Below are positions 1-53,600 of a DNA stretch of 53,600 nt, in pieces. The notes beneath the pieces are model-generated. The model did no database searches. It worked only from the letters and a program-made list of their open reading frames with translations, and was not told the origin of the DNA. The position numbers and the translations under genes were made by a program. This DNA is from Methanosarcina sp. 2.H.T.1A.6 (GTDB lineage: Archaea > Halobacteriota > Methanosarcinia > Methanosarcinales > Methanosarcinaceae), in assembly GCF_000979455.1 (NCBI RefSeq), contig NZ_JJOY01000006.1, positions 1 through 53,600 on the forward strand, in the 5' to 3' direction. Numbering within the stretch: the first letter of the stretch is position 1; the number at the start of each line of letters is the position of its first letter.

Positions 1-481
1 GTTATAATAATAATAATAATAATAATAATTAGATCCGAGACAGGGGTATCCGAAAATCACGGAGAAGTAAAGAATGAAGTGGAGAAAAAGTAAAGCTTGG
101 AAGAATACGGAAGGAATTTATTCTTCGGAAAAACCGGAAGTATTGACTTTTACTGTGAGGACTATAATAGCAAGCCTGGATATAGTCTTTTTACAATATC
201 TTAGCTGGTTTTAATTTATTTGATCACTATGTGGGCAGCTGATAAATGAAAGTTCAAAATCTACTTTTTGACTTGTTTTTGACATATTTGAGGTTTTCAT
301 GCAAATTTCGGACCCTGTTCACCTACACCCGTGAATATTTCATTTTCCCTCCTTAAAAGCCTCCTTAAAAATGTCGGGGGCAAGAGCCCTTGCCCTCCAA
401 AATAACAAGAATTCCTTAGTTGTTTCAACTCTTTTAATTTTTATTATTCAGAACTTTCAAAACCCCAAAGGGGGTTTTACT
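1..481. other. Intergenic region with TAA microsatellite and hairpins
   Basis: No gene is visible. The first 30 bases are a run of about nine ATA/TAA triplets, a simple repeat. A G/C hairpin lies at 378-395 (GGGCAAG, loop AGCC, CTTGCCC). A second hairpin at 459-478 directly abuts the stop of the neighbouring minus-strand gene and is listed separately. Confidence 0.6.
459..478 (-). terminator. Hairpin terminator after amidohydrolase gene
   Basis: AAAACCCC and GGGGTTTT form a perfect 8-bp dyad separated by four bases. It starts four bases after the amidohydrolase stop codon. On the minus strand it reads as a GC-rich stem flanked by A/T runs, as in an intrinsic terminator. Function is inferred from position and shape. 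Confidence 0.55.
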
Positions 482-2071
482 TTATCGTAAATATGCCCTC
501 TCCCCCGCTACCCAGGTTTCAGCGACAACGGGAGGGTCTTTTGGATCGAGGCTGCCCTCAAGGATGGCAAGGTCCGCAACCATACCTTTTTTCAGCATTC
601 CGCGTTCATTCTCCTGCCCGCCGGCATAAGCGCCGCCTGCAATGTACATCCAGAGCCACTTCTCAAAAGGAAGCACCTGGTCCGGGAAGATAACATTGTC
701 TGCTCCGTCGCTCATAGTTGATCCCATCACAGAGCCCTTAATCGGGTCACGAGCATCCATGAATCCTCCGGGATCGTCACTGCTGGAAGCTACAGTCACT
801 CCCCCCTTCACAAGGTCACCGTAAGCATACCACTTTCCATCATCCAGCACAACCTGTTTTGTATTTTGAGCCCTGGACAGAAACTGAGGCTGGATGCATG
901 CACATCCTCCCATGGCAGCAAGACGCTTGATCTGCAGCTCGTTTATGAGAGTTACATGTTCCAGGCGCGGGCGCATTTCAAATCCTGCTGGGGCCCTAAG
1001 AGCAGCATTTTCAAATGCCGTAAGTACCGCATCGGTTGTTGCGTTCCCAAATGAGTGGACACATACCCGGAATCCCTTTTCTGTCGCTGCAAAGAGCATT
1101 TCCTCAAAATCATCCCGGTATCTACCGCTGTTTATAGTCTGCCCTCCGATTTTTAGAGAAAAGGCCACTGTTTCTGCTGTTGCACCGTCAGCGAATAATT
1201 TGACAGGGCCCACACGCAGCCTTTCGTCGCCCTTTCCGGTGACCGGCCCCTGAAGCCGATGGTCCAGCCGGTTATCAAGAAGAGTCTCTCCGTGAGGCAT
1301 CATAAGCACCGAGACTGGAAGCCGCCCTTCATCGTGGAGCTTTTTATATGCCGCTTCGGCATCCGGTGTGACACCAGGGTCGTGGACAGCGGTGATGCCG
1401 AACCGGAGAAGATCTTTAGCACGAGCCTCGATGAGTTCTGCAAGTGTATCAGTGTCAGTATCCATCACCAGTTTGAATGCAGGAACCTGAGCAGACTCTA
1501 CAAGCACTCCTGTTGGTGTCCCGTCACTTCCCCGGAGAACAATCCCACAGCGTGGGTCAGGAGTCGAACGGGTGATGCCCAGAAGTTCCAGTGCCCGGGT
1601 ATTTACTACGCTTTGATGGAAGGTGGCCTGGATGAGAAGAACCGGCCTGTCAGAGCTGACCTCATCCAGATCTTTTTTCGTCAGGTCGACCCCGCCAGTT
1701 CTGGCATCGAACCAGCCGAAGCCGACGACCCATCCTTTTCCCGGTTCTTTTCGGGCCTGCCTTCGAATAGCCTCCAGTATTGTTTCCTTTTTCGTTAAGC
1801 CTATCAGGTTTGCCCAGGCAGGGAAAAAGCAGCCAAATGAGGACAGGTGGTTATGGGAATCTATGAAAGCAGGAAGTAAAGCCCGGCCTTTCAGGTCATA
1901 AATTTCTGCATCGGGAAAAGACTTCAGGATACTTATGTCACCAACTGCAGCGATGCGGCCTCCACTGATAACTACGGCCTCCGCATATTTTTGTTCAGAG
2001 TCCATGGTGAGTATCCGGCCGCCTGTGAATGCAATAGTTGAATTGTTTTTTACATCAATGGTGTTTTCCAT
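482..2071 (-). CDS. YtcJ-like amidohydrolase
   Basis: A 529-residue metal-dependent hydrolase of the amidohydrolase superfamily, closest in layout to the YtcJ/exoenzyme-regulatory AepA group, whose members hydrolyse amide or related C-N bonds; the substrate cannot be read from sequence. Metal-site residues are in the expected order: DSHNH (His73, His75) after the first beta segment, Lys291 in GPVKLFADG, His339 in VCVHS, His372 in LEHV and Asp432 in SSSDDPGG. Length is normal for the family and the N-terminal beta-sandwich half is present. There is no signal peptide, so it is probably cytoplasmic. It is followed at once by a hairpin terminator and lies about 100 bp downstream of a co-oriented methyltransferase gene. 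It looks intact. Confidence 0.85.
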   Translation of the reverse strand: MENTIDVKNNSTIAFTGGRILTMDSEQKYAEAVVISGGRIAAVGDISILKSFPDAEIYDLKGRALLPAFIDSHNHLSSFGCFFPAWANLIGLTKKETILEAIRRQARKEPGKGWVVGFGWFDARTGGVDLTKKDLDEVSSDRPVLLIQATFHQSVVNTRALELLGITRSTPDPRCGIVLRGSDGTPTGVLVESAQVPAFKLVMDTDTDTLAELIEARAKDLLRFGITAVHDPGVTPDAEAAYKKLHDEGRLPVSVLMMPHGETLLDNRLDHRLQGPVTGKGDERLRVGPVKLFADGATAETVAFSLKIGGQTINSGRYRDDFEEMLFAATEKGFRVCVHSFGNATTDAVLTAFENAALRAPAGFEMRPRLEHVTLINELQIKRLAAMGGCACIQPQFLSRAQNTKQVVLDDGKWYAYGDLVKGGVTVASSSDDPGGFMDARDPIKGSVMGSTMSDGADNVIFPDQVLPFEKWLWMYIAGGAYAGGQENERGMLKKGMVADLAILEGSLDPKDPPVVAETWVAGERAYLR

Positions 2072-2118
2072 AATTCATCTCCTATAGGTCTCATTTTTTA
2101 TTGTTTACAGATCCAGCA

Positions 2119-2172
2119 ACAGATGATTTGGTCTTAACAGATGATTTGGTCTTAACAGATGATTGGGTCTTA
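2119..2172. repeat. Three 18-bp tandem repeats
   Basis: ACAGATGATTTGGTCTTA occurs three times head to tail (2119-2136, 2137-2154, 2155-2172). The third copy has one mismatch and contains the stop codon of the upstream methyltransferase gene. The array probably arose by slippage duplication of the gene's 3' end. Confidence 0.85.
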
Positions 2173-3105
2173 CTTCACTACTGCATGGGCGAAATATGAC
2201 AGGCAGCATACTGGCCGGTTTTCATTGACCTCATGGAAATAGGCTTTTTTATAATCCTCACTGGTTACGTTGCAAACATGGGAAAACCCTTGCCGGGCAA
2301 GGAATGACTCTAACATTCCTTCCTTGATGCCGAATTTATAAGGCTCTCCCTGTTTCGCCATGTCTTTTGTAGCATTCTTAATTTCATTCTGATCGCATGC
2401 CTTACACTGCACGCCGCATATTCCATCTGTCCTGTCAATACTGGATTCGTGGACATAATCGAAGATGATGGCACTCCCTATGCCCGAATTTTTTGCAATA
2501 AAGGACAGCATCTCTTCAACGGCTTTCGGCGGAAGGTAGTAGATTAGCCCTTCCATTATGAAAACGGTCTTCTGCGACCTTTCGTATCCGTATTCTATCA
2601 GCCGTTGGCCAAAATCTTCGGTCTCAAAATCAACCGAAACATACTCTACATGATCCGGAAGCGAGCCGAAAATATCTTTAATCTTCTCCATTTTCACGCT
2701 TTGAGTTCCTGGATGGTCTACCTCAAAAACCCTTACATTACCTCTGAGCCCTTCGATTCTGTATGCCCGGGTATCGAACCCTGCACCCAGGATGACAAGC
2801 TGGTGAAGTCCTTCATCAATAGACCTTTTTACAAAATCATCAAAATATCTGACTCTTGCTGAAAGTGAGTTGTGAACTCCGGGGAACGGGGTTCTGGAGG
2901 GGTCACGAGCTGCCATTTCCATGAACATCAAATATTGCTGACTAAGAAATCTAACAGCGTATGGGTCATAACAGACGCGTTCGCCTTCTGGCTTGAGTGA
3001 TTCGAGGGCTCTGACGAACGCCACGTTTTCGGCTGTAGTACTTGATCCTTTTTTCTTCTTGCCAGTTTCAAAAGTTTTGTTTTCGGTGTTGTCCGGTTTT
3101 TCCAT
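2170..3105 (-). CDS. SAM-dependent methyltransferase, TIGR00027/LCM-like
   Basis: A 311-residue class I methyltransferase of the leucine-carboxyl-methyltransferase-like group (TIGR00027). The SAM-binding glycine loop LGAGFDTRAYR is at residues 106-116, followed by the acidic ExDHP motif (128-132) that normally holds the SAM ribose, and the family motif EGLIYYLPP. The N terminus is Lys-rich and low complexity. The natural substrate of this group is generally unknown. It is divergent from the TetR gene at 3305, with a dyad between the two starts, so control by that regulator is likely. The last codon lies inside an 18-bp tandem repeat. Confidence 0.82.
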   Translation of the reverse strand: MEKPDNTENKTFETGKKKKGSSTTAENVAFVRALESLKPEGERVCYDPYAVRFLSQQYLMFMEMAARDPSRTPFPGVHNSLSARVRYFDDFVKRSIDEGLHQLVILGAGFDTRAYRIEGLRGNVRVFEVDHPGTQSVKMEKIKDIFGSLPDHVEYVSVDFETEDFGQRLIEYGYERSQKTVFIMEGLIYYLPPKAVEEMLSFIAKNSGIGSAIIFDYVHESSIDRTDGICGVQCKACDQNEIKNATKDMAKQGEPYKFGIKEGMLESFLARQGFSHVCNVTSEDYKKAYFHEVNENRPVCCLSYFAHAVVK

Positions 3106-3224
3106 AATATCTCATCCTTCAGAACCTGCTTCTTCTTCGTTTCTTGGTCCTGATTTCCTAATTTTTTCTAACTTTTTCATCATAGTTGACCGGTCCATAC
3201 TGTCAATTGTACTCAATAGTAATT

Positions 3225-3246
3225 AAAGTTACTGATTGGTAACTTT
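3225..3246. promoter_or_regulatory. Candidate TetR operator between divergent genes
   Basis: AAAGTTAC and GTAACTTT form a perfect 8-bp inverted repeat with a 6-bp spacer. A related half-site, GGTAAGTT, follows at about 3258. The dyad sits between the methyltransferase (start 3105) and the TetR-type gene (start about 3305), as expected of a TetR operator controlling both. Confidence 0.55.
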
Positions 3247-3304
3247 AGTACTCCATCGGTAAGTTATATATGAGTTGAAACTAAAGTTTGAAACGGTGAT
3301 TGTG

Positions 3305-3967
3305 TTGTCGAAAATGCTTCCTGAGTACAGGGAAGAAGCAAAAAAAAGAATTGTTGAAGCAGGGCTGGAGGTAATGTATGAGAAAGGATACTGTAACACC
3401 ACAATGGAAGATATCGCCCGCCGCCTTGATGTCAGCAAACCCGCTCTTTACCGCTATTTTAAGAATAAGGATGAACTGGTTATAGAAAGTGCAAATTACC
3501 TTCAGAAACAATACCGTGGAATAAAAACAACCCGAAACTCCGATACATGTCCGGTTGACACATGGATAGAAATTTTTGACCAGGTAATGTCACCTGACAT
3601 TAAAGTACAGGCACTATACCTGGAAATCCTCGGGATGACAGCACACAAACCTGAAGTCCAGAAAAGGTCGATCGAAGGCATGAAGCGCGGAATTGATGAG
3701 CCAGCCCGGGAAATCGCAGAACAACAACAGAAAGGCATTATCCCGTCCGGGACCGATCCGCGTACCATTGCAGTTGCTCTCGTGTCGTTATTCAATGGAA
3801 TGAGGGTTATGATTCTTCTTGGAGTTGATTGGGAAGAGGCCCGTTCTCGCTGGATCGAGATAGTCCTGAATTTATTCGGGATAACGGGAGAGAGAAAACA
3901 GGCAGAGTGTCCCAGGGATTGTAAACGATTTGAGGACTGCCATAGTGTTTCAGGAAGTTCTAGGTAA
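3305..3967 (+). CDS. TetR-family transcriptional regulator
   Basis: A DNA-binding repressor with the typical N-terminal TetR helix-turn-helix: an AKKRIVEAGLEVMYEKGY helix, then TMEDIARRLDVSKPALYRYF for the recognition unit. The C-terminal half should bind a ligand. The frame opens at TTG 3275, but TTG 3305 is preferred because a GGTGA sequence lies five bases upstream and the protein then begins just before the conserved helix; ATG 3314 is also possible. The C terminus is Cys-rich (CPRDCKRFEDC), which is unusual and could bind a metal. It is divergent from a methyltransferase and is probably its regulator. Confidence 0.82.
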   Translation: MSKMLPEYREEAKKRIVEAGLEVMYEKGYCNTTMEDIARRLDVSKPALYRYFKNKDELVIESANYLQKQYRGIKTTRNSDTCPVDTWIEIFDQVMSPDIKVQALYLEILGMTAHKPEVQKRSIEGMKRGIDEPAREIAEQQQKGIIPSGTDPRTIAVALVSLFNGMRVMILLGVDWEEARSRWIEIVLNLFGITGERKQAECPRDCKRFEDCHSVSGSSR

Positions 3968-4014
3968 AATTGAAAACAGGAAAAAAAGAGTGGGATTTGG
4001 AACAATTCGTTTAC

Positions 4015-4590
4015 TTAAGTGGCTTCACCGGAAAAACCAGGCTTCAAAAGTACTGCTCTGTCGAAAGAAATCCCGGGTTTAGAAACCTGTTCCAGGCCTA
4101 CGGATCTTGCAACTTCCAGGGTGCTGTCAAAGTCGGATTTTGAGACGTGGAATTTTGGCTCGACTATCAAAAATCTGCCATCGGGCTTGAGATGGGAAGC
4201 GACTTCGCCCAAAAAACTCTTTTTATCCGGAACCTCGTGAACCATGTAAAAAGCAAGGGCAAAATCTACCATCTCGGAGATACCTAACTTTTCCGGTTGG
4301 GCTTTATGAAGGACTATTCGAGAATTAAGCCCCTTAAGCTCGCTTTTATTTTTTAAAATCTGAAGCATCTCATCCTGAACATCCACTGAGATGACCCTTC
4401 CTTTCTCACCTACCAGCTTTGCCATTGGCAGGGAAAAGAAGCCAGGCCCACAGCCCAAATCCAAAACAGTCTGGCCTTCTTTTACATAATCTCTAACAAT
4501 TTTGTAAGGGTTTTGCAAAAGCCTGCGAACCCAGTTGTCAAGAGTCCATGCCCTCTGATAGGGGCATACATCCGTAGATTTGTTCGCCAT
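4015..4590 (-). CDS. Class I SAM methyltransferase
   Basis: A 191-residue methyltransferase of the UbiE/Methyltransf_11 type. Motif I is VLDLGCGPG at residues 42-50, followed by an acidic ISVDVQ motif and a post-motif FLIVEPKFHVS. The substrate is unknown. The start ATG has a good ribosome site (GGAGGAAG). About 80 bp upstream lies ATTGACTGACTGTCAAT, identical to the site in front of the adjacent TetR gene, so this gene is probably the regulator's target. Length is short but complete for a minimal Rossmann methyltransferase. Confidence 0.8.
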   Translation of the reverse strand: MANKSTDVCPYQRAWTLDNWVRRLLQNPYKIVRDYVKEGQTVLDLGCGPGFFSLPMAKLVGEKGRVISVDVQDEMLQILKNKSELKGLNSRIVLHKAQPEKLGISEMVDFALAFYMVHEVPDKKSFLGEVASHLKPDGRFLIVEPKFHVSKSDFDSTLEVARSVGLEQVSKPGISFDRAVLLKPGFSGEAT

Positions 4591-4669
4591 ATTTCTTCCT
4601 CCTTTTATTTTTTAATTCAGTTTTATTTTACGCCTTATGTGATTAAACTGACAGATTATGCTACTTTTT

Positions 4670-4686
4670 ATTGACTGACTGTCAAT
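4670..4686. promoter_or_regulatory. TetR operator copy 1 (methyltransferase promoter)
   Basis: ATTGACTGACTGTCAAT is a palindrome (arms ATTGAC/GTCAAT around TGACT) upstream of the methyltransferase gene. The same 17 bases recur at 5352-5368 in front of the TetR gene. Confidence 0.7.
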
Positions 4687-4730
4687 CAGATACTGGCTCA
4701 GATAAATTATTATTAAGATATCAACTAAAA

Positions 4731-5336
4731 TTAGATTTCCAGGTGGAACCTATAATCAGTGACCCCAAGAACCCTGGATGTTATATCTTCTAAAGCAGTG
4801 TGCATTCTCTCACGGGATTCATGATCCCATGAGAAATTATGAGAAAGATAAAGCGTCGAGGCTATCAAAAATCCAAAAGATTCATCAGGGTATTCTGTTT
4901 TAAAAACTCCTTCTGCAATACCTTTTGATAGTATCTCAGTTACAATGGGCGACATCCCCTCTTCAAGTGCTTTCTCCACTTTCTGGTGAAGCAAATGGTT
5001 TCCTTTTTGATGCATTAGCTTCATAATGCCCAGGTCGGAATCGTTAGCTTTTAAAATGCCGTTCAGTATGGAGTTCACCTTTGTTGCGGGACCCTCATTG
5101 CCTTTTGCTATATTTCGTACGTCTTCAACATACGGGGCTACAACCTTTTTAGCTACTGCTTCCAGAATATCTTCCTTGGATTTGAAATAATGGTAAAACG
5201 TTCCCTGACCAACCTTAACCTTTTTGACGATCTCACTGACTGCCGTGTCCTCATAGCCCTTTTTTGCAAAAAGGCTCTCAGCTGCTTCAATCAGTTCCAA
5301 TCTTCTCTCCGCAGGGTCTTTGACTATTCTGGTCAT
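4731..5336 (-). CDS. TetR-family transcriptional regulator
   Basis: A 201-residue TetR-type repressor: the N-terminal region has RRLELIEAAESLFAKKGYED and the helix-turn-helix TAVSEIVKKVKVGQGTFYHYF, and the all-helical C-terminal ligand domain follows. The start ATG is preceded by GAGGATG at normal spacing. A 17-bp palindrome just upstream of its start is repeated exactly upstream of the next gene downstream, a methyltransferase. This pattern indicates autoregulation and co-regulation of a two-gene unit with separate promoters. The ligand is unknown. Confidence 0.85.
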   Translation of the reverse strand: MTRIVKDPAERRLELIEAAESLFAKKGYEDTAVSEIVKKVKVGQGTFYHYFKSKEDILEAVAKKVVAPYVEDVRNIAKGNEGPATKVNSILNGILKANDSDLGIMKLMHQKGNHLLHQKVEKALEEGMSPIVTEILSKGIAEGVFKTEYPDESFGFLIASTLYLSHNFSWDHESRERMHTALEDITSRVLGVTDYRFHLEI

Positions 5337-5351
5337 CGCTTACATCCTCTT

Positions 5352-5368
5352 ATTGACTGACTGTCAAT
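5352..5368. promoter_or_regulatory. TetR operator copy 2 (autoregulatory)
   Basis: A second exact copy of ATTGACTGACTGTCAAT, ending about 15 bp upstream of the TetR start codon at 5336. Confidence 0.7.
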
Positions 5369-5423
5369 CAATAGAAGTACTCCATCACATAAGAGTGTTT
5401 TGGGAATTATCCCGCTTAATTAA

Positions 5424-5576
5424 CCAGGCATCAGACTTGCCATCCGAACCTTTACCATATAATCTGTTGTACCTGCAACTATACCCGCCGTCCGAAGTCT
5501 ATTCAACACATCTAAAATAATCATAATCATCTCTGCCAAAAGACCTGTTCCATTGTTCTGCAGGTGCTGCTGTTTT
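5424..5576 (-). pseudogene. Remnant of a TSDGGY-repeat secreted protein gene
   Basis: This stretch is closely similar to the 5' part of the complete gene nearby (compare 6930-7080). Reading the minus strand gives NRSFG, a degraded acidic stretch, TSDGGY and KGSDGKSDAWLI, but with a frame break and stop codons. It lacks the signal peptide and most repeats. It is a decayed paralogue or the scar of a duplication. The rest of 5577-5983 has no credible gene, only a hairpin repeat at 5648-5680. Confidence 0.7.
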
Positions 5577-5647
5577 GGATAGAAACCAGTAACCTGCAAA
5601 TGCTTCCCTCTTTCCCGAAAACCGTTCTGTCCTGAAGAGAGATAGAA

Positions 5648-5680
5648 AAGCCTCCGCCAGCTTGCCTGGCGGCCCTGCAC
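5648..5680. repeat. Interspersed GC hairpin repeat, copy 1
   Basis: Contains CCGCCAG and CTGGCGG arms around a 5-base loop. On the minus strand it reads GGGCCGCCAG-GCAAG-CTGGCGGAGGC. Nearly the same about 30 bases, including a flanking TTTTGTG, occur on the plus strand at 36591-36624. It is much more GC-rich than its surroundings. Confidence 0.65.
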
Positions 5681-5983
5681 AAAAGAAATTAAGATAAAAA
5701 AGATTGGAACTGCAACTAAATTTTAATATTAATTCTGTTTTTAAGATTGAGCAAAACAGCCTTCAGCTCTTCAGATAATGCTTTTACTTTCTACTCATCT
5801 TTTATTTTCATTTTGGAAAAGCCGGACTGCGTCCGGGACAAGAACGACGCGGGAAGGCTATTCCGGTTAATTCGGCTTGAGTTAAGTAATTTTGCAGGAG
5901 GTGTCAAGGGGGGTAGTAATCGATCAAGATCTGAAAGTAAAGGTGTGAGGGGAAATAGCCCCTTTTATTGAATCCCGCATGTA

Positions 5984-7159
5984 TCAATCCCGCTGGAAAA
6001 TACCGTAGATGGAATTTAGTATATGAATGAAAACACTTTCAGATATATTATCAGATTCAATTTCAGACATGTTATCAGATTCAATTAACGGTTCTTCATT
6101 CTCGGCATTCCTTCCATCACCTTCCAGCTTAACCAACCATGCATTATCATTTTTAACTCCCGCGGCTACGTACCCGCCATCTGAAGTCTCCTGGACGGAA
6201 TAGAGCGTACAATTTGAAAACTCTTTTAACCATTCTTGATTACCGTCGCTGTCCGTTTTGAGTATGAACGCAGAACCGTCTATAACGAAAGACAAAGAAT
6301 CGTTATACCTTCCTGTCACCACATAACCATTGTCTGAAGTCACCGAAATAGAGATTCCAACATCATCCTTTGTTCCGCCAAAGGTCTTATTCCACTGCTC
6401 CTGACCGGATTCATCGGTCTTGATGAGCCAGATATCATAACTGTTTGATTCTTTTGACCTGGTTGTGCTGGCAATTACATATCCACCCTCAGAAGTCTGC
6501 TTAACAGAATTTGGATCTAATGTTTCAAGACTCTGGTTTTTGCCAAAGGTACTATTCCATTGCTGATTGCCGTTTACATCATATTTAGTTATCCTGATAT
6601 CATAATCAACTAGAAGAGAAGCGAAATAACTTCCTATTTCATGTACAATCGTATCTCCAATTATGTATCCCCCATCAGAGGTACGTTCGGCCTTGTATCG
6701 GAGGTAATCCTCGTGAGTGATTTCATCAGACACCTTGTTCCACATCTCATTTCCGTTCCTGTCAGTCCTGATCAGCCAGGGCTCGGCATAACCGGAAGGA
6801 AATGTATAACCTGATAACACATAACCTCCATCTGAGGTTTGCCGGGTAAAGTACCCCTCATCAAAATACGTTCCCCCGAAAGTCTTATTCCACTGCAGAT
6901 TCCCCTTATTGTCAACCTTGATAAGCCAGGCATCAGGATAGCCTTTTGTCCCTTTGCCGTATGAATATGTTATACCTGCAACTATGTACCCGCCATCCGA
7001 AGTCTGTTCAACACACCAGGAACTATCTTCATCATCTCCACCAAAAGACCTGTTCCATTGTTCTGCAGGTGCTTCTGAAGCTGCTGCATTTGATGCCTGT
7101 AAAAAAAGAATTAAAACAAGAAAAATCTGGAACATTTTATACTCAGTCTTCTTAATCAC
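5984..7159 (-). CDS. Secreted TSDGGY-repeat (propeller-like) protein
   Basis: A 391-residue exported protein. The N terminus (positively charged KKTEYK, hydrophobic IFLVLILFLQ, then ASNAAASEA) is a signal peptide. The mature part has about six repeats of 45-60 residues, each with a core like QTSDGGYIVAG followed by WLIKTDxxGNxxWNKTFGG. This is a beta-strand repeat common in Methanosarcina surface proteins and likely forms a propeller. The C terminus is a short acidic linker and a weak hydrophobic end. The GTG start has a GAGGTGAT ribosome site. Function is unknown; an envelope role is an inference. A degraded copy of its 5' part lies at 5424-5576. Confidence 0.75.
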   Translation of the reverse strand: MIKKTEYKMFQIFLVLILFLQASNAAASEAPAEQWNRSFGGDDEDSSWCVEQTSDGGYIVAGITYSYGKGTKGYPDAWLIKVDNKGNLQWNKTFGGTYFDEGYFTRQTSDGGYVLSGYTFPSGYAEPWLIRTDRNGNEMWNKVSDEITHEDYLRYKAERTSDGGYIIGDTIVHEIGSYFASLLVDYDIRITKYDVNGNQQWNSTFGKNQSLETLDPNSVKQTSEGGYVIASTTRSKESNSYDIWLIKTDESGQEQWNKTFGGTKDDVGISISVTSDNGYVVTGRYNDSLSFVIDGSAFILKTDSDGNQEWLKEFSNCTLYSVQETSDGGYVAAGVKNDNAWLVKLEGDGRNAENEEPLIESDNMSEIESDNISESVFIHILNSIYGIFQRD

Positions 7160-7512
7160 TCTATCACCTCTAAAACACGGTGTTTATTCAGCACTCAATG
7201 AAACAGAACATAGCTCTTTTGTAAACTCCTCGCATACAGCACTCTGAAGAGTTACTTTGATAAGCTCAAATAAAGTCTGGTTAGTTCGCCTGAACTCCAT
7301 AGACAGCTTTAGGATAACTCATTATAAATTTTCCTGCCAGAGTCTCTAACAATCAAAGACACAGGAGGGATTATGGGGTTGAAAAGGAGATTAAAAAGCC
7401 AGTTTGAGAATTTGGCTGGAAAAACCTATAACTATTTATCTTGAAGTCGTCAACTTACGATAAATATGTTAAGTCAAACCTGATTTTAACTCCATAAATA
7501 GGGGGCTAAACC
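7160..7512. other. Intergenic region, no gene seen
   Basis: AT-rich spacer between divergent genes for two exported proteins. It should hold both promoters; CATTATAAATTTTC near 7319 could be a TATA element. I see no other structure. Confidence 0.4.
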
Positions 7513-8295
7513 GTGAGAAATATTATAAAATATGGAATTTTTTTGGTTGGGGCTCTTTCTTTGCTGACGTTAAATGCTTTAGCGCTGTCCAATCCTTCAA
7601 ACGATAATACTGAACTCGAAAATAATAGTAATGAAGCCATTGGTATTGACATATGCATAGACTTCATACCATACACCCATGAAGAATTAAGAGACAAATC
7701 CGATACTATTGTAATAGGTACAGTTAAAGAAATACTTCCACCCAGGTGGAATACCATAGACGGAAAAAAGCCAAAGAAATTACTTAAAAAACTTGAATAT
7801 CCTGACGACATCATTTACACTGACATCGTCATAAGTATTGATGAATACCTGAAAAACCCGTTATCGTCCAGAGAGCTTATTGTAAGAGTCACCGGTGGGA
7901 CGGTTGGGGATTTTAGCATGACTACAGACGCCGATCCAAGCTTCAATGCTGGTGAAAAAGTTTTGCTCTATTTGAGAAAAGATACTAATCCGAATACAAA
8001 GGATATTGGTCATGAACATTTCATAGTTACAGATTTTTACCGCGGTAAATATACATTAACCGGCGATGGGAAAGCTATAACCCATGATGAAACTGTTACT
8101 CTGGACAAACTTTTGAGTACAATTAATCAAACTGATAATAACACAAATAATACCGAAGCATCAGATAATACAGAAACAGTAGGTAAGCAAGAAGGATTCA
8201 GTTCTACTATTGAATCAAAAAGAATTCCTTTCATAAGCTTCTTCTGGATGCTTGCAGCAGTGCTTGCAGCAGTTCTGATTGTAAAACACAGGTAG
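7513..8295 (+). CDS. Secreted, C-terminally membrane-anchored protein
   Basis: A 260-residue protein of unknown function. Residues 1-26 form a signal peptide (RNIIKY, then GIFLVGALSLLTLNALALS). Residues about 240-257 (FFWMLAAVLAAVLIV) followed by KHR form a C-terminal membrane anchor, so the bulk lies outside the cell. The central part (EELRDKSDTIVIGTVKEILP ... VTGGTVGDF ... GEKVLLYLRKD) is beta-rich and resembles the small extracellular domain seen in many archaeal and bacterial secreted proteins of unknown role. A Thr/Asn-rich linker precedes the anchor. It starts at GTG behind a GGGGG tract. No partner is evident. Confidence 0.7.
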   Translation: MRNIIKYGIFLVGALSLLTLNALALSNPSNDNTELENNSNEAIGIDICIDFIPYTHEELRDKSDTIVIGTVKEILPPRWNTIDGKKPKKLLKKLEYPDDIIYTDIVISIDEYLKNPLSSRELIVRVTGGTVGDFSMTTDADPSFNAGEKVLLYLRKDTNPNTKDIGHEHFIVTDFYRGKYTLTGDGKAITHDETVTLDKLLSTINQTDNNTNNTEASDNTETVGKQEGFSSTIESKRIPFISFFWMLAAVLAAVLIVKHR

Positions 8296-8408
8296 CAATA
8301 AGTTATTTATGATCTTATTAAATGGCTATTCTGCTTCACTTAGAAGTAGCACCTATGAGTTAATTATGAGGTCGGAAGATCAAAACAGTTTGGAGAGGGG
8401 TTAGAAAA

Positions 8409-8925
8409 GTGAGCACTTATAGCAATGGCATTCTTCTATTCAGGTTCAGGAATAAGAAACTCGAGGTGATGCTGGTTCATCCAGGTGGGCCATTTTGGGC
8501 AAAAAATACTATGGAGTGTGGTCAAACCTAAAGGGCTACCCGAAAAGAATGAAACCCCTCTGAACACGGCAAAAAGAGAATTTAGAGAAGAAACAGGTTT
8601 TGAGGTTGACGGCGAGTTTATTGATTTGGGAGAGTTAAATCAACCTAATCGAAAAATAGTGCATGTATGGGCTCTTGAAAAAGACCTGAATACAACAAGT
8701 GTTGTGAGTAATACATTTACGTTTGAATGGCCAAAAAATTCCGGGAAAGTGCATGAGTATCCCGAGGTCGACAAAGCAGGCTGGTTTGATATCGAACTTG
8801 CCAGGAAAAAAATACGAAAAGGACAGATCTGTTTTCTTGATAGATTCATGGATGTTATAAATTACTCCCAGAAGGAAGAGGACCTGGACAAAGAAAAAAG
8901 GTACAGGCAAACTACATTATTATAA
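8409..8925 (+). pseudogene. NUDIX hydrolase gene broken by a frameshift
   Basis: A GTG start at 8409 opens STYSNGILLFRFRNKKLEVM and LVHPGGPFWAK, the usual start of a small NUDIX hydrolase, then runs into a stop. The continuation (WSVVKPKG and onward) is in another frame from about 8500. The break falls in the A6 run after TTTTGGGC and fits one extra base. The NUDIX box is complete: G, five residues, E, seven residues, REFREETGF (Gly, Glu and EE all present). The remainder ends with LDRFMDVI as in family members. It is either an inactivated nucleotide-diphosphatase-type gene or a sequencing error in a homopolymer. Confidence 0.75.
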
Positions 8926-9061
8926 AGCATGGAATTAATTAAAGAAGCTTAAATAGTAATATGTAAGTGAATCAAAACAGTTTACTTATTAGTTACTAAA
9001 GAATAAGATTAAATAAGTCAGCGTTTAAAGTGGACACCAATAGTCGGTTCTGTCAAAGGAC

Positions 9062-12000
9062 GTGTTTGCTCTGAGTCAAAAGAATGACGAATACGATGCT
9101 CTTTTTAAATCTCGTTTTCATGGTGCCACAAATATTCACGGAATTAGGTATCAAATTCTTTATTCAATCCTTCGGGCCTTTGAACTTTATGATAATGAAA
9201 CACAAGCAGCATCAATTACACTCGAAGGGATTGAAGATGTAGATGTAGAGGTTGTTGGGCTCAGAATTTTGAATGAGTATGTTCAAGTAAAATCTTCAAG
9301 TAAGCATTGGACTTGGAGTAATCTTAAGAGTTATGATAATAAAAGGGGTCCAATACAAAATTTTATTGATGCTCATAGAGTAGATTCAGATTCAAACTTT
9401 TTGTTAGTATTCGATTTTGAATTAAAGAACGAAATTGAAAAGATTTCACGATTCAGTTCCCTTCCGGAAAAAGAAAGAGAAGAATTAAAGAAAAAATTTA
9501 GGGAGCTTTGCAGAGGTTTTGGTGGAACAAACTCAGAAGCTGATGCAATTCTAAACAAATTAAATATAGTTTCTCTATCTGAAGAAGAAACTCTAAAGTC
9601 ACTCAGAAAAATTATCTTTGCAACATACGACCTAGGTAGCGATATCGTTGAATATTACATTAAAATATTCATTTCAACATTCCTAAAATGGGCAGAAGAA
9701 AGAAAAAAAGTATTGAGGAAGGATCTTGAAGAAATAAGGGTTTCTATTCAAGAATCCGTTAAACGAGAAGAAGATTATCAAGCTTATGGAAGAGGTTTGA
9801 TAGATCGGATTTCTTGGGAACCTGATGCTAGTATAGATGATTTTTTTGAAGGAAAAAATTCGAGACCTGGTCACATTGTTTGTGGAGCTGATGTTAGAAG
9901 GGATAAATGGATAGAAAGAATTGAAAATGCTTTTGCGTCTTCCAACGTTTGTGTTCTGCGTTCATCAAGTGGACAAGGTAAATCTGCTCTTCTCTATCGC
10001 TATGCATATGAAAACTGGCCTTCTGAAAGCACGTATATCCTCCAAGTTCTTGAAACAAATGAACAAGTTGAAAAAGTTAAAAATTACCTTAAGTTCAGAA
10101 AAAGAATACAATTGCCAATTCTTCTTCTCATAGATAACGCAGGATTTAGGACACCCTATTGGCCTCAAATCGCACAAGAATGCTCTAGTCTTGGGTTCAA
10201 AATCCTATTATCTATACGTAACGAGGATTGGTATCGTTATTCAAAAGAGAATCTAACCCATATCGAGATAGTTGAGCCGACCTTTGATCTCATAGAAGCT
10301 AAGGAAGTTTATAACCGATTCAAAGAAAAAGGTAAAATTGCCCTCACTGTTGAATCGCCTGAGTGGGCATATGAGAAAATAGGAGATTCGAGATTATTTA
10401 TTGAATATATCTATCTAATTACTCATGGGAAAATGCTTGAGGAACGTCTGCAGGATCAAATACGACAGATTCTGAATCTTCACAAAGATGTACGTAAAAT
10501 TGAATTGATTAGAAGAATTTCGTTGGCTGACACCCTTGGAGTACCAATTATTATAGACAAGCTACTGGAAGTCGTTTCTGTCCAAGGTGATCCTCAAGAC
10601 CTATTACTTTCGCTTTCTGACGAATATATCAGTATAAACTCTGAAACAGCTTCTGGTTTACATTGGGTGCGTTCTAACCACCTTGTCAAGATTCTTCACA
10701 ATAAATATCCACCGATGGCTAAAACTGCATTATCTATTATTGAATCTGTGCCATCACCTAATATTTCAACTTTGATTTCAAATGCTTTGACAACAAAAGA
10801 GATAGATAATGATATCTTTTTAGAAGGTCTTGCAGAAAAATGTATTGATGCTGATTTAGATAAAATATTCGTGTTTCTAGAAGGTATTTATGAGGCGGGA
10901 GAGTGCCTACTCTATGAAAGAAATCAAAACCTGTTTGAAGAGGCTTTCAACTTACAAGGTTCTTCAGGCATTCGTCTTTTGAGTTGGGAATTCTCTCCGT
11001 TATCACAAAATTTTTTGTCAAAGGTAAGTAACATTTCTAATAACAACGAAAATATTCAATATCTTAATGACATTGCTTCAAAGGTTATTAAGGAACCAAG
11101 AGGTCTAAATCTGTGTCATGATTTTCTTACAAAAATCGTTCCTACTATTAATGAAAAAAGATTAGTTGACCAACAAAAAATAGGCAGATTCCTTAACTGG
11201 TGTTCATTAAGTAATGTAAAAGTGACTATATGGGAGTCTATTAAAGACATAACTATTGAAAATAAAGAAATTTTTAATTCGAACTTGGATTCTTTTGCCG
11301 ATTTTTCATTAGGGCTTTATCGATATGACGAAGAGATGTATGTAAAGTGGTTCCTGAAATATAAAGAGGAAATTTTAGGATGTCTGTTATTGAAGACTAA
11401 TTGTGTTAGAATTTTAATTAAAGAAAAAAGGTTGTGTGTTGAGTTTTTTGTTGGACCTTCGGATGATGCAAGTAAACAAGCAATTACAAGATTAGAAGTT
11501 CTAAGATCTATTTTTCCTTTTTGCGATAAATATCAATCAAGAGGAATATGGATACTTCCTTTTGAACTTATACCTTCTTACGATCCCTCTATAAAGGATA
11601 TTTCATATGAGAATTTACCTATTAAGTCAGATATTCAAAAAAATGTTATTTGGAATAATATTGTAGAAAGCCACTACTATCTGACCAGTTTATATGAGTA
11701 TGAAAAGCTATGGTATGATTTTCGTATAGAGAATTTAGAATTCATCAAAAATATTTCTAAATTATTCAAGGCACTTATTGAAGGAAAATCCAAAAAATAT
11801 ATTGAAAAATATATTAACAGACACGAAGAGCTAAAAAATAGATTAAATAGTTTCTTCAAAGATTTTCCTATTCTTTCAAACGAACTAAAAGATAATTTCT
11901 CCGAAGAACTATGGAATCAATTAAAAGAGTTCTCTTCACCCACAGGTAAAAAATATCCCTTGAGAAATTGGTTTTCTTCTCTTAATAATTTCTTCCATCA

Positions 12001-13030
12001 AATATCAATATATATAGACTATAAAGATAGTAGAGCAGGAAAACTAGCTGTATCTTATTTAAAAGATTCTCTAAAATACCTTACAGGAATGCACAAAACG
12101 TTTGAATCATTTTTTAATGTTTCGTACGATTATTTCAATGCAAAATCTCTCGACGAAGAAGAACTAAAAGCTTATTATTTACTAGCTGATTTGTTTAATT
12201 TATGGATTAATGAACCACCTAGGATAAAGCCTAAAAACGCTTTGAGTTACATTCGCCAAAAAAAAGAATTTCAGCAGAAAAAACTTATTTTTCAATTGAA
12301 TGAAATTTTTGTCCCACTGAAATCAAAAGGTATGACAATAATAATGCCTGAAAATATTTACGTAGATCATCCATTAAAATATTTAATTTTTGCATTCTCT
12401 GTGAAAGATCCGCGGCATGTTCTCGAAAAAGAATTAATAACTATCTTGGAATCATTACTTGAACTTAAAGAGATAGCTGACTTCTTTTATCTTGTTCCCT
12501 TATATAATGAAGCACTTTTTTGTAGTGGAGGGTACAAAATAAATTCAAATCGAATTGCTGAGTTGCTATCTCAACTAAAAGGGAATAATATTAAGAATTG
12601 GGAAGCTGTAAGACTGCAACCAATTCCTAAATGTTTAATAAATTACTTACCCACTTTAGAATTTAGAAACTCTCCTGTATACCAAATTCAAGTAAAAATA
12701 TTTGAATTAGTGGGTATGGTTCAAGTATTGAAGAAAACAAAAGATTACTTTGAGCCCCCAAGTTCAGAGCAAAATGAATATATTCTAGAATTGTGTAAAC
12801 GACAGAAAAATCGTTTGCTTGAAGATGAAAAAAATCTAGCAATTTCAGTAATAGAAATAAAAGATTATCTTCTTACCGAGTTTTCGTCTCAATCAAAAGA
12901 GTCTCATTTTAAAGAATTATGTGATTTTTTGAGTTTAATAGAGATCTCATTGGAAAGTGACACATTAGACAAATGCTTAGATAAATTAGATAATGAAAGA
13001 ATATCTAATGCGATAACTTTGTTAGAATGA
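9062..13030 (+). CDS. Cap4-like nuclease / STAND NTPase, Avs-like defence protein
   Basis: A 1322-residue protein with three zones. Residues about 15-125 resemble the Cap4/DUF4297 dsDNA-endonuclease fold (PD-(D/E)xK): FHGATNIHGIRYQILYSIL, then LEGIEDVDVEV (Glu55, Asp61) and YVQVKSS (Gln75, Lys77). Residues about 265-480 are a STAND-type P-loop NTPase: Walker A SSGQGKSAL (302-310), Walker B PILLLIDNA (Asp358) and LLSIRNEDW after it. Residues about 480-1322 are helical with no motif I recognise, where STAND proteins keep their sensor. This nuclease-NTPase-sensor order is that of Avs (AVAST) antiviral proteins, which cut DNA after recognising a phage protein. The gene is strikingly AT-rich, stands alone and is flanked by two broken genes, suggesting acquisition. 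It starts at GTG 9062; AAAGGA lies only one base upstream, and no in-frame ATG is near. Defence is an inference. Confidence 0.75.
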   Translation: MFALSQKNDEYDALFKSRFHGATNIHGIRYQILYSILRAFELYDNETQAASITLEGIEDVDVEVVGLRILNEYVQVKSSSKHWTWSNLKSYDNKRGPIQNFIDAHRVDSDSNFLLVFDFELKNEIEKISRFSSLPEKEREELKKKFRELCRGFGGTNSEADAILNKLNIVSLSEEETLKSLRKIIFATYDLGSDIVEYYIKIFISTFLKWAEERKKVLRKDLEEIRVSIQESVKREEDYQAYGRGLIDRISWEPDASIDDFFEGKNSRPGHIVCGADVRRDKWIERIENAFASSNVCVLRSSSGQGKSALLYRYAYENWPSESTYILQVLETNEQVEKVKNYLKFRKRIQLPILLLIDNAGFRTPYWPQIAQECSSLGFKILLSIRNEDWYRYSKENLTHIEIVEPTFDLIEAKEVYNRFKEKGKIALTVESPEWAYEKIGDSRLFIEYIYLITHGKMLEERLQDQIRQILNLHKDVRKIELIRRISLADTLGVPIIIDKLLEVVSVQGDPQDLLLSLSDEYISINSETASGLHWVRSNHLVKILHNKYPPMAKTALSIIESVPSPNISTLISNALTTKEIDNDIFLEGLAEKCIDADLDKIFVFLEGIYEAGECLLYERNQNLFEEAFNLQGSSGIRLLSWEFSPLSQNFLSKVSNISNNNENIQYLNDIASKVIKEPRGLNLCHDFLTKIVPTINEKRLVDQQKIGRFLNWCSLSNVKVTIWESIKDITIENKEIFNSNLDSFADFSLGLYRYDEEMYVKWFLKYKEEILGCLLLKTNCVRILIKEKRLCVEFFVGPSDDASKQAITRLEVLRSIFPFCDKYQSRGIWILPFELIPSYDPSIKDISYENLPIKSDIQKNVIWNNIVESHYYLTSLYEYEKLWYDFRIENLEFIKNISKLFKALIEGKSKKYIEKYINRHEELKNRLNSFFKDFPILSNELKDNFSEELWNQLKEFSSPTGKKYPLRNWFSSLNNFFHQISIYIDYKDSRAGKLAVSYLKDSLKYLTGMHKTFESFFNVSYDYFNAKSLDEEELKAYYLLADLFNLWINEPPRIKPKNALSYIRQKKEFQQKKLIFQLNEIFVPLKSKGMTIIMPENIYVDHPLKYLIFAFSVKDPRHVLEKELITILESLLELKEIADFFYLVPLYNEALFCSGGYKINSNRIAELLSQLKGNNIKNWEAVRLQPIPKCLINYLPTLEFRNSPVYQIQVKIFELVGMVQVLKKTKDYFEPPSSEQNEYILELCKRQKNRLLEDEKNLAISVIEIKDYLLTEFSSQSKESHFKELCDFLSLIEISLESDTLDKCLDKLDNERISNAITLLE

Positions 13031-13105
13031 GCTGTTGTTTTATAAGAACTGCACTCAAGTTATGCCAGGGAAAAATATTTACAAAACATCCTCAACCTTT
13101 CTAAC

Positions 13106-13505
13106 GTGAATTTGGATTTTTGATTTTTCCGGGACTCGAAGAGCTTGACCTTGTCGGTCCCTGGGAAATAATCTCGCTCTGGAGCAAATTTGCCCAGGGA
13201 CCTGAAAAATGCCTCCAGGTTGCCGAAAATCCCGGTCCCGTAATCTGTCTAAAAGGAATGTCAATAAATCCTTACGCCACCTTTCTCAGATTGCCCTCCA
13301 CTTGATTTTCTCCTTGTGCCGGGCGGCTGACGTGGAGGTTGTGGAAGAACGGATCGTAAGGGGTGGAAATATCTAAACCTCGGCAGGCATTTCTGCTGGC
13401 ATTGATATGGCGCCTGCATTTGTTGAATTCATGACTGACAAAAAAACGGCGGGTAAAATTCAGCTTGGGGCCGGTATTACCCGTCAGGAAGGTCATACGG
13501 CATGA
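13106..13505 (+). pseudogene. DJ-1/PfpI-family gene remnant with internal deletion
   Basis: Pieces of a DJ-1/PfpI (ThiJ-like) protein are readable in order but in different frames: FPGLEELDLVGPWEIISLWS, KFAQGPEKCLQVAENPGP, SDCPPLDFLLVPGG, EVVEERIVRGGN, then (after a TAA) TSAGISAGIDMAPAFVEF and GKIQLGAG. About 400 bp remain where the family usually needs about 650. The nucleophile-elbow Cys region between VPGG and EVVEER is deleted. There is also a one-base loss near the GTG start, a frameshift near 13287 and a nonsense codon. The gene is dead. It is less AT-rich than the STAND gene just upstream. Confidence 0.8.
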
Positions 13506-13560
13506 TGCACAAAATTCCGCAGGCTCCTGAGTATTTGAGAAAGAGGAACTGAAAGTCCCT

Positions 13561-13620
13561 CAAAACCTCTCAAAACCTCTCAAAACCTCTCAAAACCTCT
13601 CAAAACCTTTCAAAACCTTT
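13561..13620. repeat. Six 10-bp tandem repeats
   Basis: CAAAACCTCT is repeated four times exactly and twice as CAAAACCTTT, with no gaps. It lies a few bases beyond the 3' end of the nitroreductase gene. Confidence 0.9.
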
Positions 13621-13627
13621 TAAAGTC

Positions 13628-14446
13628 TTACTGCCACGTTACTTCAAGAGGCTTCCTGCGAGGAATTCCATACACTTTGTACTGCGGGTTGCCAAACATC
13701 ATTGCGTGAGCAATTTTCCTTCCTTCGGGCAGGTTTAGCTCCTTCTGGAGAGGTTCATAGAACATGGTAGCCGCCGCAACAAAGCCCGCCCAGCATGTCC
13801 CGATCCCGAATGCCGGCGCAGCGATATCAAAATGCGTGAGGGCGATGATAGCATCTACAGGTGCAATTGGACTTTCTTCAGGAATATGGGCGAAAAGCAG
13901 GTGTGGAGCATCCTGACAGATTACATCGATTCCCTGCTCCCATGCAGAAATAAGAATCGGCACGTAGCCGCTCATGGGGTGGTCGGTGTTCAGAAGGGTT
14001 TTCATCCATTCCATGGTGAGCTCGGCAATTTTCCTGACTTTCTTCGGGTCATGGATAACCAGCCACTGCACTGGTTGAAAATTGACACCAGAAGCTGCAT
14101 AGCGGGCAATATCAAGGACTTCGAGGATTTTCTCCCTTGGCACGGGTTCCCGGGTAAAATGCCGAATAGACCTGCGTTTTTTGATGTAGAACGCCATATC
14201 TTCTGGAGAGATGTTGCCTGCATCGGCAGGAAGGAGAACTTTTTCCTCAGGACGGAGGTTCAGGATGAGTGCCTGAGACGGACAGAAAGCTTCGCAATGC
14301 CCGCAGTAGAGACAGCGAAAAACGTTTTCGTCCTGCACCTGAGGGAGATTAGTTTCATCAGCCAGACCGATAACACCTGAAGAGCATATCTTTGCACAAA
14401 GACCGCATCCTGTGCAGCGATCCTGATCAACAATAATATGAGTCAT
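13628..14446 (-). CDS. Ferredoxin-nitroreductase fusion protein
   Basis: A 272-residue fusion. Residues 1-60 are a 2[4Fe-4S] ferredoxin with CTGCGLCAKIC and CLYCGHCEAFCP. The rest is an FMN-binding nitroreductase fold beginning KKRRSIRHFTREPVPREKILEVL and containing ASGVNFQPVQWLV and the FGIGTCWAGF loop. Such archaeal fusions probably take electrons from ferredoxin to reduce an unknown substrate with FMN. The ATG at 14446 is preferred over two codons upstream because AGGAT is then well spaced and the same arrangement exists in the paralogue at 28768. The promoter region (14472-14502) is conserved between the two copies. Tandem 10-bp repeats follow the stop. Confidence 0.85.
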   Translation of the reverse strand: MTHIIVDQDRCTGCGLCAKICSSGVIGLADETNLPQVQDENVFRCLYCGHCEAFCPSQALILNLRPEEKVLLPADAGNISPEDMAFYIKKRRSIRHFTREPVPREKILEVLDIARYAASGVNFQPVQWLVIHDPKKVRKIAELTMEWMKTLLNTDHPMSGYVPILISAWEQGIDVICQDAPHLLFAHIPEESPIAPVDAIIALTHFDIAAPAFGIGTCWAGFVAAATMFYEPLQKELNLPEGRKIAHAMMFGNPQYKVYGIPRRKPLEVTWQ

Positions 14447-14471
14447 AATCATCAAATCCTGTTAAAGGTAA

Positions 14472-14502
14472 ATATATCGACCAGCCTGCATTTATTACTT
14501 TT
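14472..14502 (-). promoter_or_regulatory. Conserved promoter/operator block, nitroreductase copy 1
   Basis: On the minus strand AAAAGTAATAAATGC is followed by TGGTCGATATAT, 25-55 bp upstream of the start codon. Both words recur at the same distance upstream of the paralogue at 28768-29598. The first resembles a TATA-type element; the second may be an operator. Confidence 0.5.
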
Positions 14503-14873
14503 CATTAATTCTCTACCTGTGAAGCTTCATTAATTCCATTACTGCGTGGACAAATGATAAAAAACTGTATACTTACTGTGTTTGCTCACCTTGCGCACTT
14601 CAGAGACAAACATATTTTATACTGTCAGCAATAAAGTTCTGAACTCAGTGAGACCCCTACTCAAATGAGAAAGTTTCAATTCTCCTGTCTCTGATGATGA
14701 ACTTAAGGGACTTTCTGCTGTTCCACAAAATTTAGTAGTTCTCCAATGTCAGAATTCATGTAAAGTTGATTCACTTTAACCCCTTTCACAATAATTGCAG
14801 TAAGTCTCAAATGCTTCGATTTCAACCCTCTAATGATTATTTTCTTACAACAGCCCAATTAATGGGCTATTTC
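14503..14873. other. Intergenic region, no gene seen
   Basis: Spacer between a MarR gene and the nitroreductase gene it precedes. I see no gene. TCTGATGATGAAC near 14692 looks like a C box of a C/D guide RNA, but I could not find a matching D box at proper spacing. Confidence 0.35.
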
Positions 14874-15332
14874 TCAGACTCTTTCATCCAGTTTCTTAAA
14901 AAACTTTATCATGTTTCCCATACTTTCCCGATAGCTGTCAATTTCTTCCTCATCCAGCCTATCAAGGATTTCTGAAACCTTAGCTTGAATCGCTGCGTTC
15001 AGCCAGTTTCGGTATTCTTTACCGGCTTTGGTGAGGGATAAAATGGTTTTTCTGCGGTCGTCGGGGTCTCTTTTCCTTAAGATAAGTCCCTCTTTTTCCA
15101 GGGAATCGATTATTGATGTCAGGCTTCCCCTCTGCAGATCCAGATACTCCCCAAGGACAGAAGGTATTATTTCCTCATTTCTTCCTATGGCTATAATAGC
15201 TCTTTTCTGGTTTTTGTTCAGGTTATAGGGGCCATAGGTAATCTCATGGAAAATCTTTGCAAAATTCTTGTGAAAGAGATTAAGGAGGTCAAACTGGAGT
15301 TCAGCTGCTTCTTTTAACTTTTTCGATTTCAT
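14874..15332 (-). CDS. MarR-family transcriptional regulator
   Basis: A 152-residue winged-helix regulator of the MarR type: an N-terminal dimerisation helix, the recognition region IIPSVLGEYLDLQRGSLTSI, then IDSLEKEGLILRKRDPDDRR with the family-typical DxRR wing, and LTKAGKEYRNWL. It should bind a palindrome as a dimer and respond to a small molecule. It lies upstream of, and in the same direction as, the ferredoxin-nitroreductase gene with a 430-bp gap, so regulation of that gene is possible but not shown. Direct repeats of ATATAGTTTA at about 15427-15450 upstream may be its own operator. Confidence 0.82.
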   Translation of the reverse strand: MKSKKLKEAAELQFDLLNLFHKNFAKIFHEITYGPYNLNKNQKRAIIAIGRNEEIIPSVLGEYLDLQRGSLTSIIDSLEKEGLILRKRDPDDRRKTILSLTKAGKEYRNWLNAAIQAKVSEILDRLDEEEIDSYRESMGNMIKFFKKLDERV

Positions 15333-16271
15333 ATAATTTCATACCATTGATTTGTGTATATCTAAAAGGATGACTATTCCATGGCTGTAGGTCAGAATTT
15401 GTTAGAATGCATTCTTTGAATTCATATAGTTTATAATTATATAGTTTAAATCAGACTATTATAAATAGCATTGTTCACATTTAAACAATATTATTTCAAA
15501 CTAAAAATTCAGACATTATTATAGAGCTTATTCCAAAATCAATCTTGCCCTATGTCAGCAAGAACTTTCAAACTATTTTCTTAATCAGTAGATCAGCAGG
15601 TAATTCAAAATTTGAAATAAAAAGACGCAATTTTGAGTTTTGGGATCAGCTCATAATCCGGCATTAAATGGAATATGAGACTTAAAATCCAAAAAAAATG
15701 GAAAGTTCATTTATCTCTCATTAAAAATGCTTATTTTCAAAATTATGCTGCCTTAATAAATAAAATCCTACGAAATATGCCCAGAAAAATAGAACTTTTA
15801 TGGTACTAAACAAATTAGCGGAAAGAAAAAAAATTTAAGAAACTTTTCAATTACCATGGAAGTTTGCTTTTCACTTATTTTTGCCTCTATTTAAGCAAAA
15901 TTTTCCAGAATGCAACATTTCATTTGATAATAAAACTATGGACAGGGTTTCTTTCCATTTTCAATTGAAATTTTTGAAGAAATTATGATTTACTGCCTGT
16001 TCAAAAATCCGTAAAAAATCATGTTTTTAACAGTCATATTTTAACTTTCTGATCGCAATATCGCAAGGTCAATACAAAAGAATTTGTTTTACTAATTTAC
16101 TCTTTATTCTTATAGTTAGAATACAAATCTTTTTATAGCTCGTTGATCATTGTTTCAAGAAAAGTTAATTTGATTTATGGGAAAATAAAGTTGAATACAA
16201 GTAATTTTGTATTATTTTAGTTTTATAAAAACAAAATTAAACTCTAAACTCGTTCGTAATAAAGTCCTCCT
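15333..16271. other. Long AT-rich intergenic region
   Basis: About 940 bp without a credible gene. It contains two direct copies of ATATAGTTTA around 15427-15450, upstream of the MarR gene, and a 19-bp dyad plus TATA-like sequence at 16105-16138 serving the plus-strand transporter operon. Apart from these I see only AT-rich sequence. Confidence 0.5.
16105..16123 (+). promoter_or_regulatory. Shared dyad operator upstream of transporter operon 1
   Basis: TATTCT-TATAGTT-AGAATA has 6-bp arms and a 7-bp spacer. CTTTTTATAGC, a likely TATA box, follows within ten bases. The same arms and spacer length, also next to a TATA-like sequence, occur upstream of the convergent operon at 25764-25782. Confidence 0.6.
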
Positions 16272-17438
16272 ATGTATATCAAATTAAGACAAAAACTGGA
16301 GGTAGAAAATATAACACATATAAAGAAATTAGGTATTGTAATTAGTGCTTTGCTTCTAATATTACTTTTTGTAATCTTCTCAACCGCAACTGAACAGAAA
16401 ACAAACAAAACAACTACAGATACTAAGATAATAATTATTGATGCCCTTGGTAGAGAAGTGACTCTTGATAAACCCGCCGAAAGAATTGCATATACACATT
16501 ACTCGGTCGCTGAAGTCCTCAAAGCTGTTGGAGCCTGGGATAGGGTTGTAGCAAGAGATGGGTACATATCTGATGAGAATTTTTATCCGAATCTGGATAA
16601 AATCCCTGCAATATGTCCCGCCAGAAATCCTATGGATATCAACTATGAAAAAACTATAGAAACCCAGCCCGATGTTCTAATCCTGCCAAAATTCGAATGG
16701 TATGGCACTACTGAAGAAATAATCAATGCGCTTGAACCTGATATACCGGTTGTTTTCGTTGATACACTAAATCCTGACTCCTTCTGTGATACAATTAAGA
16801 TAATCGGAATGGTTACCGGGAACGAGGAAGAAGCTCAGGAATATATCGAGTTTTACAGCGGAATTTATGATCCGATAGTAGCTAAAACTTCGCAGATCTC
16901 TCAGGAAGACCGCTTCAATGTATTTTATAAGGCTTTTTCCGACACTCCTGAACAAATAAAAACCTATGGGAAAGATATGCCTGGTGGAAACGAGTTTTTT
17001 AACGCTGCCGGTGGAAAAAACATTGCCGGGGATCTGTCTTTTGCTTATGGAGATGTCGATAAAGAATGGGTCCTTGAACAGGACATCGATGCCATTGTAG
17101 TAATGTGCTGGGATCAACATTACCTTGATACATTCGGATATGCTGTCAATGATTCGGAACTGGCTTTTGAGAGGGGAAAAGAGATCCAGGAAGAAATCAT
17201 GCGGCAGGATGTCTTTGCACACACTGATGCTGTAAAAAACAAAAAAGTATACCTGCTTCATAATGAATTGCTTTCCACCCCAAGAAATATCATTGCTATA
17301 GCTTACATGGCCAAGTGGTTCTATCCTGAAGAGTTTCCTGATCTCGACCCCGAAGCCCTTCATCAGGAATATCTAGATCGGTTCATAAAAGCTGACTATA
17401 ACCTTTCTAATGCCGGACTGTTTGCCTATCCGGCTTAA
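16272..17438 (+). CDS. Metal-chelate ABC transporter, substrate-binding protein
   Basis: A 388-residue periplasmic-binding protein of the TroA/FepB/BtuF fold, first gene of a four-gene importer operon. It has a hydrophobic membrane anchor (LGIVISALLLILLFVIF, residues about 21-37) and no lipobox Cys, so it is probably tethered by an uncleaved helix or cleaved by signal peptidase. The binding domain starts IIIIDALGREVTLDKPAERI and has the usual two lobes (VLILPKFEWY, then VVMCWDQHYLD and KKVYLLHNEL). The ATG at 16272 has no good ribosome site. GGAGG at 16298-16302 precedes an in-frame ATA at 16311, from which a normal signal peptide would begin. Ligand unknown; metal chelate, corrinoid or haem are all possible. 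Confidence 0.83.
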   Translation: MYIKLRQKLEVENITHIKKLGIVISALLLILLFVIFSTATEQKTNKTTTDTKIIIIDALGREVTLDKPAERIAYTHYSVAEVLKAVGAWDRVVARDGYISDENFYPNLDKIPAICPARNPMDINYEKTIETQPDVLILPKFEWYGTTEEIINALEPDIPVVFVDTLNPDSFCDTIKIIGMVTGNEEEAQEYIEFYSGIYDPIVAKTSQISQEDRFNVFYKAFSDTPEQIKTYGKDMPGGNEFFNAAGGKNIAGDLSFAYGDVDKEWVLEQDIDAIVVMCWDQHYLDTFGYAVNDSELAFERGKEIQEEIMRQDVFAHTDAVKNKKVYLLHNELLSTPRNIIAIAYMAKWFYPEEFPDLDPEALHQEYLDRFIKADYNLSNAGLFAYPA

Positions 17439-17470
17439 CTGCATTTTTAACAGACAGGAGAGTGACAACT

Positions 17471-18508
17471 ATGAAAAAATTACCGGAAATTATAGTACCA
17501 TTAACTCGAATATATGAAATGTCCCTTGCACCCGTTATGACAAATGCGATGGTTGCGGGAGTTGAGCTTGCAATCTTTGACCAGCTAATTAAGCCTGTCC
17601 GGGCAGAAGAACTTGCTGAAAAATGCGGATTTAATGCCAAAATGACGGCAGAATATCTCAATGTACTGACTGCCTGTGGCCTTGTGATAAAAAAGGACGG
17701 GTTCTACCAGAACAGTCCAGAAGCTGAGCAATATCTGGTCACCGGCCGCCCCACCTACTATGGAGATCTTATTTTATTTGAGTATGATCGTCTGGCCATG
17801 AGCCCGAAAACGATAGCCAAAAGGGTCAAAAATGGGCCAGCCTTTACAGAAGAAGGAGGAATGAATTCTGAGGAGTTCTGGGTACGATATGCGCGGTCAA
17901 TGGCAAACTGGGAACGTTCGGGAACCGCTCAGAAGGTAGCGGATATTATCTCAGCATTGCCGGAATTTTCTTCGATGAAGAAAATGCTTGACCTCGGCGG
18001 AGGTCCAGGACTGGTGGGAATTGCAGTATTATCCCGTCATCCATCGATGGAAGGTGTAGTGTTTGATCAGCCGGCTGTAGTTAATGTCACTGAGGAGTTC
18101 GTAGCAGAGTATGGACTTTCGGATAGAATAACAACTATTGGAGGCGATTACCTTAACGACCCGCTTGGCGGTGGTTATGATCTGATCCTTGCCAGCTGTA
18201 CACTTAATTTTGCCAGGGATTGCATGGATAAGGTGGTGAAAAAGATTTATGATGCACTCAATCCAGGAGGAACCTTTGTAAGTCTTCATGATGGGCTATA
18301 TGACGAGGGCACAAAACCGTCTATCCATGTTCTCAATATGATGCCCAGCGCTCTTTCAGGGTACAATTGCAGTCTTAGAAAGGGACTTATCGTAAATTCG
18401 ATGCTCAATGCAGGGTTTCAGTCGGTACGGTCACAGACAATTAACTTTGATGCGGGTCCTTTAGATATTGATATCGCCCGAAAAAATCCAGAATGGACAG
18501 AGGATTAA
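17471..18508 (+). CDS. O-methyltransferase-like SAM methyltransferase
   Basis: A 345-residue two-domain methyltransferase like the plant/bacterial small-molecule O-methyltransferases. An N-terminal winged-helix dimerisation domain (AGVELAIFDQLIKPVRAEEL, then LNVLTACGLVIKKDGFY) precedes a Rossmann domain with MLDLGGGPGLVG as SAM loop and FDQP as the acidic motif. ATG 17471 is preferred over GTG 17462 because GGAG is then ten bases upstream. It sits between the binding protein and the permease, only about 30 bp from each neighbour, so it is cotranscribed. The catalytic His expected of true O-methyltransferases may be in SLHDGLYDEG. It might modify the transported ligand. Confidence 0.82.
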   Translation: MKKLPEIIVPLTRIYEMSLAPVMTNAMVAGVELAIFDQLIKPVRAEELAEKCGFNAKMTAEYLNVLTACGLVIKKDGFYQNSPEAEQYLVTGRPTYYGDLILFEYDRLAMSPKTIAKRVKNGPAFTEEGGMNSEEFWVRYARSMANWERSGTAQKVADIISALPEFSSMKKMLDLGGGPGLVGIAVLSRHPSMEGVVFDQPAVVNVTEEFVAEYGLSDRITTIGGDYLNDPLGGGYDLILASCTLNFARDCMDKVVKKIYDALNPGGTFVSLHDGLYDEGTKPSIHVLNMMPSALSGYNCSLRKGLIVNSMLNAGFQSVRSQTINFDAGPLDIDIARKNPEWTED

Positions 18509-18541
18509 GTGGGGATAGAGGATTAAACAGGTTGATAGCTT

Positions 18542-19627
18542 ATGGATTATGACCTACAAAAAAACATATTTCCAGAAGAAACAGGCCATATTACGGAGAG
18601 GTATTATCACTTTACCCATAAAAAAATCCTCTTTATCTTTGCTTTATGCCTGCTCATCATTGTCAGCATCGGAATCTCAGCTGCGACAGGGTCGGCCGAT
18701 GTATCTTTTGGAGATGTTTATGCCTCACTTCTTAGCAAAATATTTCCTGATATTGTCGAGAGTTCCTGGGTAGCGGATGTTTGCCTCTGGAAACTCCGGT
18801 TTCCCCGTATTTTTATGGGACTCTTTGCCGGAGTTGCCCTCGGAACAGCCGGAGCTGCGATGCAGGGAGCTTTGAAAAACCCACTTGCTGATCCGTATAT
18901 GCTCGGAATTGCGTCAGCAGCAGGATTTGGGGCAGCGATCGCGATCGTATTCGGGACCGGAATTTTTGCAGGCAAGTATCTCATTGTCGGGAACGCCTTT
19001 TTCTTCTCACTGATAGCTGCGGTGGTCATTATCGCCATTGCGGAGAGAAAAGGGGGGTCAGCAGAAGCTATGGTCCTGACCGGGATCGCTGTGATGTTTT
19101 TCTTCCAGGCGATCACGACCTTTGTAGAATATTTTGCAGAAGCGGAAGCGGTAAAAGGGGCAATGTTCTGGATGATAGGGGATCTCGGAAAAGCAAGATG
19201 GGAGGATTTCCTTTTTGTCATTCCCATTACGGTAATACTTGTTCCTGTACTTATCTGGAAGTCCTGGGATCTTAATATAATAGGGGCAGGGGATGAGAGT
19301 GCAAAGAGCCTTGGGATTAATGTCAAAAGGTTCCGGATCCTTATCATGGCAGTCTCATCACTTCTGGTTGCAGGAGTTGTTAGTTTTATTGGAGCAATAG
19401 GGTTTATCGGGCTTGTCTCGCCACATATCTGCCGGCTGATAATTGGAGGAGACAACCGTTTTCTTATTCCTTCATCCGGGCTAATGGGGGCAATCTTCCT
19501 GATAATCTCTGATTCTATTGCACGTACTGTACTCTCACCTTCAGTTATTCCCGTAGGGGTAATCACGGCATTCCTTGGTGTTCCTTTCTTTGTGTATTTG
19601 ATCATGTACGGGAGGGAGTACTGTTGA
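18542..19627 (+). CDS. FecCD-type ABC transporter permease
   Basis: A 361-residue integral membrane protein of the FecCD/BtuC family, which imports iron chelates, cobalamin or related metal complexes. It shows the family's repeated hydrophobic segments, [20 protein letters not shown], the [20 protein letters not shown] stretch, the coupling-helix region [14 protein letters not shown] and the C-terminal [11 protein letters not shown]...[14 protein letters not shown] block. Length is normal. Its stop overlaps the TTG start of the ATPase gene by four bases, so the two are translationally coupled. Confidence 0.92.
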
Positions 19628-20391
19628 AGCTCTCTATCGATGGAGTCAAGCTCTCGTATGCTTCAGTGCCTGTGCTACATGGGATTTCAATGGAGTTTTG
19701 TGAACCGTGTGTGGTTGGTATAATAGGGCCGAACGGCGCTGGAAAAAGCACGCTGCTCCGTTGCATCAACAATGTCCTTAAACCAAAGAGTGGTTGGGTT
19801 TGTTTTAACGGGCAGAATACTCATGACATGGACGCGATAGAAATCGCTCGAAATTTCGGCTATGTACCCCAGGAGTTTTCTACCACCTTTCAGGCAACTG
19901 TTTTTGACACGGTACTTATGGGCCGCCGTCCGTTTTCGTCCTGGAGGATCAGCAGGGATGATGTTGAGATCGCTGCCGGAGCTATCAAGATGCTGAACCT
20001 TGAACAGGTTTCACTCCGTTACAATTCGGAACTCTCCGGCGGCCAGCAGCAGCGAGTAATGATCGCCCGAGCACTCGCCCAGAATAGCCGGGTGCTCCTC
20101 CTTGACGAGCCGACTTCTAAACTGGACATAAGGAACCAGCTTGAAGTGATGGATATCATCCGCGCCCTTGTAGAAAAACAGGACCTGCTTTCTATTCTTG
20201 TAATCCATGACCTCAACCTTGCTTCCAGGTACTCAGATAAGCTCATCATGCTCAAAGAAGGGAAGATATTCGCAGCAGGAGATCCTGTTTCTGTCCTGAC
20301 GCAGGATAATATCAGAGCGGTCTATGATGTTGAGGCTGCTGTGGTGCTCGAGGATAATCTGCCGCATATCATTCCGAAAAGACCGATATAA
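19624..20391 (+). CDS. Metal-chelate ABC transporter ATPase
   Basis: A 255-residue ATPase partner of the upstream FecCD permease. Walker A is GPNGAGKST (35-43), the signature LSGGQQQR (137-144), Walker B VLLLDEP (157-163), followed by the switch His in VIHDLN. It starts at TTG, overlapping the permease stop, with GGAGGGAG as ribosome site. It is the last gene of operon 1; the next gene is convergent. FepC/BtuD-like; the ligand cannot be read from the ATPase. Confidence 0.92.
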
Positions 20392-20521
20392 ATCTAAATA
20401 CTGTGAAACGTTCCAAATACTGGAAATTACATTAGATGAGTAAAAGTTCATGTTAAACCGAGTTTTACATCCAGTTTATGGCCTGAGGATATCAAAATCT
20501 CTATGACTAAACATAAAACTG

Positions 20522-20637
20522 GGTCGTGGGGGGTGAGTTACTGAAAACCAATATCCCTTAAATCTTTCTATATTTATTTCAAACATGGAGTATGTGCTCG
20601 TTTTTTCAGATTTGATCAATGACTCACCCCCACCACC
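20522..20637. repeat. Inverted-repeat element, MITE-like
   Basis: GGGGGTGAGT at 20529-20538 faces ACTCACCCCC at 20622-20631, and inside them CTGAAAA (20541-20547) faces TTTTCAG (20603-20609). Both ends read inward as roughly GTGGGGGTGAGTYAYTGA. The size, lack of an ORF and paired ends fit a miniature element; a large hairpin RNA or bidirectional terminator is the alternative. Confidence 0.5.
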
Positions 20638-20714
20638 GAAAACTGGCCGAATGTTTTACTGGCCGAATGTTTTATTAGAAGCTTTTTAAGAAAGTTTCTT
20701 CAAACAAATGATGA

Positions 20715-20757
20715 CCTATAGCAGGGATATGCTATAGGCAGGAGAATTTTTTGATGC
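20715..20757. other. Hairpin followed by T-run
   Basis: CCTATAGC and GCTATAGG form a perfect 8-bp stem with an 8-base loop, followed on the plus strand by CAGGAGAATTTTTTG. It has the form of a plus-strand intrinsic terminator but lies 320 bp beyond the end of operon 1, so it may end a long 3' UTR. Confidence 0.4.
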
Positions 20758-20794
20758 TTTCGGTTGAAAATACCCTCATTAATGATTTTCCAGT

Positions 20795-22021
20795 TTATGT
20801 TTCCACTCCCCAGTCCATCAACTGGGCCGAACGAAGCTGTATCGCTGTATCACGATCAACACCATAAACGTCCTGATAAAACGAAAGTATCCACTCATTC
20901 AGGTCGATGTCCTCAAATTTTTCAGGATATGCAGCCTTTGCGATAACCATTAGATCGATAGGATATTCCAGACGCTTTGCACTGTTTCTGGGAGTATAGG
21001 GAAGAGAGACAACTCTGTGATTTTTAACAGCCTGGAGTTCGCGAAGGTTTTTATAATAGGAAGCCTCGTATAGTTCCTCAGGAGGTGCATAGTGTGCCGC
21101 AGTACCGATTACAATGACATCGGGGTCCATCGCCAAGACCTTTTCGGCGCTGACCACCTCAAAGGAACCCAGATCAGAGCGAAAAGCGTTTTTTGCATTG
21201 ACAACATCTTCTATCATATACGACTCTGTCGTCTTCAGGCCCCAGGCTATACCGGCTGAGGTCTGTGTACGGTGCATGGGAGAGAGGCCTAACACCAGCA
21301 CATCAGGTTTTTCCTCATCAGAAATGTTCTGCGTCCTTTCTCGGATCATTTCCTGTCTGGACTCGAGTTTAGAGGCGATTCTATCAGCTTCCTCCTCTTT
21401 TCCAAATACTTCTCCTATGATGTGGATTTCATCCGAAATAGCCGTTGGGCTGGAGTTTTCATAACAATTGGGGCTATAAAGAACGATAAGAGGGATCCCA
21501 AGAGATTCGATTGTCTGGATAGTCTTCTGCGCATTATTGTCCTCACCAGCTGGGAATGCAGAGTCCCCTAAGCGAATGATGACTATATCAGGTTTAACAG
21601 AAGCTAGAGTCTCATAGTTCATAGCCACACCATAATCCGTTACCAGAGGGAGGTTTTTTAAATCTGGTGAAAGAGTCAGAGCAACGTGTTTCCCTCCACT
21701 CACCGTGACATTCGAGCCGTTATCGGCCGGATAAGAAAAATCTCCTTCATACTGAAGACCTTTTGAACCAAGGCCGACGAGCGTATCTTTAACACCGAGG
21801 ACCACCATCATTTCCTCCACCAGGCCATCGGAGACGGTAACTACCCGCTCGATGTTGACAGGCACCTTTACCTCAACTCCTCGGCTGTCGACCACAGTCC
21901 GGTACTCATTTTCGGTTACGTTTTTGTCCTCTGTAGTATGCATAGGAGACTGTATGCATCCTGCGACAGCCGTCGCAAGGAGAAGAATCAGGCCCAATAT
22001 AAGCAGGAATTGCCGTCGCAT
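20795..22021 (-). CDS. Metal-chelate ABC transporter, substrate-binding lipoprotein
   Basis: A 408-residue TroA-fold binding protein, last gene of operon 2. The signal sequence ends in a lipobox, ATAVAGC with Cys22, so it should be lipid-anchored outside the membrane, unlike its counterpart in operon 1. The binding domain opens YRTVVDSRGVEVKVPVNIER and contains KPDIVIIRLGDS, VLVLGLSPMHRT and AKSFRS-type segments around LGSFEVVSAEKVLAMDPDVI. Ribosome site GGAGGAA. It follows the ATPase gene after 36 bp. Ligand unknown. Confidence 0.87.
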   Translation of the reverse strand: MRRQFLLILGLILLLATAVAGCIQSPMHTTEDKNVTENEYRTVVDSRGVEVKVPVNIERVVTVSDGLVEEMMVVLGVKDTLVGLGSKGLQYEGDFSYPADNGSNVTVSGGKHVALTLSPDLKNLPLVTDYGVAMNYETLASVKPDIVIIRLGDSAFPAGEDNNAQKTIQTIESLGIPLIVLYSPNCYENSSPTAISDEIHIIGEVFGKEEEADRIASKLESRQEMIRERTQNISDEEKPDVLVLGLSPMHRTQTSAGIAWGLKTTESYMIEDVVNAKNAFRSDLGSFEVVSAEKVLAMDPDVIVIGTAAHYAPPEELYEASYYKNLRELQAVKNHRVVSLPYTPRNSAKRLEYPIDLMVIAKAAYPEKFEDIDLNEWILSFYQDVYGVDRDTAIQLRSAQLMDWGVET

Positions 22022-22057
22022 TCCTATTCCTCCTGCTCGATCTGATAGTTTATTACT

Positions 22058-22930
22058 TTATAGTTCAAGTTTATCATGTCCAATGTCATAATCTATTCTC
22101 CGTATCGTGTTTTGTCCTACATGCTGATTGCAGGTATTCAAATGGTTTTTTCCATTTTTCCAGGTCTGCAGGCCTGCGGGCATGACTATCCTGACCCCTT
22201 CTACCGTCTGTACAGTGCAGGTATTATGGTAAATTTGGCCAAGGGTCTGCTCGTTTATCACCTCGGCAGGATCACCGTCAGCAATTACTCCGCTATTCCC
22301 GACTACGATAACGCGGTCGCAGAACCAGGCGACGTGATTCGGGTCGTGACTGCAGGCGATGATGGTCCTGCCGCTTTCTACGATTTTGCGCATAATCTTC
22401 CATATCCGCATCTGATTCTGGAAATCAAGAGCTGAAGTAGGTTCATCAAGAAACATCAGTGGAGTGTCCTGGGCAATGGACCTAGCCATCAGTACCATCT
22501 GGCGCTGGCCTCCTGAAAGTTGGGAGTAGGGCCGCTCCGCAAGATCAGCTATGCCAAGAGTATCGAGGGCATCTATCGCGATCATTCTGTCACGATGGGG
22601 GATGCCAAAAATTCCTCCGAGGTGCGGAGTTCTCCCCATAAGGACTATTTCATTTACAAGGTAAGGAAAGGGAGGTTTGTGCTCCTGCGGGACATATGTC
22701 ACTATTTTTGCCATTTCCCTGATCGAAAGCTTCGATACGTCACGGCCGCACATGTGAACCGTACCCTGTTTGAGCTTGAGGAAATTGAGACAACACTTAA
22801 ACAGCGTAGTTTTTCCTGATCCGTTAGGTCCGAATAACCCGCAAAGTTCTCCTTCCCTGACATGAAAAGAGATGCCATTTAGAACGGGAACTGCCCCATA
22901 GCTGAAATGTAGATCACGGACACGAAGCAT
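22058..22930 (-). CDS. Metal-chelate ABC transporter ATPase
   Basis: A 290-residue ATPase. Counting from ATG 22930, Walker A is GPNGSGKTT (34-42), signature LSGGQRQM (139-146), Walker B MFLDEP, with the switch His in ACSHDPNH. The frame is open upstream, but ATG 22930 is chosen because it lies five bases after the permease stop, has GGGTGA as ribosome site and begins at the normal first strand (LRVRDLHFSYG). The C terminus carries about 25 extra polar residues after the usual end. It is the partner of the permease immediately upstream. Confidence 0.9.
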   Translation of the reverse strand: MLRVRDLHFSYGAVPVLNGISFHVREGELCGLFGPNGSGKTTLFKCCLNFLKLKQGTVHMCGRDVSKLSIREMAKIVTYVPQEHKPPFPYLVNEIVLMGRTPHLGGIFGIPHRDRMIAIDALDTLGIADLAERPYSQLSGGQRQMVLMARSIAQDTPLMFLDEPTSALDFQNQMRIWKIMRKIVESGRTIIACSHDPNHVAWFCDRVIVVGNSGVIADGDPAEVINEQTLGQIYHNTCTVQTVEGVRIVMPAGLQTWKNGKNHLNTCNQHVGQNTIRRIDYDIGHDKLEL

Positions 22931-22935
22931 AAGAC

Positions 22936-24015
22936 TCACCCAAACATGCCTCTTCCCTTGCTCCTGAGCAGATAGCAAAGATATGGTGCCCCCAGGACAG
23001 AAGTGATTATGCCTACTGGAATCTCTGAGGAAGTCAGTATCCTTGCGAGGGTGTCGGAGACAATTACATACATCCCCCCCATCATAAAAGATGCAGGGAT
23101 GACATACCTGTTGTCAGGCCCAAGCAGGATCCGCGAGGCATGCGGCATCATGAGACCTACCCATGCGATAATTCCTACTAGTGAGACCGAAAAGGCTGTA
23201 AGGGCGGTTGCAACTGCTATGGCTATAAATTTGTACCTTTCAGGATTAACGCCAAGAGACCTGGCCTCTTCGTCACCCATAGAAAGGATATTCAGTTTCC
23301 ACCCCATAGCCAGCAGAATGAGGAAACCTGCGATGGAGACCGGAGCAAGGAGAATAATGTCATCCCAGGTCGCATAATAGAACCCGCCCATTAACCAGAA
23401 GACAATCTCGCGCAATGCCGAATCATCAGAAAGGTATTTGAGCAACGAAACAAATGCCGTAAAGATCGAACCTATGATAACGCCCGCAAGGATGAGAGTG
23501 AAGATTGGAGTCTCACCCTGTACCCTTGCAAGAAGATAAGCGAAAGTGACTGCAAGCGCCCCGAAACAAAATGCTGAAAGCTGGATCGAGACACCGATAA
23601 TCGGATAAACGATCGAAAGAGCAGCGCCGAATGCAGCACCGGAAGAGGCACCGAGAATATATGGTTCAACCAGAGGATTGCGGAAAACACTCTGGTAGAC
23701 GGTACCAGCGATAGCTAGCGACCCTCCTATCAGGAAAGAAAGGATAATTCGAGGGATTCGAAGATCCCAGATTACTATGTTATGTAGAGAAGGAATAGTA
23801 GAGATATCTCCGAAAGTCAGGTGCGTGATGATTGTGTATATGCTATCGGTAATAGAAATGTAGTAATTTCCCATCATAACAGCGATACTGACCATCGCTA
23901 TGAGCACAATTCCCAGCATCACAAGAATACCAATTTTTCGTAATTCAGAAAAATTATAGATTCTCTTGTAGTCCAGAGTGGGGAGGAAATCTTTTATTGA
24001 GGTCGATGCGGTCAT
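22936..24015 (-). CDS. FecCD-type ABC transporter permease
   Basis: A 359-residue FecCD/BtuC-family permease of operon 2: IWDLRIPRIILSFLIGGSLA, then NPLVEPYILGASSGAAFGAA, the coupling region GDEEARSLGVNPERYK and LMMPHASRILLGPDNRYVIP. About ten hydrophobic helices are expected and the length is normal. It starts with a good GGAG site and is followed after five bases by the ATPase gene. It is clearly related to, but not a recent duplicate of, the operon 1 permease. Confidence 0.92.
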   Translation of the reverse strand: MTASTSIKDFLPTLDYKRIYNFSELRKIGILVMLGIVLIAMVSIAVMMGNYYISITDSIYTIITHLTFGDISTIPSLHNIVIWDLRIPRIILSFLIGGSLAIAGTVYQSVFRNPLVEPYILGASSGAAFGAALSIVYPIIGVSIQLSAFCFGALAVTFAYLLARVQGETPIFTLILAGVIIGSIFTAFVSLLKYLSDDSALREIVFWLMGGFYYATWDDIILLAPVSIAGFLILLAMGWKLNILSMGDEEARSLGVNPERYKFIAIAVATALTAFSVSLVGIIAWVGLMMPHASRILLGPDNRYVIPASFMMGGMYVIVSDTLARILTSSEIPVGIITSVLGAPYLCYLLRSKGRGMFG

Positions 24016-24056
24016 CTTCTACTCCTGTTATATATCCAATTCAAGAAGTACTCGGA

Positions 24057-24680
24057 TTACTTTTGATAGCTTTTCTTGAACTGAATCATGTAATTATAAC
24101 CCAAATCTGTCAGTTTTATCTTTTCAAAACCATATTTCGTTATTAAATCTTCCAGTTCTTCAGGTGACAAACGCATGTGAAGCGGAGGGCCAAAAGACAG
24201 CTCTTCTTTTTTGCATTCGATAATTGCCAGGCGTCCATCGGGTTTTAAAACTCGGTAGATCTCACTGAATATTATATTACTGTCTTTAACCAGATCAAGA
24301 GAGTGCAGTACTGTAGAAATAAAATAAACATTGATATAGCCTTCGTCAATTGATAATGGTTTGGTAATATCTGTAACCATTCCTACGATATTCGTTAATT
24401 CTTCCAGATCAGCTTTTTTTGTCAGATCATCAATTAGATCCTGCCATCTATCCAGTGCGTACACTATCCCGGAATTCCCGACAATTTTTGAGGCCCAAAT
24501 TGCATAGTCTCCTGGTCCACAGCCCATATCAAGAAAATAGTCTCCAGCTTTCAGTTTCAGTTCGCTAAAAATTAAATTCGGATCGTGCATCCAGAAACTG
24601 CTTCGGCCATGCCTTTGTTTGTTTTCTCTACGAGTGGGATCAGGGTCACATTCTTTTTTACATGTTTTTATGTTCTTCAT
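24057..24680 (-). CDS. Class I SAM methyltransferase in transporter operon
   Basis: A 207-residue methyltransferase with SAM loop FLDMGCGPGDYA, acidic YALDRW and the post-motif GRLAIIECKKEE (Methyltransf_11/UbiE type). ATG 24680 is preferred: it overlaps the end of the CooC-like gene by 23 bases, has GGAG about 11 bases upstream and begins with a short Lys/Cys-rich stretch (KNIKTCKKEC). The permease start is 42 bp beyond its stop. Its place between a metallochaperone-type ATPase and a metal-chelate permease suggests it acts on the chelate or cofactor, though the substrate is unknown. Confidence 0.8.
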   Translation of the reverse strand: MKNIKTCKKECDPDPTRRENKQRHGRSSFWMHDPNLIFSELKLKAGDYFLDMGCGPGDYAIWASKIVGNSGIVYALDRWQDLIDDLTKKADLEELTNIVGMVTDITKPLSIDEGYINVYFISTVLHSLDLVKDSNIIFSEIYRVLKPDGRLAIIECKKEELSFGPPLHMRLSPEELEDLITKYGFEKIKLTDLGYNYMIQFKKSYQK

Positions 24681-25464
24681 ATCCGCATTTCTCCGCAAGA
24701 GTCTGTAAGATATGCTGAATTTCAGTGTGACCTGCCATAATCTCTTCACCCCTTAGCCCTGCAAGTAAAAGAGAAGGATCTGCTGGAACAGCTGCAATGA
24801 CTGTATGCCTGTTGCCCACGGTTTCTCGCATGAATTGTTCGTTTGATTCGTCGACTTTGTTCAGGATAAAGAATATCGGTTTGCGAATGCTGCTACTTAA
24901 ATCGGCTATCTTTTCGGACAGTTTAAGGGATTCGTAAGAGGGGTCAATTACCATGAGAACAGCATCTACACTCTTTTCAATACCCCTTCCGAAATGTTCG
25001 ATGCCTGCCTCAGTATCAACAATGACAACTTCGCCATTGTTCAATCTCAACTTTTCGATAAATTCTTTTACCAGCATTCCCATTGAACAGGCGCATCCTT
25101 CTCCAACTTCGTGTATCTTTCCTATGGCAAGGAGTTTCGCTTCCCCGTTCTTCGAAAGATATGCCGCAGGAATGTCAGCAAAACTTAATTCCTCCTCAAA
25201 AAAAGAGACCGAATCCCAGTCAGGTGCTGCTTGCATTATTTTCTCAAGGACAGCACCTTTGCCGCCGAAATACTCCATGAAATCAGGAGGAAGATTGACT
25301 CCCAATTGCCTGTGAAGGCCAAAGTTCGATTCATCGGTATCGATGACAAGAACGGAATTTCCATTTTCTACGAGAGTCTTTGCAAGGAGAGCTGCAATGG
25401 TACTCTTACCACTTCCTCCTTTTCCACATATAGCGAGTTTGTATGCATTTTTATTACTCTTCAT
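24658..25464 (-). CDS. CooC-like nickel-insertion-type ATPase
   Basis: A 268-residue P-loop ATPase of the SIMIBI/MinD class, first gene of operon 2. The deviant Walker A KGGSGKST is at 15-22, IDTDESNFGL at 41-50, and VDTEAGIEHFGRG follows, which is the CooC signature. Cys123 and Cys125 (GCACSMG) match the CxC pair that bridges a metal ion across the dimer in characterised CooC. CooC family members load nickel into CO dehydrogenase with ATP hydrolysis. No CODH gene is in the window; the link to a metal-chelate importer suggests a metal-handling role, specific metal unproven. Confidence 0.85.
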   Translation of the reverse strand: MKSNKNAYKLAICGKGGSGKSTIAALLAKTLVENGNSVLVIDTDESNFGLHRQLGVNLPPDFMEYFGGKGAVLEKIMQAAPDWDSVSFFEEELSFADIPAAYLSKNGEAKLLAIGKIHEVGEGCACSMGMLVKEFIEKLRLNNGEVVIVDTEAGIEHFGRGIEKSVDAVLMVIDPSYESLKLSEKIADLSSSIRKPIFFILNKVDESNEQFMRETVGNRHTVIAAVPADPSLLLAGLRGEEIMAGHTEIQHILQTLAEKCGYEEHKNM

Positions 25465-26340
25465 ATTTTATTCTCCAAGATTTCAACAAGTTCTGTTTTG
25501 TTCATGTTTTCACAGTGACAGAAGTATCCCAGCGAATATTTTCCATTTCGTTAGGCCGTTTTATGGCTAGTGTCTAGAAAATTTAGTTCTGTGTCCTCGG
25601 AATTAAGAAAGGGACTATGGATGATGTATTGTCTAAACATTAAAGCCCAGTAATTAAATTGCCATGACACTAGTTCGCCAGGCTTGTTTGAATTTAAATT
25701 TCTGCATTAACATCTCTTTAGTGATACAATAAGAATACTAATAATCTTAAATGATATATTTAGTATTCTTATTATAAGAATACTAACTACTTAATAATAA
25801 CTTCTATTTATGTTTTATTATTTGAAATGCATATCTTAATATTTAGAAGGAGAATTTAATTCAAGCAGAAAAAAACTTACAGAAAAAATAACCCTCTCAA
25901 TGAGATATGAATGCAAATGTCACCTATATATTACAGGTTTTGCCAGGCATGTTTCAGGTATTGTCAGGCTCAAAAGAAAACCTAGAGAGCCAGACTGTTA
26001 TTGTATCATACTTGCTGACAAAATTTAAATTTAGATCAAGTCTTTTTTTAACTGGATTGCTTCCGCAATATATGTCTTTGAAGAAGAGAATAATCAGCGT
26101 CTATTGATTTTGAAGAGATTTGAAATCCATCAAAAGCATTCTTTTTTATGCATCATTGAATGATTTGATGAGCTAATGCCAAAGATCAAAAAGCTTATAA
26201 ATCTCTTATTTTTGAGTGGCCGATCAAAAACCTGAAAGCTAGAGAATCGTCACCAAAAAAGGATCAGGGATGAGTCGCACCGGCTTAATCAATGATACTT
26301 TTTCTGCCTGTGAAGCCTGAATCATTCCACCACTGAATGA
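25465..26340. other. Intergenic region with operon 2 promoter
   Basis: About 880 bp with no convincing gene. It holds the dyad and TATA-like promoter of operon 2 (25731-25785). A 66-codon open frame at 25907-26107 shows no ribosome site or recognisable sequence. AAAAGCTTATAAATC near 26189 resembles a plus-strand TATA box with no gene after it. Confidence 0.45.
25731..25785 (-). promoter_or_regulatory. Shared dyad operator upstream of transporter operon 2
   Basis: TAGTATTCTT (25761-25770) and AAGAATACTA (25776-25785) form an almost perfect palindrome with core TATTCT-N7-AGAATA (25764-25782). A third half-site AAGAATACTA lies at 25731-25740. On the minus strand AAATATATC, a likely TATA box, sits between them. 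The core matches the one before operon 1 in arms and spacing. Confidence 0.65.
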
Positions 26341-26397
26341 GCAAAGACTGACATACTCCCACGGCTAAAGCCTGTGTGGTTCTCCGGTTAACTGGAT

Positions 26398-27405
26398 TCA
26401 AGCCATTGCCGGTTTAGGGGTATCAGTACTCCCTTTGCATACATCCCTGTCTGTATGCAATTGATCTATGCACAGACGCATTGCTATATTGAATCCAGCG
26501 TTGCTTTCAGCATGATCAACGTGTCCGCATTCAGAACAGTTGAAACTCTTTTTGTCCCTCTTGCCAATGTGTCCGCATCCACTACACGATTGTGAAGTGT
26601 ATGCAGGATCGACATAAGCAACTTCTACACCAAGCAGCTTGGCTTTGTATTCTATGAACATTTGCAATTGATAGAATGACCAACTGTGTTTGGAATAGCG
26701 GAACGATTTAGTATTTCTCTTGCTGTTTCGGATTCCGGTCAAATCTTCAAGTTTGATTCCCTTTCCGATTTCTTTCGCCTTATTGACTATCGTTCTCGAT
26801 ACTTTATGATTGATGTCTCGAACTATTCGGCTTTCTCTGTTCCTTATCTGTTTGACGTTGCCTTATTTGCCCTTTTTCGGAAGGTTTCTCCGCATGTTTT
26901 TGTATTTTTGATGGACATGCAAAGCTGATTTTCCAAGCTTCAAAACTTTACCAGTTTCGGGATCAGACACAACTGCAATATGTCCGGTAGTATTCCGGTC
27001 TACACCTAACCAATCAGTTACTTTGACAAGTTCGGGTTCGAGTATGGACACTGAAACATATGCATATTCTTTCCCGATTTCGATTTGGTTGACTTTCTCT
27101 AAGCTATTGGAAAATTCGTATTTCAGAATAAGCTTCAAACACGGAGCATAAATAATCCTTGCAAATCGGTCTACCTTAATCCCCTGATTAGGAATAGCTA
27201 ATTTGACACTCCTGACGTTCTTGGCTTTTCGATTACCACTGTACTTTTTGAGTATCTGATTAGCAATCATTGATTTCAGACCGATATGCTTGACATCCTT
27301 AGAACTACGGCTACGTGTTCGGATAGCATAATAGGCTACCTTTTTAGCCTTTTTCAGTTCATATGACAAATCTCTACAGTGTTTGATTTTGTAGGTCAGA
27401 ATCAT
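26398..27405 (-). pseudogene. tnpB: tnpB, RNA-guided nuclease-type gene with one nonsense codon
   Basis: A 335-codon TnpB reading frame interrupted only by TAA at 26863-26865 (after NLPKKGK), both halves being in the same frame. RuvC motif I is WLGVDRNTTGHIAVV, motif II is IKLEDLTGIR, and the zinc ribbon is CSGCGHIGKRDKKSFNCSEC. The third acidic position, normally Asp in a (N/H)ADxNA motif, reads HAESNAGFNIA, i.e. Glu. TnpB is the IS-encoded guide-RNA nuclease that cuts donor sites. The start overlaps the end of tnpA by four bases. Product inactive as written unless the TAA is bypassed. Confidence 0.85.
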
Positions 27406-27809
27406 TTTTTCTTCTTCTTCTCCTCAATGTATTTTCTTATGCTGTCTTCCGAAATATGACCGCATGATTCTACATCGTAGCTCCTTGTCCACAGGGTAGG
27501 CAATCTGGTTCTAAGCGATTCAAATTCATTGCGTAGTTCGTGGGAAGTGAATCCTTTCAACTGTTGCACTATCCAGTGTGGACTTGCTACAGGAGGAGCT
27601 TTGACAAACAGATGGACATGATCAGGCATAACCTGCATTTCGATAACCGAAACACCGATTTCTTCAGCTTTCTTTAAGAGAAGCTGTTCTAATCACACTT
27701 CGACTTCGCCAGTCAACACCTTACGCCTATATTTCGGACACCATATCAGATGATACCCGATATTGTAGACGGTTGTGTTGCTGTGAGTCCATCTATTAGT
27801 CGTCATACC
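27402..27809 (-). pseudogene. tnpA: tnpA, HUH/Y1 transposase with one nonsense codon
   Basis: A 135-codon Y1 single-strand transposase frame. It opens MTTNRWTHSNTTVYNIGYHL and WCPKYRRKVL, has the HUH motif in MPDHVHLFVK, and the catalytic Tyr in IRKYIEE near the C terminus. A single TGA at 27693-27695 (after LTGEVEV, before LEQLLLKKAEEIG) interrupts it. A CGA-to-TGA transition would explain this. Otherwise full length. The element is therefore probably immobile unless helped in trans. Confidence 0.85.
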
Positions 27810-27947
27810 AAGATGGCATATTCTTGGCAGGTATATAATGTTATTCGAGGAAGTTGACGGATTCATCACACGACTAAAGATCGTGGGCTTTCTCCTTCGA
27901 CTCTCGTAAAATGCCTGATTTCTCAGTTTGCAGTATGCTATCAAGTT

Positions 27948-28667
27948 TTATAGCAGATTTTCATCTGCCCATCTATCAAATATCTTCAATTGCTCTTCCG
28001 TATGGAAGTAATGCTCCCCATGCTCCAGGACTTTAACTGTTGATTGACACCTCTCTGCAAATGCTGAGATCTCTTCCCATTCAGACAGATTATCTTCAGA
28101 ACCATACAAAATGGCAGTAGGTACTTTCCATTCAAAACAAATCGGGTTTTCTCTCACATAGCAATAATAGTTCCATTCCAGTGTCTGTCCAATCGGCAAC
28201 CGGATTTCATGCTCTGCTTTTAGTCTTTCTTCACTTACCTGGAAACCTTCCATCATATTGCTTATGATGCGTTCCATATTGACGACGGGCGAGAGAAATA
28301 AACTTTGCTTTATGTTAAGGTCGTGATAGGCAAGCAGACTGAAATAGGCTCCCATGCTGCACGCAAACAAATGAATGTCAGGTGCAAGAGACTTTGCATA
28401 TTCATAAACAGCCGCCAGATCACTTACACAATTTTCTGGAATACAAGCATATTCCTCATTTACACGCTCACCGTGCATAGGCAGGTCAAAGCTTAATGCC
28501 TGGTAACCTTTTTCAACGGCCTTTTGTGCCATCATGGAAATTACAGTGTCCTCTTTATTAGAAAGGTTGCCATGAACTTCAATCAACAGCTTTTCACTCT
28601 GCTTTCCCCACAGTATGGCAGGAATACGAATTTTATTATTTGAGATATAAAAATGTCTTTTCTCCAT
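27948..28667 (-). CDS. Alpha/beta hydrolase
   Basis: A 239-residue serine-hydrolase-fold protein. After the oxyanion region (LIEVHGNLSNKEDT), the nucleophile elbow is ACSMGAYFS, with Ser in a Cys-Ser-Met-Gly setting instead of the usual Gly-x-Ser-x-Gly. The acid is in LYGSEDNLSEWEE and the base His in LEHGEHYFHTEE, the pattern of esterase/peptidase members. Substrate unknown. It lies just beyond the IS605-type element and before the second nitroreductase. It looks intact. Confidence 0.8.
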   Translation of the reverse strand: MEKRHFYISNNKIRIPAILWGKQSEKLLIEVHGNLSNKEDTVISMMAQKAVEKGYQALSFDLPMHGERVNEEYACIPENCVSDLAAVYEYAKSLAPDIHLFACSMGAYFSLLAYHDLNIKQSLFLSPVVNMERIISNMMEGFQVSEERLKAEHEIRLPIGQTLEWNYYCYVRENPICFEWKVPTAILYGSEDNLSEWEEISAFAERCQSTVKVLEHGEHYFHTEEQLKIFDRWADENLL

Positions 28668-28767
28668 TCTCTCACTTCTCTTTGAAGAAAAATAAATTTA
28701 ATCCGCAACCTTTCGACTCAGTTCCAAAATCTGATGATAAAGTCAGCGTAACATCACACCTATCCTT

Positions 28768-29598
28768 TCACATCCATTTGATCTTTACAGGATTGCGGCG
28801 CGGGGTACGATAACTTTTGAACTGTGGATAGCCAAATATCATCGCATAAGAAATCACACGTCCCTGCGGCAGTGCAAGCTCCTTCTGAAGAGGTTTCCAT
28901 GACTTTGCCGCTTCTGTCAAAAAACCCGCCCAGCAGGTCCCGATTCCAAATGCAGGTGCAGCAATATCGAAATGAGTGAGCGCGACGATACCGTCAGTTG
29001 CACCGCTTCCGTGGTTCTCAGGGATATGAGCGACCAGAAGGTGGGGGGCATTACAGCATACGGCATCAGTTCCGCGATCCCAGGCTGTGACCAATGAGTA
29101 TAAAGCCGTGCCCAGAGGCTCCTTGTTTTCATAAAGGTGGCGTATCCAGTCTATGGTCAGTCCTGCAAGCTTATGAGTCTCCTGCTCGTCATATACAACA
29201 ATCCATTCTACGGGCTGAGTATTACAGCCCGATGCTGCATGCCTGGAGATTTCCAGCATCTGCTCGATTTTTTCCTTTTCAACTTTTTGGGGCGTGAAAC
29301 ACCTGATGGAACGCCTGCTTTTGAGATAAGTGCTAAGAAGATCTGAGGATATATCATTCGATATATCATTCAGACTCACATCATCGTCACTTTTTTCATC
29401 AAGCGCAAAATTCAATGTGAGTGCCCCTGTCGGGCAGAACGCCTCACAGTGCCCGCATTTAAGACAAAAAGTTGCCGCTTTTTCCAGTGCTTGAGGGAGC
29501 TTGGCCTCTTCATCCTCAGACATAAACCCTAAAGGGCATACCGTTGTGCAAATGCCGCACTGCGTGCAGCGATCCTGATCAACAATAATGTAAGTCAT
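28768..29598 (-). CDS. Ferredoxin-nitroreductase fusion protein, paralogue
   Basis: A 276-residue fusion of a 2[4Fe-4S] ferredoxin (CTQCGICTTVC and CLKCGHCEAFCP) to an FMN nitroreductase domain (KSRRSIRCFTPQKVEKEKIEQML, then ASGCNTQPVEWIV and FGIGTCWAGF). It is a clear paralogue of the gene at 13628-14446, about 15 kb away, including matching upstream sequence. The linker between domains has an extra acidic insert (DEKSDDDVSLNDISNDISS). ATG 29598 is chosen from the conserved AGGAT spacing. Probably reduces a small electrophile with ferredoxin electrons; substrate unknown. Confidence 0.85.
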   Translation of the reverse strand: MTYIIVDQDRCTQCGICTTVCPLGFMSEDEEAKLPQALEKAATFCLKCGHCEAFCPTGALTLNFALDEKSDDDVSLNDISNDISSDLLSTYLKSRRSIRCFTPQKVEKEKIEQMLEISRHAASGCNTQPVEWIVVYDEQETHKLAGLTIDWIRHLYENKEPLGTALYSLVTAWDRGTDAVCCNAPHLLVAHIPENHGSGATDGIVALTHFDIAAPAFGIGTCWAGFLTEAAKSWKPLQKELALPQGRVISYAMIFGYPQFKSYRTPRRNPVKIKWM

Positions 29599-29634
29599 AA
29601 TTATCAAATCCTGCTAAGGGCCTATTAAAGGCTG

Positions 29635-29665
29635 ATATATCGACCATCAGGCATTTATTACTTTT
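29635..29665 (-). promoter_or_regulatory. Conserved promoter/operator block, nitroreductase copy 2
   Basis: Contains the same two words as 14472-14502, AAAAGTAATAAATGC and TGGTCGATATAT on the minus strand, at a similar distance from the start codon. Confidence 0.5.
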
Positions 29666-29762
29666 TTACATTTCTTTGTTTATGAAAGCTGGATGATTTT
29701 TCACACAAATTTATGTAATTAAGGAACAGTTCAAATATAAAGCAAGGATTTTAGCTACCATG

Positions 29763-29830
29763 AACCACAGATGGACACGGATAAACACAGATACAACCTT
29801 ATCCGTGTTCATCTGTGTTTATCAGTGGTT
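29763..29830. repeat. Dispersed dyad repeat of the ACACGGAT type
   Basis: Two 30-base arms (29763-29792 and 29801-29830), both starting outward with AACCAC and built from words such as ACACGGAT, AAACACAGAT and ATCCGTGTTCATC, face each other across eight bases. I recognise this as a non-coding repeat family seen in many bacterial and archaeal genomes; its function is not known. Confidence 0.7.
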
Positions 29831-30007
29831 TATTGAGGTTGCATCGAATCAATGCACGCAGAGAAATCCCAAATGAAAACTTGAAGAGATATTTTTACCG
29901 TTCCTAAACCGTTTTTAACATCCGATCGCCTTCAGACGAACAGGAACAAGCTAATAGCTAACCTTTACTCACTTTGACCATGGAAACGTTTTTTTGCATA
30001 TATATTA

Positions 30008-31459
30008 TTACTCAATCGCTCTGTCACTCACTTTTTCCGGGAAACCAATGTACTCAAGCGCTCGATTCCGTATCCGGATCATATCCTGCTCTCGGGAAGA
30101 ACTGTTATTTCGTATTGGTTCGGCAAAAGTAAGCGAAAACACAATTCTTCCACCAGCCCCGATCCCTCCGAGGATCAACGGAACAATTTCACTGATTGCC
30201 GGCAAAAAGACCATGCGATCTAGCTGTAGATTTCCGTATGTAGTTTGTAGATTCAGTTTTCCTAAGTTTGAAGGAATTGTCCCGGGAGTCATGTTCTTGT
30301 TATTGTGCGTAAACGAAAATGCCACATTTTTTCCATCCTGAGCAAAACGTGACAGGTTGTCTGTCTGGGAATACGCTTCAGGAACAGCTTTAAACATTGG
30401 CCCAAAACTGGCAAAAGCGTCAATGAAAGACGGTTCAAATCCCGGGACTTCCAGGCCCGCAGAGTCCAGTTTTTCCACACGCTTGTGTACCTCCTGATGC
30501 AAAACAGCAGCGTTCTCCCAGAAGGTTTTTTTCACATCATAGGTGTAGGGGAAGCGCGGAGCTCCGACACAAAGGCAAAATACGTCGCCAACAGATGTAG
30601 TTGCATGTCTTCTCAGGTCGAAGGGGGCAGAAACCAGCTTGAAGTTTTTGGTAAATGGGCCTAATATATCATTATGTGCTGCAATACATGCTGCAGTCAC
30701 TGCCGACCCTACTGTAACTCCTTCTTTTCTGCATTTCTCTAAAAAAATCTGTGACTCCTGGGTATCAAGCTCAATTAACACAGCGCCGCACTTCATTTTT
30801 TCCCAGTAAGCTCTGGTGATGGCAGCATAATCTGCCTGGATAAAGTAGTGTGGACTTTTTTTCCACTTCCTGTTGGCATTGTACACAAAAAGCCGGGTAA
30901 GAATTGCAGAGAGGGAAAAACCATTTTTCACTGGAATTAATTTCATGATGTCAGGGGGATTGAGTACAGTGACCCTGTGTTCAGGGTCAGCATAATTGAT
31001 TAAAATGTCACGGACCAGATTTGCCAGTGCCATTCCATCACAAATACTGTGATTGCACATGACTATAAGATCTGATCTTTCAGGGGAATGCAACAATATG
31101 AACCGGATCAAAGGACCTTTTTCCAGCTCAAACGGGACCCTCTGTTCGTATTGAATTTCTTCAAACCATTGAGTATCTGAAGTCATTTTTGTAACTCTCA
31201 ATGGAAGAGCAGGAACATTATCATTAGAAAACCAGGCATTGTGTCGTTCGTCGAATACAATTTTAGCTCCGACCAGTGGATGTATTCTGCGAACCGTATC
31301 CATAGCACGGAGTAGCTCATGTTCTGATACATTTCCGGTGATCCGTGCAACAATTGATACGTTGCACCCGGGAGTAAATAGAAAAACACGTTCAAGATTG
31401 GTCACCTGGCGTACACATCCAGGAATTCCTGCACTATTTTCCGCACATTCATTCTGCAT
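30008..31459 (-). CDS. Stand-alone condensation-domain acyltransferase
   Basis: A 483-residue protein of the condensation/CoA-dependent acyltransferase superfamily. The catalytic HxxxDG is intact as HSICDG (His137, Asp141) after DLIVMC. The N-terminal lobe (ITGNVSEHELLRAMDTVRRI) and C-terminal lobe (VGSAVTAACIAAHNDIL, FDLRRH) have the superfamily layout, as in PapA5-like and alcohol-acetyltransferase-like enzymes. No adenylation or carrier domain is adjacent, so it probably transfers an acyl group to a small alcohol or amine rather than acting in a peptide assembly line. Ribosome site GGTGAT. A long dyad lies 120-150 bp upstream. Such genes are uncommon in archaea; horizontal acquisition is likely. 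Confidence 0.8.
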   Translation of the reverse strand: MQNECAENSAGIPGCVRQVTNLERVFLFTPGCNVSIVARITGNVSEHELLRAMDTVRRIHPLVGAKIVFDERHNAWFSNDNVPALPLRVTKMTSDTQWFEEIQYEQRVPFELEKGPLIRFILLHSPERSDLIVMCNHSICDGMALANLVRDILINYADPEHRVTVLNPPDIMKLIPVKNGFSLSAILTRLFVYNANRKWKKSPHYFIQADYAAITRAYWEKMKCGAVLIELDTQESQIFLEKCRKEGVTVGSAVTAACIAAHNDILGPFTKNFKLVSAPFDLRRHATTSVGDVFCLCVGAPRFPYTYDVKKTFWENAAVLHQEVHKRVEKLDSAGLEVPGFEPSFIDAFASFGPMFKAVPEAYSQTDNLSRFAQDGKNVAFSFTHNNKNMTPGTIPSNLGKLNLQTTYGNLQLDRMVFLPAISEIVPLILGGIGAGGRIVFSLTFAEPIRNNSSSREQDMIRIRNRALEYIGFPEKVSDRAIE

Positions 31460-31578
31460 TATTACATCACCTTCACTTTCAATATCTGTCGAATTATACT
31501 CTTTTTTAGCGGAATATGCAATGTCCAGAAAAGTGAGCTAATGTTTTTGTCTTGTGAGGGCAACTCCGGCTCTTCCTT

Positions 31579-31605
31579 CTAACCGAACTGTTCGGCTTCG
31601 GTTAG
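31579..31605. promoter_or_regulatory. Dyad upstream of the acyltransferase gene
   Basis: CTAACCGAA (31579-31587) and TTCGGTTAG (31597-31605) are perfect 9-bp inverted arms, with an inner CCGAA/TTCGG pair also possible. The site may be a regulator's operator or a hairpin between the acyltransferase and the upstream TetR gene. Confidence 0.45.
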
Positions 31606-31741
31606 CTATGGACATTGTAAAGCAGTTTATTATTGAAAAAAACTTTGATTAGTTTTTATTGATAGCATCCGCTATTCTGATTGTTGTTTCAATAATCGCA
31701 TCATGGAATTTTCTTTGATCCCGTAATCAATGACTCAGTGT

Positions 31742-32416
31742 TTATTGCTGAAAAGTTCGGTCTTGATTATCACACTTTTTTTCCGGTGACCGAGAAATTG
31801 CTGGACAGAGGAATTTTGGCAGCATCTCTACATATGTATCGTAGCTTATTCCCTGTGCTGTAAAACTGTTTTTAGTGGACGGATCCGGGGAGACAACATT
31901 AAAAGTAATCATCTGGATGTACATCCCAAGCAATATGGGGTCCAGGTCATTTCTAATAGATCCATCTTCAATTCCCTCCCTTACAGCACAGTGCACAAGA
32001 GGCATATATTTCATAGAGAGTTCCATCATTGTTCGCGCATTTTCCGGATCAATTCTCTGAAAGAGCTGGGGGCCGAAAGTAGTAGCCATGTCGTTATATT
32101 CTGGATTCTCCTGTGAATATTCGATAAACCACCGGATCATCATCTGAATTTTTTCAAAGCCGTTTTTCCCGTAGCTCATCTTTTCTATCATAGCTTCAAC
32201 AAACTCCGTCCATTTTCGGGAGATAATAGCAAAAAAAAGTGAGTCCTTACTTTTGAAATAGAAGTAAAGTGCGCCTTTGCTCAGTTCAACTTCCTGTGCT
32301 ATCTCATCCATGGATACTTTATCATATCCCTTTGAATAGAACAGCCTCTCGGCTGCGTCTATGATTTCGTTACGCCGCTTCTCTTTTTTGCGTTGTTGCC
32401 TTTCTGTAGCTACCAT
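31742..32416 (-). CDS. TetR-family transcriptional regulator
   Basis: A 224-residue TetR-type repressor. The N-terminal domain is KEKRRNEIIDAAERLFYSKG followed by VSMDEIAQEVELSKGALYFYF, and the C-terminal domain resembles the TetR_C group found with lipid and multidrug genes (WFIEYSQENPEYNDMATTFG). It is co-oriented with and upstream of the condensation-domain gene, so it may control it. Its own upstream region has two AGTCGA-type dyads at 32442-32475. Paralogous to the regulator at 33558. Confidence 0.85.
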   Translation of the reverse strand: MVATERQQRKKEKRRNEIIDAAERLFYSKGYDKVSMDEIAQEVELSKGALYFYFKSKDSLFFAIISRKWTEFVEAMIEKMSYGKNGFEKIQMMIRWFIEYSQENPEYNDMATTFGPQLFQRIDPENARTMMELSMKYMPLVHCAVREGIEDGSIRNDLDPILLGMYIQMITFNVVSPDPSTKNSFTAQGISYDTYVEMLPKFLCPAISRSPEKKCDNQDRTFQQ

Positions 32417-32441
32417 AATCTTTCCGTCGTATTTCTACCGC

Positions 32442-32475
32442 GAGTCGATTTTTGACGTACAGTCGATTTTCGACT
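32442..32475. promoter_or_regulatory. Candidate TetR operators
   Basis: AGTCGATTTTCGACT (32461-32475) is a palindrome with 6-bp arms. GAGTCGATTTTTGAC (32442-32456) just before it is a second, weaker copy. Both lie 25-60 bp upstream of the TetR start codon. Confidence 0.55.
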
Positions 32476-32628
32476 ATGAGTCAATATTAAACTCATGGTC
32501 GAATAAACTATATAAATATTATCTTTTAATTGTCTGGCACTCGTCCAAAATATAAAAAATTAAAAAAAGAATAATTTAATTCCAATGTTCTGTGCACTTA
32601 TTTTCGGAGTTTTTGTTTTTCGTTAATA

Positions 32629-33381
32629 TCAAAAAGCATCGACTTCAGCTAAAAATTCAAGAGCGGGCTTGAGAAGCAAATTTATATCCTGTGATATGAA
32701 CAGGTGGTCTCCTTCAACCAGGACAAGCTTTGCACCGGGAATCCCTTGAGCCAGCTCTTGAGTGATCTTCATAGAAACAGCCTGGTCCTTTGTGCCGTTT
32801 ACAATGAGAGTGGATGCTTTGATCTGGCCAAGTAGTTTTCTGCCGTCGAAATTAAGGGGTGCTAAGCCTTGCCGGGCGAACGATTCGGGCGTTGGCGGAT
32901 ACTGCTGTTTGAAAAGAAAGTCTGCACCCTTCATCATCTGCTTTTTGCCTCCGGGCATTCTCCACATGAGGCTCCAGATCACATTCCTCGGAAAAGGAAC
33001 CCTGTGGAATGCCACGTGAAGCACCAGGCTCTTGACACGCTCAGGGTATTTGGCAGCAAGCGTTAGGGCTATGCACGAACCCATGGAAGAGGCAATGAAG
33101 TGGGCCCGTTTTATCCCCAGTAAGTCTAAAAGACCTATTGTATCCTCTGCCATCATCTCAATTGAATAAGGGATATCCGGTTTGTCAGTCCTTCCCGAAC
33201 CCCGGGTATCGAAGACAATTACCTTGTATTTTTGAGAATACTTGTCCAGATAATCGGCTTTTCCTTTTCCCTGAGTTATTGAGGAGATTTCAAATCCCAG
33301 TCCCTGTATTAACACCAGCGGTTCACCTTCACCGTGGATCTCGTAGTACATGTTTATGTCATTGACTTTTATTGTTGGCAT
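32629..33381 (-). CDS. Alpha/beta hydrolase
   Basis: A 250-residue alpha/beta-fold hydrolase. PTIKVNDINMYYEIHGEGEP opens the fold, LVLIQGLGF gives the oxyanion turn, the nucleophile is in ASSMGSCIALTLA, the acid in VNGTKDQAVS and the base His in LVEGDHLFISQD. This is the haloperoxidase/esterase-like group with unknown substrate. ATG 33381 is chosen over 33396 because GGTGGG lies at proper distance. It sits between two TetR genes on the same strand; the one at 33558 is immediately upstream and a likely regulator. Confidence 0.83.
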   Translation of the reverse strand: MPTIKVNDINMYYEIHGEGEPLVLIQGLGFEISSITQGKGKADYLDKYSQKYKVIVFDTRGSGRTDKPDIPYSIEMMAEDTIGLLDLLGIKRAHFIASSMGSCIALTLAAKYPERVKSLVLHVAFHRVPFPRNVIWSLMWRMPGGKKQMMKGADFLFKQQYPPTPESFARQGLAPLNFDGRKLLGQIKASTLIVNGTKDQAVSMKITQELAQGIPGAKLVLVEGDHLFISQDINLLLKPALEFLAEVDAF

Positions 33382-33557
33382 AACTTCCCACCTCAATCAC
33401 TTTTTAATTCTCGATCACTCTTTCATTCCCGATCACATTTTGATTACACTTTCAATAGCATCAGCTATCGCTATACAGGTGCAATATCCGTCTCTTTTTC
33501 GAGTTCCCGGGACTAATCTAATTAGTGTTTCTCGATGGCGCTGTTGCTCAGACCCGC

Positions 33558-34202
33558 TTAATCCACATCCGGGCGTTTTTCAATAGCGTTGCCGATAAAG
33601 AGAAGGAAATCTTTTACAAACTGATGGTAGCTGATTCCTTCGGCTTCGAGCATTATTTTCCAACCCGGGTCAAGGCAGACAATGCTGTTGGACATAAGGG
33701 CCATGAAAAAAGCCAGTTCCAATGGGTTAATGTCATTCCTTACCGTCCCATCAGCCATACCTTCTCTAAACACTCCGTGGTGCAGGAGAAGGTCTTCTTT
33801 CATGTGCTCCATAAAAGTATGCAGTTCTTCATTCTCCAGTTTCCTGAAAAGTTTTGGCCCGTTGGTGCAAACCATCTGGTAGTATTCCTTGTTTTCGTGG
33901 ACGAACTCAAAGTACCTTTTTCCCATCAATTTTGATTTTTCCCGGCCAGATACCTTCAGGTCTGCACACTCCCGGAAAATCTCATGCAGCTCATCCATTT
34001 TGCGTAAAATGATGGCAAAGAACAGTGCATCCTTATTCTTAAAGTAAAGATAAAGAGTGCCTTTGCCAAGTTCCACTTCTTTTGCGAGCTCTTCCATGGA
34101 CACGTTGTCGAAGCCCCTAAAAAAAAACAGCTTTTCAGCGGCATCGATAATAGCATTCTTCCTTTGTTCTTTTTCTCGTTCCTTTCTGTCAGTGGTTGCC
34201 AT
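33558..34202 (-). CDS. TetR-family transcriptional regulator
   Basis: A 214-residue TetR-type regulator: KNAIIDAAEKLFFFRGFDN, VSMEELAKEVELGKGTLYLYF, then a helical ligand domain containing YFEFVHENKEYYQMVCTNGP. It is a paralogue of the regulator at 31742. ATG 34202 is preferred to the upstream ATG at 34214 because a dyad operator begins at 34216 and would otherwise abut the start. Probably autoregulated and possibly controlling the hydrolase downstream. Confidence 0.85.
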   Translation of the reverse strand: MATTDRKEREKEQRKNAIIDAAEKLFFFRGFDNVSMEELAKEVELGKGTLYLYFKNKDALFFAIILRKMDELHEIFRECADLKVSGREKSKLMGKRYFEFVHENKEYYQMVCTNGPKLFRKLENEELHTFMEHMKEDLLLHHGVFREGMADGTVRNDINPLELAFFMALMSNSIVCLDPGWKIMLEAEGISYHQFVKDFLLFIGNAIEKRPDVD

Positions 34203-34215
34203 TATCTTCACCATT

Positions 34216-34248
34216 ATGACTGATGTCCATAATATGACCGTCAGTCAT
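34216..34248. promoter_or_regulatory. Candidate TetR operator
   Basis: ATGACTGA (34216-34223) and TCAGTCAT (34241-34248) are perfect inverted arms. A partial inner half-site ATGACCG lies between them. The dyad is directly upstream of the TetR start. Confidence 0.5.
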
Positions 34249-34610
34249 TAAAAGATATAATGTGAATCAATATAAGGATTTCGTTTTATGTTGATTAGTT
34301 TGTGCTTTATGTGAATGAAACTGGCTATGCATAGTTATTGATGCTCGGAGAGTATTATGAGCTACTGAGCGTTATTAAAAGAGTTCGCGGATACTGTACA
34401 GCAAAGCAGATGAAAAAACACCTCAGTTTATAGAAAAATATCATGATGAAAAATAATACAAAACATGACTACTACATGAACAGAATTATCAGCCACATAT
34501 AGGAGAATGTGGGTCTAAAAGTCAGTGTATCCAAAACTTGAATTTTCTTTTTTGATTAAGAAAAATTAAATAGGCTTCGATATTCAAACTCTTAAGAAGG
34601 GGATGCGAAT
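34249..34610. other. Intergenic region, no gene seen
   Basis: About 360 bp of AT-rich sequence between divergent genes. I see no open frame with coding character and no clear repeat. Confidence 0.4.
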
Positions 34611-35141
34611 ATGGACGCTGAAGAAATCAGGGCTATCTTCAAGTTTTCAGCTCTGGAAAAAAATCTGATTTCCAGTTTTGAAATTCAAGAAGAGCTATTT
34701 CTTCCTTTTCTGCTTTCGCTAAAATCAGGAGGTTCATGGAGTTATGCCTCCGAAGACACAAAAAGCATTGCAGTAAAGGATGTGATCACTTATTACAATG
34801 AAGAGAGCAAGACCGGCTATACTCTGGAAAAGATATACCTCTTTATCGATCCCGAAATCATAAAGGAAGAAGGAGTCGTCCGCAGGCTGGAAAAATGCGG
34901 GGAAAGGGAAGAAAGAGACCTGGTCGAACGACCCTACTGTATAACCTTGCAGGCTAAAAGGGTGATACTTGCAGAGGTAAATCCAGCGCTCCGAAAAATA
35001 AGAGTCAGGGAACTGAAGAAAAAACACATACAACTGAAAGGCACCCCGGCATATAGCGCAGCTCATGAGCTGGAACATCTCGAAAAAGGTGAGATAAAAG
35101 GAATTCCTATCTGGACCTTTGAATATGTTAAAGACCAGTAA
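34611..35141 (+). CDS. Uncharacterised protein
   Basis: A 176-residue soluble protein that I do not recognise. It has no signal peptide, membrane segment or Cys cluster. It is rich in charged residues, with a beta-strand-like part (KTGYTLEKIYLFIDPEIIKEE, then YCITLQAKRVILAEVNPALR) and a helical Lys/Glu-rich part ending AAHELEHLEKGEIKG. HELEH has the form of an HExxH-like zinc-protease motif (His, Glu, His) but lacks other family marks, so this is only suggestive. It begins with ATG after AAGAAGGGG. It stands alone between divergent neighbours. Confidence 0.65.
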   Translation: MDAEEIRAIFKFSALEKNLISSFEIQEELFLPFLLSLKSGGSWSYASEDTKSIAVKDVITYYNEESKTGYTLEKIYLFIDPEIIKEEGVVRRLEKCGEREERDLVERPYCITLQAKRVILAEVNPALRKIRVRELKKKHIQLKGTPAYSAAHELEHLEKGEIKGIPIWTFEYVKDQ

Positions 35142-35255
35142 AAATAACAGAAAAAGATTAAATGGACATCAAAGTATGGGACTTACGCGGTTGAATCTTT
35201 TTTCTCAACTCTGTACAATCGCAATAGAGGCAAGTTCGATAATAACCATTTCCGG

Positions 35256-36164
35256 TTATCTGAGCTTTACACCTAAACGAATTTTATCTTTAACAAGATA
35301 GAAGAGGCCTCCATAAGAGAAAGCTGTAAGTATTGGGAATATAACGAGTCCTCCCTTGGCCGCTTCCGTATCCCCGTTCAAGAATTGAATTATGGCCATC
35401 ATGTCCACAGCAGTTCCGAGAGTAATGAAGAAACCAAAGAACAGGAGCAATAATGAATATGCCTTTTTTGGTTTTGAAAGCATCAGGAATAGGGCTAGAA
35501 AACCTAATGGAATACTTATTCCAAGGTCAAGGTATCTGATGGTCCAGAAGGCAGTTGGAGTCGCTTTATATGAGCCATCGGGAAGGTCTCCAGTACTTAT
35601 AACTTGCTGGATTTGAGATATCCACATCGCTGCAAAGAGCAGGAAAAACACGGTCATCAGAACCACATAGATTCGCAGACCTTTCGGTTTGAAGTAAGGA
35701 GCATCTGCTTCGGTAAACATGGATAGGCTGCCTAAAAGAAGGATGAGCCCGCCTACTAAAAGGATTCCAAAGAGCCACCAGTAGTCCTCAACATTGCCAC
35801 TGTAAGCAGGATTGCTCCACTCCTGGCCAATCCCGATGGAAAGTCCTGTATACATTAATGTTATCGGTGTAAGTATCAGCAGGTATTTCGAGCCGGCCCT
35901 TCTGGCCAGACATAGAATCCCACCGATTAACAGTATAGGCGCGATCAGTACCAAATTTGCAAGGTCCTGTCCGGAGATCTGCCATATGCCAGATTGAGAG
36001 GTTCTATACTGTATTATTCCCTGCCCAACGGGTCCAAGAAAAGCGATCAAAACCAGAGTTGCTGCACAGAGGATTGCAGTTATTCCAATTATGTACCAGG
36101 GAATTAAGCACTCATGTGCTTGTTTACTTTTTGTTTCACATGGAATATTAAGAAAAGAAGTCAT
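35256..36164 (-). CDS. Integral membrane protein, about eight helices
   Basis: A 302-residue polytopic membrane protein of unknown function. Hydrophobic segments are visible at about residues 23-45, 68-87, 94-112, 130-146, 168-188, 212-232, 240-260 and 272-290, with short polar loops and a basic C terminus (KDKIRLGVKLR). I recognise no transporter signature. It is convergent with the gene at 34611, with a 114-bp gap. Confidence 0.7.
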   Translation of the reverse strand: MTSFLNIPCETKSKQAHECLIPWYIIGITAILCAATLVLIAFLGPVGQGIIQYRTSQSGIWQISGQDLANLVLIAPILLIGGILCLARRAGSKYLLILTPITLMYTGLSIGIGQEWSNPAYSGNVEDYWWLFGILLVGGLILLLGSLSMFTEADAPYFKPKGLRIYVVLMTVFFLLFAAMWISQIQQVISTGDLPDGSYKATPTAFWTIRYLDLGISIPLGFLALFLMLSKPKKAYSLLLLFFGFFITLGTAVDMMAIIQFLNGDTEAAKGGLVIFPILTAFSYGGLFYLVKDKIRLGVKLR

Positions 36165-36815
36165 GCTTTACAATACAAATTTCTATACTTATATAGCCCA
36201 CTTCTTTGTTTCATTATTCAGAGAAGGTTTGTAGTTCCCTTTTTTTAATGCCGTAATTTACAGTTATCTCCACTAAAAAGGATAAAGAACAGTATTTTTA
36301 GACATAACTCTTCGTATATTTGTGCAAAATCTCCATAGAGTATGCTTTCTTAGCCAATTCAACCTTATTCACTATAATAAACCATTCTTGTCACGCTCAA
36401 CGGAGGAGAGCGGCCTGTCTCAAAAAGACGAAAAAGAAGAAAATCAGCAAACAATATTCCTATTAAATGAAGAAAATTAGCAAACAATAATCCATTTCTG
36501 CTTTTATCGCTTTTTATTGCTTTTCAAGCTTCATCTTCCTGTTTCCTCTCTTTTACTTCGTTCTTCTTCCTTCAGCTTCCTTCTGCTTTTTGTGAAGGGC
36601 CGCCAGACAAGCTGGCGGAGGCGCTTATATTCCATGTGTATTTTAACGCAGTTTCCGGGGTCAAATAAAGTGTTTATCTGGCTGGCGAGCCGATTTCTGT
36701 CCAGCAAGGCGCAGAAGATAAAAAAGATTCCTGCCGCGGATGTTCTGAATAATTTCAATCGATTGATAAGAAACCATCAGTGGTCAGAAATCATCAGCGG
36801 TCAGGAACTATCAGA
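36165..36815. other. Intergenic region with repeats
   Basis: About 650 bp with no credible gene. It includes two imperfect copies of GAAGAAAATYAGCAAACAAT (about 36436 and 36464), the GC hairpin repeat at 36591-36624, and short ATCAGYGGTCAG direct repeats at about 36777-36802 before the helicase stop. Confidence 0.5.
36591..36624. repeat. Interspersed GC hairpin repeat, copy 2
   Basis: TTTTGTGAAGGGCCGCCAG, ACAAG, CTGGCGGAGGC in order. It matches the reverse complement of 5648-5690 with only a few differences and forms the same CCGCCAG/CTGGCGG hairpin. Confidence 0.65.
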
Positions 36816-39020
36816 TCATTTTTGCCTGATTATATTCTTGACCCGCCTGTCCCATTCCGTGGACTCGAAAAGCTCCCTGAGTTCCGGAGAATCGTCAATA
36901 AAGCAGAAGCCCCAGTAAACCGAAGGCAGGAATTCTCTCTTCCACTGTTCTTTCTTCTTTTTATCAAGGAACTGGTAGGTTTCAGAAGATGATAGGCGGC
37001 TTACGAACCCGAGAACTTTGACAAGGTCTGGAATGTTCTTCTGGGCAGAACCGAGTTTCAGGCACTTGAGCCTGTAGCTGTCTATCTTCCTGATATCAGG
37101 ATCAAATCCCAGGGTCTTTAGAATTCTATTTTTCTCGGGCATCGAAATGCGCTCACCATGGTACTTCAGGGAATTTAAGGCCTGGAGTTTAAGGAGCCAT
37201 TCAACTTCCCCGAAGACCTTGGGCTTATGCTGCCTTGAAACATCCCCTAACCTGCGGTCTTCGTAGGCTTCTCTCTTGAGCTTGTTTATCTGGCCGGAAA
37301 GGTTCGCGAGCTCTTCTGCGTCTCTGAGTTCCCTGACCCTGAACCTTAAGGCGCCCCGCATAAGTTCCCGCTTTTCCCGTTCAAAGGCTCCGATATCCTT
37401 TTCCTCTGTGATGGCAAGAAGGCGCGAGAAATATTTTGCCCTCAGGGCGGTTGGGGGAAGCCTGACAGGGACCTCTACTGCCTGCACATCCTTTCCTTTA
37501 CCCTTTCCTTTTCCCTTTCCTTTCCTGAAGTTGCTGAAGTCTACCTTGCTGATTTCGATTTTTCCTTCCTCAATTGCCCTGGCTGCATCTCCTTCGGAGA
37601 AAAGCTCTTCGAGGCGGATTTCAGGCTGGAGCATCTGTACCTGGTCAACTTTTTCCCCGTTGAAAACCCCTTCTCCGAAATGCTGATAGAGGGAGTCGAT
37701 GCTGTCCGCGATTTCAAAGATGTTTCCCCTATACTTCCCGGAAGCCGGAGAAAGCCTTGTAACCCTTCCGACCTGCTGTTCAAAGAGCCGCATGCTCAGG
37801 GTTGGCCGCAGAAGGATAAGGGTTTCAAGCCCCGGAAAATCAAAGCCTTCGATCAGCATACCGACCGTGCACAGGACATAGGGCGGCTTTCCTGCTTCCC
37901 TGAAAGCTGCAAGAAGAGCACTTTGTTCTTCCTTGGGCAATTCAGAAGTCATAAAAGCGGCATATGTGAACTCTCCTTCAGGAGTATAATTCTCAAAATC
38001 AAGAGGCAATACCGGATCAGAATCCTTTTCCAGCTCCGGGGCAGAGATTTCCCCATTGAAAACCGAGGCAGTGAGTTTTGCATGAAACGCGTTGATTTCC
38101 TCTCCGTCCTCCCCGGCTCCATAGACACGTTTCCGGACAGGGGCGCAGAAAACAAGGGTCTTTGAATTTCTCTGCTTTACCAGCGAATCGTACACATCTT
38201 TTGCGAGCTGGGTTCTATGGATAACTTTTTTCAATTTGTCAACAGTGCTGCAGTCAAGGTAAAGGTCCTGCCTGTCAAGTTCATCCAGCCCTTTCTCAAA
38301 GTCAAAAATCTCAAATATATCCTCCGAACTTTCAGCAATCGTATACTTAAGGGGTGCAAGTTCGTCATCAAGGATACACTCAGGAAGAGTCTTTGCATAG
38401 ACCTCCCTCATATCCCCGGCAATCTCATCCACGAATTTGACATTTCCGACTACACCCTGGAAAGGAGTTGCAGTCATCCCCAGGATTTTAGTCTGTTCTC
38501 CAAACTCATTGAGAAAGTCGTTTCCCCTGTTGTTTATGAAGTTGTGGATCTCATCCACGATTGCAATGTCAGTATATTCGAGAAGAAGTTCTTTGATTTC
38601 TGAGGCCTGTTTTCCGAGTACTGTCTGCAGCGAGGCAAAGAGCACAAAGCCTTCACCTTTTTCCTGCCCGGCTTTTTTAAGGGCTTCTGCAATCTCTTTT
38701 CTAGAGACCTTTTGTTCGGAAGAGAGAAGCGCACTATTGGGAAAGAGGGGCCTGTTTTTTTTCCTGTCATAGTATGTCTGGCTCAGGAGAGGGTTGTTTT
38801 TCGAAATAAGGAAAAGTACAAGTTTTCCTTCCTCATAATATTTATTCATTATATGTTTTGAAAGAAAGGTTTTGCCCCAGCCAGTGGGAACTTTGATATA
38901 GCCTCTCTGATGGGTTTCAAAATATTCCAGAATATCCTCAAAGATTTTCTTCTTATCTTCCCTCAAGGGCTCGAGCTCGACGGTTTCCATGCCGGCTGAG
39001 GCTTCATTTGAAATTGTCAT
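36816..39020 (-). CDS. SF2 DEAD/DEAH-type helicase
   Basis: A 734-residue superfamily 2 helicase. Motif I is PTGWGKT (45-51), motif II DEIH (156-159), motif III TATPF (183-187), and motif VI is QQVGRVTR near residue 430, so both RecA-like domains are complete. The arrangement resembles ResIII/XPB-type ATPases. A Gly-Lys tract (KGKGKGKGKGKD) near residue 510 links to a C-terminal helical region of about 220 residues that I do not recognise. The role could be DNA repair or defence; no restriction or methylase partner is adjacent. Confidence 0.82.
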   Translation of the reverse strand: MTISNEASAGMETVELEPLREDKKKIFEDILEYFETHQRGYIKVPTGWGKTFLSKHIMNKYYEEGKLVLFLISKNNPLLSQTYYDRKKNRPLFPNSALLSSEQKVSRKEIAEALKKAGQEKGEGFVLFASLQTVLGKQASEIKELLLEYTDIAIVDEIHNFINNRGNDFLNEFGEQTKILGMTATPFQGVVGNVKFVDEIAGDMREVYAKTLPECILDDELAPLKYTIAESSEDIFEIFDFEKGLDELDRQDLYLDCSTVDKLKKVIHRTQLAKDVYDSLVKQRNSKTLVFCAPVRKRVYGAGEDGEEINAFHAKLTASVFNGEISAPELEKDSDPVLPLDFENYTPEGEFTYAAFMTSELPKEEQSALLAAFREAGKPPYVLCTVGMLIEGFDFPGLETLILLRPTLSMRLFEQQVGRVTRLSPASGKYRGNIFEIADSIDSLYQHFGEGVFNGEKVDQVQMLQPEIRLEELFSEGDAARAIEEGKIEISKVDFSNFRKGKGKGKGKGKDVQAVEVPVRLPPTALRAKYFSRLLAITEEKDIGAFEREKRELMRGALRFRVRELRDAEELANLSGQINKLKREAYEDRRLGDVSRQHKPKVFGEVEWLLKLQALNSLKYHGERISMPEKNRILKTLGFDPDIRKIDSYRLKCLKLGSAQKNIPDLVKVLGFVSRLSSSETYQFLDKKKKEQWKREFLPSVYWGFCFIDDSPELRELFESTEWDRRVKNIIRQK

Positions 39021-39542
39021 CAGTACGCTGTCCTCACGCTTTTCACTCTATAAAATTTTACTTTATAAAATTATTTATATTCAATAATATCAGAAAGCTA
39101 CCTTTCAAAAAGTTTTCCGGGAAACTGCATGCTCCATGCACAGGAAACCGTGCATGCAACTGGAAATATTCTAAGAATTAACTCCCCTGACTGCAAAATT
39201 ACGGATAAAAAACTTCAGTCCAGAAAATCTGGGCCATCTCCTTTCGTTCCGAAATCGAAAAGAGCATTTTTGAACGGCTTTTAGTTAAAAGGAATCCCTT
39301 TTCAGTAATAAGAACTACGGCGATATAAGAATTGCGGCAGTATAAGAATTAATATAATATAAAGTTGTGGAATTTTAATTATACGGAATTCTAAAGAACA
39401 TTATAGCACATGAACTCTAAAAATATTATTTTGCAGAAATTATGAACTGCAACAATTTATGTACGGAAAAGTCAAAGGAAAAGGCTCGTTGCAGAGATCC
39501 TCTGTCCTTTGATATCTTCCGGAAAAGGAAATTTGAAAGAGT
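39021..39542. other. Intergenic region
   Basis: About 520 bp with no gene. It contains a hairpin at 39135-39156 (CATGCAC, loop AGGAAACC, GTGCATG) and two direct copies of a TATAAGAATT-containing unit near 39320-39350. It should hold the helicase promoter and the ThrRS 3' end. Confidence 0.45.
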
Positions 39543-41450
39543 TTAGAAGAACTTTGGTCTTGCAGAAAGATACTTTGCAAGAGGCAGCTTCCTGTAGGGC
39601 TTGCCAGCAGTTTCTTCTTTTATGCGGGTATTCAGTTCTTCCGGGGTCATCTGAACTTTTTTAGGCTTATCCTGTTCGGACTCGGCCCGGACGGTTACGT
39701 TAATCGTACCCTCCTCCAGTTCTTTATCTCCAATAACCACAACGTATGGCACCCATTCCCTGCCCGCTTCCCTTACCTTCTTTCCTATGGACAGGTCGCG
39801 GTCATCCACATCAACCCTGCAGTCCAGTTTCTTTGAAAGCTCTTCGGCAAAAGCGAGGTGTTTTTCGGAAACCGGCACAACCCTTACCTGAGTGGGAGAA
39901 AGCCATAACGGCAACATGGGGACTTTTCCATCTTCAGTTTCCATTGCAGCCTTTTCAAGGAGAGCATAGATACAGCGTTCGATTGCTCCGCTTGGAGAGC
40001 AGTGGAGAACGGTCGGTCTCTCCAGTTTGCCGTCTGCGCTCGCATAAGAGATATCGTACCTTTCGGCATTTTCCACATCGATCTGGACAGTGGAAAGGGC
40101 GCTTGCTTTGTCAAGGGCATCTACGAAATTAAACTCGAACTTGAGCACGAAGTAGAAGAAACGGGTATCCCACATTTCCACAAGCACGGGCTTGTTAACG
40201 GTCTTTGCCATGCTGACTACCAGGTCTTTATTAGACTCATAGAAGTCCCTGGTGAAACGGATGGCAACTTCATAATCATCAATATGGATTCCCACATTTT
40301 CAAGCACGTCGATGCAGAGGTCATACTGCTGCTTGAACTGGTTTACAGCCTGGCTCATATCCTCACAGAGAGTGTGCATATCAGGCATGGTAAAAGCCCT
40401 AAGTCTTCTCAGGCCTACGAGCTCTCCACGCTGTTCCTTTCTGAAACTGTAGCGGGTCATTTCGATCATCCTTAATGGCAGGTTTTTGTAGGAGATCGTC
40501 ATGTCGTGGTTCATCAGGAATTGCCCGAAGCAGGCTGCAAAACGCAGGAACATCTGCCGCTTGTCAGACTCAATAGAATATTGCCTTGCAGGGAACCTGT
40601 CAAGGTACTTCTTGAGAGTCGGGTGGTTCATGTCATACATCAGGGGAGTTTCGACTTCCATTGCCCCGAACTCGGTTGCGACATCAAGCACGTAGTTTTC
40701 AAGGAGGGACTTAACAAACCTTCCCTTGGGGTAATAGCGCATGTTTCCGGAGTCTGACCCTGGCTCGTAGTCTGCAAGCTCAAGCCTCCGCATGAGTTCA
40801 ACATGGGGAGGAGCACGCTCAACCGCCCTGCTTTTGGACATTTCATAATTCACAAACTTCTGAAGTTTCGGGTAAGGAGCGAGGTCAAAGCCCTCGATTT
40901 CATGGAGTTCCCCGTCCGGAGTCAGGATGCGCCAGTAGGACCTGGCAGTACCTTCGGCTTTCAGGGCTTCGGAAACTACCTCTTCTTTTTCCTCGACTGT
41001 CACAGTTTTGCATACTGCTTTTGCTGTCCCCTCGGGACGGATGCTCCTGGAAAGTTCGGAGAGGGGGTGCCCCTTACAGCTTACAGTAAAGGCTTTGTAC
41101 CATCCAAAAGGAGCACGTTTTACCTCATATTTTCCTGAGAGGGCTTTCTCAATGCCTTTTAAGACCTCTACTGCTACTTTAGGAGAGGAAAGGTCAGAAC
41201 TCAGGTGGGCATATGGATAAAGCATTATGCGGTCGGTTTTGACCTGAGCTGCAACCTTTTCGATTTCAGATACAGCTTTTTCTATGGCCTCTTCTGGATT
41301 AGCTTCATCCACGCTTTCCACAGCCGTAAAAGCGGTGAGGGCTTCCTCAAGTCTGCCTGACTTTAAGGACTCTTCTATTTTTTCAGCAACTGGAGTTTCT
41401 TTTTTGGTTTTGTATTCAATATAGTCAGAGTGAATGAGCAATAACTGCAT
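39543..41450 (-). CDS. thrS: Threonyl-tRNA synthetase, archaeal type
   Basis: A 635-residue class II synthetase that attaches threonine to tRNA-Thr. The N-terminal 140 residues ([20 protein letters not shown], then [20 protein letters not shown]) are the archaeal editing domain, related to D-aminoacyl-tRNA deacylase, in place of the bacterial N2 domain. The catalytic core has the zinc/threonine ligands Cys in RFAACFGQF, His in [10 protein letters not shown] and His in [11 protein letters not shown], and motif 2 around [18 protein letters not shown]. The anticodon-binding domain follows ([22 protein letters not shown]). Full length, good ribosome site (AGGTGAT). Product assignment is secure. 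Confidence 0.97.
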
Positions 41451-41703
41451 TCTATCACCTGTGTTTTCTAAGCCGAATATGTGTTACGAATTGGCTTTTG
41501 TTCTGGATCAAACAGAGGCCCAAACAGTATTTTATGACTTAGTATTACAACTTAATACCAGGACCTGATTTCTGGACTGTTTGAGGTCTGTACCCGTCAG
41601 TAGATCTTGATTAAAGGAAGTTAAGAAGAATATATGACAGTCCTAACATCCTGCAATGATATAAAGCAATCCCTTTCTCCTCATTGAAATCTATTTTTAT
41701 CAA

Positions 41704-42801
41704 TCAGTCCTGGCAGGATTTTGTCAGATTCTTGAGGTAGAGGTCAGCCTGTGCTGCCATTTCAGGATGAATCTGTTCCTGATAAACTCTGTAAGCTGCA
41801 ACGAGTGCTCCCAGAAGAATAGGGGCTGCAAAAAAACCTGCAACCCCTCCCACAAAAGCCCCTCCTAAGAAGGCGAGCATGAGCAGCATCGGATGGATCT
41901 TTGACCTCATGCCGGTCAGGAAAGGCCTGAGGATCAGTTCGGGAGGGCCATAAATTAGAAGGGAAGAAACCACAAAAAAAAGAAATGCACTTTCAAATCC
42001 CTGTTCAAAATAACGTATTAAAGCCATGGGTACAAGCACCATATACCCGGCAAAAAGAGGTATAACCGATGCTATGAAGATAAGGGTTGCAAGTGCCAGC
42101 ACATGGGTAAATCCGAAAGCGTAAAAAACGAAAACTGAAGTCACGCTTACTATGAGGGCGGCATAAGCATTGCCTATGAAAACTCCTTTCAGGATAAGGT
42201 CCAGATGAGCTGCATAGCGGTTTGCAATTTCCTGATAATCTTCGGGTATCACGCCAAGAAAGGCACAGTAAAGCCTGTCCCCATCGGCAAGCAGAAAATA
42301 ACAGAAGAAAATCGAAACTATGAAATTAATAATAAAGAGACCGATACTCTGGGCATATGAGATTAGCCCTATGCTGCCGACTGCAGGGAGCAGGGAGGTA
42401 AAGAGGTTCCAGATAGCAGTATTTATCCTTTCAACATATGTTTCCGGAATTTCCAGAGCATTTATGAAGTCTAAAATTCCGCCCATGACTGAAGTCTGGT
42501 GTTCAATAATCCAGGAGACCTGGTTAAGGATCTCAACAACTCCGGCTCCTACAATGAATACTATAGGGATGAAAATGAAAAGGCTGGCTATCAAAGCCCC
42601 TACTTTTCTATACTTTCCAAATTTCACCTGGATAGGCCGGGCAATATATGCAAAGACTATCCCGAGCACTATTCCGTCTGCCAGGGGCAGTAGGATCAGG
42701 AAAGCGAAGAATAAAAGCACAGCTAATGCAATGGCTATTCCTATTTTCCAGCGGCTGGCAATGAGCTGGCTGACTCCGTCGGGTGGGTAATTAAATCGCA
42801 T
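41704..42801 (-). CDS. AI-2E/UPF0118-family permease
   Basis: A 365-residue membrane protein of the AI-2E family transporter (UPF0118, YdiK/PerM-like) group. It has an N-terminal helix pair (IGIAIALAVLLFFAFLILLPL), an amphipathic middle region, and the conserved C-terminal helices with YGPPELILRPFLTG, then FLGGAFVGGVAGFFAAPILLG. Members move diverse small molecules or ions; the substrate is not predictable. It is encoded downstream of ThrRS on the same strand but with a 250-bp gap. Confidence 0.85.
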   Translation of the reverse strand: MRFNYPPDGVSQLIASRWKIGIAIALAVLLFFAFLILLPLADGIVLGIVFAYIARPIQVKFGKYRKVGALIASLFIFIPIVFIVGAGVVEILNQVSWIIEHQTSVMGGILDFINALEIPETYVERINTAIWNLFTSLLPAVGSIGLISYAQSIGLFIINFIVSIFFCYFLLADGDRLYCAFLGVIPEDYQEIANRYAAHLDLILKGVFIGNAYAALIVSVTSVFVFYAFGFTHVLALATLIFIASVIPLFAGYMVLVPMALIRYFEQGFESAFLFFVVSSLLIYGPPELILRPFLTGMRSKIHPMLLMLAFLGGAFVGGVAGFFAAPILLGALVAAYRVYQEQIHPEMAAQADLYLKNLTKSCQD

Positions 42802-43166
42802 TCTTCAGTTCCATTATGATAAATAGATGATAATCATTCAATCAATTAAATAAAGGTAAATATAATCAAATTCATGAACCGGAAACAAAGGTATTAAATA
42901 AGTCCGGATGTAAGCATTGTTGAGCTCAAAGTAAGATATAAACATCATTAGACTCATTAGTATAAAGTTTAGTTAGTGCATGGGGAGCTCGGTCAGGTAA
43001 ATAACATGATAATCAGGTATTATCGGGACGTTTCTAATATGTGTGACCTGAAAGGGCCTGGTAAGATTACAGGTTTAATATGAAAATATAATTAGAAACT
43101 ATTTAAAAATATCATCGGCTTATGAACAGAACAGCAAATTCAGACCTCAGGATTCGAATTTTGATC

Positions 43167-43232
43167 ATTCAGGTTTTTGATTATCCAAATTCAGGTTTTT
43201 GATTATCCAAATTCAGGTTTTTGATTATCCAA
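43167..43232. repeat. Three perfect 22-bp tandem repeats
   Basis: A 22-bp unit beginning ATTCAGGTTTTTGATT and ending ATCCAA is present three times without mismatch. A partial, degenerate unit precedes the first copy. Confidence 0.9.
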
Positions 43233-43430
43233 AGTACTGGTTACCCGATGCCAAATGGTTGATTTTTGATACCTGATTTTTCCAGCATGGTTGAAGATTG
43301 CGTTCTAATTTGCTCAAAACCGGTGGGTTTAAGCCGTGCCGGGCGTGGGACAGAACAGATAATAGATGCCAGTTCAGTTGTCCGGAATGAAACTTCCCGA
43401 TTAACTGCTGACAATCATAGTATTAATACT

Positions 43431-43496
43431 CATTTTTTAAGATTCATTTTTTAAGATTCATTTTTTAAGATTCATTTTTTAAGATTCATTTTTTAC
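43431..43496. repeat. Four and a half 14-bp tandem repeats
   Basis: CATTTTTTAAGATT is repeated four times exactly and then in part (CATTTTTTAC), ending next to the stop codon of the PAPS-reductase fusion gene. On the minus strand each unit reads AATCTTAAAAAATG. Confidence 0.9.
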
Positions 43497-43499
43497 CGT

Positions 43500-45770
43500 T
43501 CAAACTTTTAGTTTTTCATCCAGACCGGGAACAAGTTTGTCAAAATACCTGGTTACCACGCAGGACTCCATGCATTTTCCACACCTTATACAGGTTTCAC
43601 TTACATGAGGCTTTCCTTCTTTTATCGAAACCGCTCCGACAGGACAGGCTTTCTCACATATACCGCATCCTGTACAGCGGGAAAGCCTGACAAACTGTTT
43701 TGCAGCTTCTTTAAAAAGGCAGACAGCTTTTTCCTTTGTTTCCGAGCTTACGAGCAGGTTTCCATTCGAAAAAAACTTCACGGTTCCGGTTCCGGTTTTG
43801 ACCAGCAGCATGCCTAGTTCTTCTGCATAAACAGTATTTCCAAGCACATTGATGAAATCCGCAGCTTCTTTTTCCCTGATGCCCCGGACTCCTGCCTCGA
43901 CAGAAAAGCCTCCTGCTTTGCAGGGGGAAATTCCTCCCACCACCTCAATTTCAAAGTCTTCAGCTTTTTCTTCCGCAAGGACAGAGATTCCAAGTTCCTC
44001 TGCCAGCCTTAGCATTTTCGGAGGCAGCTCCTTCCAGCGCCAGAACCCATGCTCTACGAACTTTTCCGAAAGCCCGTGCTTTTTTGCCCACTCAAGCAGG
44101 AAGGCGTTCCACCTGGCGTGCATCTCAGGATGCAGTTCTTTTACCCTGGAATATTCGGCAGCAAGGGCAGATGGGCAGAGCCAGCACCCAACCCTCTCAA
44201 AGCCCTGGTCATAGAGAGGATTGTATGAAAGCCCTCTCCAGTGGATATATAGCCAGACTTCAAGCGCACGCCAGTCCCTTATAGGGAAGATATTGAGCTG
44301 CGCCGGGACGAAGGGATTTGTCTCACTCGCCGCAATTCTTGCCCTTGAAAAGGATTCATGCTTTCGCTTGCCGTCTATTGTCAGATAGGCAACTGCATTT
44401 GCAGCCTCCTTTCCTGAAAGGGAACAGGCTCCTTTTCCTGCTTCCAGGTCTCCTGCCGAAGCCAGTTTGCAGACCTTGCAGCACCAGCGGAAATCCTTTG
44501 CAGGAGGCCCGAATTTTTCTACCTGCTCCCAGAAAGCGGAGCCGGAACTCATTTCTTCAAGAGGGACTTTCATTTCGCGGCATAAATCCCGTGCAAACTC
44601 CACAGTTTCAGGGAATTCGATCCCCGTGTTCAGGAAAAAAGCCTTAAACTCCCTCTGCTTGAGGGCAGACTTTGCCAGGTCCAGTACCACGAGACTGTCT
44701 TTCCCCCCACTGAAGGACACATACACAGGCAGATCCCGATGCTCATTTCTGGAAATAATCCCGCGGATGGTGTTGATGGCATTTTTCCCCAGGACCTGCA
44801 GGTGTTTTTTGTTAGCTTCTATGCATGCCCCTAAATCCGGAATCTCGGGATGCAGGAACGCCTCGCTGCTGTCAACCTTTCTGACCCTGATAACTTTTGT
44901 TCCGGTTTCGGACGAGGATTCGGCTTCAGAGGGGGATTTGGTTTCGGATGAGTATTCGGACTCAGATTGGGCTCTGACTTCAGGTTGAATTACGGTCCCG
45001 GATTGAGCTTCGGGTTTTGACAGGCTCTCCATGCCTGCGAAATCCGCACCGTCGATGTAAGAAATTCCATATCCGCTAAGGCTGCCCGCAGTCACAAGGA
45101 CAAAATCCCCTGCTTTGATGTTGCCGGCAAAAGATTCTATAAGCCCTGGTGCTACGTTTTTTCCATTAAGGTGTCGGTTTGTTTTCTTAAGCTCGACTTT
45201 TCTGCCTTCAGCAGACTTGAGGAGGATTTTTGCACCCTGAAGAGAAGGCTCAAAGCTGTAGTCCATTTCCGAAAGTTCGAAACGGAGCACTCCAAAAATA
45301 AAACCGTCTACGATAACCTCGTCAGTTTTGTCTTCTCCGGGAATTTTGTTAAGGAGAACAAATCTGTCTCCCAGAGGATCGCAGCCGAAGGCTGAAATTA
45401 ACTGCTCTGCCAAGACTTCCCTCTCATAGGGGGAACAGAACCTGACATCTGCCGGCTGGGAAAGATGGAGTATATCACCTTTACCGCCACAGATCCCGCA
45501 CTCTTCCCCTATGAGCGGCAGGTTGCACTTCCTGCACCAGAAAATGTAGTCATCTTCATATTCGAAACGAGGAGAGGATTTTTTCTTTGAAAGAGCCGGA
45601 TCCGGATGCCTTTCAGAGCCAGAGCTTTTTCTGGCAGTGGATTTGTTATTAAAATCCCGGGACCTGTTTTCTGCCCTTTTTTCATGGGTCTGAGGTCCCT
45701 TTCTGTCCGAATTGTTTCGTTTTTGTTTTTGTGAGCTGGAAGTCTGGTATTTTTCTTTTTTCTGATGCAT
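43500..45770 (-). CDS. PAPS-reductase-family PP-loop protein fused to ferredoxin
   Basis: A 756-residue multidomain protein. Residues 1-70 are a basic low-complexity tail; a zinc ribbon follows (Cys79, Cys82, Cys91, Cys94); residues about 105-245 form a PUA-like domain; a Ser/Glu-rich linker (265-290) leads to a PP-loop ATP-pyrophosphatase/PAPS-reductase domain with SGGKDS at 354-359, a CCKVCK motif and a GCWLCPS motif. The C terminus is a 2[4Fe-4S] ferredoxin (CTGCGICEKACP, CIRCGKCMESC). This is the MJ0066-like architecture of methanogens. Reduction of an activated sulfur compound or tRNA thiolation are both possible; true PAPS reduction is unproven. Confidence 0.85.
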   Translation of the reverse strand: MHQKKEKYQTSSSQKQKRNNSDRKGPQTHEKRAENRSRDFNNKSTARKSSGSERHPDPALSKKKSSPRFEYEDDYIFWCRKCNLPLIGEECGICGGKGDILHLSQPADVRFCSPYEREVLAEQLISAFGCDPLGDRFVLLNKIPGEDKTDEVIVDGFIFGVLRFELSEMDYSFEPSLQGAKILLKSAEGRKVELKKTNRHLNGKNVAPGLIESFAGNIKAGDFVLVTAGSLSGYGISYIDGADFAGMESLSKPEAQSGTVIQPEVRAQSESEYSSETKSPSEAESSSETGTKVIRVRKVDSSEAFLHPEIPDLGACIEANKKHLQVLGKNAINTIRGIISRNEHRDLPVYVSFSGGKDSLVVLDLAKSALKQREFKAFFLNTGIEFPETVEFARDLCREMKVPLEEMSSGSAFWEQVEKFGPPAKDFRWCCKVCKLASAGDLEAGKGACSLSGKEAANAVAYLTIDGKRKHESFSRARIAASETNPFVPAQLNIFPIRDWRALEVWLYIHWRGLSYNPLYDQGFERVGCWLCPSALAAEYSRVKELHPEMHARWNAFLLEWAKKHGLSEKFVEHGFWRWKELPPKMLRLAEELGISVLAEEKAEDFEIEVVGGISPCKAGGFSVEAGVRGIREKEAADFINVLGNTVYAEELGMLLVKTGTGTVKFFSNGNLLVSSETKEKAVCLFKEAAKQFVRLSRCTGCGICEKACPVGAVSIKEGKPHVSETCIRCGKCMESCVVTRYFDKLVPGLDEKLKV

Positions 45771-46111
45771 GGAAGCCCTGACCGGTGGTTCGAAGAAATG
45801 GTTAAGTATCTTATCGTTCAGTTTTCAGCAAGGATGCGTTTATCGATATATCAATATTTTGAGAGAAAGTATTAATGCTTTGAGTGAAGGGAAAGATCCT
45901 ATAAAAGAAAACACGATAATACTTTCTAATACTTTCAAAAACCCTTAAAGTATAACTTAAAGTATAACTTGGATCTTATATTTAAATTGTTATTTTAACT
46001 GATTATATGAATCAAGAATATATTAAACTTCCTGAGAAGGCATTAAAGTTTCCCTGGAAGACATTAAAGCTTTCCGCAAAAGGTAAGCCTGGTATTCGAA
46101 TGTGATACGGT
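45771..46111. other. Divergent promoter region
   Basis: About 340 bp between divergent genes. CCTATAAAAGAAA (about 45899) resembles a TATA box. ACTTAAAGTATA is directly repeated at about 45944-45970, and GGMATTAAAGYTTTCC-like units occur twice at about 46040-46075. No gene. Confidence 0.4.
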
Positions 46112-47395
46112 ATGAAATATGATGTTGTTGTGGTAGGAGCTGGCCCTGTGGGCTCCACTGCCGCCCGCTATGCGGCAATGAATGGGGCAAAGGTCCTTCT
46201 GCTCGAAGAGCACTCCTCAATAGGGTCTCCTGTCGGCTGTACAGGGCTTCTGAGCACGAGAGCCGTTGAAGAATGTGACCTCAAGCCTTCGGACGAATTT
46301 GTGTTCAATTCCGTGCGTGGGGCTTTTGTGCATGCTCCTGATGGGCAGTACCTGCCGATTGATGGAAAGCAGACAAAGGCGTATGTTGTCTCCCGGAAAA
46401 ACTTTGACCGCGCCCTTGCAGTAATGGCTGTAGAAGAAGGTGTTGAGCTCTCCCTGAAAACAAGGGCTGTAGGATTTGAAAAAGAGAGCTCTGAAGCCGG
46501 AACCGGAACAAAAGAAAATGGAACAAAAAAGAGCTCTCCTGTAAAGCTCAAAGTACTCAGGAACGGAAAGCCTGAAACCATATCCACGTCCGTAGTTATC
46601 GGGGCAGACGGGGTAAAAAGCCGCATAGCCAGTTATGCAGGCCTTGGAAAACCTGCGCGCATACTTCCCGGAATTCAGATCGAAGCTCCCTATGCCTCGG
46701 ATGACAGCGATTTTGTTGAGCTGTTTCCAGGCTCTTCAGCCCCCGGTTTCTTTGCCTGGACCGTGCCCCTTGACGAAAAGGTCTCGAGAATCGGGCTTGC
46801 GCTTGAGCCAGGGCTTGCGCTTGAGCCAGGGCTTGCCTGCAAAATCGGGCCTGGCGAGAATTCCCCGCTTTCCTATCTTGAAAAACTCCTTTGCTCAAAC
46901 CCACACATAAAAGAAAGGTACTCAGGAGGCATGCTTGACTTTGTGGTTGGAGGGATTCCAATCGGCCCCCTGGAAAAAACATTTTCTGACGGTGTCCTGC
47001 TCGCAGGCGATGCTGCAGGGCAGACTAAACCCACGTCAGGAGGCGGCGTCTATACGGGAGCTTTTGCAGCAAAAATTGCCGGAAAAATTGCAGCTGAGGC
47101 TGCCCTCGAAGGAGACACCTCTGCACGCCGGCTTTCCGAATACGACCGGCTCTGGCGAAAGGGCCTGGCAAAAGAACTCGAAGTAGGCATGAAAATCCAT
47201 GACTACATGGGAAAACTTGAAGACAGTCAGTTGAATGAACTCATAGGCTCGTTAAACACCCCTTCGATTCTGAATACAATCACGGAGTACGGGGATATGG
47301 ACCACCCCTCTGTCCTTATGAGGAAGCTGATGTTTTCAGGAAACTCTTTGAGGCTCATGAAAGCTTTCGGGACATTTGTAAAGACACTCTTTTGA
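46112..47395 (+). CDS. Geranylgeranyl-reductase-family flavoprotein
   Basis: A 427-residue FAD-dependent oxidoreductase of the geranylgeranyl reductase family, which in archaea saturates isoprenoid chains of lipids or quinones. The N-terminal dinucleotide fold is VVVGAGPVGSTAARYAA, followed by GSPVGCTGLLS (the conserved Cys region) and, later, DGVLLAGDAAGQTKPTSGGG, the second FAD motif. Length is normal. An 18-bp in-frame duplication at about 46800-46835 repeats GLALEP twice in a surface-like loop. The ATG start lacks a strong ribosome site. Whether it acts on membrane lipids or another prenyl substrate is uncertain. Confidence 0.87.
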   Translation: MKYDVVVVGAGPVGSTAARYAAMNGAKVLLLEEHSSIGSPVGCTGLLSTRAVEECDLKPSDEFVFNSVRGAFVHAPDGQYLPIDGKQTKAYVVSRKNFDRALAVMAVEEGVELSLKTRAVGFEKESSEAGTGTKENGTKKSSPVKLKVLRNGKPETISTSVVIGADGVKSRIASYAGLGKPARILPGIQIEAPYASDDSDFVELFPGSSAPGFFAWTVPLDEKVSRIGLALEPGLALEPGLACKIGPGENSPLSYLEKLLCSNPHIKERYSGGMLDFVVGGIPIGPLEKTFSDGVLLAGDAAGQTKPTSGGGVYTGAFAAKIAGKIAAEAALEGDTSARRLSEYDRLWRKGLAKELEVGMKIHDYMGKLEDSQLNELIGSLNTPSILNTITEYGDMDHPSVLMRKLMFSGNSLRLMKAFGTFVKTLF

Positions 47396-47534
47396 AGAAA
47401 TCAGCATTTGAAGTGTGAGAAGATGCAGAAAGTGCCGGTATAGAGGTGCTGGCTTTATACTGGAGTGCGGGGCAGGAAATACTGAAGAATACCAGTCAGA
47501 TTTCCCTGAATAATTTCTCCCATTTAACTAGGGA

Positions 47535-48680
47535 TCACCGAAAATTAGAGAAAGACGGATTTGCCTCAGGCAGGTAGCGCGGCTGTTTGAGAAATCCTTC
47601 TGCCAGCAGGTCCCTTGCCAGTTCGAAGTGCCGGAGCCCTATCTTCCCACAATAAAGGACCTTTAAAGCCTCCTGTTCAGAGGGCTGTTTTTGTAAAAAG
47701 GCACTTACTTTTCGAAAACCGCTCAGGTAAACACAATCTTTGGTGTAACCTCCGGGCAGGGAGGTATCGTGAAGTCCTCTTTTGACTCTCAGGGCAAAGG
47801 TAAAAGCCTCTTCGGGGGAGAAATAGCCAGTAAGTTTATCCACAATCTCTGAAAACGAAGCTTCATTACATATCGCAGCAGCCACAACCCTTGCGCTGTA
47901 TTTTTTAAGGTTTTCCGGCACCAGAAGTCCATTTTTCGATTCATTGTAGGCCGCAAGCTCCTCTTCGGTTTCCATATACCCCGGAAAACCCGAGCGGAAA
48001 AGCATAAGAGGCTGGAATTTCCCGTTTTCTGCCCGAAAGACGTGCGTCCCTATTTCATGGCAGAGATATCCTTTGATTCCGGCTTTTGAAAAATGGGACG
48101 AAAAATCGATGTGGATTTCACTGCAGGCCGCATTTACTGCCATTTTCACTCCTCCCCCATCTGCAGGCCTGACTTCCCATTCCAGCCCTAAGCGCTTTAA
48201 CTCCGTTTCAAAAACATCTCTGACATCTCCAGGGCTCAGGTTTTTCTCCACCTGCTCATTCTTTAAACGCTCCAGGTTTTTCTGAGCCTCCAGGAGAAGG
48301 GATCCGGAGGGGAGTCCGTAAAAGGCCGAAAGCTCGTTCCCGAAATCCGGGGAGTCCCTGTGAATCAGAAGGTCATGAAAGCGAAGGAGGTAATTGATTT
48401 TTTTGATGTAGAAAGGAGCAAAAACAGAACCTTTACAGCGCTCAAGTTTTTCCCTGATTTTTTTAAGATCCCTGCAAAAATCCCCTACTTCCGGCCCACA
48501 GCTTTCGTACTCGAAGACAGGATTGTAAGTTTTGCCTCCAGCGTATGCCCTGAGGAACTTCTCTTTTTCCTTTCTGGCATTCACAGGGTTGAGATAGCGC
48601 AGAATATTCAACTGCTTTTCTATATCAAACAAGCGCCTGTCGTATTTAAAAACACACTTTTCCGACTCTGCTACAAGCAT
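47535..48680 (-). CDS. DUF1704 (MATCAP-like) metallopeptidase
   Basis: A 381-residue protein of the DUF1704 family, which includes bacterial proteins with a QEGLA motif and eukaryotic tubulin carboxypeptidases (MATCAP). The zinc motif is HEIGTH (His208, Glu209, His213), an HExxxH rather than HExxH form, and TEEELAAYNESKNGLL downstream could give the third ligand. Half of the protein before the motif is helical. No signal peptide. The archaeal substrate is unknown. It is convergent with the geranylgeranyl-reductase-like gene. Confidence 0.8.
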   Translation of the reverse strand: MLVAESEKCVFKYDRRLFDIEKQLNILRYLNPVNARKEKEKFLRAYAGGKTYNPVFEYESCGPEVGDFCRDLKKIREKLERCKGSVFAPFYIKKINYLLRFHDLLIHRDSPDFGNELSAFYGLPSGSLLLEAQKNLERLKNEQVEKNLSPGDVRDVFETELKRLGLEWEVRPADGGGVKMAVNAACSEIHIDFSSHFSKAGIKGYLCHEIGTHVFRAENGKFQPLMLFRSGFPGYMETEEELAAYNESKNGLLVPENLKKYSARVVAAAICNEASFSEIVDKLTGYFSPEEAFTFALRVKRGLHDTSLPGGYTKDCVYLSGFRKVSAFLQKQPSEQEALKVLYCGKIGLRHFELARDLLAEGFLKQPRYLPEANPSFSNFR

Positions 48681-49169
48681 CCGAAACCGTTCCCCTCAGT
48701 ACATCTTTCGAACTTCGTCTCCTGGTATATTTATTAGGGGCAATTAAGGGCTAATCAGTAAAGAACTACTCTCTGGCAAGTGGCAAAAATTAAGAAAATT
48801 AGCACTTTTAAGTATACATTCACTCTTTTTTGGATAAATCCCAATCTTAAATCGAACCCTAAGTTATAAACGAGGACTCTGTTTTTCAAATTTCCTATAT
48901 TTATTCCCTGGCAACACGGTTGATACTAAACGGTTGATATTTGGTATCAGGTTTCCAGCCTGCCTAATGTTTTTGTTTTTATCTACGGTACGCAGGTCGG
49001 CTCAAGCAGGACTCAGCGCGTGGAAAGAAAAAACAGCACTTATGTACCTGTTCTGCAGGCCTCAAGCTCACTCCTGAAATGGAATCGTTCCCGGAAATGC
49101 CCCTGATGAGGAGCTTCCAGGGAAAATTTTAACAAAATATGATTATGTGTGATTATGAAAGTGTAAACC
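48681..49169. other. Intergenic region, no gene seen
   Basis: About 490 bp. I see no gene; GGTTGATACTAAACGGTTGATATTTGGTATC near 48918 contains a short direct repeat (CGGTTGATA). Confidence 0.4.
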
Positions 49170-49355
49170 TTACTTACCAGCCTCTTCCAGTTTATTCAGC
49201 AGGTTTCTTTCGAAGTTCAGGACTTTCCTGATTACTATCTTTTTGGATCCGAGTGCAAGGTCCTCATTTTCAGGATATTTTTCTTTTATATACCCGTAAA
49301 GTTCCATAACACTCATATCATCAAGTTTCCTTTTGAGCTGGTTAAAGTCTTCCAT
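49170..49355 (-). CDS. Small uncharacterised helical protein
   Basis: A 61-residue acidic/basic protein (MEDFNQLKRKLDDMSVMELY at the start) predicted from composition to be mostly helical. ATG 49355 is chosen because GAGGGT lies six bases upstream, whereas the upstream in-frame ATG has none. No known domain is recognised. The strong ribosome site and balanced composition support it being a real gene. Confidence 0.6.
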   Translation of the reverse strand: MEDFNQLKRKLDDMSVMELYGYIKEKYPENEDLALGSKKIVIRKVLNFERNLLNKLEEAGK

Positions 49356-49773
49356 AAAAGATACCCTCATTTTCAAAAAGCGAAATTCTGTATAGATTTT
49401 TACGTACCTGCCAGCGTATTCCCAAACGTATTCCAGAGATCCGTTGCAGGTGCCTGCCAGTATTATATACTCTTAATGACAGGCTTTTTATATATATTCA
49501 TGTTCAACTGCGAAGTTGTGAATAATATCACTCCATACCCCCACTCATTTAACTTTTTTAAACTCATTTCCAAAAATTAATATGTCACTTACTTTATAAT
49601 ATATGTGACTGCCGGATAGGATTTTCATAAAAACGAATCCCGGAAACCTGGAGCCCTGGGTAAGTAAACTCAAAATCCGGAGAAGAAAACTAAGAAAAAA
49701 AGGCAGGAACTTAAATGCTGGGGTAGATAGCATAAACTTTACTGACAGAAAAAGTGAAGCAGAAGAAAATTGG
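49356..49773. other. Intergenic region with open frame leading into the kinase
   Basis: Contains the promoter side of the small gene and, from about 49607 onward, a frame that stays open into the kinase gene and looks coding (IKTNPGNLEPWVSKLKIRRR) but has no ATG, GTG or TTG before 49774. Confidence 0.45.
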
Positions 49774-52467
49774 ATGGAAGAATTTCTTTTAAACAGCCCC
49801 AACCCTGTCCTGAGGATCAAAAAAGAAGGATTTATTCTCTATGCTAATGAAGCAGGAAAATCATTGCTTGAAACATGGGAAAGCGGGATCGGAGAGAAAG
49901 TTCCCATAAAAATCCGGAAAACTGTGCGGAAAGCAGCCTTTAAGAAAAAGTCCGAATACCTGGAATTTGAAGCAGGCGAAAAAATATATTCAGCCACTTT
50001 CACACCTTCTTCTGACGGGAAATCTGCTATTCTCTACGCATCGGATGTCACTTCTTCTAAACAAGCCGAAAAAAAACTATCTTTAAAACTATCTCTTATA
50101 AATAGGCATCACGAAGTCCTTTCCCAGGTTGCCGAACTGGCTCTCAAAACCCCGGATATCCGGACCCTGCTGAACGAATCCTTAACTTTGATTGCTGCTA
50201 CGCTTGACATAGAATATTGCAAAATTTTGAAACTTTTGCCTGATGGAAACTTTCTGTTTGAAACAGGAATCGGATGGAGTATCGAAGATATAGGTAAGGT
50301 TATTAAAAGAGATGCAGCTTCGACTGCCGGGTACACAGTGTTTTCAAAAATACCTCTCCGGATGGAAGAATTAAACAGAAAGGGTTCCATTGAGGGGATG
50401 GGACTCAAAGGATATCAGGAAATAACAGGTGGAATAAGTGTCCTGATAGGAAGTGTTGAAAAACCCTATGGAGTGCTGATAATTCACAGCACAAAGAAAG
50501 AGAAATTTACAAAAGAAGATACTTCATTTTTGGATGGCGTTGCATCCCTTATCTCGTTAACCATTGAACGAAATAAGGTAGAGGGTACCCTTCAGGATAA
50601 GATCCATTTTCTTGAAATTCTGCTTGATACGATTCCTGCTCCCGTATTTTATAAAGACAGAGAAGGGATCTACCGCGGCTGCAACGAACTCTTTGCGAGG
50701 ATGATTCTTGGCAGCTCAAAGGAAATGGTAACAGGATACTCTATAGATGAACTCTCCGAAGCGATTCCAGCGGAACAGGGAAATTTTTTCAAGAGAGTTG
50801 ACCGACAGCTGCTCCAGAGAGGAGGAAGCCAGGTTTATGAGTCCAGGGTCATGTGCTCTGACGGGATAATCCGGGAGTTCCTTTTCAATAAAGCCGTATA
50901 CAGAGGTCTTAATGGGACTGTAGGAGGGCTTGTAGGAGTAATGCTTGATATAACCGGACGCAAACGTACCGAAGAGAACCTGTTAAAGAGTGAAGAACGA
51001 TATCGTTTAGCTACTGAACAGACAGGGCAACTGATATACGAATTTGACCTGCAAAACGGACATGTTGAATGGGCAGGGGCAGTCACGGAACTTACGGGTT
51101 ACAGCTACAGCGAGATGCAGGATTTTACTTACTATGACTGGCTTGATCATATTCATCCCGAAGAGCGCAGGAGAGTGCAGCAGGAATTTAAAAAGTGCTG
51201 GAACACCGGAGAAAAGTTCAATGAAGAATTCAGGTTCAGGCGGGAAGATGGAAGCTATTTTTTCGTGGAAAACAAAGGCGTCTATCTGAGGGATGAAGAA
51301 GGCTGTGTATGCAAAGCCCTTGGAGTGATGAAAGACATTACTGAAATCAAACTTTCCTCGGAAAAACTGAAGGAAAGCGAAGAACTCTACCGCTCATTCT
51401 TACAGAACTTTAAAGGGATCTCATTTAAGCTGGACAGGGATTTTGCCCCTCTCTTTCTGGAAGGGGTTGTTGAGGAAATAACCGGGTACACAGAAGAAGA
51501 CTTCATCTCCGGCAGAATCCATTTGCCTGATCTCATTGATCCGGAAGATAGGTCACTACTCAGTATAAGCCGGGTAAAAATGAATTCTTCCCCGAACTCC
51601 ATTATGGAACATGAGTACAGGCTCAGGCGGAAAGATGGAACTGTAAAGTGGGTTCATGAGTTGATCCATAACATCTGTGCCGCCTCAGGAGAAACCGAAT
51701 TTATCCAGGGCTATGCTTATGATATTACTCTGAAGAAAAAAGCCGAGGAAACCCTTGCAAAAGCCGAAGCTATCGGTATGAGGGAAATTCACCATAGGAT
51801 CAAGAATAACCTTCAGGTAGTTTCGTCCCTGCTCAGCCTTCAGGCTGATAAGTTCAAAGATAAAGATGTTATTGAAGCCTTCAGAGAAAGTGAAAACCGT
51901 GTTGTCTCCATGTCCATAATCCATGAGGAGCTTCATAAATCCGAGGACACTACAAGCATAGATTTTGCAGCTTATCTCAGGAAACTAACCTCTGACCTTC
52001 TGTACTCTTACAGGGTCGGAAACGAGAAAGTCCGGCTTTTTCTTGATATAGGCCATATATTCCTCGGGATCGACACAGCAATTCCCCTCGGAATAATAAT
52101 CAACGAACTTTTCTCAAATTCCTTGAAATATGCGTTTCCGAAAAGTGCCGAAGGGGAGATAAGGATTTCACTTTGCAGACAATCTGAAGCCCTGGGGCCT
52201 GGCAGTGCACCCCACAGAGACACCACGATATCCGACAGAGACACCGCTATAACAGATTCAGGGATGTACTCCGGATTTACACTGGTTTATTCGGATAATG
52301 GGGGACGTTTTCCCGAAAATATCGATTTTAAAAACCCCGAGACCCTCGGTTTGCAACTTGTGAATGCTCTGGTTGAACAGATCGATGGCACTATTGAACT
52401 TGAGAACGGAGATGAAACAAAATTTACTATCAGGTTCGATGATAAGGGGCTTCCCGGGAAGAGCTGA
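49774..52467 (+). CDS. PAS/GAF sensor histidine kinase (HisKA_2)
   Basis: An 897-residue cytoplasmic sensor kinase without membrane segments. Order: a PAS domain (about 1-95), a GAF domain (about 115-275, LNESLTLIAATLDIEYCKIL), three further PAS units (about 285-400, 405-530 with GYSYSEMQDFTYYDWLDHIH, 535-660), then HisKA_2 with phospho-acceptor His in REIHHRIKNNLQVVSSLLSL near residue 671, and a HATPase with N-box INELFSNSLKYAF. A glycine-rich ATP loop appears as SDNGGRFPEN. Signals and partner regulator are unknown; no response regulator is adjacent. The true start may lie upstream of ATG 49774. Confidence 0.88.
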   Translation: MEEFLLNSPNPVLRIKKEGFILYANEAGKSLLETWESGIGEKVPIKIRKTVRKAAFKKKSEYLEFEAGEKIYSATFTPSSDGKSAILYASDVTSSKQAEKKLSLKLSLINRHHEVLSQVAELALKTPDIRTLLNESLTLIAATLDIEYCKILKLLPDGNFLFETGIGWSIEDIGKVIKRDAASTAGYTVFSKIPLRMEELNRKGSIEGMGLKGYQEITGGISVLIGSVEKPYGVLIIHSTKKEKFTKEDTSFLDGVASLISLTIERNKVEGTLQDKIHFLEILLDTIPAPVFYKDREGIYRGCNELFARMILGSSKEMVTGYSIDELSEAIPAEQGNFFKRVDRQLLQRGGSQVYESRVMCSDGIIREFLFNKAVYRGLNGTVGGLVGVMLDITGRKRTEENLLKSEERYRLATEQTGQLIYEFDLQNGHVEWAGAVTELTGYSYSEMQDFTYYDWLDHIHPEERRRVQQEFKKCWNTGEKFNEEFRFRREDGSYFFVENKGVYLRDEEGCVCKALGVMKDITEIKLSSEKLKESEELYRSFLQNFKGISFKLDRDFAPLFLEGVVEEITGYTEEDFISGRIHLPDLIDPEDRSLLSISRVKMNSSPNSIMEHEYRLRRKDGTVKWVHELIHNICAASGETEFIQGYAYDITLKKKAEETLAKAEAIGMREIHHRIKNNLQVVSSLLSLQADKFKDKDVIEAFRESENRVVSMSIIHEELHKSEDTTSIDFAAYLRKLTSDLLYSYRVGNEKVRLFLDIGHIFLGIDTAIPLGIIINELFSNSLKYAFPKSAEGEIRISLCRQSEALGPGSAPHRDTTISDRDTAITDSGMYSGFTLVYSDNGGRFPENIDFKNPETLGLQLVNALVEQIDGTIELENGDETKFTIRFDDKGLPGKS

Positions 52468-52596
52468 AAACAATTCTGCGTACAACCCTCATTCTCCATA
52501 CTGTGTCGTTCGAAAAACGGTTTCCGGGGTTTAAAGGAAGTATCTCTTAGCTCATGATGTATCTAACATAATACCAGGTTTTTTTAATAGTATTAT

Positions 52597-53600
52597 GAGT
52601 TACGCAGTTGGCTCTTAGCATATCGTTTTTAACAACTTCCCATATATATGGATTAATTTAATGTGTACAGGGGGTTATTTAAAAATGCTGTCACTGCCGC
52701 TCTTCTAATTTTCATAGCACTTTCAAACCATGATATTCCACTTTTGATTCTTTGTAATTCCAGTCAAAGAAAAGCTCTTAATGAGAATATTATATGTGCT
52801 CTTTGTGACTCTTCCTTTCTTGCCTGACATTTTTCCACACCACATAACTGCTTTATTCCTCTGTGGTATTCCTCAATTTTCCAGGCCTTCTTTGCCACAT
52901 CTTCACGTTTTGATTCACCCATATCCTGCACATCTGTAACCCGGTGTTGCGTGTCTCCATCTTTTGAAACAATCCGAAACACCTTTACAAATCCATATGT
53001 TTTGAGATGAAACACAAGTCCTTTTGGAGGAATGTCTACTGTTTCAAGGGGCATATTTCCCTTGTTGTCAGGATTTACCGAACGATTTTTCTTTAACCTT
53101 GTAAGGAAATGCCATTCTTTCGTCCTAATGGCTTTAAGATTTTTCACACTTGCATACCATGTATCAAACAAAACGAATTCTGGATTAAAACCACTTTCTT
53201 CGGCTTTGTCAAACATATCGAGGAAATGGTAATTCTTTGTTTGTCGTCTTCATCGATGTTATAAATTCGAAAATCGACAGGTATAACGGTTGTACCGTTT
53301 GTCCAACTTAAGGTAACCAGACCTATCCCCTTTACAGTACGATGATGTTTTCCACTCCACATACGATGAACAAAAGCCATTTCTTTTGCGTATGGTTTAT
53401 CTAATGTTGAATCATCAACAATTAAAAAGCCTTTCTTAGGCTTGAAATGATTTTTTACTTCTTCCCATAACGCTTCCGTGTCTGGGGGTTGCCTTTGAAG
53501 GCAACGAGTGAAAGAATCATGAGAAGGAGCATTAGCTACGTTTGGATAACATCTGGCAGCTTCAGTGCAACTAAAAACGTTAGAACCCGTAATGAGAATA
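52597..53600 (-). mobile_element. IS701-like insertion sequence, degenerate and cut by window end
   Basis: The transposase gene occupies most of it (see below). A likely element end lies near 52597, where TGAGTTACGCAGTTGGCTC begins outside the gene's 3' end; I could not confirm it because the other end is beyond the window. Confidence 0.65.
52653..53600 (-). pseudogene. IS701/IS4-type DDE transposase, frameshifted and partial
   Basis: On the minus strand the frame enters at 53600 (GSNVFSCTEAARCYPNVANA) and gives KGFLIVDDSTLDKPY (first Asp), VLFDTWYASVKNL (second Asp) and AWKIEEYHRGIKQLCGVEKC (Glu), a complete DDE set. A one-base loss near 53245 shifts the frame between IYNIDEDDK and NYHFLDMFDKAEE, and a TGA at 52764-52766 interrupts the C terminus before LELQRIKSGISWFES. 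The family's usual end follows, to TAA at 52653. The 5' part is outside the window. Inactive as written. Confidence 0.82.

What the first reader, a model, noticed from the sequence alone, without database searches (positions are those of the whole stretch)
9062..13030. A lone Cap4-like nuclease / STAND NTPase giant in an archaeon
The 1322-residue protein joins a PD-(D/E)xK-like N terminus (LEGIEDVDVEV, YVQVKSS) to a P-loop NTPase (SSGQGKS, PILLLIDNA) and about 840 residues of unassigned C terminus. Architecture and length fit the Avs (AVAST) family, which senses viral proteins directly. Almost all described Avs work is bacterial, so an archaeal-virus sensor with its own target would be new.
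Basis: partly seen in the sequence, partly recalled or inferred. Interest (0 to 1): 0.78.

Follow-up and report, generated by a model that had tools for sequence, protein, structure and literature searches.

The report
Archaeal single-gene antiviral sensor-nuclease (predicted)
A methane-making archaeon carries one large gene that looks like a self-contained virus alarm: a DNA-cutting enzyme, an ATP-driven switch and a fast-evolving sensing arm. It sits at a chromosome site where related species keep other defence-type genes, and it belongs to an uncatalogued sister group of the known bacterial Avs sensors.

Summary
Window 9062-13030 (+) is an intact 1322-aa gene in a Methanosarcina genome, with an N-terminal Cap4-type PD-(D/E)xK nuclease, a STAND NTPase (Pfam nSTAND_NTPase5) with winged helix, and a mostly helical C terminus with no confident match. 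A predicted model of residues 1-575 has Avs3-terminase as its best PDB match (E 1.4e-12), then Cap4, Avs4, LmuA and Avs5. Catalytic, Walker and winged-helix residues are invariant across archaeal, plasmid and viral-contig relatives at 17-29% identity. The gene is accessory (2 of 31 Methanosarcina genomes; 8 of 393 in the phylum, one a contaminant) and under purifying selection, with the C terminus diverging about four times faster than the NTPase. Its insertion site is a variable locus: other Methanosarcina carry SIR2, DUF2971, DUF4062-STAND, HNH or IS genes there. Distant relatives lie beside Shedu, HsdM, MmeI and type IV restriction genes. It is not a member of a catalogued Avs family: no PADLOC or NCBIfam model matches it, while a real Avs2 in another Methanosarcina is found easily. 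So archaeal Avs homologues already exist. Best reading: an Avs-like lone sensor-nuclease of an unnamed Cap4-nSTAND5 family shared by archaea and bacteria. The trigger is unknown.

The parts
9062..13030 (+). Cap4-nSTAND5 sensor-nuclease gene, 1322 aa (GTG start at 9062; true start not proven)
   Evidence: ORF and translation; Pfam; purifying selection
9122..9451 (+). Cap4-type PD-(D/E)xK nuclease core, about residues 21-130; residues invariant in 8 divergent relatives: G27, Q31, Y34, E55, G56, E58, D59, Q75, K77
   Evidence: Pfam Cap4_nuclease, invariant columns, alpha-beta-beta-beta-alpha-beta order in the model, Foldseek to Cap4 and LmuA
9452..9838 (+). helical linker between nuclease and NTPase, residues 131-259
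   Evidence: model secondary structure
9839..10336 (+). STAND NTPase nucleotide-binding domain, residues 260-425: Walker A SGQGKS 303-308, Walker B LLLID 354-358, R-x-E-D-W-x-R 386-392
   Evidence: Pfam nSTAND_NTPase5, invariant residues
10337..10696 (+). helical and winged-helix region, residues 426-545, with EYIYLITHG (448-456) and an invariant GLHxxRS motif (532-538) proposed as counterpart of the MHD sensor of NLRs
   Evidence: invariant residues; model helices and strands; the MHD analogy is inference
10697..13027 (+). C-terminal putative sensor, residues 546-1322: mostly helical with a small alpha/beta segment near residues 1107-1161; last ~125 residues not modelled with confidence
   Evidence: model; no confident PDB match; fastest-diverging part
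8485..8925 (+). NUDIX-domain gene: conserved left flank of the variable site; homology to other Methanosarcina ends at its stop codon
   Evidence: Pfam, flank comparison
13052..13560 (+). broken DJ-1/PfpI-like gene: conserved right flank of the variable site, internally deleted here (family name from sequence motif, not profile-tested)
   Evidence: relatives hold a 226-231 aa ORF
13628..14455 (-). ferredoxin-nitroreductase gene, outer right flank shared with other Methanosarcina
   Evidence: Pfam, flank comparison

Best explanation
A single-protein antiviral (or anti-mobile-element) sensor-nuclease that works like an Avs protein. Shown here by sequence or model: a Cap4-type nuclease, a STAND NTPase with intact Walker A, Walker B, arginine and winged-helix motifs, a large C-terminal arm that evolves fast, accessory distribution, and a chromosomal site that other species fill with defence-type genes. 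Inferred: at rest the NTPase is ADP-bound and monomeric; the C-terminal arm binds a conserved invader protein; ATP binding drives oligomerisation; clustered nuclease domains then cut double-stranded DNA of virus and host, stopping infection or killing the cell. It belongs to a Cap4-nSTAND5 family that is a sister of, not a member of, the catalogued Avs families, and it moves between archaea and bacteria.
For: Pfam domains. Foldseek of residues 1-575: Avs3 E 1.4e-12, Cap4 2.7e-8, Avs4 2.3e-6, LmuA 7.4e-6, EfAvs5 4.3e-5. Invariant catalytic and NTPase residues at 17-29% identity. dN/dS 0.07 in NTPase against 0.22-0.30 in C terminus. Patchy distribution. Variable site with SIR2 (ThsA-like), DUF2971, DUF4062-STAND (Avs2-like), HNH in other species. 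Relatives beside Shedu, HsdM, MmeI, type IV restriction enzyme. Plasmid homologues in Bacteroidota, Cyanobacteriota, Pseudomonadota, Actinomycetota and Deinococcota.
Against: No experiment. The C terminus has no confident structural match, so the sensing step is unproven. Models rest on 5-row alignments (mean pLDDT 69 and 60), with low whole-chain TM-scores, so domain arrangement is not established. In several archaeal relatives the neighbours are ordinary metabolic or arsenic genes. The variable site also holds non-defence cargo in some species.
Confidence: 0.72

Rival explanations
1. It is a true, divergent member of an Avs family (Avs3-like) that senses the large terminase or portal of archaeal head-tailed viruses.
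For: Best fold match of nuclease plus NTPase is Avs3 bound to terminase, and Avs4 bound to portal is also found. The best, though weak, fold hit of the C-terminal piece is also Avs3 (E 4.8e-3; that piece includes the winged helix).
Against: No PADLOC or NCBIfam Avs model hits it, though the same library finds Avs2 in other Methanosarcina. The Avs3a model is 2090 positions against 1322 aa here. hhalign to archaeal Avs2 gives 2% probability. C-terminal fold match weak.
Confidence: 0.15
2. A nuclease that senses foreign or damaged DNA ends rather than a viral protein, closer in action to Lamassu LmuA, guarding against plasmids as well as viruses.
For: The N terminus of relatives matches PADLOC LmuA (E 1.7e-14 for L041, 4.9e-12 in A2 members), and LmuA bound to DNA is a fold match.
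Against: LmuA needs the SMC-type partner LmuB; none lies next to this gene. A fused STAND switch and fast-evolving C terminus point to ligand sensing by the same chain.
Confidence: 0.12
3. An NTPase-regulated nuclease with a housekeeping or regulatory role unrelated to invaders.
For: Some archaeal copies lie among metabolic or arsenic genes without defence neighbours.
Against: Present in 2 of 31 genomes of its genus and 8 of 393 of its phylum; sits at a variable site with other defence-type genes; plasmid-borne in five bacterial phyla.
Confidence: 0.06

Closest known systems
Avs3 (AVAST type 3; PDB 8dgc, bound to phage terminase)
   Same: Cap4-type nuclease, STAND NTPase, large C-terminal arm in one protein; best PDB fold match of residues 1-575
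   Different: Avs3a model is 2090 positions, this is 1322 aa; no sequence-model hit; C-terminal match only E 4.8e-3; NTPase falls in Pfam nSTAND5
Avs4 (PDB 8dgf, bound to phage portal)
   Same: nuclease-STAND-repeat layout, similar length (1541 residues in the chain), fold match E 2.3e-6
   Different: from general knowledge its nuclease is Mrr-like; no sequence-model hit here
Avs2 (PDB 9o4e; archaeal example L072 in Methanosarcina genome G297)
   Same: large STAND defence protein, also present in Methanosarcina
   Different: separate family: hhalign of this family's profile to L072 gives 2% probability, P-loop only; L072 has no nSTAND5 or Cap4 Pfam hit
Cap4 (CBASS effector, PDB 6wan, 6vm6)
   Same: same dsDNA nuclease domain (Pfam; Foldseek E 2.7e-8)
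   Different: no SAVED domain seen and no cyclase gene nearby; NTPase in its place
Lamassu LmuA (PDB 9nxx, 9hr5)
   Same: same nuclease superfamily
   Different: no LmuB partner; single protein with its own STAND switch

Membership tests
AVAST/Avs (types 1-5) | central STAND NTPase | tested here: met
   Pfam nSTAND_NTPase5 over cut-off; Walker and winged-helix motifs invariant
AVAST/Avs (types 1-5) | N-terminal effector, nuclease in types 2-4 | tested here: met
   Cap4 nuclease by Pfam in homologues and Foldseek
AVAST/Avs (types 1-5) | sequence membership of a described Avs clade | tested here: not met
   no PADLOC or NCBIfam match; positive control Avs2 found at 5.5e-190 in another Methanosarcina
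AVAST/Avs (types 1-5) | C-terminal helical-repeat sensor | tested here: inconclusive
   mostly helical but low confidence; best match Avs3 E 4.8e-3
AVAST/Avs (types 1-5) | direct activation by terminase, portal or other phage protein, with oligomerisation | not testable with these tools
   needs biochemistry
CBASS Cap4 effector | SAVED ligand domain and a nearby CD-NTase | tested here: not met
   STAND NTPase follows the nuclease; no cyclase among profiled neighbours
Lamassu | LmuA nuclease with SMC-type LmuB (and LmuC) next to it | tested here: not met
   neighbours are NUDIX, broken DJ-1-like and nitroreductase genes

The most novel reading that the evidence does not exclude
A separate class of single-protein viral sensors, present in archaea and bacteria but absent from defence catalogues, whose C-terminal arm recognises a viral component other than terminase or portal, and whose archaeal branch is tuned to viruses of methanogens.
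Probability: 0.4. Interest if true: 0.75.

Novelty: new variant of a known kind. Interest (0 to 1): 0.52.

Why it matters
It would extend Avs-type immunity by direct protein sensing to a family that current catalogues miss, in methanogens, where few antiviral mechanisms have been tested. The variable site beside it gives a simple way to find more single-gene defence candidates in Methanosarcina. The sensor arm differs in rate from the rest, so its target can be sought directly.

Tried and rejected
Sequence search of the protein and of its profile against the PDB gave only chance or generic P-loop hits. PADLOC and NCBIfam gave no match to the protein itself, PHROGs none. Avs3a was not found in 295 genomes of the phylum, but no control rang either, so absence is not shown. 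A second and third viral-contig scan added nothing new. Genome G036 was dropped as an independent carrier: its contig is 99.96% identical to G393 and is probably contamination. No tRNA or target-site repeat marks the insertion. Sigma-70 promoter scan is uninformative for an archaeon. Low nSTAND5 hits in all genomes and all 14 controls are below cut-off and were ignored.

Full report
WHAT IS THERE. The window is contig C52:1-53600 of a 4.07-Mb archaeal genome; the closest named relative is Methanosarcina sp. Ant1. The ORF at 9062-13030 (+) encodes 1322 aa without stops and is single copy. Pfam gives nSTAND_NTPase5 at 260-396 (E 5.1e-10, over cut-off) and Cap4_nuclease at 24-151 (E 2.2e-5, one bit under cut-off). 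In homologues the Cap4 hit passes the cut-off (L010 1.6e-12, L008 1.5e-7, L038 1.8e-7).

IS IT A REAL, WORKING GENE. Against the Ant1 orthologue (73% identity in the best segment; contig edge cuts its N terminus) dN/dS is 0.16 in the linker, 0.07 in NTPase plus winged helix, and 0.22, 0.30 and 0.30 in three C-terminal thirds. So the gene is under purifying selection and the C-terminal arm changes about four times faster than the switch. In an alignment of eight relatives at 17-29% identity to the first row, the nuclease residues G27, Q31, Y34, E55, G56, E58, D59, Q75, K77 and the NTPase residues S303-K307, R386, D389, R392, E448, H534, R537, S538 (P0001 numbering) never vary. E/D in EGIED and Q-x-K fit a PD-(D/E)xK active site. 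GLHxxRS lies where the winged helix of STAND proteins ends, and I propose it as the counterpart of the MHD motif of NLRs (inference).

STRUCTURE. Two pieces were modelled with shallow alignments (5 rows). Residues 1-575: mean pLDDT 69, pTM 0.44; nuclease order alpha-beta-beta-beta-alpha-beta, then the NTPase. Foldseek against the PDB: Avs3 with terminase E 1.4e-12 (prob 1.00), Cap4 E 2.7e-8, Avs4 with portal E 2.3e-6, LmuA E 7.4e-6, EfAvs5 E 4.3e-5, plant NLR RPP1 E 1.8e-3. Whole-chain TM-scores are low, so this identifies the domains and their order, not their arrangement. Residues 440-1322: mean pLDDT 60, mostly helices with a small alpha/beta segment; the last ~125 residues are not trustworthy. 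No PDB match at E 0.001; the best is Avs3 at 4.8e-3, prob 0.60, and this piece includes the winged helix. The sensor assignment of the C terminus therefore rests on architecture and rate, not on a fold match.

DISTRIBUTION. In the genus 2 of 31 genomes carry this gene (the window and Ant1), and a third has a 455-aa relative of the nuclease and NTPase only (L041). In the phylum 8 of 393 genomes match the profile, one of which (G036) is a 99.96% copy of G393 and probably contamination. Homologues of about 1,100-1,400 aa, mostly annotated as hypothetical proteins, lie on plasmids of Hymenobacter, Pseudanabaena, Arthrobacter, Marinovum, Ruegeria, Deinococcus and Caulobacter; the Sphingopyxis copy (632 aa) is cut short beside an IS21 element. 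Three lie on putative viral contigs, and one weak match is in a phage record. A tree groups the window, Ant1, G393, G274, G088 and G400 (100/99), while two other archaeal proteins (G001, G300) group with bacterial and viral-contig ones (97/99). This fits transfer between domains; rooting is by midpoint only.

SURROUNDINGS. Upstream is a NUDIX gene, downstream a broken DJ-1/PfpI-like gene and a ferredoxin-nitroreductase. These flanks are conserved at about 76-89% DNA identity in ten other Methanosarcina genomes, and homology stops at the NUDIX stop codon (about 8926) and resumes near 13050. What lies between differs: G311 a 649-aa SIR2 protein (PADLOC ThsA 1.8e-28); G308 a DUF2971 protein (PADLOC candidate PDC-S31); G303 an 884-aa DUF4062-NACHT protein (PADLOC Avs2 8.4e-23) with a radical-SAM gene; G301 an HNH endonuclease with a transposase-like pair; G295 IS elements; G227, G298, G313 and G315 a small 142-aa ORF (PKD domain in G227); G237 a 113-aa ORF. 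Ant1 has the gene at the same site. So it is a variable site where single defence-type genes recur, though not all cargo is defence. Elsewhere relatives sit beside Shedu SduA and another giant ATPase (L027), HsdM (L028), a DNA methylase (L029), MmeI (L012), helicase and methyltransferases (L013), and a type IV restriction enzyme (L039). G393, G274 and G088 show ordinary neighbours.

MECHANISM. Most likely an Avs-like switch: C-terminal arm binds an invader component, the STAND domain exchanges ADP for ATP and oligomerises, and the Cap4 nucleases cut DNA. Domain content and selection are shown; nucleotide cycle, oligomer, trigger and cell fate are inferred from Avs, Cap4 and NLR knowledge (that Avs1-4 kill by cutting phage and host DNA after terminase or portal recognition: PMC12931631).

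COMPARISON. It works like Avs but fails the one testable membership criterion, sequence placement in a described Avs family: PADLOC and NCBIfam give nothing, and across the wider family PADLOC sees only an LmuA-like nuclease (and one weak mad8 match) in some members. The same library finds a real Avs2 in Methanosarcina genome G297 (E 5.5e-190; PDB Avs2 9o4e E 1.5e-93), and hhalign of our profile to it is 2%. Avs5 carries nSTAND3 (PMC12931631), not nSTAND5, though some relatives score with both Pfam models, so the NTPases are related. It is not CBASS (no SAVED, no cyclase) nor Lamassu (no LmuB). The libraries searched hold no paper found to describe this family or the Methanosarcina site; the main Avs paper (Science 2022) is not held, so prior mention cannot be excluded.

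VERDICT. A real, functional-looking, uncatalogued Cap4-nSTAND5 sensor-nuclease; new variant of a known kind. Being archaeal is not in itself the novelty.

Noticed in passing
window 8926-13050; L063 3726-4796; L064 4383-6839; L067 3745-10099; L069 5489-10998; L077 2629-9726: A variable chromosomal site in Methanosarcina between a NUDIX gene and a DJ-1-like gene that holds SIR2, DUF2971, DUF4062-STAND plus radical SAM, HNH or IS genes in different species.
   Followed up: partly
L072 1483-5709 (-): Full-length Avs2 homologue (1408 aa) in another Methanosarcina genome, matching solved Avs2 9o4e at E 1.5e-93.
   Followed up: partly
L069 6291-8120 and 8150-10804 (-): DUF4062-NACHT protein (Avs2-like by PADLOC) followed by two small ORFs and a radical-SAM gene with weak viperin similarity; possible multi-gene defence unit, one small ORF begins MKIRTDFVTNSSSTSFVI.
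   Followed up: no
L027 4828-9408: A second giant (1526 aa, AAA/STAND-like, LmuA-like N terminus) directly upstream of the Cap4-nSTAND5 homologue and near Shedu.
   Followed up: no
L041 8643-10010 (-): 455-aa Cap4-nSTAND5 protein in a Methanosarcina that stops after the NTPase, without winged helix or sensor: truncated remnant or a shorter form.
   Followed up: no
L008 and L009: The two ~85% identical archaeal relatives have very uneven dS along the gene (0.83 in the linker, 0.10 at the C terminus), which suggests recombination or segment exchange.
   Followed up: partly
L005 (G036:C51): 5.4-kb contig 99.96% identical to another genome (G393) of a different family: probable binning contamination.
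   Followed up: yes
window 13052-13618: Broken DJ-1/PfpI-like gene with an internal deletion, ending in a run of 10-bp repeats (CTCAAAACCT).
   Followed up: partly
window 26398-26742 (-): Short ORF with a TnpB/Cas12f-type C-terminal domain, apparently a remnant of an IS200/IS605-type element.
   Followed up: no
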